From assembly GCA_008087055.1 (NCBI GenBank), contig VIEA01000001.1, forward strand, positions 719,346 through 783,345: a stretch of DNA of 64,000 nucleotides, written 5' to 3'. The position numbers and the translations under genes were made by a program. Shown one piece after another: positions 1-64,000 of the stretch. How positions within the stretch are numbered: position 1 is the first letter of the stretch; every line of letters starts with the position of its first letter. The notes under the pieces are model-generated. The model saw only the letters and a list, made by a program, of their open reading frames with translations, searched no databases and was not told the DNA's origin. The stretch is from Gammaproteobacteria bacterium LSUCC0096 (GTDB lineage Bacteria > Pseudomonadota > Gammaproteobacteria > Pseudomonadales > Litorivicinaceae).

Positions 1-131
1 GCTTGTTCCAACTGCACCCGGAGTCTGGTCGTTATATCGTTGGATTTGGTCAGGCGTTTGAATTAAGCCGTGGCTCGTTGTTCATGATTGATCATCATCT
101 GCAAGGGCCGACAGGTCCTCAGAAAGACTAA
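1..131 (+). CDS. C-terminal end of a HugZ-like / PNPOx-fold protein (partial)
   Basis: Only the last 42 codons are inside the window, read in the frame starting at base 3 and closing with TAA at 129-131. The peptide contains HPESGRYIVGFGQAFEL. This resembles the closing beta-barrel segment of HugZ-like haem-utilisation and pyridoxamine-phosphate-oxidase-fold proteins, in which a 'GRYI-GFG-A' segment is typical. The stop overlaps the stop of the opposing efflux gene by 4 bases. The family call rests on a short fragment and is tentative. Confidence 0.45.
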   Translation, partial: LFQLHPESGRYIVGFGQAFELSRGSLFMIDHHLQGPTGPQKD

Positions 132-1327
132 GTTGCTATTTGGGGCGCTGCTTTTGTATTGATTAAGAGAAGGGCGGTCAACCCGGTCAGGCAAAAGGTT
201 GCGATCAGTGGTGCTGCGCTTCCCGCCATGAAGTAAGAAAAAATAATCCCAACAGCCAAACTAATTGCTGTCATGAGTGACCCAATCACAGTCGATGCTG
301 TGCCGGCAATTGCGCCCATCGGTTCAAGAGCGACAGACTGTAGATTGGCAAATGTCAGGCCCATGAGAAATAGCACAGGAACGATATAAATCAGCCAGTC
401 AATGAGTCCAATCTCTGGTCCGTTCATATGGTAAAGCCAAAAAAGCCCCGACCAGAGGATTTGGGCCGAGAATGCGGCCTTACAAATTATTTCCATCCCA
501 AAGCGTCTGACGTAGCGTGCATTCACAAGTGAAGAAATCGCGATGGATGCTGCAGTTGAACCAAACAAAACAGGGAACCAGTCCCCCGTTTGGTAGATAT
601 CTTGAAAAATATGTTGCGCGCTACTGAGATAGCTCACCAAGCCACCAAAGCTCACTCCAGCAGCAATGGTAAAGCGCATGGTTTTTTGATTAGTTACTAC
701 GGTTTGAAACGCATCGCCTAGATGGCCCCGTGTAATGGTCCGTCGTTCAATAAGCGTCTCAGGTTGCCTCAAGCTGAACCAAGCAAGAATGATTGCCGAA
801 AATCCACCAAGCGCCACGAACAGCAAATGCCACGTGCCAAACCATAAAACCACTTGGCCGATCATTGGCGCAAATACGGGAACCAAAATGAAAATTGTCA
901 TCACAAACGACATGATTCGAGCCATTTCACGGCCCGCAAAGCGGTCACGAACCATGGCTTGGGTCACGATGCGTGTCGCAGCACCACCGAACCCTTGGAG
1001 TACGCGACCCGCGATTAAGACAGCAAAGGAATCAGTCCATGCACAAATCGCCGTTCCGATCAGAAAAATCACCATGCCGATTTGAATTGATCCGCGGCGA
1101 CCAATTGCGTCGGATAGAGGGCCAAAAATAAGTTGGCCAAAAATAAGACCGGCAAAAATCCCTAAAATGACCCATGAAATCCGGTGAGGCTCGGTCAGAT
1201 TTAAGTCAATCGCCATATAGCCCATCGCAGGCAGCATCATGTCGATCGCGAGTGCGATAGTGGCCATCAAAAACGCTGCAAGTGCAATAAACTCGCTTGG
1301 TCTTTGCTGTGTGTTGACCTGAGCCAT
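128..1327 (-). CDS. Bcr/CflA-family multidrug efflux MFS transporter
   Basis: A 399-residue inner-membrane protein with about 12 hydrophobic segments. The segment between TM2 and TM3 has the MFS motif-A region (GQLIFGPLSDAIGRRGSI, about residues 64-82). GRVLQGFGGAATRIVTQAMV (about 107-126) is the characteristic TM4 sequence of the Bcr/CflA drug:H+ antiporter group. The likely role is proton-driven export of toxic compounds such as bicyclomycin- or chloramphenicol-like drugs; the actual substrate cannot be read from sequence. It diverges from the sulfurtransferase gene across a 69-base gap that must hold both promoters. Confidence 0.85.
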   Translation of the reverse strand: MAQVNTQQRPSEFIALAAFLMATIALAIDMMLPAMGYMAIDLNLTEPHRISWVILGIFAGLIFGQLIFGPLSDAIGRRGSIQIGMVIFLIGTAICAWTDSFAVLIAGRVLQGFGGAATRIVTQAMVRDRFAGREMARIMSFVMTIFILVPVFAPMIGQVVLWFGTWHLLFVALGGFSAIILAWFSLRQPETLIERRTITRGHLGDAFQTVVTNQKTMRFTIAAGVSFGGLVSYLSSAQHIFQDIYQTGDWFPVLFGSTAASIAISSLVNARYVRRFGMEIICKAAFSAQILWSGLFWLYHMNGPEIGLIDWLIYIVPVLFLMGLTFANLQSVALEPMGAIAGTASTVIGSLMTAISLAVGIIFSYFMAGSAAPLIATFCLTGLTALLLINTKAAPQIAT

Positions 1328-1396
1328 ACAGAATCCGTTGAGAAGAAGGGCGAAGGGGCTTAAGGTGATAGTATCTCGAATTAAGGATTCACTGCT

Positions 1397-2245
1397 ATGC
1401 CTAATACGCTCGTTTCTGTCGACTGGTTAAATGATCATCTTGATGACCCAAACGTCATTGTGTTGGACGCGTCTTATCATCTGCCAACGGCCAAAAGAGA
1501 TCCTGATGCTGAGTTCGTTGAACAGCATATTCCCGGCGCGCTGCGTTTTGATATTGAGGAAATCTCTGATCATGACGCAACACTCCCGCACATGCTGCCA
1601 ACTCCCGAGCAGTTCGATGAAGCTATGCAAGATTTAGGTGTTGGTGCTGGCATGCAGGTTGTTGTTTATGACAGCGTTGGTCTTTTTTCAGCGGCTCGAG
1701 CATGGTGGATGTTTCGGTATTTCGGTCATGATGAAGTGGCTGTTCTTGATGGTGGTTTACCGGCATGGGTTGATGCCGGCCAGACAGTGGAGTCGGGTCG
1801 TGGCCGAGTTGTCCCGCCTCCACATCCATTTAAGTCGCATGTTCATCCTCAGTGGGTGGTTGATGCCGAGGACCTGTTGAATAACATTGATTCTCAGGAG
1901 CACTTGGTTCTTGATGCGCGGGCCAATCCACGGTTTAAAGGCGAAGCTGCCGAGCCACGTCCAGGCATGCGTGCAGGACATATCCCGGGTAGTGCAAATG
2001 TGCCATTCAGTGATCTATTAGACTCAGAAACAGGGTGCTTTAAATCGGTTGACGCAGTGCGCTCACGGTTTGCTGATGCGGGCGTGGATCATTTACCTGT
2101 GATAGTTAGTTGTGGCTCTGGCGTGACCGCGTGTGTACTTGCGTTGGGACTTGAGATTGCAGGCCTACCTGAGCCTAAGCTCTATGATGGCTCTTGGTCT
2201 GAATGGGGAAGCCGAGATGATCTCCCCATTGAGACTGGGAATTAA
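1397..2245 (+). CDS. sseA: 3-mercaptopyruvate sulfurtransferase
   Basis: A 282-residue protein with two rhodanese domains (about 5-130 and 150-275), matching the family length. The catalytic loop CGSGVTA starts at Cys239. CG[ST]GVTA is the mercaptopyruvate-sulfurtransferase form, whereas thiosulfate sulfurtransferases carry CRKGVTA. It moves sulfur from 3-mercaptopyruvate to thiols or cyanide in the cytoplasm, linking cysteine breakdown to sulfane sulfur. The N-terminal domain keeps the structural HIPGALRFDIEE segment. It converges on the thiolase gene with a 3-base gap. Confidence 0.9.
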   Translation: MPNTLVSVDWLNDHLDDPNVIVLDASYHLPTAKRDPDAEFVEQHIPGALRFDIEEISDHDATLPHMLPTPEQFDEAMQDLGVGAGMQVVVYDSVGLFSAARAWWMFRYFGHDEVAVLDGGLPAWVDAGQTVESGRGRVVPPPHPFKSHVHPQWVVDAEDLLNNIDSQEHLVLDARANPRFKGEAAEPRPGMRAGHIPGSANVPFSDLLDSETGCFKSVDAVRSRFADAGVDHLPVIVSCGSGVTACVLALGLEIAGLPEPKLYDGSWSEWGSRDDLPIETGN

Positions 2246-2248
2246 GCC

Positions 2249-3430
2249 TTATAGATTTTCGAAAACACAAGCGATGCCCTGTCCACCACCGATACACATG
2301 GTGACTAGAGCATAACGGCCACTGATGCGCTTGAGCTCGTAGAGTGCTTTTGTAGCGATGAAAGCGCCTGAGCAACCAACAGGGTGCCCAAGGGCAATCG
2401 CGCCACCATTGGGATTGGTTTTCCCCATATCGAGGTTCAGGCCCTTGGCGACCGCAAGTGCTTGCGCTGCAAACGCCTCATTCGACTCAATGACATCCAT
2501 ATCATCGACACTTAAGCCTGCATTAGCGAGTGCACGCTGACTTGCCGGAATCGGGCCTTCACCCATGATGTGGTTCGGAACGCCAGCCAAGGCATAGGAG
2601 ACCAGGCGAGCCATGGGTTTATGACCGTCTTTCTCTGCTTGCTCTCGATTTGCGAGGATCAAGAACGCAGCACCATCGTTGATGCCGGATGCATTACCTG
2701 CGGTCACAGTCCCGTCTTTCTTGAACGCAGGCCGCATTTTAGCCAGGTCGTCCATGGTTGTTCCTGGGCGAACATGCTCATCTGTATCGATCGTGATATC
2801 GCCTTTGCGAGTTGATTTGATGATCGGAACGATCTGTTCCTTAAAGCGGCCAGTCTCGATCGCCTCTGCGGCACGGCGATGTGATTCAACCGCAAATGCA
2901 TCCTGCTCTTCGCGGGTGAGCCCCCATTTTTCAGCAAGATTTTCAGCAGTGATCCCCATGTGCCCGGCACCAAAAGGATCGGTGAGAGTCGCCACCATTA
3001 AATCAATCATCTGGGCATCGCCCATGCGCTTACCAAAGCGAAGATCAGGAGACATGTAGCCGCCTTTTGACATGACCTCAACGCCACCGCCTGCACCATA
3101 TTGAATGTCGCCCAACATGATCTGTTGAGCGGTCGTGACGACACCTTGTAGACCTGACGAGCATAGACGGTTGACCGTTAAGGCAATCGATTCCATCGGC
3201 ATGCCAGCACCTACAGCAACGCATCGAGACACATAGGCGAATCGAGAGTCTGTCGGAATACAGTTTCCACAAGTCAATGATTCGAGTTGTGAGGCATCAA
3301 CTCCTGAGCGACGAATAGCTTCTGTTAATACTGTGGCACCAAGTTCCTGTGGTTCAAAAGAAGACAGACCGCCACCAAAGGCTCCAATTGCACTGCGCGC
3401 GGCAGACAAAACGACAACATCATGCGACAT
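2249..3430 (-). CDS. Acetyl-CoA C-acyltransferase (BktB-like thiolase)
   Basis: A 393-residue thiolase with all three catalytic elements: nucleophile Cys90 in VNRLCSSGLQ, His349 in ALGHPVGCSG and Cys379 in MCIGGGQG. It condenses or cleaves beta-ketoacyl-CoA. From memory, overall similarity is closest to the PhaA/BktB biosynthetic group, so it may serve acetoacetyl-CoA formation, PHA-type metabolism or short-chain beta-oxidation. No reductase or PHA synthase lies next to it, so the pathway is open. It is transcribed away from the SulP operon across a 165-base gap. Confidence 0.9.
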   Translation of the reverse strand: MSHDVVVLSAARSAIGAFGGGLSSFEPQELGATVLTEAIRRSGVDASQLESLTCGNCIPTDSRFAYVSRCVAVGAGMPMESIALTVNRLCSSGLQGVVTTAQQIMLGDIQYGAGGGVEVMSKGGYMSPDLRFGKRMGDAQMIDLMVATLTDPFGAGHMGITAENLAEKWGLTREEQDAFAVESHRRAAEAIETGRFKEQIVPIIKSTRKGDITIDTDEHVRPGTTMDDLAKMRPAFKKDGTVTAGNASGINDGAAFLILANREQAEKDGHKPMARLVSYALAGVPNHIMGEGPIPASQRALANAGLSVDDMDVIESNEAFAAQALAVAKGLNLDMGKTNPNGGAIALGHPVGCSGAFIATKALYELKRISGRYALVTMCIGGGQGIACVFENL

Positions 3431-3458
3431 GATTGATTCCTTTAATCATTATTGTGAG

Positions 3459-3476
3459 GACTCACTCACATGAGTC
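3459..3476. promoter_or_regulatory. Inverted repeat in thiolase/SulP divergent promoter region
   Basis: GACTCA-N6-TGAGTC forms perfect 6-base arms (3459-3464 and 3471-3476), 29 bases upstream of the thiolase start. An overlapping GTGAG-N2-CTCAC repeat (3454-3465) makes the site denser. The spacing suits a dimeric regulator, but I cannot name one; it does not match the FadR consensus I know. Confidence 0.3.
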
Positions 3477-3595
3477 TGTTAATCGGTTGTACACAGTGAG
3501 AGAGCGAAGAGCAATGCACCCTTGGTTGAGTCAAACCAAAGTCTCGTGTAGTGTCGCCGCCTGTTTGCAAGGGATTGTCACAACAAGGAATTTTC

Positions 3596-5080
3596 ATGTT
3601 GCACACGTTTCAGAGGGATTGGTTATCCAACACCCGTGGTGATTTATTGTCTGGATTGGTGGTCGCGCTCGCGCTGATCCCTGAAGCGATTGCGTTTTCG
3701 ATTATTGCAGGCGTTGATCCAAAAGTGGGTCTCTACGCCTCATTCTGTATAGCCGTTGTGATTGCAATCACAGGTGGCAGACCTGGGATGATTTCAGCCG
3801 CCACCGGTGCAATGGCACTGTTAATGGTCACACTTGTTAAAGACTATGGGCTTCAATACTTACTTGCTGCATCCGTTCTGACCGGAGTGCTTCAGATCGC
3901 TGCCGGTTATCTGCGTCTTGGTAGTTTGATGCGTTTCGTATCGCGCTCTGTCGTAACTGGATTTGTGAATGCCTTGGCGATCCTGATTTTTATGGCGCAG
4001 TTACCCGAGTTAACGGATGTCACCTGGCATGTCTATGCGTTTACAGCGGTTGGGCTCGGGATTATTTACGGATTCCCTTACGTCCCTGTCGTGGGCCGTG
4101 TGCTTCCTTCACCCTTAGTGTGTATTGTCGCGATCACCGCGATTGTACTTGGCCTTGATATCGATATTCGAACAGTCGGTGATCTCGGAGAGTTGCCGGA
4201 TTCATTACCTGTTTTTTTATGGCCAGAGGTTCCGCTGAATTTAGAGACACTGATGATCATCCTGCCATATTCAATTTCAATGGCGGTCGTAGGTCTTCTT
4301 GAGTCTTTGATGACGGCAACAATTGTTGATGATTTCACTGACACTGAGAGTGATAAGAACCAGGAGTGTCGTGGCCAGGGGATCTCGAATATTGTTGCGG
4401 GCTTCTTTGGTGGCATGGCGGGTTGCGCAATGATTGGCCAGTCCGTCATTAATGTGAAATCAGGAGGGCGAGGGCGCCTGTCGACCTTTGTTGCTGGTTT
4501 ATTCCTAATCATCATGGTGGTCTTCTTAGATGATCTGATTTCTCAGATCCCGATGGCTGCTTTGGTCGCGGTGATGATTATGGTGTCAATTGGAACATTC
4601 TCTTGGGACTCGATTCGTAAGATTCGTGAATATCCGCCTTCATCGAGTCTGGTCATGATTGCGACGGTTATCGTCGTTGTGTTTACACATAACCTCGCAC
4701 TCGGTGTTTTTGTGGGTGTATTGCTTGCATCACTGTTTTTTGCCAACAAAGTCGGCCGCTTCATGGGGGTTCGCTCTGAGCGTCTTGATTCAGTGACCAA
4801 GCGCTACACTGTTGTGGGACAAGTTTTCTTTGCCTCATCAGATGCATTCACTCATTCGTTTGACTTCAAAGAAGTGAATGAAAAGGTGATTATCGATTTA
4901 CATCATGCGCACTTTTGGGATGTGACAGCGGTCGCAGCACTCGATAAAGTCGTGATGAAGTTTCGCCGTGAGGGTGCAGAAGTTGAGCTCATTGGAATGA
5001 ATCAGGCGAGTCAAACGATTGTTGATCGGTTTGGTGTTCATGATAAGCAGGATGTCCCGGATATCCTCGAATCGCATTAA
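3596..5080 (+). CDS. SulP-family anion transporter with STAS domain (probable bicarbonate importer)
   Basis: I choose the ATG at 3596 because AAGGAA lies 8-10 bases upstream; this gives 494 residues. A SulP membrane domain with about 12 hydrophobic segments (residues about 10-395) opens with a [20 protein letters not shown] segment typical of the family. A cytoplasmic STAS domain follows (about 400-494). SulP proteins carry sulfate, bicarbonate or other anions. Here the downstream Usp and beta-carbonic anhydrase genes argue for bicarbonate, as in BicA-type systems. That substrate is inferred from context, not from residues. The Usp gene begins 9 bases after the stop. Confidence 0.85.
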
Positions 5081-5089
5081 GGAGTCGTC

Positions 5090-5944
5090 ATGAAGCAGAT
5101 TTTTGCATGTGTTGATGGATCGCGCGTTACCGAATCCGTTTGTGATGCAGCCGTCTGGGTTGCCAATCGAGTGGATTCTCCATTGACCTGTTTGCATGCG
5201 CTTGAGCACGAGAGTGCCCCGTTAACTGGTGATCTCTCCGGATCGATTGGACTCGGCGCACGCGAGGATTTGTTGTCCGAAATGATCGAGCTTGAGGCAC
5301 AGAAAGCAGCACTTGAAATAAAACAAGGAAAGCTTGTTTTGGCAGCTGTCTCGAAGCGGGCAGAAGAGCAGGGTGTCGATCAGGTCAATGCGATGCAACG
5401 TCACGGCGCCTTGATAGAGACTTTAAGCGAGTTTGAAGACGATATCCGCGTTCTTGTGATCGGCCGCCAAGGGGAGGCGCATGAAGCCTTTGCTGATGCG
5501 ATTGGAAGTCATATTGAAAGTGTAATCCGTACCTTGCATCGACCTGTATTGGTTGTTGCTGAGGGCTTCCAAGCACCGAACCGGTTCATGCTCGCCTATG
5601 ATGGGAGTGAAACTGCCGATAAAGCCCTGCAAATGGTCGCGGAGAGTCCATTGCTTAAGGGGTTGGAATGTCATTTGGTGGCAGTGAAAACACAGTCCTC
5701 TGGCGCAATTGAGGCAGCTCTTGAAAGTGCGTCGAAACAACTGGATTCTGCTGGATTTTCAGTCTCTTCAGCGATGCTTGAGGGGCCTGTAGTCGATACG
5801 TTAATTGAGTATCAACAAGAGCGTCAGATGGAGTTGACGATCATGGGTGCCTACGGACACTCACGGATTCGGCAGTTCTTTGTGGGGAGTCAAACGACAA
5901 AAATGCTCGCGAAATCGACCACTCCGCTATTGCTTTTGCGTTAA
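5090..5944 (+). CDS. Tandem universal stress protein (UspA, two domains)
   Basis: The 284 residues hold two Usp domains, about 1-150 and 155-284. The second has the ATP-binding signature GAYGHSRIRQFFVGSQT near the C-terminus, matching G-x2-G-x9-G-S. The first has a weaker version (GRQGEAHEAFADAIGSH). Tandem Usps are ATP-binding stress or regulatory proteins of the cytoplasm. It has a good ribosome-binding site (AAGGAG) and lies between the SulP transporter and the carbonic anhydrase. This placement suggests it modulates transporter activity, though no direct evidence is visible. Confidence 0.88.
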   Translation: MKQIFACVDGSRVTESVCDAAVWVANRVDSPLTCLHALEHESAPLTGDLSGSIGLGAREDLLSEMIELEAQKAALEIKQGKLVLAAVSKRAEEQGVDQVNAMQRHGALIETLSEFEDDIRVLVIGRQGEAHEAFADAIGSHIESVIRTLHRPVLVVAEGFQAPNRFMLAYDGSETADKALQMVAESPLLKGLECHLVAVKTQSSGAIEAALESASKQLDSAGFSVSSAMLEGPVVDTLIEYQQERQMELTIMGAYGHSRIRQFFVGSQTTKMLAKSTTPLLLLR

Positions 5945-5994
5945 AAAAATTGAGCGGTCGATCCCGACGATCGACAAATTTCAGGGATGAGATG

Positions 5995-6597
5995 ATGCCT
6001 AAGATTGAGCAGTTACTGGAAGGTTTTGCACATTTTCGCGAAACCTATTTTGAAAAAGATACTGCGCTATTTGAACAACTGTCCACCCAGGGTCAAAAGC
6101 CTTCGACGTTACTGATTTCGTGCTCCGACAGCCGTGTGGACCCGGCAATTTTATTCGGAGTCGAGCCTGGTGAACTCTTCGTCGTGCGCAATGTGGCTAA
6201 TTTAGTCCCACCCTATGAGCCAGATAACCGTTTGCACGGAACAAGTTCCGCTATTGAATTTGCGGTACGTGATTTGAAGGTCTCGCAAATTATTATCTTG
6301 GGCCATTCCAATTGCGGCGGAATCCATGCGTTGTGTAACCATATGAAGGGTGCAGTGTCTGAACGTGAATTCATCGAGCGCTGGGTGTCGATCGCAGCTG
6401 ATGCTGTCAAGCCTCATGTCGATCAATCACCGCAGCATGCAGAACAGGCTGCAATTCGTGCATCGGTTCAGAACTTAAAGACGTTTCCGTGGATCGCAGA
6501 GCGTGTTGTATCAGGTGATCTGACGCTTCATGGGTGGTGGTTTGATTTGGCAGCAGGGGAGCTCTCTGTTGTATCAGAAGAGCGTGCATGCCCTTAA
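5995..6597 (+). CDS. can: Beta-class carbonic anhydrase
   Basis: The 200-residue zinc enzyme interconverts CO2 and bicarbonate. The zinc ligands are visible as Cys43 in SCSDSRVDP, His103 and Cys106 in GHSNCGG. The Asp45-Arg47 dyad needed for catalysis is present. The start is ATG 5995 (or 5992, in the same frame), behind AGGGA. An upstream TTG at 5950 extends the frame but lacks a ribosome-binding site. It is the last gene of the SulP-Usp-CA operon. Its stop shares TTAA with the stop of dsbB. The symbol follows the E. coli beta-CA; cynT or icfA would be equally defensible. Confidence 0.92.
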   Translation: MPKIEQLLEGFAHFRETYFEKDTALFEQLSTQGQKPSTLLISCSDSRVDPAILFGVEPGELFVVRNVANLVPPYEPDNRLHGTSSAIEFAVRDLKVSQIIILGHSNCGGIHALCNHMKGAVSEREFIERWVSIAADAVKPHVDQSPQHAEQAAIRASVQNLKTFPWIAERVVSGDLTLHGWWFDLAAGELSVVSEERACP

Positions 6598-7103
6598 CCC
6601 TTAAACAGCCGAAACGGTCGTGGCCCGCGGAAGATCATCAAATAGATCGAGACTAGAGCAGTCAGGACGTAAAATAGCAAAGTCCAACCGGGGATCGAGA
6701 GTGACAAGAACGTCCACTGCACTTCAGCACAGCTTCCGGAACCGAGCAGCATGGTCTGTAAGCTATCTGCAAGCGGGAACCGTTCGATCATAAAGTAAAT
6801 ATCTGGCCCACAAGCGGGAACTTCGTCTTCTGGAAGTGACTGTAACCAGAGTTGCCTTGATGCAAGCCAAATTCCAAGTCCGGAACCGATCAAGCCGATC
6901 GATGCAAAGATCAGTCGCGATGCGTAAAACGGAAGCATGTAGAAAAGACATGCAATCCCAATCAGCGCAAACATGACACGTTGAGCAAGACAGAGAGCAC
7001 ATGGAACGAGTCCTGAGACATATTCCATATAAAAGGCCGTTGTCAGCAGTGCCGCACAAATAAGGGCTGTTACAAACGCGATCCGCGCACTATAAGGGGA
7101 CAT
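6594..7103 (-). CDS. dsbB: Disulfide bond formation protein B
   Basis: The 169-residue inner-membrane quinone reductase reoxidises DsbA. Four TM helices and both periplasmic cysteine pairs are visible: Cys35-Cys38 in PCALCLAQR, and Cys98 with Cys125 in the long second loop. Length and layout match E. coli DsbB. GGAGG precedes the ATG by 5 bases. It lies 90 bases downstream of the small HTH gene on the same strand. No classical dsbA is in the window; the DsbA-like protein at 19364 lacks a signal peptide and is not an obvious partner. Confidence 0.92.
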   Translation of the reverse strand: MSPYSARIAFVTALICAALLTTAFYMEYVSGLVPCALCLAQRVMFALIGIACLFYMLPFYASRLIFASIGLIGSGLGIWLASRQLWLQSLPEDEVPACGPDIYFMIERFPLADSLQTMLLGSGSCAEVQWTFLSLSIPGWTLLFYVLTALVSIYLMIFRGPRPFRLFKG

Positions 7104-7193
7104 CAGGCCTCCGTCGCTTTGGAATGAGTGTAGCCGACGTCTTGGCGAAAAGTCATGAACTCATTGCTTGAACTGTTCGACTGAAGAGCACTG

Positions 7194-7427
7194 CTATTTC
7201 TTCTTGGCTTTTTTCTTGTCGATCTCGGGACCAGAGTAGGACTCGACGCCAAGGGTCAGGGCGTAGCATGCGAGTTCAATCGCTTTAGGAATGGCAAACT
7301 TCTCACCGTTACGCTCGCCTTTCTCGTAATACTGAATAATACGAGATTTCAGTCCCAAAGCCGACGCAGCATCCTTTTGCGTCATTTTCATCAGTTTTCG
7401 CCACGCTTTAAATTCTGATGGTTTCAT
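7194..7427 (-). CDS. Small XRE-type helix-turn-helix protein
   Basis: The 77-residue cytoplasmic protein is almost entirely one HTH domain: FKAWRKLMKMTQKDAASALG, followed by SRIIQYYEKGER, which fits the Cro/C1 helix pattern (about residues 6-45). The C-terminus is a Lys-rich tail (KKKAKKK). It probably binds DNA as a dimer. It begins 9 bases after the ceramidase-like gene on the same strand, so the two are likely co-transcribed. Target genes are unknown. Confidence 0.75.
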   Translation of the reverse strand: MKPSEFKAWRKLMKMTQKDAASALGLKSRIIQYYEKGERNGEKFAIPKAIELACYALTLGVESYSGPEIDKKKAKKK

Positions 7428-7436
7428 AACCCGTCC

Positions 7437-8165
7437 CTAGTCTTTTTCAGAAGTATACGCACCTCTTGCGGAGTGGCCAACCTCAGTACGGCTTTCTAAA
7501 AAGAGTTGATGTGCTCTGACAATCCAATACAAAACGATGGCGTTACACACATGCCATAGGAAATGGGTTCCCATCGGTAAAGCGTCGCAAACAAGTAGGT
7601 CCATACTTCGAAATCCGAGCGAGACAGGGAACAGCAGGCCCGCAAATATGAGATGCATTCGAACAATACTCTTTGGATGCAACCATGCGGCGATGACAAG
7701 AAGAATCCATGCGGGTACATAGGCTAACGAGCCATTCAATACACCCGAAGGAATGAGCCCGCTGCCAAAAACAAATAGGACGATCATTCCAATGACCATC
7801 CATCTTGGCCATTGCAAATGTTGCACGTAGAGAACCCAAATTGCCGTCAGGATGAATCCCTGGATTGGGAATACGTCGAGTAAAAGCGTGAATGAATTCG
7901 CAAACGCATGGAACAGTCCAGAGCCAATTCCAATCGCGGTAAGCCAGGTAATTAACAAATAGCTTGTCAGTGATTGTGTTCTCGAGCGGGCCAGCAAGGC
8001 GGCAGCAATTAAAAAAGCTAAATTGGTGACGAGTCCAAGTGGCTCATCCAAAATATCTACGGTTGTTCGTTCGCAATATAGATCGATTTCCGGGGGCATT
8101 GGCGGTTTGTCTCTCAAGGAATTTTGTGATGTCGCTACTTCGGCTTTCCACAGATCATTAGTCAA
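7437..8165 (-). CDS. Ceramidase-like membrane hydrolase (CREST superfamily)
   Basis: A 242-residue, roughly seven-helix membrane protein. Family marks of alkaline ceramidase-type enzymes appear in order: IDLYCERTT and EPLGLVTNLAFL near residues 27-52, then GIGSGLFHAFANS with a conserved Ser and His, LLLDVFPIQGF with an Asp, and a late GTHFLWHVCNA with two His. These Ser/Asp/His residues form the zinc site in the CREST superfamily. The substrate is an amide-linked lipid in eukaryotes; bacterial members are little studied. An internal ATG 17 codons in (MPPEIDLYCER) is a possible alternative start. Confidence 0.75.
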   Translation of the reverse strand: MTNDLWKAEVATSQNSLRDKPPMPPEIDLYCERTTVDILDEPLGLVTNLAFLIAAALLARSRTQSLTSYLLITWLTAIGIGSGLFHAFANSFTLLLDVFPIQGFILTAIWVLYVQHLQWPRWMVIGMIVLFVFGSGLIPSGVLNGSLAYVPAWILLVIAAWLHPKSIVRMHLIFAGLLFPVSLGFRSMDLLVCDALPMGTHFLWHVCNAIVLYWIVRAHQLFLESRTEVGHSARGAYTSEKD

Positions 8166-8455
8166 GTGTTGTGGTTTGTTGAAAAGAAACGCTTCCGCTA
8201 TTTTTGTAAAACACTGTTGAGGAAATTGTTTTAAGTAATTGAATTATAATTATTTTATTTTAATGGTCAAAAATTGGGCAAACGCATCAAGTGCAGGTGG
8301 TTTGTGGCCTGGCGCGATTGCTTCAGTTTTTATCCAAATAGTTATCCACAGGATATTTGGGTAACCATTTTGTCAATACGTCGGATTAAAAAATTTCAGA
8401 GAATTGAAACATCTGAAAGATGCCTCATCATGTAGCTCTTGTTAAGGAGTCCATA
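8166..8455. other. AT-rich divergent intergenic region
   Basis: This 290-base gap separates the ceramidase-like gene from the HbpS/GlcG gene and must carry both promoters. 8220-8275 is very AT-rich (runs such as TTATAATTATTTTATTTTAA). 8330-8362 holds DnaA-box-like sequences inside an inverted repeat, annotated separately. I see no convincing ORF or known RNA family here. Confidence 0.6.
8330..8362 (+). promoter_or_regulatory. DnaA-box pair within an inverted repeat
   Basis: TTATCCACA at 8342-8350 is a perfect match to the bacterial DnaA box consensus. TTATCCAAA at 8330-8338 is one mismatch away in the same orientation, with starts 12 bases apart. The arms ATCCAAATA (8332-8340) and TATTTGGGT (8354-8362) also pair, allowing one G:U, around a 13-base loop. 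The nested TATCC-ACA-GGATA (8343-8355) is an alternative pairing. DnaA binding is inferred from the motif only. Confidence 0.4.
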
Positions 8456-8881
8456 ATGCTTGATCTAAAAACTGCAAATAATATTGTCAATCACATCATT
8501 GATGCCGCTTCAAAGCGCAGCGATCTTAAGCCGATGACAGCGGTCGTCGTCGATGCCGGGGGGGCGGTCATTGCCTCTCAGCGACAAGATGGAGCCTCGC
8601 CAATTCGCATCGATCTCGCAAAAGGTAAAGCCCATGGAGCAGTCATGATGGGGATTAGCAGTCGGAAACTGGGCGAGCGTGCCGAGCAACAGGCGTATTT
8701 TATCCAAGCCATGAATGCGCTCTGTAATGGCTCGCTGGTACCAGTCGCTGGTGGTGTTTTAGTGCGCGATGAGTCGGGAACGATCATCGGTGCTGTCGGT
8801 GTCACAGGTGATACCTCTGATAACGACGAAGAATTAGCAATTGCTGCGATTGAAGCGCAAGGATTCACGCCTGACGTCTGA
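8456..8881 (+). CDS. HbpS/GlcG-family haem-binding-fold protein
   Basis: The ATG at 8456 follows AAGGAG by 7 bases and gives 141 residues. The single GlcG/HbpS domain shows MTAVVVDAGGAVIASQRQDG (about 26-45), KAHGAVMMGISSRKLG and VAGGVLVRDESGTIIGAVGV (about 98-117), in the usual order. Family members bind haem or small ligands, or sit beside glycolate and propanediol operons; the role here is unknown. There is no signal peptide, so it is cytoplasmic. The downstream DUF1643 gene overlaps or abuts its end. Confidence 0.82.
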   Translation: MLDLKTANNIVNHIIDAASKRSDLKPMTAVVVDAGGAVIASQRQDGASPIRIDLAKGKAHGAVMMGISSRKLGERAEQQAYFIQAMNALCNGSLVPVAGGVLVRDESGTIIGAVGVTGDTSDNDEELAIAAIEAQGFTPDV

Positions 8882-9359
8882 TTCCATTACCCGGCTCAGC
8901 GAATGGTCGTCATGTGGGCGCCGGCGTTACCGTTTGGGTCGGTTTTGGGGAGAGGGGCCAATCGCATGTGTCATTGGTCTCAATCCATCAATTGCTGATG
9001 ATCAGTTCGATGATCCAACCAATCGTCGCCTGATCGGATTACTCAGTGCGCAAGGATTCAAAGGCTACTGGCTGATTAACCTAATACCTGAGTCAACACC
9101 ATATCCTGAAAAGTTAGGAAAACATGCGCGAAGACTCTCGAATAAAAATCAGTCGGTCATTCGTGAGACTGTCGCTTCGACTGATACAGTGATCATCGCC
9201 TGGGGCGCTGGTGCGACGCGTTGTCCGTTTCGGTATTCACTGGTTGATAGCCTCGTCGATGTGCAATGCTTCGGCGTCACTCAACATGGCGAACCCAAGC
9301 ATCCTTTGTATTTGCCATCCAATACGTATCTCAAACCGTTTCCGGGGTATTCCACCTAG
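8841..9359 (+). CDS. DUF1643 domain protein
   Basis: Up to 172 residues in the frame open from TTG 8841. The conserved DUF1643 blocks are present: RRYRLGRFWG, then VIGLNPSIADDQFDDPTNRR, then WLINLIPESTPYP, then IIAWGAGA and GEPKHPLYLPSNTYLKPF. The molecular function of the family is not established. The frame has no ATG before the first conserved block, so the start is ambiguous: TTG 8841, TTG 8850 or a codon near 8871-8883. Any of these implies overlap or coupling with the HbpS/GlcG gene. The stop shares CTAG with the opposing hydrolase stop. Confidence 0.75.
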   Translation: MLRLKRKDSRLTSDSITRLSEWSSCGRRRYRLGRFWGEGPIACVIGLNPSIADDQFDDPTNRRLIGLLSAQGFKGYWLINLIPESTPYPEKLGKHARRLSNKNQSVIRETVASTDTVIIAWGAGATRCPFRYSLVDSLVDVQCFGVTQHGEPKHPLYLPSNTYLKPFPGYST

Positions 9360-10150
9360 GGGGCTAAAATTCCTTCAAGGATGCCTCGCATCGATTCACG
9401 ATAGGCTTCATCTGTCGACAGGCTTGACTCCACGAAATGAAGGCGTGCATTAGGAATGGATTGTGCGAGCGCCTCTGCGAGATGAGCAGGATGTAACGCA
9501 TCGTGTTCTTGTGCAATGACATCGGTTTGGCAGTCGAATCGGCTGAGTTCATTTGGAGTGAGTGTTAGCGCTTCGGTTTCAAGCGCATCCATCCAAATCA
9601 TCAGCTCTTTAAGCCTTGGGTGCTCGAGAAGTCGCCGATATGTTTCTTGATTACGAGGAGCGCTCGATTGCAGTGCTTGGAACTCAGGTTGTTGTTCAAG
9701 ACAGGTTGCCCACTGATGTTTCGGTTGTGTTCTGAAGATATCGCGCAGTATTCGAAAGACATCAAAGTGCGACGTATCACCATCAACCGAGAAAGCGGGG
9801 CGGGAAATCACCAAATGCTGAATCTCAAGATGGCGTGTTAACTCCATAGCGAATGCAGCCCCAAGCGATATGCCACCAACCAGGAATGGTGTGTCTCCAA
9901 GATGGGCTATGAGTTCACGAACATCATCTACGGCGCGTTGAAACGATAGCGTGTTTGATTGACCAAGATGACTGAGGCCGTGACCACGAGTGTCGAGACA
10001 GACAAGACGGACATTCTCGAGTTCCGGCCAGACTTCAAGAACTTGGCGATGGTCCATCGCAAAGCCATGTTGAAACAGTACGAGCCGTCCATGGCCGCCG
10101 TCGTAGTAGGTGAGTTCCGTTTGATCCGACGCTTTAAACTGGCAAAGCAT
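9356..10150 (-). CDS. Alpha/beta hydrolase
   Basis: The 264-residue cytoplasmic protein has the oxyanion segment FQHGF (about 26-30), LDTRGHGLS (about 52-60) and nucleophile Ser95 in the elbow GGISLG. A candidate acid lies in QEHDALHP late in the chain. I do not see the usual 'GH' catalytic histidine; the expected region reads RLHFVESSLSTDEAY. The catalytic His may therefore be displaced, perhaps to LHF, or activity may be altered. The substrate is unknown. It starts 11 bases after a 56-residue ORF, suggesting a two-gene operon. Confidence 0.75.
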   Translation of the reverse strand: MLCQFKASDQTELTYYDGGHGRLVLFQHGFAMDHRQVLEVWPELENVRLVCLDTRGHGLSHLGQSNTLSFQRAVDDVRELIAHLGDTPFLVGGISLGAAFAMELTRHLEIQHLVISRPAFSVDGDTSHFDVFRILRDIFRTQPKHQWATCLEQQPEFQALQSSAPRNQETYRRLLEHPRLKELMIWMDALETEALTLTPNELSRFDCQTDVIAQEHDALHPAHLAEALAQSIPNARLHFVESSLSTDEAYRESMRGILEGILAP

Positions 10151-10161
10151 CGGCGATCTGA

Positions 10162-10332
10162 CTACAGGGAATCGGCTTCCTCGATAGAATCCTGGCCAAG
10201 ATAGATGACGCCAGGCGCTTTTTCTGGGGCTTCTGTCGATTGCTCATTAATTTGGTTCCACCAACGCGCGAATTCATCTTTTGACATCTGGTGTGGGTAG
10301 AACGTACCTGATTGATTGTGGTTTGTATTCAT
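10162..10332 (-). CDS. Small 56-residue protein upstream of the hydrolase
   Basis: ATG at 10332 on the minus strand, TAG at 10162-10164, 56 residues. AGGAG sits 7 bases before the ATG, and the downstream hydrolase ATG is 11 bases after the stop, both marks of a genuine gene. The peptide is hydrophilic and acidic at the end. It includes FYPHQMSKDEFARWWNQINE and a C-terminal IYLGQDSIEEADSL, with no membrane segment or signal peptide. I recognise no family. It may be a small partner or regulator of the hydrolase. Confidence 0.6.
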   Translation of the reverse strand: MNTNHNQSGTFYPHQMSKDEFARWWNQINEQSTEAPEKAPGVIYLGQDSIEEADSL

Positions 10333-10503
10333 CACTTACTCCTGAAGATTCGGGTCAGTGACGATCCTTGTCGTTATTTACCACCTTGGTCTCAGTATCC
10401 TGCACAGGTTTCGATGCGACTGCAAGCAAGTGATGGTCGAATGCACTGGTTTCGCTATCATGTTTTTGGTGCTTTGACCGATTCAAAGACCACGGAGGAA
10501 TAA
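10312..10503 (+). CDS. Possible small ORF before the secreted hypothetical gene
   Basis: The frame is open from TTG 10312 to TAA 10501-10503, ending 2 bases before the GTG of the next gene. The last 45 codons look protein-like (WSQYPAQVSMRLQ, GRMHWFRYHVFG). No ATG precedes 10414, and its 5' end is antisense to the 56-residue ORF. It could be real with a GTG or TTG start, or chance reading-through of a promoter region. Confidence is low. Confidence 0.25.
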   Translation: MIVVCIHHLLLKIRVSDDPCRYLPPWSQYPAQVSMRLQASDGRMHWFRYHVFGALTDSKTTEE

Positions 10504-10505
10504 TT

Positions 10506-10895
10506 GTGCGAATACTGTGTGTTTTGTTGAGTCTGATGACAAGTCAGATCGTTCTTGCTGAAACTTGGGTATGTCGTCACGACAGTCCCGAACGCGAAGA
10601 TTTGACGTTCATGCCGCAAGCCGATGGAACAGTCGCATGGCAGCATCAGAAACTGGGCTCACTTGATCCGTTGGCATTGATTGTGAATTCCGATGGGTTG
10701 TTAACCATGGCAACGCAACGCGTCAACATCATGTACTCACGTTTTTTCCATCTCGATAAATTCAGCGGTCGCATGGGTGAAACCACCTTTCGCGCATCGA
10801 CACTCCGTCGACTTGAAGAAAAAGATCCCGAGCTCAACTGGAATATGGTCACAACGCTTTGGCAGTGTGAGTTAAAAGAAGCCAGTACTAAGTAA
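10506..10895 (+). CDS. Secreted hypothetical protein
   Basis: 129 residues from GTG 10506, behind a strong GGAGGA ribosome-binding site. A signal peptide (MRILCVLLSLMTSQIVLA) with cleavage likely after ALA leaves a periplasmic protein of about 110 residues beginning ETWVCRHD. It has two cysteines in the mature part (near residues 23 and 122) that could form a disulfide. I recognise no family. A CTTTGA-N5-TCAAAG inverted repeat (10472-10488) sits just ahead of its ribosome-binding site. Its stop overlaps the opposing nuclease gene by 8 bases. Confidence 0.6.
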   Translation: MRILCVLLSLMTSQIVLAETWVCRHDSPEREDLTFMPQADGTVAWQHQKLGSLDPLALIVNSDGLLTMATQRVNIMYSRFFHLDKFSGRMGETTFRASTLRRLEEKDPELNWNMVTTLWQCELKEASTK

Positions 10896-11931
10896 GTTTA
10901 ATTTCACACGTAATGAGATCATGATCTGAGAGCGTTCGATTGTCAGGTCCGAGTGCAGGGACTGTCTTTGGGTGTTGTGCAACTAACTGCTTCACCATCA
11001 GCCAATCAATCCGTCCAAGCGGCGGCCTCGGGTAGCCACGTTCTCGGGGACGCTGGGTCGAGTCGTGGGTATTACAGGTTCCCCACTGGAAGCCTTTTGC
11101 ATGCGCGAGCTCAAATAGTGGTTCATAAGCCACTGGGTTAATAAACCGATCCGGCGTGACTGCACCGAGTTGCGCGCGTTCGCGAAACGGGTCGGTATAG
11201 AGTGTTGGGTTAAATGTTGAGGTATTTAAATCGCCCCCGAAGACACAGGGACGATGGTCGAGACGTGTTTGGAATAATTCAGCGAGTGCATCTGCGCGGT
11301 CATCGGGTCCTTGATTGTTTTCAAGGTGGGTGGTCATGATTTGAATATCACCACTATCAGTCTCAAGACTTGCGCCTAACGCGATCCTGCCGCCGAGTCG
11401 TGGTTCATGAAATTGACGATGCCACCAGCTCCCGTCGCTCTGACTGAAACGATGTAACCAAGGGCTTTTGAGTGGGAAACGACTGATGATCGCATTACCA
11501 TGCAGTCCAGCGGTGTTTTCAGGCTCTGTCGGTGTTGCCAGTTCCCATGCATTACCGAGTTCGAGTTCAATAAACTCAACAGCAAATACACCATGCCAGC
11601 CGAGCTTCTCGGTAAGCTTTTGTGTTGTATGGAATTGCTCAGATCGACTCATACCGCAATCCATTTCACTGAGTAGAACGACATCGAGCGCTTGATCTTG
11701 GATGAGTTGGCTCGCGGCCCACCAATCTCGGCCTCGCTCTAAATTCCAAGCACCGATGCGCAATCGATTGGATGCGCGATCGGTCGTTGTGCCAGAAAAG
11801 ATTTGAAGCTCGTCCAAACACGCAAACTGCTCTGCCCACGGGCCATAGGGTTCCCCATTATCAACCGCTTGTAATGCATCATTTCTAAGTGATACGGGCG
11901 GGATCGAGAGTTCAGTAACACGTTTTGTCAT
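10888..11931 (-). CDS. Endonuclease/exonuclease/phosphatase-family protein
   Basis: The 347-residue protein has the EEP metal-site motifs in order: RIGAWNLERG (about 57-66, Asn), LLSEMDCGMSR (Glu), IMTTHLEN (His), FGGDLNTSTF (Asp/Asn) and LSDHDLITCEI near the C-terminus (catalytic Asp-His). There is no signal peptide, so it is probably cytoplasmic. Members hydrolyse phosphodiesters in DNA, RNA or lipids, or act as phosphatases; the substrate is undetermined. It diverges from the GDPD gene across about 33 bases, so the two promoters must overlap. Confidence 0.8.
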   Translation of the reverse strand: MTKRVTELSIPPVSLRNDALQAVDNGEPYGPWAEQFACLDELQIFSGTTTDRASNRLRIGAWNLERGRDWWAASQLIQDQALDVVLLSEMDCGMSRSEQFHTTQKLTEKLGWHGVFAVEFIELELGNAWELATPTEPENTAGLHGNAIISRFPLKSPWLHRFSQSDGSWWHRQFHEPRLGGRIALGASLETDSGDIQIMTTHLENNQGPDDRADALAELFQTRLDHRPCVFGGDLNTSTFNPTLYTDPFRERAQLGAVTPDRFINPVAYEPLFELAHAKGFQWGTCNTHDSTQRPRERGYPRPPLGRIDWLMVKQLVAQHPKTVPALGPDNRTLSDHDLITCEIKLT

Positions 11932-11964
11932 AAAACTCTGTCAGACTCCTTATTCGAGGTGATT

Positions 11965-12696
11965 ATGGACTGTATTGCACATCGCGGATCTGCAAATCGA
12001 GTGCCCGAAAATTCAATTGCGGGGATTCACTACACAGCATCCCATCATATTAAACAGATCGAATGCGACATTTCTGTTGCATCTGATGGCGTTGCTGTGA
12101 TTTTTCATGATGAATATTTACGTCGGATGACGGGTGATCCTCGTTCAGTCCTAGCGTTGGGAAGCGCTGAATTGACTGAAATCCCACTAATTTCGCACCA
12201 TATCGGACCAACACAATACATTCCGCTTGCCGAAGATTGGATGCGAGAAGCCGCGCGCTACGATTTGTTTTTACATCTTGAAATTAAAGTCCACGATAAC
12301 GAAGTGGAACGCGTTGTGACTGCTGCTTTGGATGCATTTGACCGTTCGGGATTAATGCCATCACAGGTTCGTTTCTCATCATTCTCATTGGATGCGATTC
12401 AACTCATTCGAACAAAACGACCGGAGTTTGAAGTGGGTTTGGCGGCCATCCGGTTATCGGATGTTGCAATCGATACTCTGGATTCGTTCAAGCTCACCTC
12501 AGTTCATTTAGACATCGAGTATCTCGATTCCGAATCGTTGGAGTTGGCCGTCGCGCGCGGATTCAAAGTGTGTGTTTACACTGTGAATTCGGCAGATCAG
12601 CTCATCGCATTGCCGGTAGATCTGATTGATTCTGTGTTCACAGATGATCCCTTGAAGCTCATGAAAGAGCTCAAGACCCTGAAAATTTTAAAATAA
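11965..12696 (+). CDS. ugpQ: Glycerophosphodiester phosphodiesterase
   Basis: 243 residues from ATG 11965, preceded by GAGG; an in-frame GTG lies at 11959. The GDPD TIM-barrel signature starts at once: IAHRGSANRVPENS with His6, Arg7 and Glu15. FHDEYLRRMTG gives the second His, and HLEIKV gives the metal-binding Glu. It hydrolyses glycerophosphodiesters to glycerol-3-phosphate and an alcohol. The absence of a signal peptide matches cytoplasmic UgpQ rather than periplasmic GlpQ. No ugp transporter is nearby. Confidence 0.82.
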   Translation: MDCIAHRGSANRVPENSIAGIHYTASHHIKQIECDISVASDGVAVIFHDEYLRRMTGDPRSVLALGSAELTEIPLISHHIGPTQYIPLAEDWMREAARYDLFLHLEIKVHDNEVERVVTAALDAFDRSGLMPSQVRFSSFSLDAIQLIRTKRPEFEVGLAAIRLSDVAIDTLDSFKLTSVHLDIEYLDSESLELAVARGFKVCVYTVNSADQLIALPVDLIDSVFTDDPLKLMKELKTLKILK

Positions 12697-12726
12697 GCCC
12701 TATTAAAGCGATTGGAGGTATTGTTC

Positions 12727-12942
12727 GTGCGGTATTTTGATGTAGGCCAGAATCCTGTCATGATCAATAAAGACGGGATCGTGTATCGACTGGATGCCAA
12801 TAATTTGTTGGTCGAAGAGCCATTAAATTATCAGTTATCTGAGGAAGCTATTGAGCTCACTGAAGTGAGTTTTTTGAGACGATTTAGTGATCGTCTCGCT
12901 CATGCGTTTATCCACTCGCTCGATTCTGAAATAGGCCATTAA
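12727..12942 (+). CDS. Small hypothetical protein
   Basis: 71 residues from GTG 12727, chosen because GGAGG lies 8 bases upstream; TTG codons at 12712 and 12721 are too close to that site. The peptide is acidic and soluble, with VMINKDGIVYRLDANNLLVEE in the middle and a helical C-terminal half. I recognise no family. It lies between the GDPD and ferredoxin reductase genes on the same strand with short gaps, so it is probably co-transcribed. Confidence 0.6.
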   Translation: MRYFDVGQNPVMINKDGIVYRLDANNLLVEEPLNYQLSEEAIELTEVSFLRRFSDRLAHAFIHSLDSEIGH

Positions 12943-12974
12943 TCGGTCCCAATCAGACAAGAGACTAACAGCCA

Positions 12975-13706
12975 ATGAACCTAGAGACTGTGCTTCAGGT
13001 GGAGCATTATTCGGATGCATTGTTTTCGTTTAAAACAACGCGTAGTGCAGACATTCGTCCGTTTAAAGCCGGTCAATTTACAATGATCGGAATGGCTGAT
13101 GATGACGTGTTGCGTGCCTATAGTATTGCCTCGGCACCTCATGAAGACCATCTTGAATTTCTCTCGATTAAGGTGCCTGGTGGTCCACTGACGGAACGGC
13201 TCAAAGATATTCAAGCCGGTGATCAAATCGAGGTAGGTGATCGGCCAACAGGGACACTTGTTCTCGATAATCTACAGCCGGGTAAACGTTTGTGGTGTGT
13301 TGCAACAGGAACTGGTCTCGCTCCATTTCTTTCCATTGTGAGAGACCCGCAAACCTTTGAGCGCTTTGAGCAAGTGATCGTTACACATACCGTGCGAACG
13401 ACCCAAGAGCTTGCGTATGCTGACCTCTTGTCGTCTCTTCCGATCACCTACTACCCGACTGTGACCAGAGAAGCCTTTCAGACGCCAGGCCGAATTACAG
13501 AGCGGATGGATAATGGGTCGTTATGGTCCGATTTAGCCCTTGATCCATGGGCGGCCGAAGAGGATCGCGTGATGATTTGCGGTTCGCCGGAATTCAATAA
13601 AGAGCTGAGGACTCGACTCGAGAGCTTGGGTTTTGCCCATGGAACCAACCGCGCTCCAGGTGAATTTGTCCAAGAGCGCGCGTTTGTTATGCAGCGAGCG
13701 GACTAG
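12975..13706 (+). CDS. fpr: Ferredoxin/flavodoxin--NADP+ reductase
   Basis: The 243-residue flavoprotein has an FAD-binding barrel with RAYSIASAPHE (about 44-54), where the RxYS motif contacts FAD, and IKVPGGPLTERL. The NADP domain opens with ATGTGLAPFLSIV (about 113-125) and ends with VMICGSPEFNKELRTRLESL. Length and order match bacterial Fpr. It passes electrons between NADPH and ferredoxin or flavodoxin, for example in oxidative stress or Fe-S metabolism. Its stop shares CTAG with the opposing dehydrogenase stop. Confidence 0.87.
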   Translation: MNLETVLQVEHYSDALFSFKTTRSADIRPFKAGQFTMIGMADDDVLRAYSIASAPHEDHLEFLSIKVPGGPLTERLKDIQAGDQIEVGDRPTGTLVLDNLQPGKRLWCVATGTGLAPFLSIVRDPQTFERFEQVIVTHTVRTTQELAYADLLSSLPITYYPTVTREAFQTPGRITERMDNGSLWSDLALDPWAAEEDRVMICGSPEFNKELRTRLESLGFAHGTNRAPGEFVQERAFVMQRAD

Positions 13707-14593
13707 CGATTTTTTAGTCGCTTCAACATATCAAACAAAATGGATGAATCGCGGGTACCGAGATCCTGATCCATGATCGTTTGATACTGGCTTGCCACAA
13801 ATTCGAGGCAGGGGAGTGGAAGTTTCTGGGCTGTTGCAGTCTCTAGCGCGATGCCCACGTCTTTTGCATGCAGTCGCGCCTCGATTCCAGCATCAAAGTC
13901 TTCAGCAATCATTTTAGGAGCCATGAGCGACATCATCTGACTGCCACCCATGCCATCTTTGATGGCCTCAAATACTGCTTGTGGATCTGCGCCTAGATTT
14001 TTTGCAAAAGTCAGGCATTCAGCAACACCCTCAATGGTGATGGTCTGAGCGATTTGATTACTCAGCTTGGCAATTTGTCCATGACCCGCATCACCGACGC
14101 GAGTAATCGCTTTGGCATAACAGTCGATGATTTGATTTGCTCGCTCACATGCTTCAGGCCGACCACCCTGCATCACGATCAAGCGAGCTTCTTCTGACGC
14201 CCACACACCGCCGGAGACTGGAGCATCAACAAAATCCATGCCTGCTGCACGAAGTCGTTGTGCGATTTCCATCGTGCGGGCCGGATCAATGGTTGAATGA
14301 TCAACGAACAGCGTTCCCGGTGAGGCGCTATGGATTGCACCGTCAGGTCCTGTCAGCACCGATTCAACATCATCTGTTCCAGTGACATTGGTGATCACTA
14401 CATCAACATCGGTCGCAACGTCACTGATGCTTAAGCAGGGTATTGCTCCTTGGTCGATAAGCTCTTTGGCCTTGCCTTCAAACACTTCAGCGCGTCGAGC
14501 ATAAAGTTTTAGTTTGAAACCCCGATTAACGATATGACGAGCCATCGGTAACCCCATGGTTCCGAGACCGATAAAACCTACTGTGAGTGTCAT
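13703..14593 (-). CDS. 3-hydroxyisobutyrate dehydrogenase-family NAD(P) oxidoreductase
   Basis: The 296-residue beta-hydroxyacid dehydrogenase has the N-terminal nucleotide-binding motif GFIGLGTMGLPMARHI (about 6-21), substrate loop DAPVSGGVWASEEA (about 122-135) and the catalytic Lys in AKLSNQI (near 173). It could be tartronate-semialdehyde reductase (GlxR/GarR) or 3-hydroxyisobutyrate dehydrogenase. The DAPVSGG segment is common to both, and no glyoxylate carboligase or mmsA is adjacent, so I leave the substrate open. Confidence 0.83.
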   Translation of the reverse strand: MTLTVGFIGLGTMGLPMARHIVNRGFKLKLYARRAEVFEGKAKELIDQGAIPCLSISDVATDVDVVITNVTGTDDVESVLTGPDGAIHSASPGTLFVDHSTIDPARTMEIAQRLRAAGMDFVDAPVSGGVWASEEARLIVMQGGRPEACERANQIIDCYAKAITRVGDAGHGQIAKLSNQIAQTITIEGVAECLTFAKNLGADPQAVFEAIKDGMGGSQMMSLMAPKMIAEDFDAGIEARLHAKDVGIALETATAQKLPLPCLEFVASQYQTIMDQDLGTRDSSILFDMLKRLKNR

Positions 14594-14596
14594 GCT

Positions 14597-14986
14597 GTGC
14601 CTTTGAGTCTGTTGTTTTATTTTTTAAAAAAACGCGTTACGCATCTTGCATTGATTCTGTTGCAGTCTGCAACTGTCATCGCTGCTGATCGCCCGTGGTG
14701 GGAGGCCGACGTTGCGACAGAAATGGCACGCATGGAAGCCCAGAATGAAGCGATCAGGCAAGCGATCGAAACGGAGCTTCGCTTCCACAATAACGCGGTA
14801 TTTGCAGAACTTGAGAGGGTGTCTCAGTCGTACCTTCAACAGACTGAAGCACGCTGGACCGAGAATGATGAGGCGGTTGTTCGGGATGAAGTTCGACGCT
14901 TGAATGACTCGATGCGTCCTTACTTTGACGCAGGACGGCATCTATTCGATGTAGATAGCTATATGATGGACCGCACCAAGCGGTGA
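14597..14986 (+). CDS. Secreted hypothetical protein, helical
   Basis: Up to 129 residues from GTG 14597, only 3 bases beyond the start of the divergent dehydrogenase. An N-terminal basic and hydrophobic stretch (KKRVTHLALILLQSATVIAA) looks like a signal peptide with cleavage before DRPWW. The rest is charged and strongly helical, with possible coiled coil at about 40-75 (MARMEAQNEAIRQAIETE). No family is recognised. The start is uncertain because no clear ribosome-binding site is visible. Its 3' end overlaps the opposing GNAT gene by 28 bases. Confidence 0.5.
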   Translation: MPLSLLFYFLKKRVTHLALILLQSATVIAADRPWWEADVATEMARMEAQNEAIRQAIETELRFHNNAVFAELERVSQSYLQQTEARWTENDEAVVRDEVRRLNDSMRPYFDAGRHLFDVDSYMMDRTKR

Positions 14987-15435
14987 GGATAGTCGCGGAC
15001 CTCGTCAGTGACTGGAATGTGCTCGAATCGTTGCTTCATAAAAAACGAAACAGCGCTCTCGTGGGCCTTCACAAATAACGCATCGAGGTGTCTTCTTTTG
15101 GCAAGGTCTAGCGCCACTTCAATCAATCGTTGCCCGAGACCTTGATGTCGATGATCTGAGTGAACATAGAGGCCATGGATCTGAAGACAACTTTGATCAC
15201 CTGGAAGCTCTGACGCATCATCATTTAAAACCAAGATCGCGAGCAGAGTGTTGTTCTGATCCCGAAGGCCGTAGAATTGGTGATCGATCCAATCAGATTC
15301 ACTGTAGCGATACGCATTGATGCTCAGCCGGTAGAGACGATCTGAGAGATTCCATGCGGCAATTGATGATGCCAAAACGTCATTGATTGCAGGCAACGTA
15401 GCAGGGGTTTCTTGGGAAAAAATGTAAGACATCAT
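14959..15435 (-). CDS. GNAT-family N-acetyltransferase
   Basis: The 158-residue protein has the acetyl-CoA-binding motif A at about 90-105: LYVHSDHRHQGLGQRLIEVA, containing the R-x-x-G-x-G core (RHQGLG). A C-terminal AVSFFMKQRFEHI is the usual 'FY--GF' region. GGAG precedes the double ATG at 15435/15432. The acceptor substrate is unknown. The C-terminal codons are antisense to the end of the helical secreted protein. Confidence 0.8.
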   Translation of the reverse strand: MMSYIFSQETPATLPAINDVLASSIAAWNLSDRLYRLSINAYRYSESDWIDHQFYGLRDQNNTLLAILVLNDDASELPGDQSCLQIHGLYVHSDHRHQGLGQRLIEVALDLAKRRHLDALFVKAHESAVSFFMKQRFEHIPVTDEVRDYPHRLVRSII

Positions 15436-15476
15436 TAAGTCTCCTTTGGCGACTTGGATATTGGGGATTTCGGGCG

Positions 15477-16355
15477 TTGTTCAACCTACTGAGACGACAT
15501 CAAACAGCCTATGCGTACGCACTTGGCTTTGTTGGTGTGCTTTGCTTTGCAGCAACGCTACCGCTAACGACAATCGCATTATCTGATTTCTCTCCGACTT
15601 TTATTACCGTCATTCGCGCAGTCATCGCAGGCATGGCAGCTTGTATTTGGATTTTTTTGAGTCACTCAACGCGACCTAAACGCGAGGAAGTCAAACCACT
15701 GATCGTGAGTGGTTTAGGTTTAATCTTTGGATTTCCACTCGCAATGGCGATCGGACTTCAGTCCGTCCCGTCTTATCATGGTGCGGTTGTTCTCGGCATA
15801 TTACCGCTAGTGACAGCCGGTTTGTCTGTGATGGTTCACGGTTATCGGGCGCGCTTTGGGTTTTGGTTGTGCGCTGTCGCAGGGGCTGGTCTAGTTATTA
15901 TATTTACCTTGCGGGAGCAAGGAGGCTCAGTCAGTTGGGCTGATCTTTGGCTGGTTTTAGCGGCATTAATGGCGTCATCTGGCTATGTCATTGCAGGCGA
16001 TCTAGCCAAGCGTCGGCCAGGTCCATGGGTCATCTGCTGGTCACTTGTACTGTTGTCACCGGTCTCGATCATCGCAACTCTACTGGCATGGCCAGACTTT
16101 TTTTGGGTACGCCCTGAGAGCTCACTTTTAGCCTTACTAGCGCTTGGATTATTCTCGATGTTTTTTGGCTTTTTCGCCTGGAATACAGGCCTTGCACTTG
16201 GCGGTATTGCTGAGGTCGGTCAAGTGCAACTGCTTCAACTCTTCTTGACTCTCTTATGGGGCAGTATTTTGATTGGCGAGGTTGTGACACTTGATGTGTG
16301 GATTTTTGCGTCGCTTGTTGCCCTGACTGTGTATATCGGAAGGAAACTGGCTTGA
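15477..16355 (+). CDS. EamA/DMT-family transporter
   Basis: The 292-residue inner-membrane protein has about ten hydrophobic segments forming two EamA repeats (about 10-145 and 155-290). The second repeat contains the typical FFAWNTGLALGGIAEVGQVQ stretch, seen in DMT exporters near TM9. The start is TTG 15477 (no ATG nearby); GGGGAT lies upstream. It is probably an exporter of amino acids or metabolites; the substrate is not readable. It diverges from the GNAT gene. Confidence 0.83.
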   Translation: MFNLLRRHQTAYAYALGFVGVLCFAATLPLTTIALSDFSPTFITVIRAVIAGMAACIWIFLSHSTRPKREEVKPLIVSGLGLIFGFPLAMAIGLQSVPSYHGAVVLGILPLVTAGLSVMVHGYRARFGFWLCAVAGAGLVIIFTLREQGGSVSWADLWLVLAALMASSGYVIAGDLAKRRPGPWVICWSLVLLSPVSIIATLLAWPDFFWVRPESSLLALLALGLFSMFFGFFAWNTGLALGGIAEVGQVQLLQLFLTLLWGSILIGEVVTLDVWIFASLVALTVYIGRKLA

Positions 16356-16394
16356 TTCACTATTGATGCTCACCTAAGGTAAGTTCTCCCACGG

Positions 16395-16430
16395 ACGGGA
16401 TAAGCAATAACAAACTGGAGAATATCCCGT
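16395..16430 (+). promoter_or_regulatory. Hairpin covering the start codon of the alcohol dehydrogenase gene
   Basis: ACGGGATA (16395-16402) and TATCCCGT (16423-16430) are perfect 8-base complementary arms around a 20-base loop. The second arm includes the first two bases of the GTG start (16429). The ribosome-binding site GGAG (16417-16420) sits in the loop. Folding could hold the start codon in a stem and limit initiation. It might equally be a DNA operator. Function is inferred from geometry alone. Confidence 0.4.
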
Positions 16431-17556
16431 GAAAACCCGTATATCGTTACTCCCACAGATGGGCATTCCAAGACCCTACAACGAGACGCAGCCACTACAA
16501 ATTGTTGAAGCAGACCTTGAGGCCCCAGGCGCTGATGAGTTACTGATCAAGATCTTGGCTGCTGGTGTTTGTCATTCCGATCTTTCCGTCATCAACGGCG
16601 ACCGTCCGCGTCCTACACCGTTAGCCCTTGGTCATGAGGCTGTTGGTGAAGTTGTCGCCGTTGGACCGGGCGGAAGTGATCTAGTACCTGGACAGCGGGT
16701 TGCGATGGTCTTTGTACCCAGTTGTGGTCACTGTGATTGCTGTGCAGAAGGCCGTCCTGCATTATGCGAGCCAGGACTTCAGCACAACACAGACGGTACT
16801 TTGTTATCTGGCGCTAAGCGGATATCAGTGAACGGTGAACCGATACTGCATCATCTCGGAATATCGTGTTTTTCCGATTATGCCGTTTGCCATCGCCGAA
16901 GCCTTGTGCCGATTGACTCTGATCTAGACCCGAGTATTCAGGCTGTCTTTGGTTGTGCTGTTCTGACAGGCTGTGGGGCTGTCTTAAACACTGCGAGACT
17001 GCACGCAGGTGAGCGAGTTGCTATCGTAGGCTTAGGTGGTGTTGGTCTATCAGCACTGTTGGGCGCCCATGCAGGCGGTGCGCGCCAAATTATCGCAATC
17101 GATGCGAATCCGGATAAAAAAGATTTGGCCCTCGAACTTGGTGCTGATCACTTTGTGGATGCCAGAGATCCTGACGCGGTTGCACAAGTCAAAGCATTAT
17201 CATCTGGAGGGGTCCATTTGGCTGCTGAGTTTGCAGGCGTGATGCCTGCACTTGATTTGGCGATCGAGGTGACTCGACGTGGCGGGCGTACGGTCACAGC
17301 TGCATTGCCAAATCCGTCAGATCGATTGTCAGTTGCTGCCGCGCGTCTGGTGACCGAGGAACGTGCACTGATGGGATCGTATGTGGGTTCATGCGTTCCA
17401 TCGCGCGATATCCCCAATTTTATTGCCTTACATAAGAAAGGATTGCTTCCGGTCGAGCGTATGATTTCGCATAGACTCGATTTAACAGAAATTAATACAG
17501 CGCTGGAGCGGTTGGCTGAAGGCCAAGCGGTTCGTCAAATTGTGTGTTTTGAGTGA
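16429..17556 (+). CDS. Zinc-dependent alcohol dehydrogenase
   Basis: The 375-residue MDR-family enzyme has catalytic zinc ligands Cys48 (GVCHSD) and His69-Glu70 (GHEAVGEV). The structural zinc site is complete as Cys99, Cys102, Cys105 and Cys113 in CGHCDCCAEGRPALC. The NAD-binding motif is GLGGVGLSALLGAH (about 201-214). It oxidises a primary alcohol to an aldehyde. It starts with GTG and is followed within 8 bases by the succinate-semialdehyde dehydrogenase gene. A 4-hydroxybutyrate or similar omega-hydroxyacid is therefore a reasonable substrate guess. Confidence 0.87.
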   Translation: MKTRISLLPQMGIPRPYNETQPLQIVEADLEAPGADELLIKILAAGVCHSDLSVINGDRPRPTPLALGHEAVGEVVAVGPGGSDLVPGQRVAMVFVPSCGHCDCCAEGRPALCEPGLQHNTDGTLLSGAKRISVNGEPILHHLGISCFSDYAVCHRRSLVPIDSDLDPSIQAVFGCAVLTGCGAVLNTARLHAGERVAIVGLGGVGLSALLGAHAGGARQIIAIDANPDKKDLALELGADHFVDARDPDAVAQVKALSSGGVHLAAEFAGVMPALDLAIEVTRRGGRTVTAALPNPSDRLSVAAARLVTEERALMGSYVGSCVPSRDIPNFIALHKKGLLPVERMISHRLDLTEINTALERLAEGQAVRQIVCFE

Positions 17557-17563
17557 GTAAGAG

Positions 17564-19006
17564 ATGTCGTTATATCAACCCTTATCGTTAATCAATGGAC
17601 AGTGGGTGGGCGCCTCATCTGGCGCGACCTTTGAAGTCATTAATCCAGCAACAGGTGAAGTCGTTGAGAAGGTTGCAGATCTCTCAGCGAGCGATTGTAA
17701 GGCAGCCATCGATGCTGCTGAAACTGCCTTTCCTAAATGGGCTGCATTAACTGCCAAGGAGCGAGCAACTATCCTGCGTCGTTGGTTCAATTTGATCACA
17801 GAGCATACAGAAGCGCTTGCTGAACTCATTACAGAAGAAATGGGAAAACCACTCGCAGAAGCACGTGGTGAGGTTGCCTATGGTGCGAGTTTTGTCGATT
17901 GGTTCGCTGAAGAAGGTCGCCGAATTTACGGTGACGTAATCTCTCCACATATGGCTGACAAGCGGATTCTTGCGATTAAACAGCCTGTAGGTGTGGTTGC
18001 AGCCATTACTCCTTGGAACTTCCCGCTCGCAATGATTACCCGGAAAGTCTCTCCAGCGCTTGCCGCTGGTTGCACGGTGGTTATCAAACCATCCGAAGAT
18101 ACGCCGCTAACCGCATTGGCGGTGTGCGAACTTGCCAATCAAGCAGGGATGCCTGCAGGCGTTATCAACTGTGTTACTGGGATGGATGCGCCAGCGATTG
18201 GGCAAGTGTTGACTGGTGACAGTCGTGTCCGAAAAGTAACGTTCACGGGATCGACTCAAGTCGGTAAAATTTTGTATCGGCAATGCGCGGACAGCGTCAA
18301 GAAGCTCTCGCTTGAGCTGGGTGGTAATGCGCCATTTATCGTATTTGATGATGCAGATCTCGACGCAGCAGTGGACGGCGCGATGCTTTGTAAGTTCCGA
18401 AACGCGGGACAAACATGCGTTTGTGCAAACCGCATTTTGGTACAGAGCGGAATCCATGACCGCTTCGTTGAGGCATTTTCGGCCCGAGTTAAGGCGATGA
18501 AAGTTGCTGATGGTAAGACTGAAGGCTCAGAAATTGGTCCTCTGATCAACGCAGACGGTAAAGCGAAGGTGGAGCAGCATGTTCAAGATGCGCTCGCCAA
18601 AGGTGCAACGGCGGTGTGTGGCGGTTCGCCGCATGACGCAGGTCCTTTGTTTTATAGCCCGACCGTCTTAGTGGGTGTGACGAAAGAGATGCGAATGGCT
18701 TCAGAAGAAACCTTTGGTCCAGTTGCACCGATTTATCGCTTTGATCTTGAGGAAGAAGCGGTTGCTCTAGCGAATGACACGCAGTATGGATTGGCTGCAT
18801 ATTTCTACACCGAAGATTTATCGCGCACATTTAGGGTTTACGAAGCACTTGATTATGGAATTATCGGTGTGAATACCGGAATTATTTCAACTGAAGTGGC
18901 TCCATTTGGTGGTGTGAAAGAATCAGGCCTCGGGCGCGAAGGTGGGCCTCATGGCATTGAAGAGTTTTTAGAAACGAAATACGGATGTATCGGGATTAAA
19001 TTATGA
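17564..19006 (+). CDS. gabD: NAD(P)-dependent succinate-semialdehyde dehydrogenase
   Basis: The 480-residue aldehyde dehydrogenase has the fold's hallmark segments: ITPWNFPLAMITRK (about 148-161), FTGSTQVGK (nucleotide-binding loop), general base Glu251 in LELGGNAP and catalytic Cys285 in GQTCVCANR. The neighbouring Cys287 reproduces the C-x-C of GabD enzymes, which can act as a redox switch. Length matches E. coli GabD (482). It oxidises succinate semialdehyde to succinate. Its TGA overlaps the next ATG by 4 bases (ATGA). Confidence 0.85.
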   Translation: MSLYQPLSLINGQWVGASSGATFEVINPATGEVVEKVADLSASDCKAAIDAAETAFPKWAALTAKERATILRRWFNLITEHTEALAELITEEMGKPLAEARGEVAYGASFVDWFAEEGRRIYGDVISPHMADKRILAIKQPVGVVAAITPWNFPLAMITRKVSPALAAGCTVVIKPSEDTPLTALAVCELANQAGMPAGVINCVTGMDAPAIGQVLTGDSRVRKVTFTGSTQVGKILYRQCADSVKKLSLELGGNAPFIVFDDADLDAAVDGAMLCKFRNAGQTCVCANRILVQSGIHDRFVEAFSARVKAMKVADGKTEGSEIGPLINADGKAKVEQHVQDALAKGATAVCGGSPHDAGPLFYSPTVLVGVTKEMRMASEETFGPVAPIYRFDLEEEAVALANDTQYGLAAYFYTEDLSRTFRVYEALDYGIIGVNTGIISTEVAPFGGVKESGLGREGGPHGIEEFLETKYGCIGIKL

Positions 19007-19377
19007 GCCAGGACAGCTTTGAAAAAGGACTGGCAAAGCGTCGGAAAGTGATGGGTGATGCGTTTGTTGACCGAGCGTTGTCTCAAGCCGACGAACTCAC
19101 CATGCCAATGCAGGATTTTGTAACTCGAGTCGCTTGGGATGAAATTTGGAATAGAGAAGCGTTATCAGATCGAGATCGATCGTTGATTAATCTTGGCATG
19201 ATTGCAGCTCTTAATCGTCCACATGAGTTTAAAGGTCATGTGAGAGGGGCGTTGAATAATGGTGTCAGTCCAGAGGAAATTCGGGATGTTTGTATGCAGA
19301 TTGCAGTGTATTGTGGCTTTCCCGCGGGGCTTGATTCTCTTCGTAATGCAATGGAAGTAATTCGTGACGACACCTGA
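19003..19377 (+). CDS. Carboxymuconolactone decarboxylase-family protein
   Basis: The 124-residue CMD-fold protein contains AWDEIWNREALSDRDRSLIN (about 43-62), the loop AALNRPHEFKGHVRGALNNG with conserved His residues, and EIRDVCMQIAVYCGFPAG (about 88-105). The order fits 4-carboxymuconolactone decarboxylase (PcaC-like) rather than the CxxC peroxidase AhpD type. No other protocatechuate genes are nearby, so the substrate is unclear. It is translationally coupled to gabD and overlaps the DsbA-like gene by 14 bases. Confidence 0.8.
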   Translation: MSQDSFEKGLAKRRKVMGDAFVDRALSQADELTMPMQDFVTRVAWDEIWNREALSDRDRSLINLGMIAALNRPHEFKGHVRGALNNGVSPEEIRDVCMQIAVYCGFPAGLDSLRNAMEVIRDDT

Positions 19378-20017
19378 AACAGACGCTCCAGATAGTGTCC
19401 TTATTTATGTTCATGATCCGATGTGTAGTTGGTGTTATGGATTTCGTCCAACTTGGAAATCTCTGAAGGGGAATCTCCCGGAAGGCTTGCCAGTGGTCTC
19501 TCTACTTGGGGGGTTGGCGGCCGACTCCGACGTCTCGATGCCTGATGAGATGGTGGATTATCTAAAGCGTACTTGGGATCGGATTGAATCAACCTGTGGT
19601 GTTACCTTTAATTATGCCTATTGGGACCAGACGCCACCGCCACCGCGAACAACATTTATTAGCTGTCGAGCAGTAATTGCTGCCGAAAGGCTTGCGGGGC
19701 GTGGAGAAGCCTTCGGTGAGCGTATTCAAGACGCTTACTATATGGAAGCCTGCAATGTGTGGGATTTTGATGTGCTTTGTGATTTAGCTGAAGAGTTTGG
19801 GTTTAATCGCGATAGTTTCGCTGAAGCCTTGGCATCTGATGACGTTCGAGCTGTGCATGAAGAACAACGGCAATTGGCAGAGCGATTACAGGTCGAGGGA
19901 TATCCGAGCGTGTTGTTAATCCATAATGGAGAGGCCTTTCCGATTGCGGTGCGCCATCAGGGTGCTGATGCGATGCTTGAGGACATCACTGATCTCTTGG
20001 CTGAACCAAACGCTTAA
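19364..20017 (+). CDS. Cytoplasmic DsbA-family thioredoxin-fold protein
   Basis: 217 residues from GTG 19364, with GGAAG upstream. A thioredoxin-fold N-terminus carries CSWC (DPMCSWCYGFRP, Cys about 21 and 24), and a helical insert follows. A late VEGYPSVLL supplies the cis-Pro loop. The absence of a signal peptide places it in the cytoplasm, like FrnE-type oxidoreductases rather than periplasmic DsbA. It is coupled to the CMD gene, so it may keep a cluster enzyme in the right redox state; that is inference. Its stop shares TTAA with the next gene's stop. Confidence 0.8.
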   Translation: MTTPETDAPDSVLIYVHDPMCSWCYGFRPTWKSLKGNLPEGLPVVSLLGGLAADSDVSMPDEMVDYLKRTWDRIESTCGVTFNYAYWDQTPPPPRTTFISCRAVIAAERLAGRGEAFGERIQDAYYMEACNVWDFDVLCDLAEEFGFNRDSFAEALASDDVRAVHEEQRQLAERLQVEGYPSVLLIHNGEAFPIAVRHQGADAMLEDITDLLAEPNA

Positions 20018-20394
20018 AGCACAAATTCGCTTTTTAGGAGCGTTTTCAGAGCATCGATCGATGCTGGGCGAACCGCGAATGCGGCTTGTCCAGTCGGAAA
20101 GAATTGATCAATTTGTATCGCTTGTAAATAAGCTTGGGTTGGAGGCATCCAGCTTAAAATGTGGAGCCTTGAACGGTAGGTTTCGTAGACTAGTTGCACT
20201 TGCTCGCGGGTGGGTAAATCACAGCCGGTGAACGGTTCATACGCCTCATAGTCAATCAGTGCGTCAAACAATGGACCACCATCTGAAAACACGTGGTCCC
20301 AAGAATCAAAATGAATACCCTGTGAGTGACCATTGACGACACTGTCTTCAACGGCCAACAAAACAGCCTCTGCGGCCAGAGTCTCTGTCTTCAT
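20014..20394 (-). CDS. Hypothetical protein (126 residues)
   Basis: A soluble 126-residue protein with GAGG upstream of its ATG. Features include the His-rich segment NGHSQGIHFDSWDHVFSDGG (about 21-40) and FPTGQAAFAVRPASIDALKT near the end. The clustered His and Asp residues might bind metal, but I recognise no family. It converges on the DsbA-like gene and is followed upstream by the VOC gene on the same strand 70 bases away. Confidence 0.55.
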   Translation of the reverse strand: MKTETLAAEAVLLAVEDSVVNGHSQGIHFDSWDHVFSDGGPLFDALIDYEAYEPFTGCDLPTREQVQLVYETYRSRLHILSWMPPTQAYLQAIQIDQFFPTGQAAFAVRPASIDALKTLLKSEFVL

Positions 20395-20463
20395 ACACCA
20401 TCCTCGTTATTGTTATCGGTGTCGCTTATTAACTTAGTGCACTCGCAGTGCACAAATCAAAGG

Positions 20464-20883
20464 TTAGGTGGCAAAAATTTGCGACATATCTTTGAAGGAT
20501 TTGAACTCCAGCGCATTACCTGACGGCTCTGTAAAAAACATGGTTGCCTGCTCGCCCACTTCGCCTTCGAAACGGATATTAGGCTCGATTAGGAATTCGA
20601 TATTTGCAGCCTTAAGCTTGTCCGCTAGCTGGTGCCATTCATCCCATTCGAGAATCACGCCGAAATGACTTGCAGGGACTTGCTTACCATCAACAGGGTT
20701 TGTTGGGGCAGGCATTTGGTCTTCCTCAGCTAGGTGCGCAACGACTTGATGTCCGAAGAAATCAAAGTCGATCCAGCGTTCAGATGTGCGTCCCGTTCCA
20801 CAACCAAGTACGTTAATAAAAAAGTCTTTGGTTGCCTCAAGATTTGAGACAGGGAATGCTAGATGAAATGGGGCGCTGGCCAT
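20464..20883 (-). CDS. VOC-family (glyoxalase/dioxygenase-like) protein
   Basis: The 139-residue single-chain VOC protein has two beta-alpha-beta-beta-beta modules. Candidate metal ligands appear at the standard places: His7 in PFHLAFPV, His50/His55 in [10 protein letters not shown], His73 in SHFGVIL and Glu near 125 in PSGNALEFK. Family members include glyoxalase I, fosfomycin-resistance enzymes and dioxygenases. The DPSGNxxEFK-like ending is common in uncharacterised VOC proteins, and I cannot choose a reaction. Confidence 0.78.
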
Positions 20884-20926
20884 ACATACCTCGTTTGGTT
20901 GTTCTTAAATCGTTATGGAGACATTG

Positions 20927-21208
20927 ATGCGTAATACAATCTTCGATTTTGAAGCATTTGCCAAGATCACAAATCAATTGATGCTCGCATCACCCGATCG
21001 TGCGCGGGCACTAATGGTTGAAAATAACGCGTATTACATGCTGGTCAATATGCATATACAGCTTTGCAATATGGTTGAGTTTGCTGATTTCCATGAGTCT
21101 GAGCTAGAGCCATTGATTGATGATCTCAAAGCTGAGGTCGAGCGGATTCAAGAGCTTAAAGGCAATCGATGGTTAGATGATTTTATCGGTAAGCAACGCG
21201 ATCAGTGA
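20927..21208 (+). CDS. Small hypothetical helical protein
   Basis: 93 residues from ATG 20927, chosen because GGAG lies 6 bases before it; an in-frame ATG at 20915 would add 4 residues. The chain is acidic and largely helical, with the charged stretch ESELEPLIDDLKAEVERIQE (about 60-80). No known family or membrane segment. It overlaps the opposing GMC gene by 7 bases at the stops. Confidence 0.55.
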   Translation: MRNTIFDFEAFAKITNQLMLASPDRARALMVENNAYYMLVNMHIQLCNMVEFADFHESELEPLIDDLKAEVERIQELKGNRWLDDFIGKQRDQ

Positions 21209-22788
21209 TCGAGCCATTCGGCGAGTCGTTCAGCGATCATTACAGTAGGTGCATGCGTATTGCCGCTTGTGATTGTCGGCATGATTGATGCGTCTGCGAT
21301 GTAAAGATTGCTTACCCCATGGACTTTAAGTTTGTCGGAAACAACGGCCATGGGATCTGAATCAGGCCCCATTTTCGCAGTACCAACTGGATGGAATATG
21401 GTGGTTGCGACCTCGCCAGCAGCTTGAATAAGGTCTTCGGACGTCTTTTGTGTGCGTCCAGGCTTGTGCTCAGTTGGAGTGAACTCATCGAGTAGCGGGT
21501 GATCCATTAGCGTACGTGTTTTCTCGATGGCTTTGCATACCACCTCTCGGTCGTACGCATCAGAGAGATAGCGTGGATCAATGGTTGGCGCATCGCTTGC
21601 CCTGGTTCCGCTGATGTGCGTGTTGCCACGGCTTTTTGGGCGCAACTGGCAAACGCTCGCCGTCATGCCAGGAAATGGATGTAACTCGGTACCCAATTTG
21701 TCTGCACTCATGGGTTGGATATGAAATTCCAGATCAGCACGATCAACAGCGTCGTCAGATTTAAAGAATGCACCGAGTTGACTTGGCGCCATTGATAACG
21801 GGCCAGACTGGTTATAGGCGTACTGCAACCCCATTTTTATGCGACCAATCCATGAGTTCGCACGTTGGTTTAACGTATCACCGTGTTCCAGTCGATATTG
21901 TAAGCGGACTTGTAGATGATCTTGGAGATTCTCCCCAACTCCAGGAAGGTCTGCCTTCAATTTAATACCAAGCGGTTTTAAAACATTTTCAGAACCAATG
22001 CCTGAGCGCTCAAGAAGAGCGGGCGATCCGATCGCTCCTGCAGCCAAGATCACTCGATTGGCACGAATCGAGATCAGTTTTCCGCGATGTGTACCATCCA
22101 TACCGATGCATCGCTCACCATCGAAGATCAGTTGTTCACTGAGTGTTTTCGTCAACACCTTAAGGTTCGGCCGGTGCATGATTGGGTGAAGGAACGCGCG
22201 AGCCGATGAAAAGCGGACACCTTTTCTTTGATTCACTTCAAAATAGCCAACGCCACTATTATCGCCCTGGTTAAAATCGGGTCGATCCGTGAATCCGGAA
22301 TCTTCACAGACTTGTTTGAATGTCTCGAGAATATCCCATTTGAGACGTTGTTCTTGGACGAGAAGTTCACCTTCATCGGAGTGGTAGGCGTCACTACCGC
22401 GGTGATAGTTTTCAGAACGCTTATAGTAGGGAAGTACATCTTTCCAAGACCAATCGTTGCCCCATGATTCATAGTCAGCCTCTTGGCCACGCATATAAAT
22501 CATGCCATTGATGCTCGAACACCCGCCCAGAACACGACCCCGCGGGTAGGCGAGGCTGCGCCCATTGAGTCCTGGTTGAGGTGTGGTCTTGTAGCACCAG
22601 TCTGTTTTTGGATTTCCCATTGTGTATAAGTAGCCCACAGGAATATGGATCCAATGCCATGAATCCTTGCCGCCGGCTTCAACCAATACAACTTGCTGGT
22701 CAGGATTTTTAGACAAGCGATTGGCTAAGACACAGCCAGCACTTCCGGCCCCTATAATCAAGGTGTCTGTGTGGATCTGTTCAGTCAT
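21202..22788 (-). CDS. GMC-family FAD oxidoreductase (choline dehydrogenase-like)
   Basis: The 528-residue flavoenzyme begins with the Rossmann FAD motif LIIGAGSAGCVLANRLS (about 11-27). The GMC signatures are GRVLGGCSSINGMIYMRG (about 84-101) and ILAAGAIGSPALLERSGIG (about 249-267). The C-terminal active site shows TIFHPVGTAKMG and GNTHAPTVMIAE, with the His/Asn pair. Length and motifs resemble BetA and alkanol dehydrogenases; the absence of betB nearby leaves the alcohol substrate open. Its ATG overlaps the end of the phosphatase gene by 8 bases. Confidence 0.85.
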   Translation of the reverse strand: MTEQIHTDTLIIGAGSAGCVLANRLSKNPDQQVVLVEAGGKDSWHWIHIPVGYLYTMGNPKTDWCYKTTPQPGLNGRSLAYPRGRVLGGCSSINGMIYMRGQEADYESWGNDWSWKDVLPYYKRSENYHRGSDAYHSDEGELLVQEQRLKWDILETFKQVCEDSGFTDRPDFNQGDNSGVGYFEVNQRKGVRFSSARAFLHPIMHRPNLKVLTKTLSEQLIFDGERCIGMDGTHRGKLISIRANRVILAAGAIGSPALLERSGIGSENVLKPLGIKLKADLPGVGENLQDHLQVRLQYRLEHGDTLNQRANSWIGRIKMGLQYAYNQSGPLSMAPSQLGAFFKSDDAVDRADLEFHIQPMSADKLGTELHPFPGMTASVCQLRPKSRGNTHISGTRASDAPTIDPRYLSDAYDREVVCKAIEKTRTLMDHPLLDEFTPTEHKPGRTQKTSEDLIQAAGEVATTIFHPVGTAKMGPDSDPMAVVSDKLKVHGVSNLYIADASIMPTITSGNTHAPTVMIAERLAEWLDH

Positions 22789-23350
22789 TGGTGCTCAGTT
22801 GTATCCGTCTCGATCGATCATTCTTCGGATCATACAAGATTGCCTCGCCCGAGGAAGTACCCAATCCCGTCACTGCGCTGATAACGACTTGATGCGTCAC
22901 CATGACCACGGGTTTCTCTTGTGCACTGGCTATTACGGCCAATTGATTGTTCAACTGTTTCAGTGTTTGACCGCGATTGACATGGCCTTCGAAAAATGAA
23001 CCCAAGCCATTAAAAGCAGTGACCGGTCCGATATCCATCAGTTGTGCGGTTTCAAGGCAACGGCACCATGGACTTGAATACACTGCAGCAGTGGAGAAGC
23101 CGAGCTCTTTAAATTGTAAGCCGATGGCCCTCGATTGCTCACGACCACGCGTATCAAGATTACGCTGTGTGCTGCAGTCGGTGACCTGAAAGTTCGTAGG
23201 ATCTCCAAATCCTGGGGCGAGTGCATGGCGGAACATGATGACAGTACCACGCGTTTCCAATGCGTCCTTTAGACTGATCGACCCTGCCTCCGCTGTCGCT
23301 TGGAAGGAAAATAAGAAAATGAAAAACAATTGCCAACGTCGTTGAATCAT
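22781..23350 (-). CDS. Exported histidine phosphatase-family protein
   Basis: 189 residues from the ATG at 23350; a longer frame to 23404 would run into the divergent LysE gene. The N-terminus is a signal peptide (RRWQLFFIFLFSFQATAEAG). The branch-1 phosphatase core is present: VIMFRHALAPG (RHA in place of the common RHG), VYSSPWCRCLETAQL with the second Arg, and VMVTHQVVISAVTG with the second catalytic His. It is probably a periplasmic phosphomonoesterase and is translationally coupled to the GMC gene. Confidence 0.78.
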   Translation of the reverse strand: MIQRRWQLFFIFLFSFQATAEAGSISLKDALETRGTVIMFRHALAPGFGDPTNFQVTDCSTQRNLDTRGREQSRAIGLQFKELGFSTAAVYSSPWCRCLETAQLMDIGPVTAFNGLGSFFEGHVNRGQTLKQLNNQLAVIASAQEKPVVMVTHQVVISAVTGLGTSSGEAILYDPKNDRSRRIQLSTND

Positions 23351-23389
23351 CCGATGTACACTCCCGCGTCTGATGAATAGAGGTACCAT

Positions 23390-23998
23390 ATGAATGCGGC
23401 TCAATGGTGGATTTTTCTACCGGCCTGTATCGGGATGAATTTCTTTCCCGGACCAAATAATTTGCTCGCACTCGTACACGGTACCCGAACGACAGCGCGT
23501 CTTGCGACCTTAGCCGGGCTTGCTCGACTGCCCGCAATGGTAGTGATGCTAATTCTATTAGCGCTAGGGCTTGAAGCACTTTTGGCATTGAGTGCAGATG
23601 CATTTCAGTGGCTACGCATCGTTGGTGCTGCCTATCTTCTCTGGATGGCTTGGCAATCATTGCGTGCTGTTGTTCAGGCTCGTTCTCCTGTTGAGGGCAA
23701 AAAGACTTTATGGATGATGGCCCGTTCAGAGGCTCTAGTTGCCTTCACGAATCCAAAGCTTATTCTGATTTTCTATGCGTTTTTCCCCCAGTTTATTGAC
23801 CCGTTTGAACCAGTTGCTCCGCAGGTGGCTGTCATGGGTGGTACATTTTTACTCATCGAGGTGGCAGCGATCGGACTGTACGCTTTCGGAGGGCGATGGT
23901 TGCAAACCACACTCGAAGACGGTGAGAGTTCGAAATGGCTGTCGCGATTTACAGCGGTAGCTCTCACTGCAGCGGCAGGATTGATTTTAATTCCATGA
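23390..23998 (+). CDS. LysE/RhtB-family amino-acid exporter
   Basis: The 202-residue membrane protein has about six helices. The family opening is intact (FFPGPNNLLALVHGTRTTAR, residues about 18-37, including the G-P-N motif). A typical middle segment follows (AYLLWMAWQSLR, then TNPKLILIFYAFFPQFI). It exports amino acids or related metabolites. It starts the gene run LysE-EamA-AEC-LhgO-SDR and overlaps the next ATG by 4 bases. Confidence 0.85.
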   Translation: MNAAQWWIFLPACIGMNFFPGPNNLLALVHGTRTTARLATLAGLARLPAMVVMLILLALGLEALLALSADAFQWLRIVGAAYLLWMAWQSLRAVVQARSPVEGKKTLWMMARSEALVAFTNPKLILIFYAFFPQFIDPFEPVAPQVAVMGGTFLLIEVAAIGLYAFGGRWLQTTLEDGESSKWLSRFTAVALTAAAGLILIP

Positions 23999-24876
23999 AA
24001 ACACTATCGACATATGCGTACGGCACACTGTTAATGATCATTGGGGTTTTGGTGTTATCACCTGATTCCGGTGTTTTGCGCCTAATCGATGGCGATCCTT
24101 ATGTGATTTCCTTTTGGAGAGGTTTGGGAATTTGCGCGGTGATTTGGTGCTTTGCGCTCATCCGTTCGCCACGAGAATTCGTTATCCAACTGAGTACGCC
24201 GAGTTGGTTGTCGCTCGGTATTTTGCTGTCATTTGGCACATCATCGATGGCGTTTGTGTTTGGTGTTGCCTATCTCGGCGCCCCAACAATGCTCGTTTTC
24301 GTTTCGATGACACCTCTCGCGTCAGCTGTTGCGAGCTGGGTCATGTTCCGTGAACAAACGGATGTTGCTTTGTGGCTTGCGATCGCCTTGGCGATTGTGG
24401 GCGCATCAATTGCCGGCTCAGCAATTCCGATGGACACCCCGGTCGAAGGATGGCTTGCAGCGTTGATGGTGCCTGGTCTGACAGGTCTTGGTATCAGTCT
24501 CACTCGACATCATCCCGGTGACACGATTTGGCCGATTTATGGTGCAGCAAGTTTACTGGTGGCGATTGCCCTCTGGTTCGTGGTGCCTTCGGTAGCAATT
24601 CCTGAAGGCACGTTGTGGCTCGTACTGTTTAATGCCTGCTTCACGGTGCCCGTATCCTTCGCGCTGATTACGATTGCACCCAAGTATTTACCAGCACCTG
24701 AAGTTGGTCTTTATCTGTTATTGGAAACTCTGATTGGTCCAGTCATTGTGTGGTTTTTGGTCTCTGAAGCTCCTCGCGAAAATGATTTTATTGGTGGTGC
24801 GATTCTTCTCACAGCACTGATTGGTCTGTTTACCTATCGGATGCGCCAGTCAACCCGGAAAGGGGTTGCGAACTAA
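23995..24876 (+). CDS. EamA/DMT-family transporter
   Basis: 293 residues from ATG 23995, overlapping the LysE stop as ATGA. Ten hydrophobic helices form two EamA repeats. The first repeat ends with FVSMTPLASAVASWVMFREQ, a common TM4-5 boundary for exporters. The last helices carry VGLYLLLETLIGPVIVWF. The substrate is unknown. The AEC transporter gene follows with no gap (ATG at 24877). Confidence 0.83.
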   Translation: MKTLSTYAYGTLLMIIGVLVLSPDSGVLRLIDGDPYVISFWRGLGICAVIWCFALIRSPREFVIQLSTPSWLSLGILLSFGTSSMAFVFGVAYLGAPTMLVFVSMTPLASAVASWVMFREQTDVALWLAIALAIVGASIAGSAIPMDTPVEGWLAALMVPGLTGLGISLTRHHPGDTIWPIYGAASLLVAIALWFVVPSVAIPEGTLWLVLFNACFTVPVSFALITIAPKYLPAPEVGLYLLLETLIGPVIVWFLVSEAPRENDFIGGAILLTALIGLFTYRMRQSTRKGVAN

Positions 24877-25812
24877 ATGGTCGGCTTGATTGCAGATGCC
24901 GTGCTTCCGATTGCTTGGATTCTTGCTTTAGGCTTTGGATTAAAACGCTATGCGGGCATTGATGATGTCGTTTGGCGTGGTCTTGAGAAGATCTCATATT
25001 GGGTACTCATGCCAAGTCTGCTAGTGGCGGTGATTATCCAAGCTCCGGAAATCGCGATTCCTTGGGGATCACTACTTGGGTCTTTATATGGAGTGTTGGG
25101 ATTACTCACTCTTTTCTTATTGGTCGGCTGGTGGGCTCGGCTTTTCGGATCAAACTATGCATCGTTCACGTCGGTTTATCAGGGCGTCATTCGCTTTAAT
25201 ACATTTATCTCTCTGGCTTTGATGGCCGGGCTGCGTCCGGACTTATTACCCCATCTCGGGATTTCAGCTGCGACAATTATCGTCGTCATCAATATCGCGT
25301 GTGTTTCGGTAATGACGGCGAATCGTCCAGGATTTGCTGTCGGTCATGTGTTGAAGGAGCTCGCTAGAAACCCATTAATCCTCGCGTGTATTCTTGGCGG
25401 TGTTGGACGTGCACTGGGCGTACCGTCTGGGTTTCCGATATCAGGGATGGCGCTCGTAGGACAGGCAGCACTCCCGATGGGAGTTCTTTGTTTGGGTGCC
25501 GGATTGCAATGGCGTGCAGTTCGAGCTGGAATTGGTCTAGCGTCTTTTTCCGTCGTGACTCAGTTATTGATCAAGCCGCTTCTATTTTTTTCGATCGCAG
25601 CACTCGTTGGACTCACGGGAGACTGGCTATTAGTTGGTCTGCTATTGATGTGTGTTTCAACGGCACCATCAAGTTTCATATTAGCGCGACAGTTGGGTGG
25701 AGATGCACCGCTCATGGCTGGAATTGTCGCGATTCAAACGGTACTCGCTATCGCAACGGTACCTTTGGTTTTGTGGTTTGCTGAAAGAATGAATTGGATG
25801 AGTCTGATATGA
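24877..25812 (+). CDS. AEC-family transporter (auxin efflux carrier fold)
   Basis: A 311-residue, roughly ten-helix membrane protein of the AEC/malonate carrier family. It begins ADAVLPIAWILALGFGLKRY and contains LSYWVLMPSLLV-like and NPLILACILGGVGRALGVPS segments at the usual positions. AEC members move dicarboxylates, malonate or other organic anions. Its TGA overlaps the LhgO ATG. Placement next to an L-2-hydroxyglutarate oxidase suggests an organic acid substrate. Confidence 0.82.
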   Translation: MVGLIADAVLPIAWILALGFGLKRYAGIDDVVWRGLEKISYWVLMPSLLVAVIIQAPEIAIPWGSLLGSLYGVLGLLTLFLLVGWWARLFGSNYASFTSVYQGVIRFNTFISLALMAGLRPDLLPHLGISAATIIVVINIACVSVMTANRPGFAVGHVLKELARNPLILACILGGVGRALGVPSGFPISGMALVGQAALPMGVLCLGAGLQWRAVRAGIGLASFSVVTQLLIKPLLFFSIAALVGLTGDWLLVGLLLMCVSTAPSSFILARQLGGDAPLMAGIVAIQTVLAIATVPLVLWFAERMNWMSLI

Positions 25813-27011
25813 AGACGTGTGATTGTTTGATTATCGGTGGCGGGATCATTGGGTTGACTCTAGCCCGCGAGTGGCTCCTAAGGCATCCAAAAGCAAAGGT
25901 GGTGGTTCTTGAAAAAGAAGCAACCTCAGTCGCACATGGAACGGGGCGTAACTCAGGCGTCGTTCACTCCGGTATTTATTACGCAGAAGGTAGTTTGCGA
26001 GCCAAGCTGTGTGTGTCTGGCTCTCAGAAAATGCTCGAATATGTTGAAGCGCATCGGTTATGGAATGATCGTTGCGGAAAGCTACTGGTGCCACCAACTG
26101 AATCATCTTTAGATTCTATGGATGTGTTGTTGAACCGTGGTTTGGCTAACGGTGTGGAAATACATAAAGTGACAGGGCAGGAGGCTCTTGAGCTTGAACC
26201 GCGAGTGAACCCTCAGTTCGATCAAGCACTTTATATCCCGATCACTTCGGTTGTGAATCCGAAAGAAGTTGCCGAACGTGTCCGTAAGGATGTGGTTTCA
26301 GATGGTGGGACAATTCATTACGGCACTCAAGCGATGGCTATTGGCTCTCGTCGAGGCACCGTACAAACATTAATGGGTACGTTCGAAGCGGGGACAGTCA
26401 TCAACGCAGCCGGACTGTTTGCAGATCAGGTGGCAGCGCGAGCCGGTTTGGAAACGCAATACAGTTTTCAGCCTTTTAAGGGGAAGTATTGGAAACACAA
26501 AGATCCAGAATTCGCGATGCGGCGTTTGGTCTATCCGGTTCCTGATTTGAATCTCCCTTTTTTGGGTGTGCACACCGCGCATAATCAGATGGGTGATGTC
26601 TACTTTGGGCCCAGTTCCACACCAGTGATTGGACGGGAGAATTACCAGGGTCTCCAAGGTGTCACGTTGCGCGATGGGCTTTCGCTAAGCGCTTCACTTC
26701 TATGGAAATTTTTAAATAATACCAACGGCCTTCGGACACTCTCGATACGTGAAATGAAACTGATGCGCCTCGACGGCGTTTGCGACGAGTTGTCGAAAAT
26801 TATCACAGGTGTGGAGCCGCAGAATCTTGAGCGGAGCCTTGCAAAAGTTGGTATTCGTTCGCAAATATTCGATTCAAAGACACAGCACTTGGTGAATGAC
26901 TTTGTCGTTGTGCCGGACGAACGTGCGATTCATATTCTGAACGCGATCAGTCCGGCGTTTACAGCAAGTTTTGCATTCGCTGAGTACGTATTGGACACAT
27001 ACCAACAATAA
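25809..27011 (+). CDS. lhgO: L-2-hydroxyglutarate oxidase/dehydrogenase-like FAD enzyme
   Basis: 400 residues from ATG 25809 (ATGA overlap; an in-frame TTG at 25794 is less likely). The FAD motif is CLIIGGGIIGLTLAREWL (about 5-22). The diagnostic LhgO stretch is AHGTGRNSGVVHSGIYY (about 42-58). Later segments PVPDLNLPFLGVHTAH and DVYFGPSSTPVIGRENY also match the family. It oxidises L-2-hydroxyglutarate to 2-oxoglutarate, feeding electrons to the membrane quinone pool. Length is close to E. coli LhgO (422). Confidence 0.83.
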   Translation: MKTCDCLIIGGGIIGLTLAREWLLRHPKAKVVVLEKEATSVAHGTGRNSGVVHSGIYYAEGSLRAKLCVSGSQKMLEYVEAHRLWNDRCGKLLVPPTESSLDSMDVLLNRGLANGVEIHKVTGQEALELEPRVNPQFDQALYIPITSVVNPKEVAERVRKDVVSDGGTIHYGTQAMAIGSRRGTVQTLMGTFEAGTVINAAGLFADQVAARAGLETQYSFQPFKGKYWKHKDPEFAMRRLVYPVPDLNLPFLGVHTAHNQMGDVYFGPSSTPVIGRENYQGLQGVTLRDGLSLSASLLWKFLNNTNGLRTLSIREMKLMRLDGVCDELSKIITGVEPQNLERSLAKVGIRSQIFDSKTQHLVNDFVVVPDERAIHILNAISPAFTASFAFAEYVLDTYQQ

Positions 27012-27020
27012 GGATTGCAA

Positions 27021-27809
27021 GTGGATTTAGGATTAAAAGGGCGTACCGCGGTTGTTATGGGTGCCTCTCAAGGATTGGGTGAAGCAACAGCGCTTCAATT
27101 GGCAAAAGAGGGTGCGCATGTCGTTCTCGTCGCTCGTCGGAAAGACGTCTTGGATGATGTGAAGAAGCGCATTACTGATGACGGTGGATCAGCAGAGACC
27201 GCTGTATGTGATCTGTTTGACGCTCAATCTCGTCAATCACTGTGCCAACTGATCGCAAGTCTCCCTCGCATCGACGTGTTGGTCGCAAATTCAGGCGGTC
27301 CAGCTCCGGGAATGGCTCCTGGAATTGCTTCAGACGTGTGGACTAAAGAGTTTGATGCCATGGTCGTTGGGCTCATTGAGATCATGGATACGGCAGTCGC
27401 TCGTATGAAAGATGCCGGGTTCGGGCGGATCCTGGTAGTCGGTTCTTCGGGGATTGTTGTTCCCATTCCCAAGCTCGCCGTGTCAAACACATTACGTTCT
27501 GCAGTCGGTGGATACGTGAAAACATTGGCTGAACAAGTCGCATCTTACGGCGTAACCTGTAATATGGTGTTGCCGGGACGCGTTGAGACCCCACGGACTC
27601 AGGCGATTGATGCGGCGACTGCAAAGGGCCTCGGTATTTCTGAGGAGCAGGCGCGTGCGAATTCGATAGCGACAATTCCGGCCGGGCGTTATGGACAACC
27701 CTGGGAGTTCGGTTCTGTACTGACGTTTTTAGCCAGTGAGCAAGCGGGCTACATCACAGGAAGTCAGATTCGAGTTGATGGTGGAGCAATCCGATCCATC
27801 AATGCATAA
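27021..27809 (+). CDS. SDR-family protein with a replaced catalytic YxxxK
   Basis: 262 residues from GTG 27021; AAGGA lies 6 bases upstream. The Rossmann motif GASQGLGEATALQLA (about 14-28) and the VANSGGPAPG turn (in place of NNAG) are clear. Where the SDR active site should have Tyr-x3-Lys, 13 residues after SSG, the sequence reads LAVSNTLRSAVGGYVKTLA. Tyr is replaced by Asn and Lys by Ser. This fits a known FabG-like subgroup whose chemistry is unclear. GQPWEFGSVLTFLASEQAGY and TGSQIRVDGG complete the fold. Confidence 0.82.
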   Translation: MDLGLKGRTAVVMGASQGLGEATALQLAKEGAHVVLVARRKDVLDDVKKRITDDGGSAETAVCDLFDAQSRQSLCQLIASLPRIDVLVANSGGPAPGMAPGIASDVWTKEFDAMVVGLIEIMDTAVARMKDAGFGRILVVGSSGIVVPIPKLAVSNTLRSAVGGYVKTLAEQVASYGVTCNMVLPGRVETPRTQAIDAATAKGLGISEEQARANSIATIPAGRYGQPWEFGSVLTFLASEQAGYITGSQIRVDGGAIRSINA

Positions 27810-27863
27810 GGTCAGGACGACCAATACACATATAAAGAAAAATTAGTACGGAGTCCTTTAAAG

Positions 27864-28874
27864 ATGAAACGTCGTTCACTACTCACCTTGTCAGCGAGTC
27901 TGCTGGCTGGTTCATTAACTATGTCGGGCATGGCTGTCGCTGACGCGAAAGACTATGTATTAAATACTGCCTCAACAGGCGGAACGTACCACCCAGTCGG
28001 CACGGCGATTGCCACGCTGTCGAAAGTGAAGTTGCTACCGAAACAGAAATTCAGCCTTACAGCTGTTAACTCAGCGGGTTCTGGCGCAAACGTTCAAGCA
28101 ATGGGTGCTGGTACCGCTGATTTCGCAATTCTTCAGGGGCTCTACGGTTCCTATGCAGCGACAGGTACTGGTCCAATTTCTGAGCCACAGAAGAATCTCC
28201 GTTCTGTGACGATGCTATGGCAAAACGTTGAGCAATTCGTCGTTGCAAATTCGGCTGTGAAAAGTGGAACCGTCTCTGACATGGTTGCTCTTAAAGGCCA
28301 GGGCGCGGGCATGGGTGCTAAAAACTCAGGAACTCTCGGTTCGAACAAGGTGTTGATGTCGGGTCTTGGTATCGACATTGAAAACGATTTTTCATTGGTC
28401 TACGGCGGCTACGGTCCAACAGCTGATGCGTTAGCAAACGGCCAGATCGTTGCAGCAGGTATTCCTTCTGGACCACCAACGGGCGCGATCACAAAGCTGA
28501 TGGCGGGTAACGAAGGCAAGTTCACAATTCTGGATGTGACAGCCGATGAAGCGAAGAAGCTTGATGGCGGTCGTATGCTGTGGACTCCGTACACAATCAA
28601 GGCAGGTACATATCCTGGCCAGACCAAAGACATCAATACTGTTGCCCAGCCAAACTTCTTGGCTGTTAATGACAGCGTCGACGAAAATCACGTCTATCTG
28701 CTGACCAAAACAATGTATGAAAACCTTCCATTCCTGCAGGCTATTCATCCAGCAACAAAAGCAATGGCTATCGAAAAAGCCATGGCTGGTTTACCAGTTC
28801 CGCTACATCCAGGTGCGGCGAAGTATTACAAAGAAGTCGGTTTGACGATTCCGTCACACTTGCTTGCGAAGTAA
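27864..28874 (+). CDS. TAXI-family TRAP transporter solute-binding protein
   Basis: A 336-residue periplasmic protein with a signal peptide ending near MAVADA. The mature N-terminus YVLNTASTGGTYHPVGTAIA is the TAXI-family hallmark. NSAGSGANVQAMGAGTADFA and GPPTGAITKLMAGNE follow at usual spacing. Known TAXI proteins often bind 2-oxoglutarate or glutamate. It captures a substrate for the fused permease downstream. The 54-base gap after the SDR gene may hold its own promoter. Confidence 0.88.
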   Translation: MKRRSLLTLSASLLAGSLTMSGMAVADAKDYVLNTASTGGTYHPVGTAIATLSKVKLLPKQKFSLTAVNSAGSGANVQAMGAGTADFAILQGLYGSYAATGTGPISEPQKNLRSVTMLWQNVEQFVVANSAVKSGTVSDMVALKGQGAGMGAKNSGTLGSNKVLMSGLGIDIENDFSLVYGGYGPTADALANGQIVAAGIPSGPPTGAITKLMAGNEGKFTILDVTADEAKKLDGGRMLWTPYTIKAGTYPGQTKDINTVAQPNFLAVNDSVDENHVYLLTKTMYENLPFLQAIHPATKAMAIEKAMAGLPVPLHPGAAKYYKEVGLTIPSHLLAK

Positions 28875-28886
28875 TGCGTGATCTTG

Positions 28887-28904
28887 GGGCTGGTTTTCCA
28901 GCCC
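28887..28904 (+). repeat. Stem-loop between TAXI binding protein and permease genes
   Basis: GGGCTGG-TTTT-CCAGCCC is a perfect 7-base-pair stem with a tetraloop, extendable by a G:U pair. It starts 12 bases after the binding-protein stop and precedes the permease ribosome-binding site (GAGG, 28906-28909). No U-tract follows directly, so it looks less like a terminator and more like the 3'-protecting stem found between binding-protein and permease genes, which raises binding-protein output. Confidence 0.55.
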
Positions 28905-28919
28905 TGAGGTTCATTTTTT

Positions 28920-31115
28920 ATGAATTCAAACTCAGTTGATACGACGGCATCTGTTACGCAGGTAACGCGCGATGATTGGCTCTCTTTAGAGCAAAGTGAT
29001 GCGCCAAAATCATTGCTGCAATGGATGTTCGTAGCGTTCGCGGTTGTATTTGCTGTTTGGCATATCGCCACTAATCTGCTGATTAATGAGTCTGTGCTTT
29101 GGCAAAACGCAATCCATTTCTCTGGATTCGCGATTTTGGCCAGCGTCATTTTCCCTGCACGCTTATTTGGGCGGCAGTCACTTGCTTTTGACTTATCTTA
29201 CGGAATTCTGGTCGCTTGGGCGGCTTGCTGGGTTATTGCCTCCGAATCCCGAATCTATGCCGATACCCTAGCCGTGACAGGTCAGGCTTGGCAGTTTAAT
29301 GCTTGGGATTGGTTTGCCGGATTTGTCTTGATTGTCGCTGCTATAGATTTCTCGCGACGTGTCTCGGGTTGGGTTATCCCAATTCTGATCCTCATTTCCA
29401 TTTCTTACATCCTGTTTCTTGGCGAGTCATTACCTGGCGTGTTCCGTGCAGCAAGTCTTCCGCTTGATGATGTGATGTTTCGAACGATCTATAACGATGA
29501 GGGTCTTTTCGGCATTCTTGCGAATATCTCATCGTCGAATATCACACTCTTTATGATCTTTGGTGGATTCTTGGTGATCTCGGGAGCGAGTGATTTTGTC
29601 ATCGAGTTATCAAAGATCGTTGCTGGCCGAGTGCGTGGTGGGGCTGCCTTCGTCGCAGTCTTATCGTCAGCGCTGACTGGAACAATAAGTGGTTCAGCTG
29701 TTGCCAATACGGCATCAACCGGAGTGATCACGATCCCACTAATGAAATCGAGTGGCTTTCGGGGTCGTTTTGCTGCCGGGATTGAGGCGGCAGCATCGAC
29801 AGGTGGTCAATTGATGCCTCCAATTATGGGCGCGGGAGCCTTTGTGATGGCGAGTTATACATCAATCCCGTACTCAACCATTGTTGCCGTTTCAGTGATT
29901 CCCGCATTCCTCTATTTCCTCTCGGTTGCATTTGTGGTTCGCATCGAAGCCGTGAAGCATCGAGTGGGTGAGGGCATCGATATGACGGTCAATCGAGCCA
30001 AGATTATCGCTGGTGCGATGACGTTTGTGATTCCACTGACCGTGATGATTTATTTCTTGATGGCTGGTGTGACACCGTCATTTGCTGCATCAACGGCAAT
30101 CGCAGTGCTTATTGTGGTGTCTTGGATAGCATGGATCATCGGTCGCTATACCGGTGCAACTGATATGCAAACCAATGTCATGAACGTCAAGCGAATCATC
30201 GAGGCCTGTTTGCTCGGTATGCGAGGCGGGATCTTAACAGCTGTATTAATGGTCTCGATTGGTGTGATTAACAATGCGATCGTCACTAGTGGTATCGGCA
30301 ATGGGTTTTCACTCATGATTGCTCAGTGGTCACAGGGTTCGCTTGTGATTGCCATCCTATTGATTGGGCTTGCATCCTTGGTACTTGGAATGGGTCTGCC
30401 TGTGACAGCCGCTTATATCATTCTTGCGATCTTATGTGCGCCAGCGCTTGCAGGAATTCTGGCCGATACCATTATCGTTGAACAACTGATGGCAGGGCTC
30501 ACAGACCCCGCACAAGCAGCGATGTTTATGCTCGTTGACAGTCCCCATGCCGCGAAAGTGATGGTTGGAATGACGTTGGAAGAAGCGTCAGCCTTAATGG
30601 CGGCGGTCCCTTTCGAGGTTGCAATGACGATGCGCCCAATGCTCGTCGATGCGGAGATATTAATGGGCTTTTTACTCGTCGCTCATCTCATCATCTTTTG
30701 GCTAAGCCAAGACAGTAATGTGACACCGCCCGTTTGTTTGGCTGCTTTTACTGCCGCAGGGATTGCTAAGTCACCGCCCATGGCGACTGGTTTTCAAGCA
30801 TGGAAAGCCGCTAAAGGCCTCTATGTTGTTCCGTTGCTGTTTGCATACACCCCGCTTGTGAATGGCACATTTGCTGAGATGTGTCAGATTGGATTCTTCG
30901 CGTTATTCGGGATTTATGCCACCAACGCGATCATCGCGCGCTTCTCTGAAGGGCCGCTAGCCATTTGGCATTGGCCACTATTGGTGTCTGGTGCAGTCTT
31001 ATGTTTCGTACCGCTCCACCTGATGAGTAATGTGCTTGGCGCTTTACTTGTTGGTGCGGTGATATTTTTAACGCATCGGCGCAATCAGTTTTTCAACGCA
31101 ACTCCATCGCAGTGA
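28920..31115 (+). CDS. TRAP transporter fused permease (DctQM-type, TAXI partner)
   Basis: The 731-residue inner-membrane protein fuses the small 4-helix subunit (about 30-200) to the large 12-helix DctM-like subunit (about 210-720), as usual for TAXI systems. Conserved DctM segments are visible: GGAAFVAVLSSALTGTISGS, IEAAASTGGQLMPPIMGAGA and LGMGLPVTAAYIILA. It imports an organic anion using the Na+ or H+ gradient. With the adjacent LhgO, C5 dicarboxylates such as 2-oxoglutarate, glutarate or L-2-hydroxyglutarate are a reasonable inference. Confidence 0.9.
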   Translation: MNSNSVDTTASVTQVTRDDWLSLEQSDAPKSLLQWMFVAFAVVFAVWHIATNLLINESVLWQNAIHFSGFAILASVIFPARLFGRQSLAFDLSYGILVAWAACWVIASESRIYADTLAVTGQAWQFNAWDWFAGFVLIVAAIDFSRRVSGWVIPILILISISYILFLGESLPGVFRAASLPLDDVMFRTIYNDEGLFGILANISSSNITLFMIFGGFLVISGASDFVIELSKIVAGRVRGGAAFVAVLSSALTGTISGSAVANTASTGVITIPLMKSSGFRGRFAAGIEAAASTGGQLMPPIMGAGAFVMASYTSIPYSTIVAVSVIPAFLYFLSVAFVVRIEAVKHRVGEGIDMTVNRAKIIAGAMTFVIPLTVMIYFLMAGVTPSFAASTAIAVLIVVSWIAWIIGRYTGATDMQTNVMNVKRIIEACLLGMRGGILTAVLMVSIGVINNAIVTSGIGNGFSLMIAQWSQGSLVIAILLIGLASLVLGMGLPVTAAYIILAILCAPALAGILADTIIVEQLMAGLTDPAQAAMFMLVDSPHAAKVMVGMTLEEASALMAAVPFEVAMTMRPMLVDAEILMGFLLVAHLIIFWLSQDSNVTPPVCLAAFTAAGIAKSPPMATGFQAWKAAKGLYVVPLLFAYTPLVNGTFAEMCQIGFFALFGIYATNAIIARFSEGPLAIWHWPLLVSGAVLCFVPLHLMSNVLGALLVGAVIFLTHRRNQFFNATPSQ

Positions 31116-31164
31116 GTTCTATGGTTTAATCTACGCGTAGCGTTTTACCAACTGGAGTTTTTGC

Positions 31165-31227
31165 ATGCGTTTGTTGTTGTTAATCGGCCTGTGTAGTGTT
31201 CTGACTGGCTGTATTTCAATTTTTTAA
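31165..31227 (+). CDS. Putative 20-residue lipopeptide ORF
   Basis: ATG 31165 to TAA 31225-31227 encodes only 20 residues: a short basic start, a Leu/Val-rich core and the lipobox LTGC. Processing by signal peptidase II would leave an acylated pentapeptide, Cys-Ile-Ser-Ile-Phe. TGGAG lies 7 bases upstream of the ATG. The next gene starts 9 bases after the stop and lacks its own ribosome-binding site, so this ORF may also couple its translation. No known family; a chance ORF cannot be excluded. Confidence 0.4.
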   Translation: MRLLLLIGLCSVLTGCISIF

Positions 31228-31236
31228 TTCCATTTT

Positions 31237-32439
31237 ATGCAACACGACCCGCATCGTATTCGCTTAGAAGCGAACAGAGAGCTCCATGCTCGTCCTTTTC
31301 CCGTGCTGAGCGCGAACTGCAGACTCGTGCACCTGTGCGTGCGGGTTTCGCCTAAATCACGTGATGAAGTCAGAGCTTGGCTCAAAGAGCGTATTAAAGA
31401 TTTTCCCGATGACTTTCAGGGGCATTGGGAGCGTCCTGGGGCTGACTCCTGGATTCGGGTTGAACGTCATACAGAGTTTGTTGCAATCACCCAAGTGGTT
31501 CCCGAGGGTCTTCAATTCACAGAAGTCGCTGATGCAACTTGGATCGATCGATCACCACAGGATGTGCTTGTTCTAGCGCGAGTGACCTCATCAGTCGGTG
31601 GTGAGATGCCACCAGATGTTGAGGCGGTTAGTTCGTTAAGGAATGGCGTTGTAACTGCAGGCAGTAATTTCACAGCTGATAATGCAGGTTTTACATCGTG
31701 GACGGTTTCGTTTTCGAAAGATCCCGGTGATCAAGCAGCCGGTCGCCTCCTGCAAATGATTCTTGAAATCGAAACCTACAGAACGTTGGCTGTGATGGGT
31801 ATGGATCGTATCCGCGCCGTGCATCCGATCTTACAACGAGTTGCGAATAATCTACCGCATGAGACGACGGAGACTTTGTCACATGACGCGATGATGGCTA
31901 CATTGGCTTCGTTGTCGGCTCAGGAAAGCGAACTGCACGCGGTATGGGAAAAGCTCGCATGGCGTGTTGGCGCCAATCAGGCCTACCATGAGCTTGTATT
32001 CCAGCGGCTCGATCAGCTCAACGCTAATGGCTTTGAAGGCTATGTCGGCATCCGTCATTTCTTGAAGCGTCGGCTAACGCCGGCTGTGTCGACTGCGGAA
32101 ACGGTAATGCGTAGGCGCTCTGAATTGGCTGATCAGATCGATGAGAGAGCACAGTTACTCAGAACGCAACTACAGTTGAATTTGCAGAGCCAGACTCGCG
32201 ACTTGTTGGCTAGCCTTGATAAAAGTGCAGTTCGGCAAATCCGTCTGCAATCGGCGGTTGAGGGTCTTTCGACAGTGGCCATTGCTTATTATGCAGTTGG
32301 ACTGATTTCCCCAATGATTGAGCCCTTTGTTGATCCTGCGATGAAAGACTGGGTGAAGGCAGGCGTTGCCCCAGTCGTTATTGGCTTGGTTTGGTGGACT
32401 CTGTCACGAATTCGGAACAGGGTCAGTCACAACTCCTAG
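31237..32439 (+). CDS. DUF3422-family membrane protein
   Basis: The 400-residue protein has the family's opening HPxRxxLxxExHARP pattern (RIRLEANRELHARPFPVLSA, about 7-26). A long soluble region follows, with a coiled-coil-prone part at about 270-345 (RRRSELADQIDERAQLLRTQ). A C-terminal membrane hairpin (about 345-395) contains STVAIAYYAVGLISPMIEPF. Function is unestablished. No ribosome-binding site precedes the ATG. Its last 36 bases are antisense to the end of panD. Confidence 0.82.
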   Translation: MQHDPHRIRLEANRELHARPFPVLSANCRLVHLCVRVSPKSRDEVRAWLKERIKDFPDDFQGHWERPGADSWIRVERHTEFVAITQVVPEGLQFTEVADATWIDRSPQDVLVLARVTSSVGGEMPPDVEAVSSLRNGVVTAGSNFTADNAGFTSWTVSFSKDPGDQAAGRLLQMILEIETYRTLAVMGMDRIRAVHPILQRVANNLPHETTETLSHDAMMATLASLSAQESELHAVWEKLAWRVGANQAYHELVFQRLDQLNANGFEGYVGIRHFLKRRLTPAVSTAETVMRRRSELADQIDERAQLLRTQLQLNLQSQTRDLLASLDKSAVRQIRLQSAVEGLSTVAIAYYAVGLISPMIEPFVDPAMKDWVKAGVAPVVIGLVWWTLSRIRNRVSHNS

Positions 32440-32805
32440 GGCTGTCGCTTCATCTTTGGTAATGATTTGATTGTGTTGGTTGACGAAGACGACTTTCGGC
32501 TCGTGGGCTTGTGCTTCTGTCTCTGTGAATTGACCAAAAGCCGCAAGAATCAAAATGTCGCCAACGCATGCGCGATGGGCAGCTGAACCATTGACCGAGA
32601 TGATGCCCGAACCGCGTGGCGCATCGATCGCATAGGTCACCAAACGTTCGCCATTATTGACGTTCCAGAGGTGGATTTGCTCATGAGGCAGGATGCCAGC
32701 TGCGTCCATCAAGTTTTGATCGATTGCGCATGATCCGATGTAATCCACTTCAGCGGCTGTCGTGGTGACACGATGCAGCTTGCCAGACATCAGTGTTCGT
32801 AACAT
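32404..32805 (-). CDS. panD: Aspartate 1-decarboxylase proenzyme
   Basis: 133 residues from ATG 32805, selected over an upstream in-frame ATG because GGAGGA sits just before it and the family begins MLRT-x3-GKLHRV. Autocleavage between Gly24 and Ser25 (DYIGSCAID) makes the pyruvoyl cofactor. Lys9, Tyr22 and the WNVNNGERLVTYAI segment are conserved. It makes beta-alanine for pantothenate and CoA. The C-terminus is antisense to the end of the DUF3422 gene. Confidence 0.92.
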   Translation of the reverse strand: MLRTLMSGKLHRVTTTAAEVDYIGSCAIDQNLMDAAGILPHEQIHLWNVNNGERLVTYAIDAPRGSGIISVNGSAAHRACVGDILILAAFGQFTETEAQAHEPKVVFVNQHNQIITKDEATALGVVTDPVPNS

Positions 32806-32848
32806 AGAGTCCTCCCTGAGAGCGCGCATCATAAAGGAGAATTACGCG

Positions 32849-33178
32849 ATGCACAAAATTTCAGATGACCGTCCTGCATGGCTGATTTGGCGGGGGAATG
32901 ATCAGTGGCTTATACAACTCGCGATCCGTTCGGGTGCCAAAGAAACACGCGCTGAGGGTGAATTTGACGGTCGTCTTAAATTGTTTGTCAAAGCGCCGCC
33001 AATCGAGGGGCGGGCGAACCAAACTATTGTGCAATCGATTGCTTCAGCGGTTGGGGTGCCAAAAAGTCGCGTTAATCTAGTGAGCGGCCTGAAATCAAAG
33101 CAGAAAAGTGTTGTGATTGAATTACCGGAAGAGGCGGCCGCTCAACTCGTTGAGCAACTCACCTCGATCGGACATTAA
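32849..33178 (+). CDS. DUF167 (YggU-like) protein
   Basis: 109 residues from ATG 32849, with AAAGGAGA upstream. The DUF167 core is clear: IQLAIRSGAKETRAEGEFDG, then RLKLFVKAPPIEGRANQTIV (about 46-65) and LVSGLKSKQKSVVI. The family is a small alpha/beta fold of unknown biochemical role, often near proC/yggT; here it is isolated between panD and speE. Its stop shares TTAA with the speE stop. Confidence 0.88.
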   Translation: MHKISDDRPAWLIWRGNDQWLIQLAIRSGAKETRAEGEFDGRLKLFVKAPPIEGRANQTIVQSIASAVGVPKSRVNLVSGLKSKQKSVVIELPEEAAAQLVEQLTSIGH

Positions 33179-34014
33179 TCGATCATCAGGTCTTGGACAA
33201 ATCGTGGTAGGCCAAAAGCGCCATGGTGAACTTGAGGCGTGTAGTACTTCAAAAGAGACAGCGCATTTGATCTTGCTGTTAACTCATTGATCGAGGGCAT
33301 TTCGATTCGAGCCTTGCTCGCAAACCCCATCGCCATTGCACCGCCAGCATAAGTCGGTACTGGAGTTAGGTAGAATGATCGTGTTTGAAAATACGATTTC
33401 CATCTGCGATAGGTATTTGTGACTTCATCACCTTGCATATAAGGGACTCCATTTTGAGTCACGAGAATACCGTTATCCGTTAATGCATTCGCGCATCCCG
33501 CATAGAATGACGATTCAAAGAGAACTTCACCGGGCCCAATTGGGTCGGTTGAGTCAGTGATGATGACATCAAACTGTTCGCTATTATTGGCAATGAAGGC
33601 AGCACCATCGTCGATCACGAGATTCAATCTCGGATCATCGAACGCGCCATTTGAATGCTTTGGAAAGTATTCAATGCACATGTCGACTACAGCGCGATCA
33701 ATTTCCACCTGGGTGACTGACTCAACACTTGGATGTTTTAAGACTTCACGTAGGATTCCGCCGTCACCGCCACCGATGATCAACACGTTCTTTGGGCATG
33801 GGTGCGTATTCATCGGAACGTGCACCATCATTTCGTGATAGACGAATTCATCTGCCTCAGTGGTCTGGATGACACCATCGAGTGCCATCACTCGACCGAA
33901 ACGAGGATTTTCAAAAATAACGAGCTCTTGGTGGTCGGTAGCCGCTTCGAACAGGGTCTGTCCCTGCTCGAAGTTTTGACCCCATTCAGAGTACAGAGTT
34001 TCTTGAAAACGCAT
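33175..34014 (-). CDS. speE: Spermidine synthase
   Basis: The 279-residue aminopropyltransferase has the dcSAM-binding motif VLIIGGGDGGILREVLKHPS (about 79-98), the substrate loop IIGSD-type ITDSTDPIGPGEVLFE (about 152-167) with catalytic Asp, and GALDGVIQTTEAD-like MALDGVIQTTEADEFVYHEM (about 43-62). It transfers aminopropyl from decarboxylated SAM to putrescine. It lies directly downstream of speD with a 1-base overlap, so substrate and donor enzymes are co-expressed. Confidence 0.93.
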   Translation of the reverse strand: MRFQETLYSEWGQNFEQGQTLFEAATDHQELVIFENPRFGRVMALDGVIQTTEADEFVYHEMMVHVPMNTHPCPKNVLIIGGGDGGILREVLKHPSVESVTQVEIDRAVVDMCIEYFPKHSNGAFDDPRLNLVIDDGAAFIANNSEQFDVIITDSTDPIGPGEVLFESSFYAGCANALTDNGILVTQNGVPYMQGDEVTNTYRRWKSYFQTRSFYLTPVPTYAGGAMAMGFASKARIEMPSINELTARSNALSLLKYYTPQVHHGAFGLPRFVQDLMID

Positions 34015-34460
34015 TAGCGGATCTTGCCGCGTCGTTCTTCAACTACTTCTGATCGAGACGGCCGGAAATAACGACCTAAAATCTCAACTGCTCTGTGTGG
34101 ATTTGAATCGCCACACATGAATACGTCAAACGCAGCGTAATCTTTCTCAGGCCAGGTATGAACGGAGATATGAGATTCCGCTAAAACAGCAACGCCACTG
34201 ATCCCGCCATTTGGTGTGAAATGATGTAAGTGGATATGCAAAAGTGTCGCATTGCACTCCTCAACGCATGCACGCATTGCTGCTTCCATCCGTTCAAGGC
34301 AATCGAGGTCTTTAGCGCCCCAGAGATCAATAATGAGGTGTGTACCAGCGAAGATTTCGCCGTCTTTGCAAATGAAGTGATCAAGTGATTGATCGCGATC
34401 TTCGATTTGATCGTGTTGTGGCCAATTTTGTGTGGCAACCGCAGTCAAGGTTGTGCTCAA
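34014..34460 (-). CDS. speD: S-adenosylmethionine decarboxylase proenzyme
   Basis: The 148-residue pyruvoyl enzyme self-cleaves at Glu95-Ser96 in LAESHISVHTWPE, giving the decarboxylase that makes the aminopropyl donor for SpeE. Motifs GTHLIIDLWGAK (about 39-50) and LHIHLHHFTPNGGISGVAV match the short prokaryotic class. A TTG start (34460) is the only plausible initiator in frame. The N-terminal 30 residues are an extension relative to the shortest family members. Confidence 0.9.
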   Translation of the reverse strand: MSTTLTAVATQNWPQHDQIEDRDQSLDHFICKDGEIFAGTHLIIDLWGAKDLDCLERMEAAMRACVEECNATLLHIHLHHFTPNGGISGVAVLAESHISVHTWPEKDYAAFDVFMCGDSNPHRAVEILGRYFRPSRSEVVEERRGKIR

Positions 34461-34633
34461 TTCAGGTGATACCCCCTGGATCTAATGGAATGTATAACTA
34501 ATGCGATACACCCGTGATTCCGAAGGTATCGCGCGATTAAAAGAGCATAAATCCTCGTGTTATCAGCTCAAGTAGCGCGAAGTTTAGTGATTTTTACAAT
34601 GTGTGCAAGAAAAAATATGAAAAGAACAAAAAG

Positions 34634-34840
34634 TTATGACGTTTTGAGAAGGTTCAGGTAGCTGACGTAGCTTTTAAGTTGACTCAAGCGCTTGAAGACC
34701 ATTTCAGACTTCGAAATGCCACAACCCTCGAAGCGTAAGAAATACCAGTACCGTCGTGACTTGTGCTTTTGAATAATACCAATCGGAGATCCGTCTGAGA
34801 TAACCCGAAAACTTCGTTTGGCGATACGATTCAATTCCAT
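34634..34840 (-). CDS. Small basic hypothetical protein
   Basis: 68 residues with an unusually strong ribosome-binding site (GGAGGG, 5 bases before the ATG at 34840), which supports a real gene. It is rich in Arg/Lys and aromatics (IIQKHKSRRYWYFLRFEGCG, about 22-41) and has no membrane segment. It could bind nucleic acid, but this is speculation. It is followed by speD on the same strand after 173 bases and preceded by the CBU_0592-like gene. Confidence 0.55.
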   Translation of the reverse strand: MELNRIAKRSFRVISDGSPIGIIQKHKSRRYWYFLRFEGCGISKSEMVFKRLSQLKSYVSYLNLLKTS

Positions 34841-34901
34841 CTGAACCCTCCATCAGTGCAATAGCCTAACGCGAGGGATTCATTTGGGGAATAGAGGGAA
34901 G

Positions 34902-35234
34902 TTAGGCCGCCGCCGTCAGCTCGTCAGTGTCCGACTGGAATGTGAGCTCTGCGGCATCAGTTACAGTCGCTGGACAGGCTGTGGCGTCTGCGAATGCCTT
35001 CTTCGCTATGAATACGGCACCGACAAAGATGAATATGCAATTCACCACAGCAGAGGGCCATGCTTCTGAATATGCACTTGATGCTGCGATCATCACGCAA
35101 CTCACGACAGACGTTCCGTGGAAGAGATAGCTCGTGCCGCTAATCCAGCCACGCGTTAAGCTAAAGTACGCGGCGAGGTAAATTAGTCCTCCAGCGAAAC
35201 CAAGCCCAAGCATGATTGTGTGCAACACCGGCAT
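34902..35234 (-). CDS. CBU_0592-like small membrane protein
   Basis: 110 residues with AGGAG upstream of the ATG. Three hydrophobic helices (about 5-27, 36-54 and 58-80) include LGFAGGLIYLAAYFSLTRGW and YSEAWPSAVVNCIFIFVGAV. This matches the CBU_0592-type domain, a short membrane module of unknown function in marine and intracellular proteobacteria. The C-terminal 30 residues are acidic and probably cytoplasmic or disordered. Confidence 0.65.
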   Translation of the reverse strand: MPVLHTIMLGLGFAGGLIYLAAYFSLTRGWISGTSYLFHGTSVVSCVMIAASSAYSEAWPSAVVNCIFIFVGAVFIAKKAFADATACPATVTDAAELTFQSDTDELTAAA

Positions 35235-35510
35235 CTACTCCTAAAGTCATATGAATGAGGCGCGCAGTCTATCGCTTTTTTTCGCTGTCGCAAGCGTAAA
35301 AAATCAATTATTTTTAATGGTTTAGAGGCTTTTTTTGCAGGGCAAAATTTTTGTCGCCTAATGAGTTTCTTAATCGATTTTAGGTTCATCTGGCGGTTAT
35401 ACTCAGTTTCACGGCATGATGACCCTAGAAAAATAATTCGCCTTCGAATGAATTCATCTCCGGTGTGCTTATCGTGCGCCTCGTAGGCCTCTAGGGAGCA
35501 AACGAAAAAA
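35235..35510. other. Divergent intergenic region
   Basis: This 276-base gap lies between the CBU_0592-like gene and the Cys-rich gene. The left half has several T- and A-rich runs (CTTTTTTTCG, AAAAAATCAATTATTTTTAA). TTATACT at 35397-35403 could be a -10 element facing the Cys-rich protein gene. I see no ORF with a ribosome-binding site and no RNA family. Confidence 0.5.
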
Positions 35511-35696
35511 ATGTGGGATTTCGTTGAAATTATGTGTCCCTATTGTGGGGAATTTCAGCAAACAGATGTCGACGTCAGTGCGGGTAGTCAGGAGTATTGG
35601 CAGGATTGTCAGGTCTGCTGTTGCCCAATTTTGTTCGAGCTCGCTGTTGATGCCGATCAAACGTTTCAGGTCACAGTCAAGCGAGATGACGAATAA
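35511..35696 (+). CDS. CPXCG-motif cysteine-rich protein
   Basis: The 61-residue protein has a zinc-ribbon-like pattern: Cys9 and Cys12 in MCPYCGE, then a C-x2-C-C-C cluster (QDCQVCCCPI, about 32-41). This matches the short CPXCG-motif proteins of gammaproteobacteria, which are presumed zinc-binding and of unknown role. It is followed after 2 bases by a LysE exporter gene, so the pair is likely co-transcribed. Confidence 0.8.
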   Translation: MWDFVEIMCPYCGEFQQTDVDVSAGSQEYWQDCQVCCCPILFELAVDADQTFQVTVKRDDE

Positions 35697-35698
35697 CC

Positions 35699-36307
35699 AT
35701 GACTTTCGATATGTGGATCGCCTATGTGTTGGCGATGCTTGTGATCTCGATCTCACCGGGATCTGGTTGTATTAACACGCTTTCAACGAGCTTGAGCTAC
35801 GGATTTCGCCAAGCCATTCCTGCGATCGCAGGATTGCAGGTGGGGTTACTGATCCAATTGGCAATCGTTGGTATTGGGTTGGGTGCGATTTTCGCCACGA
35901 GTCCAAGGGCTTTCTTTGTGCTGCAGTGGGCAGGTGTTCTGTACTTGGTATGGATTGGAGCGTCCAAATTGATATGGCCGAAGACGCAACTGGCCTCTGA
36001 ATCGGTCCAGATTCCTCGGTCTGCCTTATTTAACCGAGCGATTTTGATCAATGTGACTAATCCAAAAGCATTCGTATTCTTGGCTGCTTTTTTTCCACAA
36101 TTCATCGATCAGAGTGCGGAATTATTACCGCAATACGTCATCCTTGCTGCGACATCGTTGATGATTGATACAGCTGTCATGCTGAATTACGCGTGGCTTG
36201 CGCACGCCTTACGCCCATTACTGAATTCAGAACACTTGATGCGTCGACAAGAGCAATTTTTTGGGTTGTTGTTTGTGGGTGCTGGATGTTTGTTGGCGGT
36301 TTACTAA
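35699..36307 (+). CDS. LysE/RhtB-family exporter
   Basis: The 202-residue membrane protein has six predicted helices. The opening segment SISPGSGCINTLSTSLSYGF (about 18-37) replaces the usual SPGPN with SPGSG, and a conserved INVTNPKAFVFLAAFFPQFI (about 117-136) follows. It is the second LysE-type protein in the window and distinct in sequence from the one at 23390. The substrate is unknown. Its stop shares CTAA with the opposing YbaK-like gene. Confidence 0.83.
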   Translation: MTFDMWIAYVLAMLVISISPGSGCINTLSTSLSYGFRQAIPAIAGLQVGLLIQLAIVGIGLGAIFATSPRAFFVLQWAGVLYLVWIGASKLIWPKTQLASESVQIPRSALFNRAILINVTNPKAFVFLAAFFPQFIDQSAELLPQYVILAATSLMIDTAVMLNYAWLAHALRPLLNSEHLMRRQEQFFGLLFVGAGCLLAVY

Positions 36308-36753
36308 GCCGCGAAGACTTGGCTCCAGTGCGCGTAGTCGGTGAGGGTGACGAGCTCATCAGGGGTAATTGCCATCCAGCCGTTTTGAATCCCTGCAGGA
36401 ATGTATAGACAAGGGGACTCAAGAACTGACGATTCAATTTCAGTTTGGAGCAGATGCGGCAATCCAAACGGTGGCATCCACTGTGCTGGGTAACCTGTCA
36501 ACAGGTAAACCTGCATCGGGTTTGCTCGTCTCTCGTTTGCATTCATCTTCGGTGCTTGATTCCAAGGGTGAACCACGATCCTTGGAGCATGTTCAGGATT
36601 CAATATGAGACTCGCAGTCAAAATATCGTTTTCTTGGCAGCCGAGCGAAAGACTGAGTTGTTCCGCACCAGATTCGATCTCATAAATCTTGGCATTGCTG
36701 CCGACGCGCTCTAAAAATTCGAGTAGGCCGAGCGGTGGGGTAATTGTCTTCAT
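36304..36753 (-). CDS. YbaK/ProX-like (aminoacyl-tRNA deacylase fold) protein
   Basis: 149 residues from ATG 36753 with GGAA upstream; a TTG at 36765 is in frame. The order of elements resembles the YbaK fold: LLEFLERVGSNAKIYEIESG at the N-terminus, LGCQENDILTASLIL, then LLTGYPAQWMPPFGLPHLLQ, which recalls the family's TGY-x2-G-x2-P-x-G signature, and LYIPAGIQNGWMAITPDEL. YbaK relatives clear mischarged tRNA. The conserved Lys normally found after the first strand is not obvious, so activity is uncertain. Confidence 0.5.
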   Translation of the reverse strand: MKTITPPLGLLEFLERVGSNAKIYEIESGAEQLSLSLGCQENDILTASLILNPEHAPRIVVHPWNQAPKMNANERRANPMQVYLLTGYPAQWMPPFGLPHLLQTEIESSVLESPCLYIPAGIQNGWMAITPDELVTLTDYAHWSQVFAA

Positions 36754-36891
36754 TATGTGTTCCAAATAAGAACGAATATTGTAACACAGCGATTCCGGCT
36801 GTTGCGTTCTGTCTGGTGCGAGCGGTGCAAAAGCGCACCATCTCAGTAACCCGTTTTCTTGCCATGCACTGCATACTGCATTTCGAGGTGA

Positions 36892-37521
36892 ATGAAGATG
36901 ATTATTGTTGGTGTGCGTTGTGATTCAGGTATTGAGCTACCGGATGCGTGGAGACGATTAACTGGAATACAAATGTGTCGGTTGAGCCCGTCTGAGAGTA
37001 TTGAAGGAATTGATCTGTGTGTGTATCTATTTTCGGAAGGCCGACAAGGACTCAGTCGGGCGGTAACTGAAATGAGCTCATCTCATCAAACAAAGTTTTG
37101 TGTGTTTGAACCGTCCCTTGATACGGATATCGCTGTGTTACTTGTGAAAGCCGGTTGTCACGGCTATGCATTGCATACCGCTTTACCGAACTTTGCGGCA
37201 ATTGCGGCTTCCATCATCAAAGGATCGTATTGGGTTCCGCGGTCTGTGATGGAGCGAGTGGTTGAGGAGATTACAGTCGATCGTGACGCAATGGTTGGGT
37301 CGCTCTGCCAGGAATTATCACCTCGAGAACATGAAGTGGCACTTTGGATCGGTCGCGGCCTTTCAAATAAACGTATTGCACGAGAGATGGGTGTCACTGA
37401 ACGCACAGTAAAAGCTCATCTCAGTAATATTTTCCAGAAGACGCCAGTGAGCGATCGGTTAGAGCTCGCTTTGCTGATGAAGGGTGAATTGCCTGAGCGG
37501 GTTCGCGTAAATCTCCAGTAA
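36892..37521 (+). CDS. LuxR-type regulator with degenerate receiver domain
   Basis: 209 residues from ATG 36892 (ATG 36898 is also possible). The C-terminal LuxR HTH is complete: LSPREHEVALWIGRGLSNKR, then IAREMGVTERTVKAHLSNIF (about 143-182). The N-terminal 110 residues have receiver-like layout, but the phospho-acceptor region reads IDLCVYLFSEG and lacks the usual Asp after the third strand. No histidine kinase is nearby, so it is probably an orphan regulator working without phosphorylation. Its last 63 bases are antisense to the acyltransferase gene. Confidence 0.78.
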   Translation: MKMIIVGVRCDSGIELPDAWRRLTGIQMCRLSPSESIEGIDLCVYLFSEGRQGLSRAVTEMSSSHQTKFCVFEPSLDTDIAVLLVKAGCHGYALHTALPNFAAIAASIIKGSYWVPRSVMERVVEEITVDRDAMVGSLCQELSPREHEVALWIGRGLSNKRIAREMGVTERTVKAHLSNIFQKTPVSDRLELALLMKGELPERVRVNLQ

Positions 37522-38589
37522 TTTATCGCGATACTTCTCAGGAGTTCCCGAAATGAGCGACTGAAAACGCTCTTTGACATCAGGTAATAGGTCGTCAGGT
37601 AATGACGCTTGGGTCAGCAGGGCGTCTGCAAGTCGTCCTGTATCGAATACCCGTTGACCGAGAATAATCTGGTGATCAATCGCTGTTGCAAGCTCTTGTG
37701 GCGTGTCTGGGATCTCTGTGATGGGTGCGCCAAAGTGAAGATGGACACGACCTTTCCAACCCATGATGCCGGTGGCGATAGACTTTACGTCTTCATCTGG
37801 GCGCTTGGTATAAGCGCCATCACGCTCTGTAATCGCTAACTCACGTGCTTTCAGCGGAGCGCAGGGGTCGAACTCGTAAGAGATAGAGACAGGAACTAAT
37901 CGAACGGCCGCAACAGCCTCTTGGAACGATTCGTTGCGAGGTTTACCGGCCATTGCCAGCATTTTGAGGATTGCTGGGTCAGTGCGATCAATGCCGTCTT
38001 TGGCACGACCCTCGCGATGAGCAATCCAGATTGAATGATACTCTTCAATCGATTGTCTGATGTAGCCTGAGAGCGCAGAGTAGGTCTGTAACATCTCTCG
38101 AGGGCCTGACACATTTCGCTTTACAATAAAGCTCTTATTGATCCGCATCAGATCGCCAACAAATGGTTTTTTTACTAAGTTGTCCCCGATTGCAATGCGC
38201 ACAGTATCAAAACCGCCGTTATACAGTGCCCAGTTGACGAATGCTGGGTCCATGACGATATCGCGGTGATTACTCAGAAAGAGGTACGACTGCTTAGGAT
38301 CTAAATTTTCCAATCCCGACACTGTGAATGTTTCTGTCGTTGATGAAAGGACCTTGGCAAGTTGTGGCGCGACCAACTCTTGAAAATCACGAACACTGTC
38401 GACGCCTCTCGCCTGATTACGAAGAAATGCGCGGATTCGCGGTTTTAAAAACAGACTAAATAGTGGATACCAGCCTTTGAATTTTAACTGACCGATTGCT
38501 TTGATGAACTCATCATCGTGTATCAGTCTATTGATGACTTGTGGGACGTCCTGGTCTCTATATGGCTCAATATCAGAAATATCGGTCAT
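37459..38589 (-). CDS. PlsB/PlsC-type glycerolipid acyltransferase
   Basis: The 376-residue protein has the acyltransferase block I modified as LFLSNHRDIVMDPAF (about 113-127; the family motif is H-x4-D) and INKSFIVKRNVSGPREM (block II). SIWIAHREGRAKDGIDRTDP (about 183-202) is the usual E-G-R block III. This longer 'NHRD' type resembles DUF-linked 1-acyl-sn-glycerol-3-phosphate acyltransferases. It acts at the inner face of the membrane in phospholipid synthesis or turnover. The last 20 codons overlap the LuxR gene on the other strand. Confidence 0.78.
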   Translation of the reverse strand: MTDISDIEPYRDQDVPQVINRLIHDDEFIKAIGQLKFKGWYPLFSLFLKPRIRAFLRNQARGVDSVRDFQELVAPQLAKVLSSTTETFTVSGLENLDPKQSYLFLSNHRDIVMDPAFVNWALYNGGFDTVRIAIGDNLVKKPFVGDLMRINKSFIVKRNVSGPREMLQTYSALSGYIRQSIEEYHSIWIAHREGRAKDGIDRTDPAILKMLAMAGKPRNESFQEAVAAVRLVPVSISYEFDPCAPLKARELAITERDGAYTKRPDEDVKSIATGIMGWKGRVHLHFGAPITEIPDTPQELATAIDHQIILGQRVFDTGRLADALLTQASLPDDLLPDVKERFQSLISGTPEKYRDKLLEIYANPLRQFTLHQQSEL

Positions 38590-38638
38590 TCGTTATCCTT
38601 ACCGTAAACCGCAATTATACCGACAATGGGCAATAACA

Positions 38639-39355
38639 ATGCAATCAGATGCAATATTTTCTGCACTACCAAGCACCTGGCGAGATTATCTTGGCGATTC
38701 GACACTTGAGTCCATTGCCGCGCAATGTTCGCCACGACTCCTTAAGGAGATAAGTTATCCAGATCAGGCGGATCGATTCCGAGCATTTGAACTCTGCTCA
38801 CCAAATCAGTGTCGAGTTGTCATTGTTGGGCAAGATCCTTATCACGGGCCAGATCAGGCGATGGGGCTCGCTTTCTCTGTTCGTCAAGGGATAGCGATCC
38901 CCCCATCTCTTCGCAATATCCTAAAAGAGTGGCAGTCTGAGTTTGGATATCAGATTCCAACGTCAGGCGATTTATCCGCATGGGCTTCTAGAGGCGTTTT
39001 ATTATTGAATCGGGTGCTGTCAGTGCAGCCAGGTAGTGCTGGGAGTCACCGTTCCCTTGGATGGGAATTGTTCACGAATCATGTAATTGAGCGCTTGGCG
39101 GGTGATCCAATGTTTCGGGTATTTTGTTTGTGGGGTAGTGACGCGAGACAGTTGAGTACCCTCATCCCGCAAACTCAGGGAATCATTGAGTGCGTACATC
39201 CATCACCCTTGTCTGCTCACCGGGGTTTTTTTGGCTCTCGTCCATTCACAACGATTAATCATATGTTGAAGGAGCAGGGATTATCCGAGCTTGACTGGAC
39301 GCTGCCCCTCGACTTGTCTAATGATCTCAAAGGGCACACTGATCAGTTGTTCTGA
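38639..39355 (+). CDS. ung: Uracil-DNA glycosylase
   Basis: 238 residues from ATG 38639. The family-1 motifs are exact: VVIVGQDPYHGPDQAMGLAF (about 61-80, catalytic Asp in GQDPYHG) and HPSPLSAHRGFFG (catalytic His, near 189-201). It removes uracil from DNA to start base-excision repair. The C-terminus extends beyond LDW, where E. coli Ung ends soon after, and its last 75 bases are antisense to ygfZ. It diverges from the acyltransferase gene across 49 bases. Confidence 0.93.
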   Translation: MQSDAIFSALPSTWRDYLGDSTLESIAAQCSPRLLKEISYPDQADRFRAFELCSPNQCRVVIVGQDPYHGPDQAMGLAFSVRQGIAIPPSLRNILKEWQSEFGYQIPTSGDLSAWASRGVLLLNRVLSVQPGSAGSHRSLGWELFTNHVIERLAGDPMFRVFCLWGSDARQLSTLIPQTQGIIECVHPSPLSAHRGFFGSRPFTTINHMLKEQGLSELDWTLPLDLSNDLKGHTDQLF

Positions 39356-40075
39356 CGAGCTATTGACCGCTGCCAGCACAAGAGCAATCGAACCCTCACT
39401 TGTCGATGCGGTGTCAAATACGGGATATGTCTGGCCACCGATCTCAACTACATCGCCATCAATTGGCTTAGGGCTTTTGTAGATCCACACATGTTTCTTG
39501 GCTTGGCCTAAATGTTCGAGACGGGCAATCACTTCTTGGCCTGTGTAACATCCTTTTTTGAAATTCACCCCTCCGAGCATCTGGTAGTGAGCTTGTTGTG
39601 GGATATATTTCTCAGAAGAATAAGCGCGAACGTAGCCAAGCCCGCTCTCAAGCCTGGAATAGTCTGCATGCGGATCGTGTAGAGCATCCAAATCTCCGAT
39701 GATCCAATCCGTTCCACCATGTTCGCCAACGCGTGTGGTTGACGCGTCGTGTTGACTTGCGCCGGGTTCAAGGCCTTGATTACACGTCAGTGCGACAGGT
39801 ATCGCTGTCAGTTCGGCAGTAACGCGCGAAAGCATCAAGAAAGGGTTCAGTTTGTCGAGCACTGCATCAGCTTGATCTGTCGGTGTGATCATGCTGACTA
39901 TGTTGCTGTGAAGAACCAAACGACCTGAGCCGTACATCCGACCTTTTGGATCGCAAAATGCAAGAAGTGGCGCATTTCCTTCACCGAGGTCAGTCACTTT
40001 TTGCGTGCACTGTCCTTGCAAAACCGACAGCGCTTTATCGCCTGTGAACTGAATCAATCCAAATGGTGAAGTCAT
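39281..40075 (-). CDS. ygfZ: YgfZ/GcvT-like folate-dependent Fe-S maintenance protein
   Basis: The 264-residue protein has the strict family signature KKGCYTGQEVIARLEHLGQ (about 171-189, with the essential Cys). An N-terminal GcvT-like fold begins FGLIQFTGDKALSVLQGQCT (about 5-24). YgfZ uses a folate to sustain some Fe-S enzymes such as MiaB. It is shorter than E. coli YgfZ (326), lacking part of the C-terminal domain. The last 25 codons are antisense to the end of ung. It diverges from sdhE. Confidence 0.88.
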   Translation of the reverse strand: MTSPFGLIQFTGDKALSVLQGQCTQKVTDLGEGNAPLLAFCDPKGRMYGSGRLVLHSNIVSMITPTDQADAVLDKLNPFLMLSRVTAELTAIPVALTCNQGLEPGASQHDASTTRVGEHGGTDWIIGDLDALHDPHADYSRLESGLGYVRAYSSEKYIPQQAHYQMLGGVNFKKGCYTGQEVIARLEHLGQAKKHVWIYKSPKPIDGDVVEIGGQTYPVFDTASTSEGSIALVLAAVNSSSEQLISVPFEIIRQVEGQRPVKLG

Positions 40076-40117
40076 GTTTTTCCTTGAGTGCTACACTGTC
40101 ATCTTAACGGAGGGAGT

Positions 40118-40393
40118 ATGGACGATCGCACTGAATTCAACCGACTGTATTGGCATTCTCGTCGCGGAATGCTTGAAATCGATGTCATGTTGATGCCTTT
40201 TACTCAGAACCACTATCTGAGTTTGTCCGAAAATGACCAAGAAGCCTATCGCAGACTGCTTGATTGTGAAGATCAGGATATTTGGGAATGGTTGCGTGGG
40301 TTTAAGCTTCCAGATGACGAAGATCTGGCTCGGATCGTGTTGCAAGTTCGTCAGGCGAGCGGCGACATTGCGGTTACATCTCAACAATCATGA
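40118..40393 (+). CDS. sdhE: Succinate dehydrogenase flavinylation factor
   Basis: 91 residues from ATG 40118, behind GGAGGGAG. The diagnostic RGxxE motif is RRGMLEIDVMLMPF (Arg16-Gly17-Met18-Leu19-Glu20). The acidic EWLRGFKLPDDEDL follows. SdhE helps attach FAD covalently to SdhA and FrdA. Its TGA overlaps the ATG of the YgfX-like ORF by 4 bases, preserving the sdhE-ygfX pairing seen across gammaproteobacteria. Confidence 0.92.
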   Translation: MDDRTEFNRLYWHSRRGMLEIDVMLMPFTQNHYLSLSENDQEAYRRLLDCEDQDIWEWLRGFKLPDDEDLARIVLQVRQASGDIAVTSQQS

Positions 40394-40665
40394 AAGCGAT
40401 CGTCTGGTTAACCCAGGCCCAAGGCTTTTTTGTCGCTAGACCACGCGTCCGGACGCTCAACATAGCATCCATTGCCAAGGCGTTGTTGGTCTCCATCGAC
40501 GGACAGAAATGTGCGATGCGTGTCGATGCATTCAACGAGTGGCGTATTGGACCATTCAGTTACTGTGTTCTTAATCTTGGAGGCACTGTCGGCTCGATGC
40601 ATTGGTTAGCGAGGCGCCAAACCATCAGCCTTCAGCGTCTAAGGCATCACGTTGCAACGCTGTGA
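40390..40665 (+). CDS. Short YgfX-like protein
   Basis: The 91 residues are coupled to sdhE by ATGA. The position between sdhE and nadB is the usual place of ygfX, and the C-terminal pattern (DGQKCAMRVDAFNEW, then YCVLNLGG, then LARRQTISLQRLRHHVATL) resembles the soluble end of YgfX. YgfX proteins usually carry two N-terminal membrane helices and are about 135 residues; I see no convincing helix here. It may be truncated or very divergent. The call rests mainly on context. Confidence 0.5.
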   Translation: MKAIVWLTQAQGFFVARPRVRTLNIASIAKALLVSIDGQKCAMRVDAFNEWRIGPFSYCVLNLGGTVGSMHWLARRQTISLQRLRHHVATL

Positions 40666-40667
40666 AT

Positions 40668-42263
40668 TTAGCGCTCTTTTCCCGGAATGAGCACGGTATC
40701 GTCGGGATGTTTCGATAAATCCGGATGATCGAGCGTAAAATGAAGTCCCCGTGACTCCTCGCGCTTTAATGCGGACCTGATAATGAGTTCTGCAACGACC
40801 ACCAAGTTTCTCAGTTCGATTAAGTGTGCAGTAATTCGATAGTTGGCGTAGAAATCTTGGATTTCTCGCGCAAGGAGTTGCACCCGATTAAGAGCGCGTT
40901 GTAGACGCTTATCTGTCCTGACGATACCAACGTAATCCCACATAAAACGTCGGATTTCAGCCCAGTTGTGCGCAATCACAACATCTTCGTCACTGTCGAT
41001 GACTTGCGACGCATCCCACTGATCGACACCGGGATGTGCCACATCTGCATGAACCGTAAGCGCGATATGGTGCGCAGCTGATCGGCCGTAGACGATGCAT
41101 TCAAGGAGTGAATTCGAAGCCATTCGATTGGCTCCATGGAGACCTGTAGAACTCACTTCACCAACAGCATAGAGACCGGCTAAATCCGTTTCACCATGCA
41201 AATCCACAAGCACCCCGCCACAAGTGTAGTGGGCGGCTGGTACCACTGGAATCCGATCCTTAGTCATGTCGATATCGAGCTCAATTAAGCGCTGGTAAAT
41301 CGTTGGAAAATGGCTTTTGATAAATTCTGGGTCGCGATGCGTGATATCGAGATAGACGTGATCGGCACCGATTCGCTTCATTTCATGATCGATCGCGCGA
41401 GCAACAATGTCACGCGGAGCGAGTTCCGCGCGCGGATCAAACCCCGGCATAAATTGAGTGCCATCCGGTAGCCGCAAAATACCACCTTCACCGCGTACCG
41501 CTTCTGAAATCAGAAAGGATTTCGCATCTGGGTGGAATAAACATGTTGGATGGAACTGATTGAATTCCATATTCGCAACGCGACAACCAGCGCGCCATGC
41601 CATCGCGATACCATCACCACTAGCACCATCTGGATTGGAAGTGTATTTGTATACTTTACTCGCACCACCTGTTGCCAAAATGACGGCGTGAGCGAGAAAA
41701 GTATCAACTTCGCCGGTCTGCTTGTTGAGCACGTAGCATCCACGCACACGTCGTGTTCTCGGCCCGCGGCCTCGGTCAAAGCATAAATCCACTGCGATGA
41801 AGTTGTGATAAAACGTGATGTTTTCGGCTTCACTGGCTTGGCGGTCAAGGGCATCTTGAATCGCCCAGCCAGTTGCATCTGCTGCGTGCAAAATTCGGCG
41901 GTGCGAGTGACCTCCCTCGCGTGTCAGGTGGAAAGACTCCTCAGATTTGGTGAACGCGACACCTTGGTCAACAAGCCAATCAATCGCTTCTCGAGCACTC
42001 GAAACAACGTGTTCAACGACGTCCTGATGACATAATCCAGCTCCAGCAATGAGAGTGTCGTCCACATGACTTTCGATCGAGTCTTGATCATCAATGACCG
42101 CGGCAACCCCGCCCTGGGCCCAGCGCGTAGAACCTCCGCTGGGGTCTTTGGTGAGCACAGCGACAGATAGATGCTTGGGGATTGATAGGGCAGCTGTTAA
42201 ACCAGCCGCGCCGGCTCCGAGAACCAGTACATCAACCTGATGAAGTTGCGGCTCGGCATTCAT
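40668..42263 (-). CDS. nadB: L-aspartate oxidase
   Basis: The 531-residue flavoenzyme has the FAD motif VLVLGAGAAGLTAALSI (about 10-26), GGSTRWAQGGVAAVIDD (about 43-59) and the substrate and active-site segments HPTCLFHP, FLISEAVRGEGGILR and TCGGVLVDLHGETDLAGLYA. Length matches E. coli NadB (540). It converts aspartate to iminoaspartate for NAD synthesis. AGGA precedes the ATG. It diverges from rpoE, as in E. coli and pseudomonads. Confidence 0.95.
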   Translation of the reverse strand: MNAEPQLHQVDVLVLGAGAAGLTAALSIPKHLSVAVLTKDPSGGSTRWAQGGVAAVIDDQDSIESHVDDTLIAGAGLCHQDVVEHVVSSAREAIDWLVDQGVAFTKSEESFHLTREGGHSHRRILHAADATGWAIQDALDRQASEAENITFYHNFIAVDLCFDRGRGPRTRRVRGCYVLNKQTGEVDTFLAHAVILATGGASKVYKYTSNPDGASGDGIAMAWRAGCRVANMEFNQFHPTCLFHPDAKSFLISEAVRGEGGILRLPDGTQFMPGFDPRAELAPRDIVARAIDHEMKRIGADHVYLDITHRDPEFIKSHFPTIYQRLIELDIDMTKDRIPVVPAAHYTCGGVLVDLHGETDLAGLYAVGEVSSTGLHGANRMASNSLLECIVYGRSAAHHIALTVHADVAHPGVDQWDASQVIDSDEDVVIAHNWAEIRRFMWDYVGIVRTDKRLQRALNRVQLLAREIQDFYANYRITAHLIELRNLVVVAELIIRSALKREESRGLHFTLDHPDLSKHPDDTVLIPGKER

Positions 42264-42331
42264 TCTGCTTGTCCTTTTAGATGGTGCATGTCATCGTAGT
42301 CGTTGAATTTCTTGAGAAAACGCTATTGGGT

Positions 42332-42931
42332 ATGGAATCGCCAGTTCAAAAAGTGGAGGCTGATAATGACCAGTTATTGGTCGATCGTGCCCGCTTGGGT
42401 GACCGCCACGCTTTTGATTTATTGGTTCTCAAATACCAATCTCGATTGCTCTCTTTAGTTAGTCGCCTAGTTTCGAATCAAAGTGATGCCTTGGATGTTT
42501 TACAGGATACCTTTGTAAAAGCCTACCGTTCCTTAAATACGTTTCGCGGTGAGAGCGCATTTTACACTTGGCTCTATCGGATTGCGGTCAATACCGCAAA
42601 AAACCATTTAGCTGCGCGTGTTAAAGAATCGAAAGATGTTTCTGTTGATGATGACGGAACTGGCGAACTCTCAGTTCTTCAGGATTTAGCGGCACCTGAA
42701 GATGAAGCGGCGGCTGAGGAATTGCAGCGAGCAATACTGCACTCGATCGAGCAACTTCCTGAAGATTTGAAACAAGCGCTAACACTTCGTGAGCTCGAAG
42801 GAATGAGTTATGATGAAATTGCACTGGCGATGAATTGTCCGATTGGAACAGTGCGGTCGCGGATCTTTAGAGCCCGCGATCATGTTGTCCAAGAAATTTC
42901 TCAGAAATTTCCGGGAACTTTTTTGTCATGA
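42332..42931 (+). CDS. rpoE: Extracytoplasmic stress sigma factor sigma-E (AlgU)
   Basis: 199 residues from ATG 42332, the start that aligns with E. coli RpoE; the frame is open further upstream to 42281. Region 2 is nearly invariant: DVLQDTFVKAYRSLNTFRGE, then SAFYTWLYRIAVNTAKNHL (about 50-90). Region 4 reads LREELEGMSYDEIA-type LRELEGMSYDEIALAMNCPI, then GTVRSRIFRARD. It directs transcription of envelope-stress genes and is controlled by RseA/RseB encoded next. A sigma-E promoter lies in its own 3' end. Confidence 0.95.
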   Translation: MESPVQKVEADNDQLLVDRARLGDRHAFDLLVLKYQSRLLSLVSRLVSNQSDALDVLQDTFVKAYRSLNTFRGESAFYTWLYRIAVNTAKNHLAARVKESKDVSVDDDGTGELSVLQDLAAPEDEAAAEELQRAILHSIEQLPEDLKQALTLRELEGMSYDEIALAMNCPIGTVRSRIFRARDHVVQEISQKFPGTFLS

Positions 42932-42941
42932 AATTGTCAAA
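42914..42941 (+). promoter_or_regulatory. Sigma-E promoter for rseA-rseB-rseC-mucD
   Basis: GGAACTT (42914-42920), a 16-base spacer, then TCAAA (42937-42941): the complete sigma-E consensus. It overlaps the last codons of rpoE. Transcription would begin near 42948, about 36 bases before the rseA ATG. This would let activated sigma-E raise its own anti-sigma factor and the MucD protease independently of the rpoE promoter. Confidence 0.75.
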
Positions 42942-42983
42942 GACATTAAATACAGTAAACCCATACATTGGAGTGGCGACTGA

Positions 42984-43649
42984 ATGACCGAGACCTTGCG
43001 ACAATCCCTGTCGGCTTTAGTTGATCAGGAGGCAACGGAATTCGAGGCACGTAAAATCCTTGATGCAACGAAATCACGTGGTGATCTCAAGGAGTACTGG
43101 GCGTCTTGTCAGGCGATTAGCAGTACGATGCGTGGAGAGTCAGTGCTTGGTACGAGTTTACTGGACCGTATTAATGCAGAACTTGATGGTGTGACCGAGG
43201 CGAAGCCAATAGCTGACGATTACAACCAAGAAGTTGCTCCGCATGTCACGTTTCTCCCAACAAAAGAGCCATTACCTAACCGCTTTGCAGCGTTAACTGG
43301 TCAGTTGGCAATTGCTGCATCGATTGCCTTTGCCGTTGTGGTGGGTGTTAAGGTCGTTGCCCCAGTGGATACACAACCTGCTGTTGCTGCGTCTGAACCT
43401 CTCGAGATTATCAAATTTCAGATGCCTGTTCAGAAAGAGACTGTATCAGTTGATGGTGTGACCAGTGCTCAAGATGCGGTCGAGCGCCGTCCTGTTGCAA
43501 GAATCCTGACAGAACAAGATATGAAGCAGCTGGTGAGCAATCGCCTGAGTCCGTATCTCATCCGCCATGCTGAAAACACCGCAGTCGTTGGTGGAACATC
43601 TGTTCTTCCGCTCGCACGAATCATGGGGCGTGACGAGCCAATCGAGTAA
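42984..43649 (+). CDS. rseA: Anti-sigma-E factor RseA (MucA)
   Basis: The 221-residue single-pass membrane protein has an N-terminal sigma-binding domain LRQSLSALVDQEATEFEARK (about 5-24) and YWASCQAISSTMRGE. A transmembrane helix (about 108-127, LAIAASIAFAVVVGVKVV) and a periplasmic tail follow. It holds sigma-E inactive until regulated proteolysis by DegS/RseP-type proteases. The C-terminal residues end in IE rather than the YYF-like signals of outer-membrane porins. It overlaps rseB by 1 base. Confidence 0.88.
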   Translation: MTETLRQSLSALVDQEATEFEARKILDATKSRGDLKEYWASCQAISSTMRGESVLGTSLLDRINAELDGVTEAKPIADDYNQEVAPHVTFLPTKEPLPNRFAALTGQLAIAASIAFAVVVGVKVVAPVDTQPAVAASEPLEIIKFQMPVQKETVSVDGVTSAQDAVERRPVARILTEQDMKQLVSNRLSPYLIRHAENTAVVGGTSVLPLARIMGRDEPIE

Positions 43650-44620
43650 TGCTATCTCGGTTTTTTAGTGTGCTTCTTTGCACACTAATGCTTGCGAGCT
43701 CGCAAGCATTCGCTATGAGCTCTGAGCCCGCGAAAGAGAAGCTTCGGTCGATGGCCGTAGCCGTCCGATCGCTATCTTATTCCGGAAAGCTTGTGTACCA
43801 GCGAGCTGATGTCTTAGCGAACCTCGCTTTCCAGCATGACGTTGTAAATGGGCAGGAAACTGCTCGGTTGAGACGCCTGTCGGGGCGACCATTGGAACGC
43901 GCGCAATCGGGTGACTCGCTTATTGAAGCGATTCCAGGCCCGGATGTTCTGCGTCAAGGATACCCATTGCCCGGGATGATTAATTCGGAGCCGAGTCAGA
44001 TTTTTGAGGCTCCGTATCAAATTACGCTTGGGGGTATCGAGCGGATCGCAGACCGATCAGCACAGCTCGTATTGGTCGAATCGATGGATGGCCATCGTCA
44101 TACCTACAAGTTTTGGGTCGATGAAGAGACATCACTGTTACTGAGATCACAAACCCTTAACGCAAACAATCAAACGCTCGAGCAGTTCGAATTTTCTGAG
44201 CTGACTGTTGGACCGCAATCGGTTGAAATCGCGAGTGGTCAGGAGTCTCTACAGGTCAAGGTTTATCCAATTACGGCGCCTGATTCAGTGTTGCAGTTTT
44301 CGCCAGCGAGTTGGTTGCCAGCTGGTTATCAACTGGTCTCAGCACTTCCATCGAGGGCGGGCAGTCATCGTGTGTATACTCTTGTCTATACAGATGGACT
44401 CGGAAGCTTCTCTATTTTTCTCGAGTTAACAAACTCAAGGCCTGAGCCAGATATGCAGGCGATTCTGGGCCCAACCGTTGCACTCGGTAAAGACTACGCC
44501 TTGTCAGGTGGTGCACTTCGTGTGACGTTGGTTGGTGAAATCCCCTCTGATACCGGTAAGACGATTATCGAAGCACTCGACGTCGATGGCTTAAAAGGTT
44601 TATTGAGTCGCTCACAGTGA
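43649..44620 (+). CDS. rseB: Periplasmic sigma-E regulator RseB (MucB)
   Basis: 323 residues. A signal peptide (FFSVLLCTLMLASSQAFA) precedes the lipoprotein-carrier-like N-terminal domain: RSLSYSGKLVYQRADVLANL and a conserved RRLSGRPLE-type turn (LRRLSGRPLERAQSGDSLIE). The C-terminal domain contains PASWLPAGYQLVSALPSRAG and VYTDGLGSFSIFLE. It binds RseA and mislocalised lipopolysaccharide or lipoproteins, protecting RseA from cleavage. Order and length match MucB. Confidence 0.92.
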   Translation: MLSRFFSVLLCTLMLASSQAFAMSSEPAKEKLRSMAVAVRSLSYSGKLVYQRADVLANLAFQHDVVNGQETARLRRLSGRPLERAQSGDSLIEAIPGPDVLRQGYPLPGMINSEPSQIFEAPYQITLGGIERIADRSAQLVLVESMDGHRHTYKFWVDEETSLLLRSQTLNANNQTLEQFEFSELTVGPQSVEIASGQESLQVKVYPITAPDSVLQFSPASWLPAGYQLVSALPSRAGSHRVYTLVYTDGLGSFSIFLELTNSRPEPDMQAILGPTVALGKDYALSGGALRVTLVGEIPSDTGKTIIEALDVDGLKGLLSRSQ

Positions 44621-45024
44621 GCTGTCGAAAATCAGTTGAAGTGATATCGGTCAATCAAGGATCGCTGACGGTGAAAGCAGTTAGCCAATCATTGTGTCCA
44701 GCATGTCAGGAACTTGGTCGGTGTCGATCGGATTGGCTCAGTATAAAATCTGCTCGCCAAACCTTTGAAATTCCCCTTAATGAACCCATTTCTGTGAGTG
44801 CGGGTGATATCGTTGTTCTGAACATTGATGAGCAAGCGTTAACCGCTCAAATGATTAAGCTCTATGGTCTGCCGTTAATTGGTTTTATTGCACCGATTAT
44901 CGTTGGACAGACGGAGGGATGGAGCGAGTTGTCCCAAGCAATGGCTGCATTTGTTGGTCTCGGCTTGGGTTGGGTCTCCAGTCGTTACTGGACACAAACG
45001 TTTCAGATAAGGATTGATCAATGA
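44617..45024 (+). CDS. rseC: RseC/MucC-family membrane protein
   Basis: 135 residues. The N-terminal cysteine-rich domain has the family's spacing (SQSLCPACQELGRCRS, about 22-37, with a further Cys at residue 3). Two C-terminal transmembrane helices follow (about 85-103 and 107-125). RseC modulates sigma-E signalling and is linked to the SoxR-reducing system. It overlaps rseB and mucD by 4 bases on each side, consistent with tight co-translation. Confidence 0.87.
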   Translation: MSCRKSVEVISVNQGSLTVKAVSQSLCPACQELGRCRSDWLSIKSARQTFEIPLNEPISVSAGDIVVLNIDEQALTAQMIKLYGLPLIGFIAPIIVGQTEGWSELSQAMAAFVGLGLGWVSSRYWTQTFQIRIDQ

Positions 45025-46394
45025 AATCAATGATGCGCTTTTTTATTGGGTTCGTGGTTGTCGTTAGCCTTAACGTGCAAGCGCAATTACCTGACTTTAC
45101 GCAACTGGTCGATGATGTATCTCCGGCTGTTGTGAATATTTCAACGCGCTCCTCTCAGCCAGCTTCCAGACCTCAGCAAATGCCGGATTTGCAAAATCTC
45201 CCTCCATTTTTCAGAGAATTTTTTGAGCGTGGTGTCCCGATGCCGCCGCAAGAGCGTGAGGGGCGGTCGTTAGGATCTGGTTTCATTATTTCGAAAGATG
45301 GTTATGTGTTAACCAACAACCACGTTGTTGAAGGCGCAGAGACGGTTATTGTTCGCTTAAACGACCGTCGGGAATTTATTGCTGAAATCGTGGGTACAGA
45401 TCCACGTTCCGATGTGGCTGTGTTAAAACTTGATGCAACTGATCTTCCTGTGGTCAAAATTGCTGATAGTGATAATGTCAAACGCGGTCAGTGGGTTGTC
45501 GCAATCGGTTCGCCGTTTGGGTTCGATTACAGTGTCACAGCTGGCATTGTGAGTGCGACTGGGCGTGCTTTGCCTGATGAGAGCTATGTTCCGTTTATTC
45601 AAACTGACGTTGCGATCAACCCAGGTAACTCGGGTGGTCCTTTATTTAATCTGGACGGTGAGGTCGTTGGGATTAACTCGCAAATTTTCACGCGATCTGG
45701 TGGTTTCATGGGATTGTCGTTTGCCATTCCAATGAATCTAGCCATGAATGTAACCGAACAAATTCAGGAAGATGGTGTTGTTCGTCGTGGATGGTTGGGA
45801 GTTTTGATTCAAGAAGTCAATCGCGATCTTGCTTTAAGTTTCGGGCTTGAGAAACCAATGGGTGCATTAATTGCGCAGGCTTCAAGCTCTGGCCCGGCCG
45901 GAAAAGCAGGGATACAGCCAGGTGATATCATTGTGCGTTTCAACGGTAAAGACGTTGAACGTTCTTCTGATTTACCGCCAATGGTGGGTCTGGTACGCCC
46001 TGGTTCAACAGTGCCTGTTGATGTTGTCCGTCAAGGTGATCGACTGACTCTGGATGTGACTATTGAACAACTTCCTGAGGCGAACCAAGTGGCGCAGGCC
46101 ATGTCATCGCAGCCAAAATCTATTTTGGGTATGACGGTCGACGAGGTTCCTGAGTCACTTCGGGCTGAAAGTAATCTTCAAGGTGGGATTTTGGTCAAAG
46201 AGGTGAACGAGGATCCTGCATTAAGTGCTGGCTTAAGAGCAGGCGACATTATTACGCAGGTTGGTGGCCGCGAGATAATGCGTGTCTCAGATCTGCAAAC
46301 TTTACTGGATTCATTGCCTACGGATCGGCCAATTCCAGTACTTGTTGTGCGCGGAGGTAATTCAACGTTTCTCACTTTGCGATTAGGTCGCTAA
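45021..46394 (+). CDS. mucD: Periplasmic serine protease MucD/DegQ
   Basis: 457 residues. A signal peptide ends near NVQAQ. The trypsin-like domain has the triad His101 (LTNNHVVEGA), Asp131 (SDVAVLKLD) and Ser204 (INPGNSGGPLFN). Two PDZ domains follow (about 265-355 and 370-455). It degrades or refolds damaged envelope proteins. As the last gene of the sigma-E operon it parallels Pseudomonas algU-mucABCD. Either mucD or degQ is a fair name. Confidence 0.93.
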   Translation: MKSMMRFFIGFVVVVSLNVQAQLPDFTQLVDDVSPAVVNISTRSSQPASRPQQMPDLQNLPPFFREFFERGVPMPPQEREGRSLGSGFIISKDGYVLTNNHVVEGAETVIVRLNDRREFIAEIVGTDPRSDVAVLKLDATDLPVVKIADSDNVKRGQWVVAIGSPFGFDYSVTAGIVSATGRALPDESYVPFIQTDVAINPGNSGGPLFNLDGEVVGINSQIFTRSGGFMGLSFAIPMNLAMNVTEQIQEDGVVRRGWLGVLIQEVNRDLALSFGLEKPMGALIAQASSSGPAGKAGIQPGDIIVRFNGKDVERSSDLPPMVGLVRPGSTVPVDVVRQGDRLTLDVTIEQLPEANQVAQAMSSQPKSILGMTVDEVPESLRAESNLQGGILVKEVNEDPALSAGLRAGDIITQVGGREIMRVSDLQTLLDSLPTDRPIPVLVVRGGNSTFLTLRLGR

Positions 46395-46429
46395 ACTAAC
46401 GCGATTTTTTCGCTAGGAGCAATGGAGTC

Positions 46430-48226
46430 TTGACTGACCCGTCACATATACGCAACTTTTCTATCATCGCTCACATCGACCATGGTAAATCAACGCTGGC
46501 TGATCGGTTCATCCAGCGTTGTGGTGGACTGTCAGACCGTGAGATGGGAGCTCAAGTTCTCGATTCAATGGATATTGAGCGAGAGCGCGGGATCACCATC
46601 AAAGCGCAAAGCGTGACCCTGAATTACACAGCGCTTAATGGCGAAACTTACGAATTGAACTTCATCGATACGCCGGGGCACGTTGACTTCAGTTATGAAG
46701 TGTCACGTTCTTTGTACGCATGTGAAGGTGCTTTGCTCGTCGTTGATGCGGCTCAAGGCGTCGAGGCGCAATCGGTGGCTAACTGTTATACGGCTATTGA
46801 ACAAGGCCTTGAGGTTGTTCCAGTCCTTAACAAAATGGATTTGCCTCAAGCCGAGCCTGAACGCGTTAAAGAAGAGATTGAAAACATCATCGGTATCGAC
46901 GCGTCTGACGCAATTCCATGCTCTGCCAAAAGCGGAATGGGTATTGATGAGCTTCTTGAACAGCTGATTGTAAAGATTCCACCGCCATCTGTTGATCGGA
47001 CACTTCCAACACAAGCATTGATCATCGACTCATGGTTCGATAGCTATTTGGGTGTCGTCTCGTTGGTCCGAGTTACGCAAGGGTCCTTGCGTAAAGGGCA
47101 AAAGATTCGAGTTAAGAGTACTGGTCGTGATTGGCAGGTGGGTGACGTGGGTGTCTTCACGCCAAAGCGTCTCTCGAAAGATATGCTGCAAGCGGGCCAG
47201 GTCGGGTTCATGATCGCGGGCATTAAAGATATCCACGGTGCCCCAGTCGGGGACACCTTGGTTGATACAAAATTCCCAGAGACCGATGCGTTACCTGGAT
47301 TCCAGAAGGTCAAGCCACAGGTATATGCTGGTTTGTTCCCTGTGTCAGCAGATGATTTTGAGGATTTTCGTGAAGCTTTGGAAAAACTGACACTGAATGA
47401 TGCTAGCTTGATTTACGAACCCGAGACCTCTGATGCACTCGGATTTGGATTTCGATGCGGCTTCCTCGGTATGTTGCACATGGAGATTATCCAGGAACGA
47501 CTAGAACGTGAATATGACCTCGATCTGATCACATCAGCACCGACGGTTGTTTATGAAGTTGTGACAAGCGACGGCCAAACGCTCTACGTAGATAACCCGT
47601 CACGGCTTCCAGATATTGGCTCAATCGAGGATATGCGTGAGCCAATCGTCGCGGCAACGATTCTGGTACCGAATGAATATGTGGGCTCGGTGATGACTCT
47701 CTGTGTGGAAAAGCGTGGGATGCAGAGAGATCTCAAGTACATGGGTAGTCAAGTTCAGATCGAGTTTGACCTTCCGATGGCTGAGGTTGTGATGGATTTC
47801 TTCGACCGACTGAAATCGGCAACGCGAGGATTTGGCTCGCTTGATTACAGTTTTGTGCGATTTGAGTCCTGTCCGTTAGTGCGGTTGGATATTCTGATTA
47901 ACGGGGAGCGTGTCGATGCGCTGGCCGCTATTGTTCATAAGGACCATTCGCAATCGAGAGGTCGTGAACTGGCCGAAAAACTGCGCGAATTGATTCCTCG
48001 TCAAATGTTCGATGTTGCAATCCAGGCAGCGATTGGTCGCCATGTTATTGCGCGAACCACTGTGAAAGCATTGCGCAAAAATGTCACTGCAAAATGTTAT
48101 GGTGGCGATGCGACGCGGAAGCGCAAGTTGTTAGAAAAACAGAAAGCCGGTAAAAAACGAATGAAGCAAGTGGGTCGTGTCGAGATTCCACAGGATGCTT
48201 TCTTGGCTGTATTAAAGGTAGATTAA
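46430..48226 (+). CDS. lepA: Elongation factor 4 (LepA)
   Basis: The 598-residue translational GTPase has G1 [14 protein letters not shown] (about 14-27), G2/G3 [11 protein letters not shown] and [21 protein letters not shown]4 NKMD and the LepA-specific C-terminal domain ([20 protein letters not shown], about 555-575). It back-translocates stalled ribosomes. The start is TTG 46430, with GGAG just upstream. It begins the lepA-lepB-rnc-era-recO-pdxJ-acpS block. Confidence 0.95.
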
Positions 48227-48229
48227 GAA

Positions 48230-48979
48230 ATGGATTTCACGCTCATATTGGTCGTTATCGTGCTCGTATCAGGCGTGATTTACGGTTTAGATCTTCTGTA
48301 CTTTAAGAACAAACGAAATGGTCGTGATCCCGGGATCATTATTGATTACAGCCGCTCGTTTTTCCCCGTATTATTTTTAGTACTGCTATTGCGATCATTT
48401 TTGTTTGAACCCTTCCAGATTCCAAGTGGATCAATGCTTCCGACATTGAAGATTGGTGATTTTATCCTCGTGAACAAATTCGATTATGGATTGCGTTTGC
48501 CGGTGCTTGGTAACACTGTCGTTGAAGTTGGCGAGCCAAAGCGTGGTGATGTGATGGTGTTTAAATACCCTGAAGATCCGCGAATCAATTTTATCAAGCG
48601 TGTTGTTGGTATTCCTGGGGATACTGTTGAGTATCGAAACAAAGTGGTTTACATCAATGGTGAAGCTCAAACGTTAACGCAAATGACTCCAGATGGTTCG
48701 CTCGTTGTTCCACCTTTGACTGAAGAAGCCTCCGAGCAATTGGGTGATCGTGAACACAGAATATGGCGTCGGATGACTCAAGGGCGCGATTTTGGTCCGA
48801 TTCAGATTCCTTCGGGCCAATATTTTGTGATGGGAGATAACCGAGATAACTCAAACGACAGTCGTGTTTGGGGATTTGTTGATGATTCTCTCATTGTTGG
48901 GCGCGCATTTGCTGTCTGGATGCATTGGGAAAAGTTATTGTCGATTCCTTCGTTCAGTGATGTGCGGATTATCCAGTGA
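48230..48979 (+). CDS. lepB: Signal peptidase I
   Basis: The 249-residue inner-membrane peptidase has two N-terminal transmembrane helices (about 3-22 and 44-60). The catalytic Ser68-Lys123 dyad lies in IPSGSMLPTL and FIKRVVGIPGD. The conserved MGDNRDNSNDSRVWGFV box (about 204-220) is intact. It cleaves Sec and Tat signal peptides. It is shorter than E. coli LepB (324), like the pseudomonad-sized forms. The rnc GTG overlaps its stop. Confidence 0.95.
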   Translation: MDFTLILVVIVLVSGVIYGLDLLYFKNKRNGRDPGIIIDYSRSFFPVLFLVLLLRSFLFEPFQIPSGSMLPTLKIGDFILVNKFDYGLRLPVLGNTVVEVGEPKRGDVMVFKYPEDPRINFIKRVVGIPGDTVEYRNKVVYINGEAQTLTQMTPDGSLVVPPLTEEASEQLGDREHRIWRRMTQGRDFGPIQIPSGQYFVMGDNRDNSNDSRVWGFVDDSLIVGRAFAVWMHWEKLLSIPSFSDVRIIQ

Positions 48980-49656
48980 GTGCCACTGATCTCGACGACT
49001 TACAATCGCGTCTTGGTTATCGGTTCAAGGACATTGAGCACCTCGAATCGGCTCTCACTCATCGAAGCATGGGACCTTCGCACAACGAGCGCCTTGAATT
49101 TTTAGGTGATTCGATTGTGAATTTTGTGGTTGCGGAAGCGCTTTTTCGTCGTTATCCGGAGGCTCGTGAGGGTAAACTCACACGGATGCGCGCCTCGTTA
49201 GTACGTGGTCAGTCATTATCGCAACTCGCCAGACGTTTACAGTTAGGTGAGACCATCAGACTCGGAAGTGGTGAACGAAAGAGTGGTGGGCGCCGTCGAG
49301 ATTCAATTCTAGCGGATGCAATGGAAGCCGTGATTGGTGCCATTTTCCTTGATGGCGGAATGGCCGCTTGTCAAAGCTGTATTACAACTTGGCTTGAATC
49401 CGAGTTGGCTGCAGTGAATCCGAATCAGGTGGATAAGGATCCAAAGACTGCGTTACAGGAATGGTTGCAGAGAGAAAAGAAAGATCTCCCTGTGTATCGA
49501 GTTCTCGAAGTCTTGGGGCCTGCTCATCAGCAAACGTTTCGTGTGCAAGTGCAGGTCGATGGTCTTGAGGAATATCCTGTCGGGACAGGCGCTTCTCGAC
49601 GCGAAGCTGAACAGGCAGCGGCTGCAGATGCATTGTTACAGTTGAGTGCATCATGA
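48976..49656 (+). CDS. rnc: Ribonuclease III
   Basis: The 226-residue dsRNA-specific endonuclease has catalytic signature NERLEFLGDSIVNFVVAEAL (about 35-54, with the two Glu and Asp metal ligands), LADAMEAVIGAIFLDGG (second acidic cluster) and a C-terminal double-stranded-RNA-binding domain (about 153-222, with GTGASRREAEQAAA). It processes rRNA and mRNAs. GTG start; 4-base overlaps with lepB and era. Confidence 0.95.
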   Translation: MSATDLDDLQSRLGYRFKDIEHLESALTHRSMGPSHNERLEFLGDSIVNFVVAEALFRRYPEAREGKLTRMRASLVRGQSLSQLARRLQLGETIRLGSGERKSGGRRRDSILADAMEAVIGAIFLDGGMAACQSCITTWLESELAAVNPNQVDKDPKTALQEWLQREKKDLPVYRVLEVLGPAHQQTFRVQVQVDGLEEYPVGTGASRREAEQAAAADALLQLSAS

Positions 49657-50546
49657 CCTCTCGTTTCGGATTCGTTGCGATTGTTGGGCGTCCAAATGTT
49701 GGCAAATCAACGCTCTTGAATCATATCCTTGGTTTTAAGCTCTCAATCACCTCACGCAAACCACAAACGACCCGGCACCGTGTGCTAGGTATTTGGACAG
49801 AAGATGAAATCCAAATTGCATTTGTAGATACTCCTGGAATGCACACAGACCAGCCCAAGGCCATGAATCGTGTGATGAATCAAACAGCTGAACAGGCGAT
49901 GTCTGGCGTTGATGCTGTTGTGATGTTGACCGATGGAAAGGTTTGGAATGAGTTGGATGAACGTGTCTACCAGAAGGTAAAGCGTGCCGACTGTCCGAAG
50001 TACTGGGTTATCAATAAGGTCGACAAACTAGATAATAAAAATGAGTTATTGCCGCACATTCAAGCCATTGTTGAAGAGCATCCGTTTGATGAGGTCTTTC
50101 CGGTATCAGCACTTAGGAATCTGAACTTGGAGCCTTTGTTGAATGCGTTGAAAACGCAGATGCCTGTAGGGCCTTTTATGTACGATGAAGATCAAATTAC
50201 TGACCGTTCAGAGCGGTTTTTGGCAGCGGAAATCGTCCGGGAGCAGATCATGCGTCAGCTCGGTGACGAGGTTCCCTACGAAACGACAGTTGAGATCGAA
50301 TCATTCGATCACAGCGGCGATCGTGTCGGGATTCATGCGCTGATTTCCGTCGAGCGTGATGGCCAAAAAGCAATTCTAGTTGGTGAAGGCGGAGGGCGTC
50401 TGAAGCAAATAGGTATCGAAGCGCGTAAGCGTTTAGAGGACTTGCTCGAAGCGCATGTCGCATTAAAGCTTTGGGTGAAAGTGCGAGCAAGCTGGTCGAA
50501 TGATGAGCGAGCTTTAAAGTCGCTGGGCTATTTCGAGTCTGATTGA
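49653..50546 (+). CDS. era: GTPase Era
   Basis: 297 residues: G1 GRPNVGKSTLLNHILG (about 12-27), G3 DTPGMH, G4 NKVDKL, then a KH RNA-binding domain (about 205-290) with GEGGGRLKQIGIEARKRLED. It binds the 3' end of 16S rRNA during 30S assembly and is an essential partner of RNase III in this operon. Overlaps: 4 bases with rnc; stop/start TGATG with recO. Confidence 0.95.
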   Translation: MTSRFGFVAIVGRPNVGKSTLLNHILGFKLSITSRKPQTTRHRVLGIWTEDEIQIAFVDTPGMHTDQPKAMNRVMNQTAEQAMSGVDAVVMLTDGKVWNELDERVYQKVKRADCPKYWVINKVDKLDNKNELLPHIQAIVEEHPFDEVFPVSALRNLNLEPLLNALKTQMPVGPFMYDEDQITDRSERFLAAEIVREQIMRQLGDEVPYETTVEIESFDHSGDRVGIHALISVERDGQKAILVGEGGGRLKQIGIEARKRLEDLLEAHVALKLWVKVRASWSNDERALKSLGYFESD

Positions 50547-51208
50547 TGCAAAAGCTCTGGGTGATCCGGAAGCAGCCATACCGCGAGACAAGCGCACTAC
50601 TCACCGTCCTAACAGACGATAATCGATTGGTTCGCTGCGTTGCCAGAGGTGGTGGCAAGCTAAGCGAGTTTCAGCCGCTATTTGGCTTATTGACGACCAA
50701 CAAGAGCTTTTCAAACCTTTCAAAAATTGAACCTGCAGGCCCGCGCCTACCTTTGTCAGGCATTGAGCTTATTAGTGCGCTCTATTTGAATGAAATCACG
50801 CACTGGATAATCCCCGAAGGGGCTGAGGTAGAAAGCCTATTTGCGACCTATACACGATCAGTTACGGATGTTTCACTTGGTGAAGTAAAAGCACTCCGTC
50901 TCTATGAGCGGTGCTTGTTAGAAGCAGCAGGGCATTATCCTGTATTGGATCGCGATCGATCCGGCCATCTATTACGGCGAGATGCGTGCTATCGACTCCA
51001 CCAATATCAAGAACTGGTGGAAGTGCGTAGTGATGAGCCTGATGCATTGGGTGCTGACGATTGGTTGGCGCTCGCGGAAGGTAGCTATGACCATCCACAG
51101 AGCCTAAAACACGCTAAATGGTTGCATCGAGCATTGGTTGATATAGCGTTAGGTGGTCGACGTCTGGTGTCGAGAGAAATGTTAATGGAAATCGGGAAAA
51201 CACAATGA
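50546..51208 (+). CDS. recO: DNA repair protein RecO
   Basis: 220 residues from ATG 50546, overlapping the era stop. An OB-fold N-terminus (VIRKQPYRETSALLTVLTDD, then RCVARGGGKLSEFQPLFGL) is followed by the helical domain. It loads RecA with RecF/RecR at gaps and breaks. A zinc-finger is absent, as in most gammaproteobacteria. It is coupled to pdxJ by ATGA. Confidence 0.9.
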   Translation: MQKLWVIRKQPYRETSALLTVLTDDNRLVRCVARGGGKLSEFQPLFGLLTTNKSFSNLSKIEPAGPRLPLSGIELISALYLNEITHWIIPEGAEVESLFATYTRSVTDVSLGEVKALRLYERCLLEAAGHYPVLDRDRSGHLLRRDACYRLHQYQELVEVRSDEPDALGADDWLALAEGSYDHPQSLKHAKWLHRALVDIALGGRRLVSREMLMEIGKTQ

Positions 51209-51939
51209 ATCAGTATGTGAGGCTTGGGGTGAACATCGACCACGTTGCGACATTGCGAAATGCGCGTGGCGGGCAAGACCCTCATCTATTGCAGATGGCT
51301 TTAGCTGTTGAGGAGGCAGGTGCAGATGGTATTACGATTCACTTACGTGAAGATCGTCGTCACATCAAAGATGAAGATGTGTGGTTGCTAAGAAGTCATC
51401 TGCGTACACCGATGAATCTTGAAATGGCAGCAACTGACGAAATGGTTCGAATTGCACTAAAAGCGATGCCGAAGGCCTGCTGTATCGTTCCTGAGCATCG
51501 TCGAGAGGTCACCACTGAAGGCGGTCTCAACGTTGTAAACCAACTCTCGGAACTAGGGATGCAGGTTGCAAAGTTAAGCGATGCCGGAATTGAAGTGAGC
51601 TTGTTTATTGATGCGGATCGAGATCAGATCCAAGCCGCTCATGATATTGGTGCTCCCGTAATTGAGTTACATACCGGAGAATACGCTAACGCGAGCTCGC
51701 CCCAGTTGGTAGATACTGAACTCGAGAGGCTTGAAGAAGCGTCCGCCTTTGCCCGGAGTCTCGGCATGATTGTGAATGCTGGACATGGTCTAACCAAGTT
51801 CAATGTGGCTCCCATTGCGGCCATTGACGGGATGAATGAATTAAATATCGGGCACAGTTTGATCGCGCGTTCACTGATGATTGGTTTGCCGGCTGCTGTG
51901 AGAGAATTTCGTGAGATTATGGATCGTGCGTGCCAATGA
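51205..51939 (+). CDS. pdxJ: Pyridoxine 5'-phosphate synthase
   Basis: The 244-residue TIM-barrel enzyme has the family signature LGVNIDHVATLRNARGG (about 6-22), ADGITIHLREDRRHI (about 41-55), VIELHTGEYAN and LGMIVNAGHGLTKFN near the end. It condenses 1-deoxyxylulose-5-phosphate with aminoacetone-phosphate to form pyridoxine phosphate. The order recO-pdxJ-acpS is conserved in gammaproteobacteria. Confidence 0.95.
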   Translation: MNQYVRLGVNIDHVATLRNARGGQDPHLLQMALAVEEAGADGITIHLREDRRHIKDEDVWLLRSHLRTPMNLEMAATDEMVRIALKAMPKACCIVPEHRREVTTEGGLNVVNQLSELGMQVAKLSDAGIEVSLFIDADRDQIQAAHDIGAPVIELHTGEYANASSPQLVDTELERLEEASAFARSLGMIVNAGHGLTKFNVAPIAAIDGMNELNIGHSLIARSLMIGLPAAVREFREIMDRACQ

Positions 51940-52316
51940 TCATAGGTATTGGCGTTGACCTGTGTGAAATTGAACGAATCCGCGAAGCGGTGAGCCGACA
52001 TGGAGATCAATTCGCGCAGAGGATTCTCTCGACTGCTGAGCTTGCTGATTTTGATGGCCTCAATCAAACCATGCAGGCCTCTTTCCTTGCGAAACGATTT
52101 GCTGCGAAAGAAGCCGTAGCGAAGGCCCTTGGGACCGGCATCGGTCGTGGCTTTGGCTTTCACGACATCACAATTACTCATGATGAGCTTGGGAAGCCAA
52201 TGGTCTCTTTGAATGTTAATAATTCAACGTTAGATGGCGCCCGCCAATACCGTATCCACCTAAGTATCAGCGACGAGCGTACCCATGCTATCGCCTTTTG
52301 CACCATTGAAGACTAG
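51936..52316 (+). CDS. acpS: Holo-[acyl-carrier-protein] synthase
   Basis: 126 residues from ATG 51936 (ATGA overlap with pdxJ). The phosphopantetheinyl transferase motifs are GIGVDLCEIERI (about 4-15, Mg-binding Asp8) and RFAAKEAVAKALGTGIGRGF (about 50-69, Glu). It transfers 4'-phosphopantetheine from CoA to ACP. Last gene of the lepA-acpS block; its stop shares CTAG with the opposing acyltransferase stop. Confidence 0.94.
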   Translation: MIIGIGVDLCEIERIREAVSRHGDQFAQRILSTAELADFDGLNQTMQASFLAKRFAAKEAVAKALGTGIGRGFGFHDITITHDELGKPMVSLNVNNSTLDGARQYRIHLSISDERTHAIAFCTIED

Positions 52317-53086
52317 CTGAAATGCCGATTGACGCGGTGTTTTAGGGGCGCACTCACGCGTATTTCGGCGATTTTGGCGAGTTGTTTGCGATCGACTTGT
52401 GGACTGATAGGTTTCCGAATCCATGCTTCGACAAGGACGCCTGGTCGTAAAATTAGTTTTAAGAAATGATTAAAAAACGGTGCGTCTGTTCCCCAAGTAT
52501 AAAACTGACGATCTTTCTCTGATAACACACTGCCATGACGTTCACGGTAGATTAGGCTCACAGGCTGCGTATATGCGTTGGCTCGCTTAGGTGCCTCAAA
52601 AAGAGCACTTTTAAATGGTAAGACAGCGGTCCCGTCGGTCGATGTACCCTCGGGGAACATGATGACATTAAAGCCGTTTTCTAAGGCCTCTCCGAGTGGT
52701 GTAAGTTCGTCACCGGCGCGCGTTCGTCTCCGGGCAATGAAGATTGTGTGTTGAAGCCAAGCGATCCAGCCCACCACAGGCCAATCCCTGACTTCCTGTT
52801 TCGAGACAAAAACAGCAGGAATGAGACTGCCTAAAACAAACACATCGAGATAGGAGACGTGGTTGGCAACAACAAATAATGGACGTCGCGGGCTAAAGTC
52901 ATTGAATACCCGTATACGAATTCCGAGTATCCGTAATGCCCCGCGATAAAATCTGAGTCGTAAATGCCGCCCATCACCTGTTCTCAGAATGAAGCCGAGT
53001 GACTGTTGAATTAACGAGAGTAAAAACCAGCCTAACAGCAAAATAATACGAACGATGGCTCGCAAAATTGCACCAACTATCTCCAT
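52313..53086 (-). CDS. PlsC-type lysophospholipid acyltransferase
   Basis: 257 residues from ATG 53086; an upstream TTG at 53119 would overlap the previous gene. An N-terminal hydrophobic helix (about 6-30) precedes the acyltransferase motifs NHVSYLDVFVLG (H-x4-D, about 75-86), HTIFIARRRTRAGDE and IMFPEGTSTDG (about 143-153). It acylates lysophosphatidate or another lysolipid at the inner membrane. It follows ppnN by 5 bases. Confidence 0.83.
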   Translation of the reverse strand: MEIVGAILRAIVRIILLLGWFLLSLIQQSLGFILRTGDGRHLRLRFYRGALRILGIRIRVFNDFSPRRPLFVVANHVSYLDVFVLGSLIPAVFVSKQEVRDWPVVGWIAWLQHTIFIARRRTRAGDELTPLGEALENGFNVIMFPEGTSTDGTAVLPFKSALFEAPKRANAYTQPVSLIYRERHGSVLSEKDRQFYTWGTDAPFFNHFLKLILRPGVLVEAWIRKPISPQVDRKQLAKIAEIRVSAPLKHRVNRHFS

Positions 53087-53091
53087 ATATT

Positions 53092-54480
53092 TCAATGTTT
53101 TGAGACGATCTTGTAACAAGGCGTATAATTTCCGTCGATCTTCATTCGATTTTCATTGATAAGACGTTGTAGCAGGCTATCAATCGCCGCGACAAGGCGA
53201 GGAGCAGCCTGAATTTCAAATGGCCCTCGAGTATCAATCAATCTCCGTGTCTCTGGTTTGACGTTACCTGCGACAATTCCAGAAAACAAACAACGAAGTT
53301 CACAAGCGAGATCTTGTGGCTCTTGATTATCATGAAGCTGAAGCGCAGCCATCGATTCATGGGTTGGTACAAAGCTTGATTGCAGAGCATTGGGTATATG
53401 TAGAGTCCAATTGAAGTAATAGGCATCGTCAGTTCGTAAACGATGTGTTTTCACGTCGTCTCGACCGCGCTGGATCCGCTCTGCGACGGCGACGGCATCA
53501 TCGATGATGATTTCGATGCGAGAAGCGACACGTTGCCCCAGGGTCTCGATCAAAAATTGCATGTAGGAATCGATGACAGGCTTTGATGATTCTGGCCCTG
53601 TTAAAATAACTGGGAGCGGGTCGTCTGCATTGCGTGCATCGCTCAAGATTGCCAATAAATAGAGAATTTCTTCAAACGTTCCTGCGCCGCCCGGGAAAAT
53701 GACAATGCCATGTGCGATTCGGACAAAGGCTTCAAGACGCTTTTCGATATCCGGCATGATGACCAGCTCGGATACCACCCCATTTGGTGGTTCGGCGGCA
53801 ATGATTCCGGGCTCACTGATCCCGATAAACCGTCCTTGCACATAGTTCTGCCGTTTGTGGGCATAGAGTGCGCCTCGCATCGGTCCTTTCATGGCTCCGG
53901 GGCCGCAGCCAGTACAGATATCAAGCTTGCGTAGTCCAAGTTCTTGTCCCACAGCTTGTGTGTAGTCGTATTCCGATTTACTAATGCTGTGTCCACCCCA
54001 GCAAACGATGCAAGACAGTTCTCGATTTGATTCAAGTACTTTCGCGTTTCGTAGGAGTTCAAAAACAAGATTTGAACATTCGTTAGGAGAGAGTTCCTGC
54101 GGTTCCTGACACAAGTCCCGGCTATGCAATAAATCCCTCAAGACTGCGAATAGCTGATCATGAATCGTTTCGATCAGAACGCCATCGACAAATGCTTGCG
54201 CTGGAGCGTGTTTCAAAATGACCTTCAGCCCGCGTGGATGGCGCTCAAACTCCATGTCGAAGTCTGGATATTGAGCAAACAAACCGAGACTGTCATCTGT
54301 CGCGACACCGCTATTGAGTACCGCCAGGGCGCAACTTCGTATGAGAGGGTAGAGCGTCGCATCAGTTCGATTGATCAAGCGATCGACTTCGTCTTGGCTC
54401 AGAAAAGCGAGATGATTTCTTGGGTGAACTGAGGTTTCGAGAAGTGTAATGGCCTCAGTTATAGCGCTTGGGCGATTCAT
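53092..54480 (-). CDS. ppnN: Nucleotide 5'-monophosphate nucleosidase PpnN (LOG family)
   Basis: The 462-residue protein has long regions close to E. coli PpnN/YgdH: CWGGHSISKSEYDYTQAVG, then GLRKLDICTGCGPGAMKGPM. The LOG motif FPGGAGTFEEILYLLAI (about 267-283) and an N-terminal extension present only in the PpnN type are both visible. It cleaves purine and pyrimidine nucleoside monophosphates to base and ribose-5-phosphate and responds to (p)ppGpp in E. coli. Confidence 0.9.
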   Translation of the reverse strand: MNRPSAITEAITLLETSVHPRNHLAFLSQDEVDRLINRTDATLYPLIRSCALAVLNSGVATDDSLGLFAQYPDFDMEFERHPRGLKVILKHAPAQAFVDGVLIETIHDQLFAVLRDLLHSRDLCQEPQELSPNECSNLVFELLRNAKVLESNRELSCIVCWGGHSISKSEYDYTQAVGQELGLRKLDICTGCGPGAMKGPMRGALYAHKRQNYVQGRFIGISEPGIIAAEPPNGVVSELVIMPDIEKRLEAFVRIAHGIVIFPGGAGTFEEILYLLAILSDARNADDPLPVILTGPESSKPVIDSYMQFLIETLGQRVASRIEIIIDDAVAVAERIQRGRDDVKTHRLRTDDAYYFNWTLHIPNALQSSFVPTHESMAALQLHDNQEPQDLACELRCLFSGIVAGNVKPETRRLIDTRGPFEIQAAPRLVAAIDSLLQRLINENRMKIDGNYTPCYKIVSKH

Positions 54481-54543
54481 GAAAAGATCCTATACATGAC
54501 GATTTGAGGGTTACATATTTCGTGTGACTAAAAAAGCGGTGAG

Positions 54544-57500
54544 TTGATTTTTTGTTCGGAATCATTCAGTTTTCGTCCGCCCAATCGACGTGAGAGCACT
54601 TTGGCATCGTTTACTTGTGAAATACCGCATCCGAAACAGGATCAAAGGTCATTACTGACGCTGGAATTCCCTGATCTTCCGGTAACAGACGCGCTGGATG
54701 AGATTGAGGAGGCGATCTCGTCACATCAAGTTGTTGTGGTTGTGGGTGAAACGGGCTCGGGCAAGACAACACAGCTACCGAAGCTCTGTTTGAAACTCGG
54801 TCGGGGCGTCGAGAAACAGATTGTTCATACACAGCCCCGTCGTTTGGCTGCCCGCTCTGTCGCTAATCGCATTGCTGAGGAGCTTCAGACTGAGCTTGGA
54901 GATCTCTGCGGTTATCAGGTGCGCTTCGAGCGTCAGAGTTCTGATGACACGTCGATCAAATTAGTCACAGACGGACTTTTACTCGCAGAGTTTCGTGATG
55001 ATCCTTTGCTTGAACGGTATGACACAATCATCATCGACGAGGCTCATGAGCGCAGCCTCAATATTGATTTTCTGCTTGGAGTTCTGAAAACAATACTCCC
55101 CAAGCGGCCTGACCTGAAGGTTATTGTGACCTCGGCTACGATTAACTATGAGAAGTTTAGCGAGCACTTTGATAATGCGCCGGTGATACAGGTTTCGGGG
55201 CGAACTTTTCCGGTAGAAGTTCAATACCACCCGATTCGGGATGTCGATATCTCAAAATTAGATGGGACTCGGCTCGCGCAGGCAATCCATCAAGCAGTCT
55301 TTGATTTGCGGTCAATTGACCGGAATCAGCAGCGCCCGATGGGGGATATCTTGGTTTTCCTGCCAGGGGAACGTGAAATACGAGATGTTTCTCAATTCTT
55401 GAGACAGGCGGCGGTTGATCGGCTGGACGTGTTGCCTCTTTATGCAAGGCTTGGCGTAAAAGAACAAACGCGAATTTTCCATCCGAGTGGGCAGGGAATG
55501 CAGCGGATCGTTCTGGCGACCAATGTCGCCGAAACGTCACTGACTGTCCCAGGAATTCGATACGTTATCGATTCTGGTCTTGCGAGGATTAGCCGCTACT
55601 CGCCCCGCAGTCGGATCCAGCGGCTACCCATTGAGCCGATCAGTCAGGCAAGTGCCAATCAACGTTCAGGACGATGCGGGCGAACCGAGCCCGGCATCGC
55701 TATTCGCCTGTTTGACGAAGACGATTTTAAATCCCGCACTGAATTTACAGATGCTGAAATTCTAAGAACCAATCTGGCATCAGTGGTTCTGCAGTGCCTT
55801 GACCTTGATCTTGGTGATCCTCTGGACTTTCCTTTCGTCGATCCGCCTGAGCCACAGCTTGTTCGAGATGGTATTCATCAGCTCAGGGAATTGGATCTGG
55901 TGTCAGCGAAGGGTCGATTAACACCGCTTGGCCGTCGAGTTGCTCGAATGCCTCTTGACCCAAGGATCGGCCGAATTTTGCTGGATGCAGAAACGCGACG
56001 TGTATTTTGGGAAGTCAGTGTGGTCGCTTCCGCACTCTCGATCCAGGATCCTCGTGAGCCTAATTTTTCAAACGAAACGATTACCGATCCATCGAGTGAA
56101 TTTGTCACCTTACTGAATTTGTGGAATCAGGTTGAGGAGTCTCGCGATACCCTAAGTCACTCAAAGTTCCGTCAGTGGTGTGTGTCTGAAGGATTGAATT
56201 ACAACCGGTTGCGTGAATGGCGTGAAATTCATCGTCAGACGCTTCTTAGCTTCAAAGACCAAAAGCATGCAGCACAATCGGATGAGCTGGATCGCATCGG
56301 ATTCCATACGGCTCTTCTAACAGGTCTCGCGAGTCAGATTGGTCGACGGGAGGAGCATGATTATCTTGGCATCAGGAATCGGCACTTTCGGGTTCCAAAA
56401 ACGGCTTTACAGGTCAAAGCGCCGTGGGTCATGGTTGCAGAGCTTGTTGAGACTCATCGCGTGATTGCGCGGACGGTTGCGCAAATTGATCCAAAGTGGG
56501 TTGTTGATGCTGTCCCGCGCTTACTCAAGTACTCCTATGCAGAACCTTTCTGGTCAAAAAAACAGGGTCGTGCGTTGTGCTATCGCACCACGCGCCTTTT
56601 TGGATTGGCGTTAATCGAAAAAGAAACTGTGGGTTACGCCAAGATCGACGCATCCCATGCGAGAAAATTATTAATAACCGAAGGGTTAATCGCTGGCGAG
56701 ATACGCACGAGTCTGCCATTTGTGACGCATAACAAATCGGTTTTCATCGAAGCATCTGATGTTGAAGCGAAGCTACGCCGAGCGGATTTAATAAAAGCTC
56801 CTGATGATATGGTGGATTGGTTTTCATCGCGCTTCCCTGAGTCTGTATGTGATGTACGGAGTCTTGAATCATGGTGGAAGAGCGCCACGTCGGCTGAAAA
56901 GACAAGTTTCTATTTAACATTAGATGATTTAAAGCTCGATCCAGATGTGCAGCTTGATACCGAGCACTATCCCGAACAAGTGGCGCTCGGGCATTTAACG
57001 CTACCAGCCAGTTACCAATTTGCGCCTGGTCGTGATGAAGATGGGGTAACGGTTCAAGTCCCGCTAGAAGCTTTGATGCAACTGAAGCCTGATCACTTGG
57101 AAAAAACGGTTCCTGGGGCAATTGAAGAGAAAGTTGAAGCGATGATTCGTGCGTTACCGAAAGCCGTCCGCCGGCAATTGGTTCCAATTCCTGACTTCGT
57201 TAAGACCATCATGCCGGTCATCGACGCTGATCAAACTAGTCTAAGTCAGTGTGTTGCTCGGTGTGTGACCAAGCGAACCGGTGTTGCGATTGATCCACTT
57301 GTGTGGGCCGATCGCCAATTGGATGCGCGCCTCCAGTTACGTATTGAAGTGGTTAATTCAGACGGATTGGTGATCGATGTCGACCGTGATCTGAGCGCCT
57401 TGCAGGACCGATTAGGCTCGCAAGTGTCAGAGGTTCAGGTGACTGAGTCATTGGAGACCTATCAGGACTGGCCTGCTGGTTTGCGCTTGGAGATCGAATC

Positions 57501-58308
57501 CTCAGCCCAGGTTGGTGGGGTCAAGATGAAGCGGTTTGAGCGTTTTGTTTTGCAAAGCCAAGGCGTTGTGCTCACGTATTTATTTGATCCAAAAGATGCA
57601 GATATTCAACATAAGGAGGCAGTTGCTCAATTACTTGTCGAGCGCTGTTCTGATCTCTTTCGATTCATTCAATCTAAAGATGTGACTTTTCAAAAGGCGG
57701 TGGTCTCCGTTTGTCACCACGAAGACGATCAAGCGCGGTTTAAACGATTGATCACGCTATCCTGTCTAGATCCCGATGTTGACATTATGGATAGTGACGC
57801 CTTTGTCTCGGCAAAACAGCGTGTGAGAGAAGTACTGGTCGATCAAGCAAAAATTATCGCTGCCGCGCTTGAATCTGCAAAAACACGTGAACGGCATTTG
57901 AAGCAACGCCTCGGCGGGAAGATACCACCGGCTTGGCTCAATCCGATTGCCGAAATGAAAGCGCATGTCACCGAATTATGTAGCGATATACTCGGTAATA
58001 CACCACCTGATCGACTGATTGATCTAGATCGCTATCTCAGCGCAATCGAAATGCGTTTGGAGAAATTACAGTCACGTTTGCTACTCGATGCGCAGTGGCA
58101 ACGGGAGATCGATCAAATTGAGTCTGGCTTGAAGCAATTGTGGCCGACCTATCCAACGGACTGGCGGGCGCAGGACCAAAAATTGGTTGACTTGAGGTGG
58201 CAAATCGAAGAGTTTCGCGTACTCTGTTTTGCGCAAACGTTGAAAACACGAGATAAAGTGTCATTTAAACGGCTATCGAATGCCTTGAGGGAATATCGAG
58301 AACTATGA
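54544..58308 (+). CDS. hrpA: ATP-dependent RNA helicase HrpA
   Basis: The 1254-residue DEAH-box helicase has Walker A VVGETGSGKTTQLPKLC (about 66-82), DEAHERS, SAT (TSATIN) and the QRSGRCGRTEPGIAIRLF motif VI (about 376-393). The helicase-associated and C-terminal HrpA-specific domain is about 600 residues long, as in E. coli HrpA (1300). It unwinds RNA and helps rescue stalled ribosomes. No ATG is available; TTG 54544 or TTG 54601 (after GAGAG) is the likely start. mlaA overlaps its end by 4 bases. Confidence 0.92.
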   Translation: MIFCSESFSFRPPNRRESTLASFTCEIPHPKQDQRSLLTLEFPDLPVTDALDEIEEAISSHQVVVVVGETGSGKTTQLPKLCLKLGRGVEKQIVHTQPRRLAARSVANRIAEELQTELGDLCGYQVRFERQSSDDTSIKLVTDGLLLAEFRDDPLLERYDTIIIDEAHERSLNIDFLLGVLKTILPKRPDLKVIVTSATINYEKFSEHFDNAPVIQVSGRTFPVEVQYHPIRDVDISKLDGTRLAQAIHQAVFDLRSIDRNQQRPMGDILVFLPGEREIRDVSQFLRQAAVDRLDVLPLYARLGVKEQTRIFHPSGQGMQRIVLATNVAETSLTVPGIRYVIDSGLARISRYSPRSRIQRLPIEPISQASANQRSGRCGRTEPGIAIRLFDEDDFKSRTEFTDAEILRTNLASVVLQCLDLDLGDPLDFPFVDPPEPQLVRDGIHQLRELDLVSAKGRLTPLGRRVARMPLDPRIGRILLDAETRRVFWEVSVVASALSIQDPREPNFSNETITDPSSEFVTLLNLWNQVEESRDTLSHSKFRQWCVSEGLNYNRLREWREIHRQTLLSFKDQKHAAQSDELDRIGFHTALLTGLASQIGRREEHDYLGIRNRHFRVPKTALQVKAPWVMVAELVETHRVIARTVAQIDPKWVVDAVPRLLKYSYAEPFWSKKQGRALCYRTTRLFGLALIEKETVGYAKIDASHARKLLITEGLIAGEIRTSLPFVTHNKSVFIEASDVEAKLRRADLIKAPDDMVDWFSSRFPESVCDVRSLESWWKSATSAEKTSFYLTLDDLKLDPDVQLDTEHYPEQVALGHLTLPASYQFAPGRDEDGVTVQVPLEALMQLKPDHLEKTVPGAIEEKVEAMIRALPKAVRRQLVPIPDFVKTIMPVIDADQTSLSQCVARCVTKRTGVAIDPLVWADRQLDARLQLRIEVVNSDGLVIDVDRDLSALQDRLGSQVSEVQVTESLETYQDWPAGLRLEIESSAQVGGVKMKRFERFVLQSQGVVLTYLFDPKDADIQHKEAVAQLLVERCSDLFRFIQSKDVTFQKAVVSVCHHEDDQARFKRLITLSCLDPDVDIMDSDAFVSAKQRVREVLVDQAKIIAAALESAKTRERHLKQRLGGKIPPAWLNPIAEMKAHVTELCSDILGNTPPDRLIDLDRYLSAIEMRLEKLQSRLLLDAQWQREIDQIESGLKQLWPTYPTDWRAQDQKLVDLRWQIEEFRVLCFAQTLKTRDKVSFKRLSNALREYREL

Positions 58309-59015
58309 TTCGTGCGATTGGCTTAGTTATCGCTTTGGTTTGCGCGCCCTTAGTGGTGCACGCTGAAACTGAAAACGATCCATTTGAGGGTTGGAATCGC
58401 GCGATGTTCTCGTTTAATCAAAAGGCTGATAAATATTTCCTGAAGCCAGTTGCCGAGGGATACCAAGCTGTCACGCCTGCACCGGTTCGTAAGGGAGTGA
58501 GTAACTTTTTCAATAACCTTGGTGAGCCGATCACGGCCGTTAACTCGGTTTTGCAGGCTAAGCCGGGAAAAGCAGCGCGTTCGTTGACTCGCTTTGTGTT
58601 TAATACCACCTTTGGTTTGCTCGGTATTTTCGATGTAGCAGGCGCGATGGGTATCGAACGTGAAAATGAGGACTTGGGCCAGACGCTTGCCTATTGGGGG
58701 GTTGGCTCAGGGCCGTATCTCGTCCTGCCGGTCTTGGGGCCAAGTAACCTTCGAGATCTTGGGGGGCGTTTTGGTGATCGCCCGCTGAATCCGATTAGCT
58801 GGCAAGACGAAGTCGGTACAACAGAATTATTGATCGGAGATGGTATTCAAACCCGTGCGCAACTGCTTGGGATGGAACCGAAATCGGTCGGCGATCCTTA
58901 CGTGTTGATGCGTAGTGCGTATGAGCAACGCCGCCGATACGAGATCAATGACGGCATTGTCGTTGACCTTTTCCTAGATGATCCCTTCCTGGATGACCCG
59001 TCAGTCGCTCAATAG
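58305..59015 (+). CDS. mlaA: MlaA-family intermembrane phospholipid transport protein
   Basis: 236 residues with the VacJ core DPFEGWNRAMFSFNQKADKY (about 25-44), PLGxFG-type NTTFGLLGIFDVAGAMG and a conserved DLGQTLAYWGVGSGPYLVLP (about 123-142). MlaA removes misplaced phospholipids from the outer membrane outer leaflet. The signal peptide (MIRAIGLVIALVCAPLVVHA) has no canonical lipobox: the only Cys is preceded by Val. The protein therefore may be soluble or membrane-embedded without a lipid anchor. Its stop overlaps tal by 15 bases. Confidence 0.88.
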   Translation: MIRAIGLVIALVCAPLVVHAETENDPFEGWNRAMFSFNQKADKYFLKPVAEGYQAVTPAPVRKGVSNFFNNLGEPITAVNSVLQAKPGKAARSLTRFVFNTTFGLLGIFDVAGAMGIERENEDLGQTLAYWGVGSGPYLVLPVLGPSNLRDLGGRFGDRPLNPISWQDEVGTTELLIGDGIQTRAQLLGMEPKSVGDPYVLMRSAYEQRRRYEINDGIVVDLFLDDPFLDDPSVAQ

Positions 59016-59933
59016 CGACTCGAGGGTTTCCTGGTCCTGAATAAAGCGGGTGATCCCGTCGGCGATTTTTTCGTTGGCCATCGGATCTGCAGCGATCGTT
59101 AACAAGAATTCATCACGGGATAGCTCTCTTAATGCGACTCCAGACAACTGCGCGTGCTCGAGACCATCGATCGTTTTATCTCTTGTAGCGAGTTCTTTCA
59201 GAAGGGAAGGCGAAATAGTCAGGCGGTCACATCCGGCCAGCGCGACCACTTGGTCTGCGGTTCTGAATGAAGCACCCATCACGATTGTTTGAATGCCGTG
59301 TCGCTTGTATAAGTCGAGAATGCGGCGAACAGATAAAACACCTGGATCTGTTTCTGCCGATGTTGGTGTTTCACCTTTGGCGACATACCAGTCATAAATT
59401 CGGCCAACAAATGGACTGATGAGTGTTGCTTTTGCGTTCGCGGCGGCGATCGCCTGAGCCTCACAGAACAACAGGGTCAAGTTACACCCAATGCCTTCGG
59501 CTTCAAGCGCTCTTGCAGCTTGAATACCTTCCCACGTTGATGCGAGTTTGATTAATACGCGCTCTTTAGGCAATCCAAGCTGAGCGTATTTTTCGATGAT
59601 TTGATGCGCCTGTTCGATCGATGCCTCGGTGTTAAATGACAATCGTGCATCGACCTCAGTTGAAATATAGCCCGTGATTCGTCCAGCGATTTCGAACCCG
59701 AATCTTACCGCGAGGTCTAGCGCTGCTTCTTGAACCGACTGAAAAACTCCACTTGCTAACTTTTCTTTTGTTTGTGCAATCAGGTGTTCTGTTACACCGG
59801 ACTGCGCCTGTTTTAGGATCAGCGATGGGTTGGTCGTAGCGTCAACTGGCTTGAACTGTTCAATCGCTTGAAAGTCAGCTGTGTCTGCGACAACAACACT
59901 TAGTTTTCGTAATTGGTCGAGTGTGCTTGTCAT
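59001..59933 (-). CDS. tal: Transaldolase
   Basis: The 310-residue class I aldolase of the pentose-phosphate pathway has Schiff-base Lys129 in RVLIKLASTWEGIQAA. The N-terminal VDATTNPSLILK (about 30-41) and GRITGYISTEVDARLSF (about 84-100) are signatures of the E. coli TalB-type. It interconverts sedoheptulose-7-phosphate and glyceraldehyde-3-phosphate. It overlaps dusA by 4 bases (ATGA), so the two are co-translated. Confidence 0.93.
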   Translation of the reverse strand: MTSTLDQLRKLSVVVADTADFQAIEQFKPVDATTNPSLILKQAQSGVTEHLIAQTKEKLASGVFQSVQEAALDLAVRFGFEIAGRITGYISTEVDARLSFNTEASIEQAHQIIEKYAQLGLPKERVLIKLASTWEGIQAARALEAEGIGCNLTLLFCEAQAIAAANAKATLISPFVGRIYDWYVAKGETPTSAETDPGVLSVRRILDLYKRHGIQTIVMGASFRTADQVVALAGCDRLTISPSLLKELATRDKTIDGLEHAQLSGVALRELSRDEFLLTIAADPMANEKIADGITRFIQDQETLESLLSD

Positions 59934-60922
59934 AAGTTCTCTACGTTAGGGATAGCTCTCAATGCGTCTTCGATGACTGACCAGTCGGCGCCTGGTAAAT
60001 GAGCGCGTTCGCTTAAAATCCGCCGGAACTGCCGAGCTCCGGGAACCTCATGATACAGATTGACCAAGTGTCTTGTCAGGTGTTTGAGCGGGAAACCCTG
60101 CTGAAGAATATCCTCAACGTAAGGTCGGTAGCTCTGGAGTGCCTCAAAGGCTGTTTGATGTGGTGGATCTTCGTTAAAAATTTCGCGGTCGACTTGCAAT
60201 AGGATTTGTGGATTTTGATATGCAGCACGACCGACCATGACACCATCGAATTCGCCTAATTCATTGATGCATTGATCAATTGTTTTTAATCCACCGTTTA
60301 AAACAATTTCCATATCCGAAAATTGTTTTTTTATTGCGTGAACTAATTTGTAATTTAATGGCGGAATCTCACGATTTTGTTTTGGTGATAAGCCGCCTAA
60401 TATCGCTTTTCGTGCATGAATAATGACATGTTTAATCTGTGCACGACTGAGCATGGCCATGAAATCAGGCAGCGTCTCTTCTGGGTTTTGATCATCGATA
60501 CCTAAGCGTATTTTTGCAGTGATTTTTGGACCGTTTTCCCCCGAGGCATTTTGCATCGCGCTAAAACATTCAGATACTTGCGCGGGATTGGCCATCAGGG
60601 CTGCTCCAAAACATCCAGCTTGAACTCGATCTGAAGGACAGCCAAGATTCAAATTAATCTCATAAAAACCCATCTCTTTAACTCGATGAGTTGCTTGATA
60701 CAGTTCATCTGGATTTGAGCCTCCGATCTGGAGGGCAAGAGGGTGCTCGGCTGACGAGTGTTCAGTTAATCTCTCGAGATCACCATAAATCAGCGCGGGC
60801 GCTGTTACCATTTCAGTGTAAAGAAGCGCTTTTTTGGTCAACGTGCGGGCAAATGCTCGCCAGTGACGGTCCGTCCACTCCATCATGGGTGCAGTTGAGA
60901 ATCGATATGCAGGAATTGTCAT
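59930..60922 (-). CDS. dusA: tRNA-dihydrouridine synthase A
   Basis: The 330-residue flavoenzyme reduces U20/U20a in tRNA. FSTAPMMEWTDRHWRAFART (about 8-27) and IHARKAILGGLSPKQNREIP mark DusA. The catalytic segment is odd: NLNLGCPSDRVQAGCFGAAL (about 90-109) has Ala where the catalytic Cys of the usual FGACLM should be, while a Cys appears four residues earlier at 104. The shifted Cys may substitute, or the enzyme may be altered. Otherwise the protein is full-length. It is the first gene of a dusA-tal operon. Confidence 0.88.
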   Translation of the reverse strand: MTIPAYRFSTAPMMEWTDRHWRAFARTLTKKALLYTEMVTAPALIYGDLERLTEHSSAEHPLALQIGGSNPDELYQATHRVKEMGFYEINLNLGCPSDRVQAGCFGAALMANPAQVSECFSAMQNASGENGPKITAKIRLGIDDQNPEETLPDFMAMLSRAQIKHVIIHARKAILGGLSPKQNREIPPLNYKLVHAIKKQFSDMEIVLNGGLKTIDQCINELGEFDGVMVGRAAYQNPQILLQVDREIFNEDPPHQTAFEALQSYRPYVEDILQQGFPLKHLTRHLVNLYHEVPGARQFRRILSERAHLPGADWSVIEDALRAIPNVENL

Positions 60923-60982
60923 ATCCGAAGTTTAACGAAAACTGAGTGATTAGAGCCACTTCTGCCATAATTATTATTATTG

Positions 60983-61060
60983 AACAAATAACTATTTGTT
61001 GAATACTTTAAAAGTAATCTTATTATTGTATTCAACATTATTGTTTTAGTTATTTGTTGA
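60983..61060. promoter_or_regulatory. AT-rich repeats in the H-NS-family gene leader
   Basis: AACAAATA-AC-TATTTGTT (60983-61000) is a perfect 8-base palindrome. TATTTGTTGA occurs twice as a direct repeat (60993-61002 and 61051-61060), the second reaching the GAGG ribosome-binding site. The region between 60960 and 61070 is strongly AT-rich with bendable TTATTATTATT runs. It fits a promoter under autoregulation by an H-NS-type protein, but this is inferred. Confidence 0.4.
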
Positions 61061-61071
61061 GGATTCTTTTC

Positions 61072-61389
61072 GTGGAATTAGAACATTTAAGTTTAAGTGA
61101 GCTCCAAGTTCTTCGTGTTCGGGTTGATCAGGAAATGGAGAAAAGACGTGCGCAGGTAAGAAAAGAAGGCTTGGAGAAAATTAAATCCATCGCAGCTGAA
61201 TATGGATTATCGGCTGATGAGTTGAAATTGCTCTCGGGTACAAAACCGTCAGGTAAGCGTGGATCAGTTGCGCCGAAATATCGTGATCCAAATAACGCAG
61301 AGAATACTTGGACTGGTCGTGGTCGTAAGCCGAAATGGGTTGAGGCTTTCTTGAACGGCGGCGGTCGCTTGGAACAGATCACAATCTAG
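61072..61389 (+). CDS. H-NS-family nucleoid-associated protein
   Basis: 105 residues from GTG 61072 with GAGG about 9 bases upstream; in-frame TTGs at 61054/61057 are less likely. The N-terminal half is a charged helix (LSELQVLRVRVDQEMEKRRA) for oligomerisation. The C-terminal domain contains APKYRDPNNAENTWTGRGRK, followed by PKWVEAFLNGGG. The WTGRGRKP core is the AT-hook-like DNA-binding motif of H-NS/StpA/MvaT relatives of the short form. It probably silences AT-rich DNA. Confidence 0.85.
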   Translation: MELEHLSLSELQVLRVRVDQEMEKRRAQVRKEGLEKIKSIAAEYGLSADELKLLSGTKPSGKRGSVAPKYRDPNNAENTWTGRGRKPKWVEAFLNGGGRLEQITI

Positions 61390-61401
61390 CTCTCTTCAAA
61401 G

Positions 61402-61438
61402 CCTCCAGCTGGCGTTATACTCTCGCGCTTGCTGGAGG
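61402..61438 (+). promoter_or_regulatory. Hairpin sequestering the gltX ribosome-binding site, with a -10-like element in its loop
   Basis: CCTCCAGC (61402-61409) and GCTGGAGG (61431-61438) are perfectly complementary. The second arm is the gltX ribosome-binding site itself, 5 bases before the ATG. TATACT (61416-61421) in the loop could be a sigma-70 -10 element. Transcripts reading in from the hns gene would carry both arms and mask the site; transcripts starting after TATACT would lack the first arm. Function is inferred. Confidence 0.45.
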
Positions 61439-61443
61439 ATCTA

Positions 61444-62955
61444 ATGACCGTTCGTACTCGTATTGCACCCTCTCCGACGGGTGACCCACATGTTGGGACT
61501 GCTTATATCGCACTGTTTAATTACGCGTTCGCAAAACAGCACGGTGGGCAGTTTGTCCTAAGGATCGAAGATACCGATCAAAAACGCTCTACAGCAGAAT
61601 CAGAACAGGCCATTTTAGATGCTCTTCGGTGGGCTGGTCTTGAGTGGGACGAAGGACCTGATGTTGGTGGAGGCTTAGGTCCTTACCGTCAGAGTGAGCG
61701 TCGAGAACATTACGAAGCCCATTGTCAGTCGCTAGTCGATGCGGGGCATGCATTCCACTGTTTTTGTACATCTGAAGAGCTCGATGCCATGCGAGCGGAA
61801 CAGATGGCTGCAAAGCAAACGCCGCGTTACGACGGTCGTTGTGCCCACTTAGCAGCGAGCGAGGTATCTACGCGCTTGGCTGAAGGTCGTGAGCATGTTG
61901 TTCGGATGCGAGTTCCTGAAGAAGGTGATTGCGTTGTCCATGACCGCTTGAGAGGTGATATTCAGATCCCTTGGGCTCAGGTCGATATGCAGGTCCTGAT
62001 GAAGGCTGACGGCCTGCCAACCTATCATCTGGCCAACGTGGTTGATGATCATTTGATGGGCATCACGCATGTCATCCGTGGTGAGGAGTGGATTCCGTCA
62101 GCGCCGAAGCATCAGTTGCTTTATCACTATTTCGGGTGGGAGATGCCTGAACTGTGTCACCTTCCATTACTGCGGAATCCGGATCAGTCGAAATTAAGTA
62201 AGCGTAAGAACCCAACATCAATCTTGTTCTATCGAGATCAAGGCTTTTTACCTGAAGCACTTTTGAATTACCTGGGTCGCATGGGATGGTCGATGCCTGA
62301 CGAACGGGAGCAATTCAGCCTCAAAGAGATGATCGAAGCATTTAATATCGATCGCGTCTCTCTTGGCGGGCCGATTTTTGATCTCGAGAAACTGACTTGG
62401 CTGAACGGTCAATGGCTTAAAAACACGCTGACTGATGAAGAATATCGTTCTCGTTTGATGGAGTGGATGTGTTCAGAGGCCTTTTTTGAATCAGCGTTGC
62501 CACATTTGAAGTCCCGTATTGATGTATTTTCAGAGGCGAGCCAGTGGTTGAATCCGCTATGGCTCAAGGACGTTCCGGTTTCTGAAGAGGCGCTCGATCA
62601 ATTGGGCCTCGAGAAAGAGGTCCTGGCTAACACATTGCAATACCTAATTTGGCGTTTTGAGAGTATCTCGACATGGAGTAGAGAGCTGATTGAGGCAGAA
62701 ATTCGTTGGGTTGCGGATTCACTCGGTTTGAAGCTTAAAGATGTGATGCCAGTTGTATTTATTGTCCTGAGTGGGACTCGCCAGGCAATCAGCGCATTTG
62801 ATCTTGCTGTGCTTCTGGGCCCTGATCGAACGCGCGCTCGTGTCAGGGCTGGGTTAGAGGCGGCGGGTGGCGTTTCTAAGAAAGGTCTCAAGCGATTGGA
62901 GAAGAGCTATCAAGAAGCACTTCAATCCATTGACACCGTCAAGGATGCGAACTAA
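61444..62955 (+). CDS. gltX: Glutamyl-tRNA synthetase
   Basis: 503 residues from ATG 61444. Class I signatures: [20 protein letters not shown] (HIGH motif as PHVG, about 9-28) and [11 protein letters not shown] (KMSKS as KLSKR, about 256-260). A zinc-knuckle pattern [10 protein letters not shown] followed by YDGRCAHL gives Cys-x-Cys and a later Cys. It attaches Glu to tRNA-Glu. It is the only gltX-type gene in the window. Its leader can fold over the ribosome-binding site. Confidence 0.95.
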
Positions 62956-62975
62956 CCTTCGCGTCCTCTTGAAAT

Positions 62976-63051
<76 letters not shown>

Positions 63052-63123
63052 TTTCTTTTCAACCTGCTCATTGATCGTTAAGGTGTCATTACCATTCGGT
63101 CAATTATAAAAATAGGGTGGGTT

Positions 63124-63324
63124 ATGAAACTAATTTTTGTTCTTGTCTATTTCGTACCGGGAAGTTTTGAACCTGTCGAGACAGGTATGCAGTTTGAATC
63201 CCTTGCGGAGTGCAACGATGCCGCATTTGAGATGGCGGCGTCGTTTGACATGAAGTACACCATGCAATGTGTCCCGCAGGACTCAGGCGATAGCCTCCCT
63301 CAGGTATCCCTACTCAAAATTTGA
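63124..63324 (+). CDS. Small hypothetical protein with N-terminal hydrophobic segment
   Basis: 66 residues from ATG 63124 with AGGGTGGG upstream. The first 12 residues are hydrophobic (MKLIFVLVYFVPG), too short for a confident signal peptide. Two cysteines (CNDAAFEMAASFDMKYTMQC, about 30-49) frame a motif seen in small proteins of marine bacteria, but I recognise no family. It lies between tRNA-Ala and soxC. Confidence 0.55.
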   Translation: MKLIFVLVYFVPGSFEPVETGMQFESLAECNDAAFEMAASFDMKYTMQCVPQDSGDSLPQVSLLKI

Positions 63325-63534
63325 TGCGCTGCAAAAAGCGAGTGCGTCCAATGGATACTTCCTTCGTTCACTGTTTTTGGTAGGTTCATTGCTCATAACG
63401 TATTTGGAAATTTGCGCATAGCAACATTTGTCTCAAACTTTTGGTTAGGACGTTTTGCACTGCGTGCGCGTTTCTTTTAACATTGCTTTAATATTCTTTT
63501 AAGTAATAACGATAGAACTCTTTGGAAGGGTAAT

Positions 63535-64000
63535 ATGACGAAGCTGTATGAACCGTCTCTACCGAAGCTGATGGAAGCGATTGCGACTGAAGCGAAGGGC
63601 ATGAGAGGCATGGACCGCCGTAATTTTCTCAAAGGCGGTATCGCGGCAGTAGCAGGTCTTTCGAGCGTGCAAATGATTCCGAAAGCCAACGCATCTGCAA
63701 ATCTTCCACCGAATCTTCCTGAATGGCAGAGCTACTTGGGCCGTGGTGTTGTTGCCAAGCCATATGGTGAGCCTTCTGAATTTGAAGATCTGCAACGTCG
63801 TACCGTTCCTTGGTTGACTGCTGATGCGGCTTCATCGATCTCGATGACTCCGTTGCAGGACCTTGAAGGGATTATCACCCCGAGTGGTGTGGTCTTCGAG
63901 CGATATCACGGTGGGATTCCAAATGTAAATCCAGATCAGCATCGTTTGATTATTCACGGCTTGGTTGAACGCCCATTGGTTTTGACAATGGATGACCTCA
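63535..64000 (+). CDS. soxC: Sulfite dehydrogenase SoxC, molybdenum subunit (partial)
   Basis: The first 155 codons from ATG 63535 (GGAAGGG upstream); the gene runs off the window. A Tat signal begins MDRRNFLKGGIAAVAGLSS (about 26-44). The mature start YGEPSEFEDLQRRTVPWLTA, then TPLQDLEGIITPSGVVFERY and HRLIIHGLVERPLVLTMDDL, fit SoxC closely. SoxC with cytochrome SoxD oxidises sulfane sulfur in the periplasm. The SoxD gene and the rest of the sox cluster would lie to the right. Confidence 0.88.
   Translation, partial: MTKLYEPSLPKLMEAIATEAKGMRGMDRRNFLKGGIAAVAGLSSVQMIPKANASANLPPNLPEWQSYLGRGVVAKPYGEPSEFEDLQRRTVPWLTADAASSISMTPLQDLEGIITPSGVVFERYHGGIPNVNPDQHRLIIHGLVERPLVLTMDDL

Follow-up and report, generated by a model that had tools for sequence, protein, structure and literature searches.

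The window, a 64,000-nt stretch of DNA from Gammaproteobacteria bacterium LSUCC0096, contains an hns-like gene followed on the same strand by gltX, the ATG of which lies 54 nt beyond the end of hns (Table 1). LSUCC0096 is an OM252 isolate, and OM252 is placed in the Litoricolaceae, Pseudomonadales (PMC8269220). Its genome, G000 in our sample, comprises 1,935,310 bases in 4 contigs, the largest of 1,442,657. A single terminator-like site was reported in 60400-61600, on the minus strand at 60804-60791, and none lies between hns and gltX. Just 3′ of gltX is a tRNA-Ala gene (anticodon GGC; window 62976-63051, +).

Table 1. Genes, hairpin elements and predicted transcript features of the hns-gltX region, in window positions.
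Feature	Position	Strand	Basis
hns-like gene, upstream neighbour (GTG start assumed)	61072..61389	+	PF00816, E 1.7e-15
5′ (anti-SD) arm CCTCCAGC, outer helix	61402..61409	+	sequence, fold
5′ arm, inner helix	61411..61415	+	fold
TATACT, putative -10 hexamer in loop	61416..61421	+	most conserved 6-mer, 16 same-genus leaders, 11.7 bits; no good -35
3′ arm, inner helix	61425..61429	+	fold
Predicted 16-nt leader of short transcript; putative +1 7 nt after hexamer	61428..61443	+	inferred; SD opening cost, window leader alone, 12.9 kcal/mol long vs 0.8 short
3′ arm GCTGGAGG, outer helix; GGAGG 61434-61438 = gltX SD	61431..61438	+	sequence, fold
gltX, glutamyl-tRNA synthetase	61444..62955	+	PF00749, E 2.4e-111; PF19269, E 4.9e-25

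A stem begins 12 nt past the end of hns, where CCTCCAGC is the perfect complement of GCTGGAGG in an 8-bp outer helix, and the last five bases of the 3′ arm are the SD of gltX. Both the perfect 8-base stem with the ribosome-binding site as its second arm and the TATACT in its loop had been claimed in the original prediction, and both are present exactly as described; an inner helix of 5 bp, which the fold places beyond one U-U mismatch, had been overlooked. The whole hairpin comprises 13 pairs and a 9-nt loop, UAUACUCUC, that starts UAUACU. As a 43-nt RNA it folds at -23.0 kcal/mol, a value reached by 0/200 dinucleotide shuffles (mean -10.8, sd 2.44; z -5). The fold is less extreme in a 101-nt context, where z is -1.86 and 8/200 shuffles are as low. 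The same 8-bp arms, separated by 15-27 nt, occur once in the window and in 0/100 shuffles, and a 7-bp version of the arms (gap 15-30) is found at a single place in the genome.

Three other identities for the hairpin were considered and rejected. A known leader RNA was set aside for want of a covariance-model match at the leader: among Rfam 15 matches with E up to 1 in 60900-63200, none is a leader match for the hairpin, and RF00005 and a sub-threshold RF04354 both fall on the tRNA-Ala stretch. On our own reading of the fold, the loop lacks UUC and therefore offers no obvious mimic of the tRNA-Glu anticodon. An intrinsic terminator was rejected on the basis of the sequence and the terminator scans because no T-run follows the stem.

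Masking of the SD was compared across 267 genes with an SD-like site, called by a crude ORF rule from the window (31, including gltX) and 400 kb more. In transcripts running from -65 to +30, gltX ranks first of the 267 in SD opening cost, at 13.2 kcal/mol (mean 2.9, sd 2.1), and it also ranks first in the drop in cost when the transcript starts at -16 (8.7; mean 0.8, sd 2.0). The window leader folded alone also loses its masking on truncation (Table 1). Of the 267 sampled genes, 48 also combine a drop of 3.9 or more with a short-transcript cost of at most 1.9; 21 combine a long-transcript cost of at least 5 with a drop of 2.9 kcal/mol or more, and four of the 21, gltX among them, have a -10-like hexamer upstream. 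In these computed folds the SD of the long gltX transcript is paired in a stable stem, one trait of the T4-type arrangement taken up below. Other strongly SD-paired reading frames, G000:C1:335506-335964 (-), 391430-391966 (-) and 220743-221180 (-), may hold masked sites as well, within the limits of the crude gene calls.

Relatives were drawn from 25 genomes of the family, 23 of which gave a GltX match. The match in G004, G009, G013, G014 and G017 was weak and was taken for a paralogue. Each remaining genome contributed one leader, for a total of 18: 17 from the GltX search and L155 from the hns search, the latter standing in for a genome whose contig starts within gltX (L003). L155 is absent from the coding-sequence shuffle, plain-alignment, register and arm-swap tests. 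Loci dropped were L001 (same place as L002), L003, L026 (the 3′ part of the L017 gltX), L025 (a second gltX-like gene in G006) and the paralogues L020-L024 and L027-L031; L053-L056, from the same family, were reached by another route and lie outside the analysed set. L025 (G006:C19:11035-12504), from a same-genus genome, is 58% identical to the query, has neither an hns match nor this hairpin, and perhaps sits on a foreign contig.

Gene order is maintained across the family. A match to hns was detected in 18/25 genomes; in 17 of these 18 it immediately precedes gltX on one contig, with 47-59 nt, stop codon included, between the matches; in the 18th, the contig stops just past the leader. Our own scan of up to 115 nt before the ATG found a terminator-like site in 0/18 leaders, and GGAG is present in all 18.

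The leaders fall into three architectures. Type A, the hairpin type of the window, accounts for 12 of the 18 (L002, L004-L008, L013-L017 and L155), with weakened stems in L005, L006 and L155. In type B (L009-L012), the large stem has been lost, with TATACT kept and hns still upstream; these leaders can form a short hairpin with its first arm around the end of the hexamer, before the predicted start. A GltX tree with its root on the other genus shows type B as one clade (support 1.0) nested in an otherwise type A clade (0.99). Type C (L018 and L019, from the other genus) has arms like GCCGGCT/AGCCGGC that enclose the SD and abut or include the ATG, the first arm following directly after CATAAT. 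A covariance model of the large hairpin matched L009 at E 0.7 and L012 at E 1.4 and left L010, L011, L018 and L019 unmatched at E up to 10.

Conservation of the loop hexamer is consistent with a -10 element. No other 6-mer of the 16 same-genus leaders is as conserved as TATACT (11.7 bits, against 7.8 for the best non-overlapping stretch); the hexamer is exact in 15 and reads TGTACT in L005. It stands 21-22 nt before the ATG whether the large hairpin is present or lost, and in each of the three architectures the predicted +1 comes after the first arm. Candidate -35 elements reach at most 4/6 matches in any of the 18 leaders, the best for the window hexamer being TTCAAA (4/6, spacing 15 nt), and a consensus promoter scan did not report TATACT at its window position. 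Leader-only masking is weakest in L005, the sole leader in which the hexamer has changed; the direction of this single case would match the nested-promoter model and also a rival based on read-through. TATACT and TATAAT are rare in 464 kb of G000 (the window and L134-L153), with 37 and 32 occurrences on both strands, and TATACT is about 4x denser in the 65-nt leaders of that sequence, a ratio drawn from 3 cases.

In leader-only folds, opening the SD costs 4.5-14.1 kcal/mol in the long transcript and 0.2-1.9 from the predicted +1 in 18/18 leaders. When the upstream part is shuffled, the observed cost is reached in at most 5% of shuffles for 8/18 leaders (L002, L004, L008, L012, L013, L014, L016 and L017) and by at least a quarter of shuffles for L005, L009, L011 and L155. 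With coding sequence included, the 5% level is attained by 7/17 (L002, L004, L013, L014, L017, L018 and L019), whereas L010 and L011 then show no masking and lose none on truncation. The two smaller architectures, B and C, are not clearly beyond composition when set against shuffles. Much of type A is therefore strongly masked, and a return of this logic in types B and C is suggestive only.

Co-variation of the arms, proposed with the original prediction as a check, emerges on register-corrected arms and not on a plain alignment. In the MAFFT alignment A1 (11 leaders), the covariation score of 0.193 is matched or exceeded in 211/500 shuffles and the paired fraction of 78.3% in 69/500, neither being an excess, and sliding the partners reduces pairing to at most 50.3%. 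On inspection, L014, L015 and L016 proved to pair in a register one base shorter. Correction for this gave 12 leaders in 10 distinct rows, with 14 pairs and 140 cells; 82.9% of the cells pair, 6/14 pairs have changed on both sides, and the covariation score of 0.373 is reached by 0/500 shuffles and compares with at most 0.141 for slid versions, in a register that was picked for pairing and so leans toward structure. The chosen registers hold 21 G-U and 4 A-C cells of 154, where G-U was counted as a pair in making the choice and related rows are non-independent. Swapping arms among 11 species makes the stems fold less well, with a native mean of -21.4 against -18.3 for other combinations (478/100000 permutations as low), and one row per subgroup (7 rows) gives 765/100000; in the four-genome type B clade there is no excess (66843/100000).

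Outside the family, 97 loci yielded 96 gltX leaders, one having too little upstream sequence; 74 are distinct in their last 60 nt, and very many are from Pseudomonas. An hns match in the fetched stretch was found for 0/96 of these leaders, as was GGAG, GAGG or AGGA at -16 to -4. The hns linkage, the strong SD and the masking thus coincide, but within a single family, and so count as one evolutionary event. A -10-like hexamer occurs in 24/96 of the outside leaders and in 15/96 control stretches, a weak signal, and the hexamer was rejected as a general feature of gltX leaders beyond the family. In L035/L065, L033, L038 and L050, TATAAT is flanked by complementary G+C-rich bases that form a small stem around the -10 and do not include an SD. 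L065 comes under a Verrucomicrobiaceae MAG title, but its leader resembles that of L035, whose genome belongs to the window's order; the L065 record is perhaps misnamed or misbinned.

Our interpretation starts from the anatomy of the hairpin, the pairing kept in type A, the gene order and the lack of a terminator-like site. From these we infer promoter activity, a start site, read-through and an effect on translation. Polymerase reading through from hns would produce an mRNA in which the gltX SD is locked and from which gltX would be poorly translated; gltX output would therefore be uncoupled from hns transcription. A promoter nested in the hairpin would initiate at about 61428 and give a leader of about 16 nt, starting next to the 3′ arm, that would leave out the 5′ arm and keep the SD open. 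We judge such a translational insulator with a nested promoter to be the probable arrangement at hns-gltX, if by a modest measure, and have lowered its odds a little because fewer than half of the leaders stand out from the shuffle controls. This reading, partly supported, is also more likely than a chance hairpin. The original prediction had held that transcript origin decides whether gltX is translated; corrected-arm covariation, the conserved TATACT and the position of the first arm upstream of the predicted +1 speak for this, in a context of kept gene order and absent terminator-like sites, and the lack of a good -35 speaks against it. Its description as a switch is perhaps too strong, as a constitutive insulator may fit equally well.

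The lack of a good -35 is accommodated more readily if TATACT is no promoter and gltX is read mainly from the hns mRNA, with the hairpin acting as a regulated RBS gate (a thermosensor, a protein-bound element or a site of translational coupling). SD-masking stems are common regulators, and the weak masking of L005 is as expected for a gltX dependent on read-through. We nevertheless consider such a gate unlikely, given the lack of an Rfam leader match and of UUC in the loop and a hexamer that would go unexplained, even where the large hairpin is gone. A ribosome terminating at the hns stop codon, 12 nt before the stem, would, from the size of its footprint, hardly reach the stem, which argues against coupling of this kind.

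That same short distance would suit a hairpin serving the 3′ end of the hns mRNA, as an exonuclease stop or the mark of a Rho-dependent end, with the SD overlap a by-product of the short spacer. Such a role is compatible with a stable, conserved stem and with the lack of any other terminator-like site in the 18 leaders, but it seems improbable to us: no T-run follows the stem, the large stem is gone from L009-L012 although these retain hns upstream, and the conserved TATACT is again left unexplained. The inverted repeat could also be read as a DNA operator through which a dimeric repressor controls the gltX promoter. Its dyad is centred on the hexamer, and a -10-centred dyad is a typical repressor position. 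This we regard as very improbable, since arm sequences vary between lineages while pairing is kept, the reverse of the arm conservation that an operator would call for, and the repeat is found at a single place in the genome. The ratio of G-U to A-C cells, read with the caveats given above, likewise favours an RNA of the mRNA strand.

If the insulator interpretation is extended to the whole family, then in one bacterial lineage a promoter nested in an RBS-masking hairpin replaces a terminator and insulates an essential gene, and has been rebuilt with different arms in three architectures; the logic, not the structure, would therefore be conserved. We offer this extension tentatively and lean somewhat against it. 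Were nested-promoter insulation true, bacteria would be insulating neighbouring genes by translation and not by termination, and some 45 bp would hold promoter, insulator and RBS together; RNA-seq coverage would overestimate gltX expression by counting hns read-through. The logic of phage T4 would then operate in a chromosomal gene pair conserved among marine bacteria with small genomes. The corresponding search rule is a -10 inside or just before a strand that pairs with the SD.

Among the titles and abstract openings listed in literature searches for bacterial cases of read-through or RBS masking, none described such a case for gltX or hns-gltX, which, given the limited coverage, is no proof of absence. 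In the IS10 and IS50 transposase genes, RBS-masking structures protect from outside transcripts. The likeness is that read-through mRNA hides the RBS and the gene's own transcript does not, although there a mobile element guards itself, whereas hns-gltX is a conserved chromosomal pair. In a study of dksA-gluQ-rs in Shigella flexneri, a stem is reported to act as a transcription terminator, and gluQ-rs to have no promoter of its own (PMC3542578). That stem, too, separates a regulator gene from a glutamyl-tRNA-synthetase-like one and lowers downstream expression (PMC3542578). Bench data stand behind that case, whereas the hns-gltX case is drawn from sequence and computed folds.

Phage T4 gene e (lysozyme) and I-TevI offer the closest anatomy. 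There, long transcripts initiated upstream hide the RBS, with a 100-fold reduction cited by a review for gene e, and a promoter just upstream gives transcripts without the 5′ part of the structure (PMC3014915, PMC2988022). In its sequence and computed folds gltX has this layout: its RBS is hidden when the transcript is long, and a putative promoter placed around the first strand would give an open one. The T4 genes are phage late genes under timed late promoters, whereas gltX is a bacterial housekeeping gene with a sigma-70-like -10. The late promoter of gene e precedes the RBS and sits where the 5′ strand is encoded, and the gltX hexamer lies in the loop.
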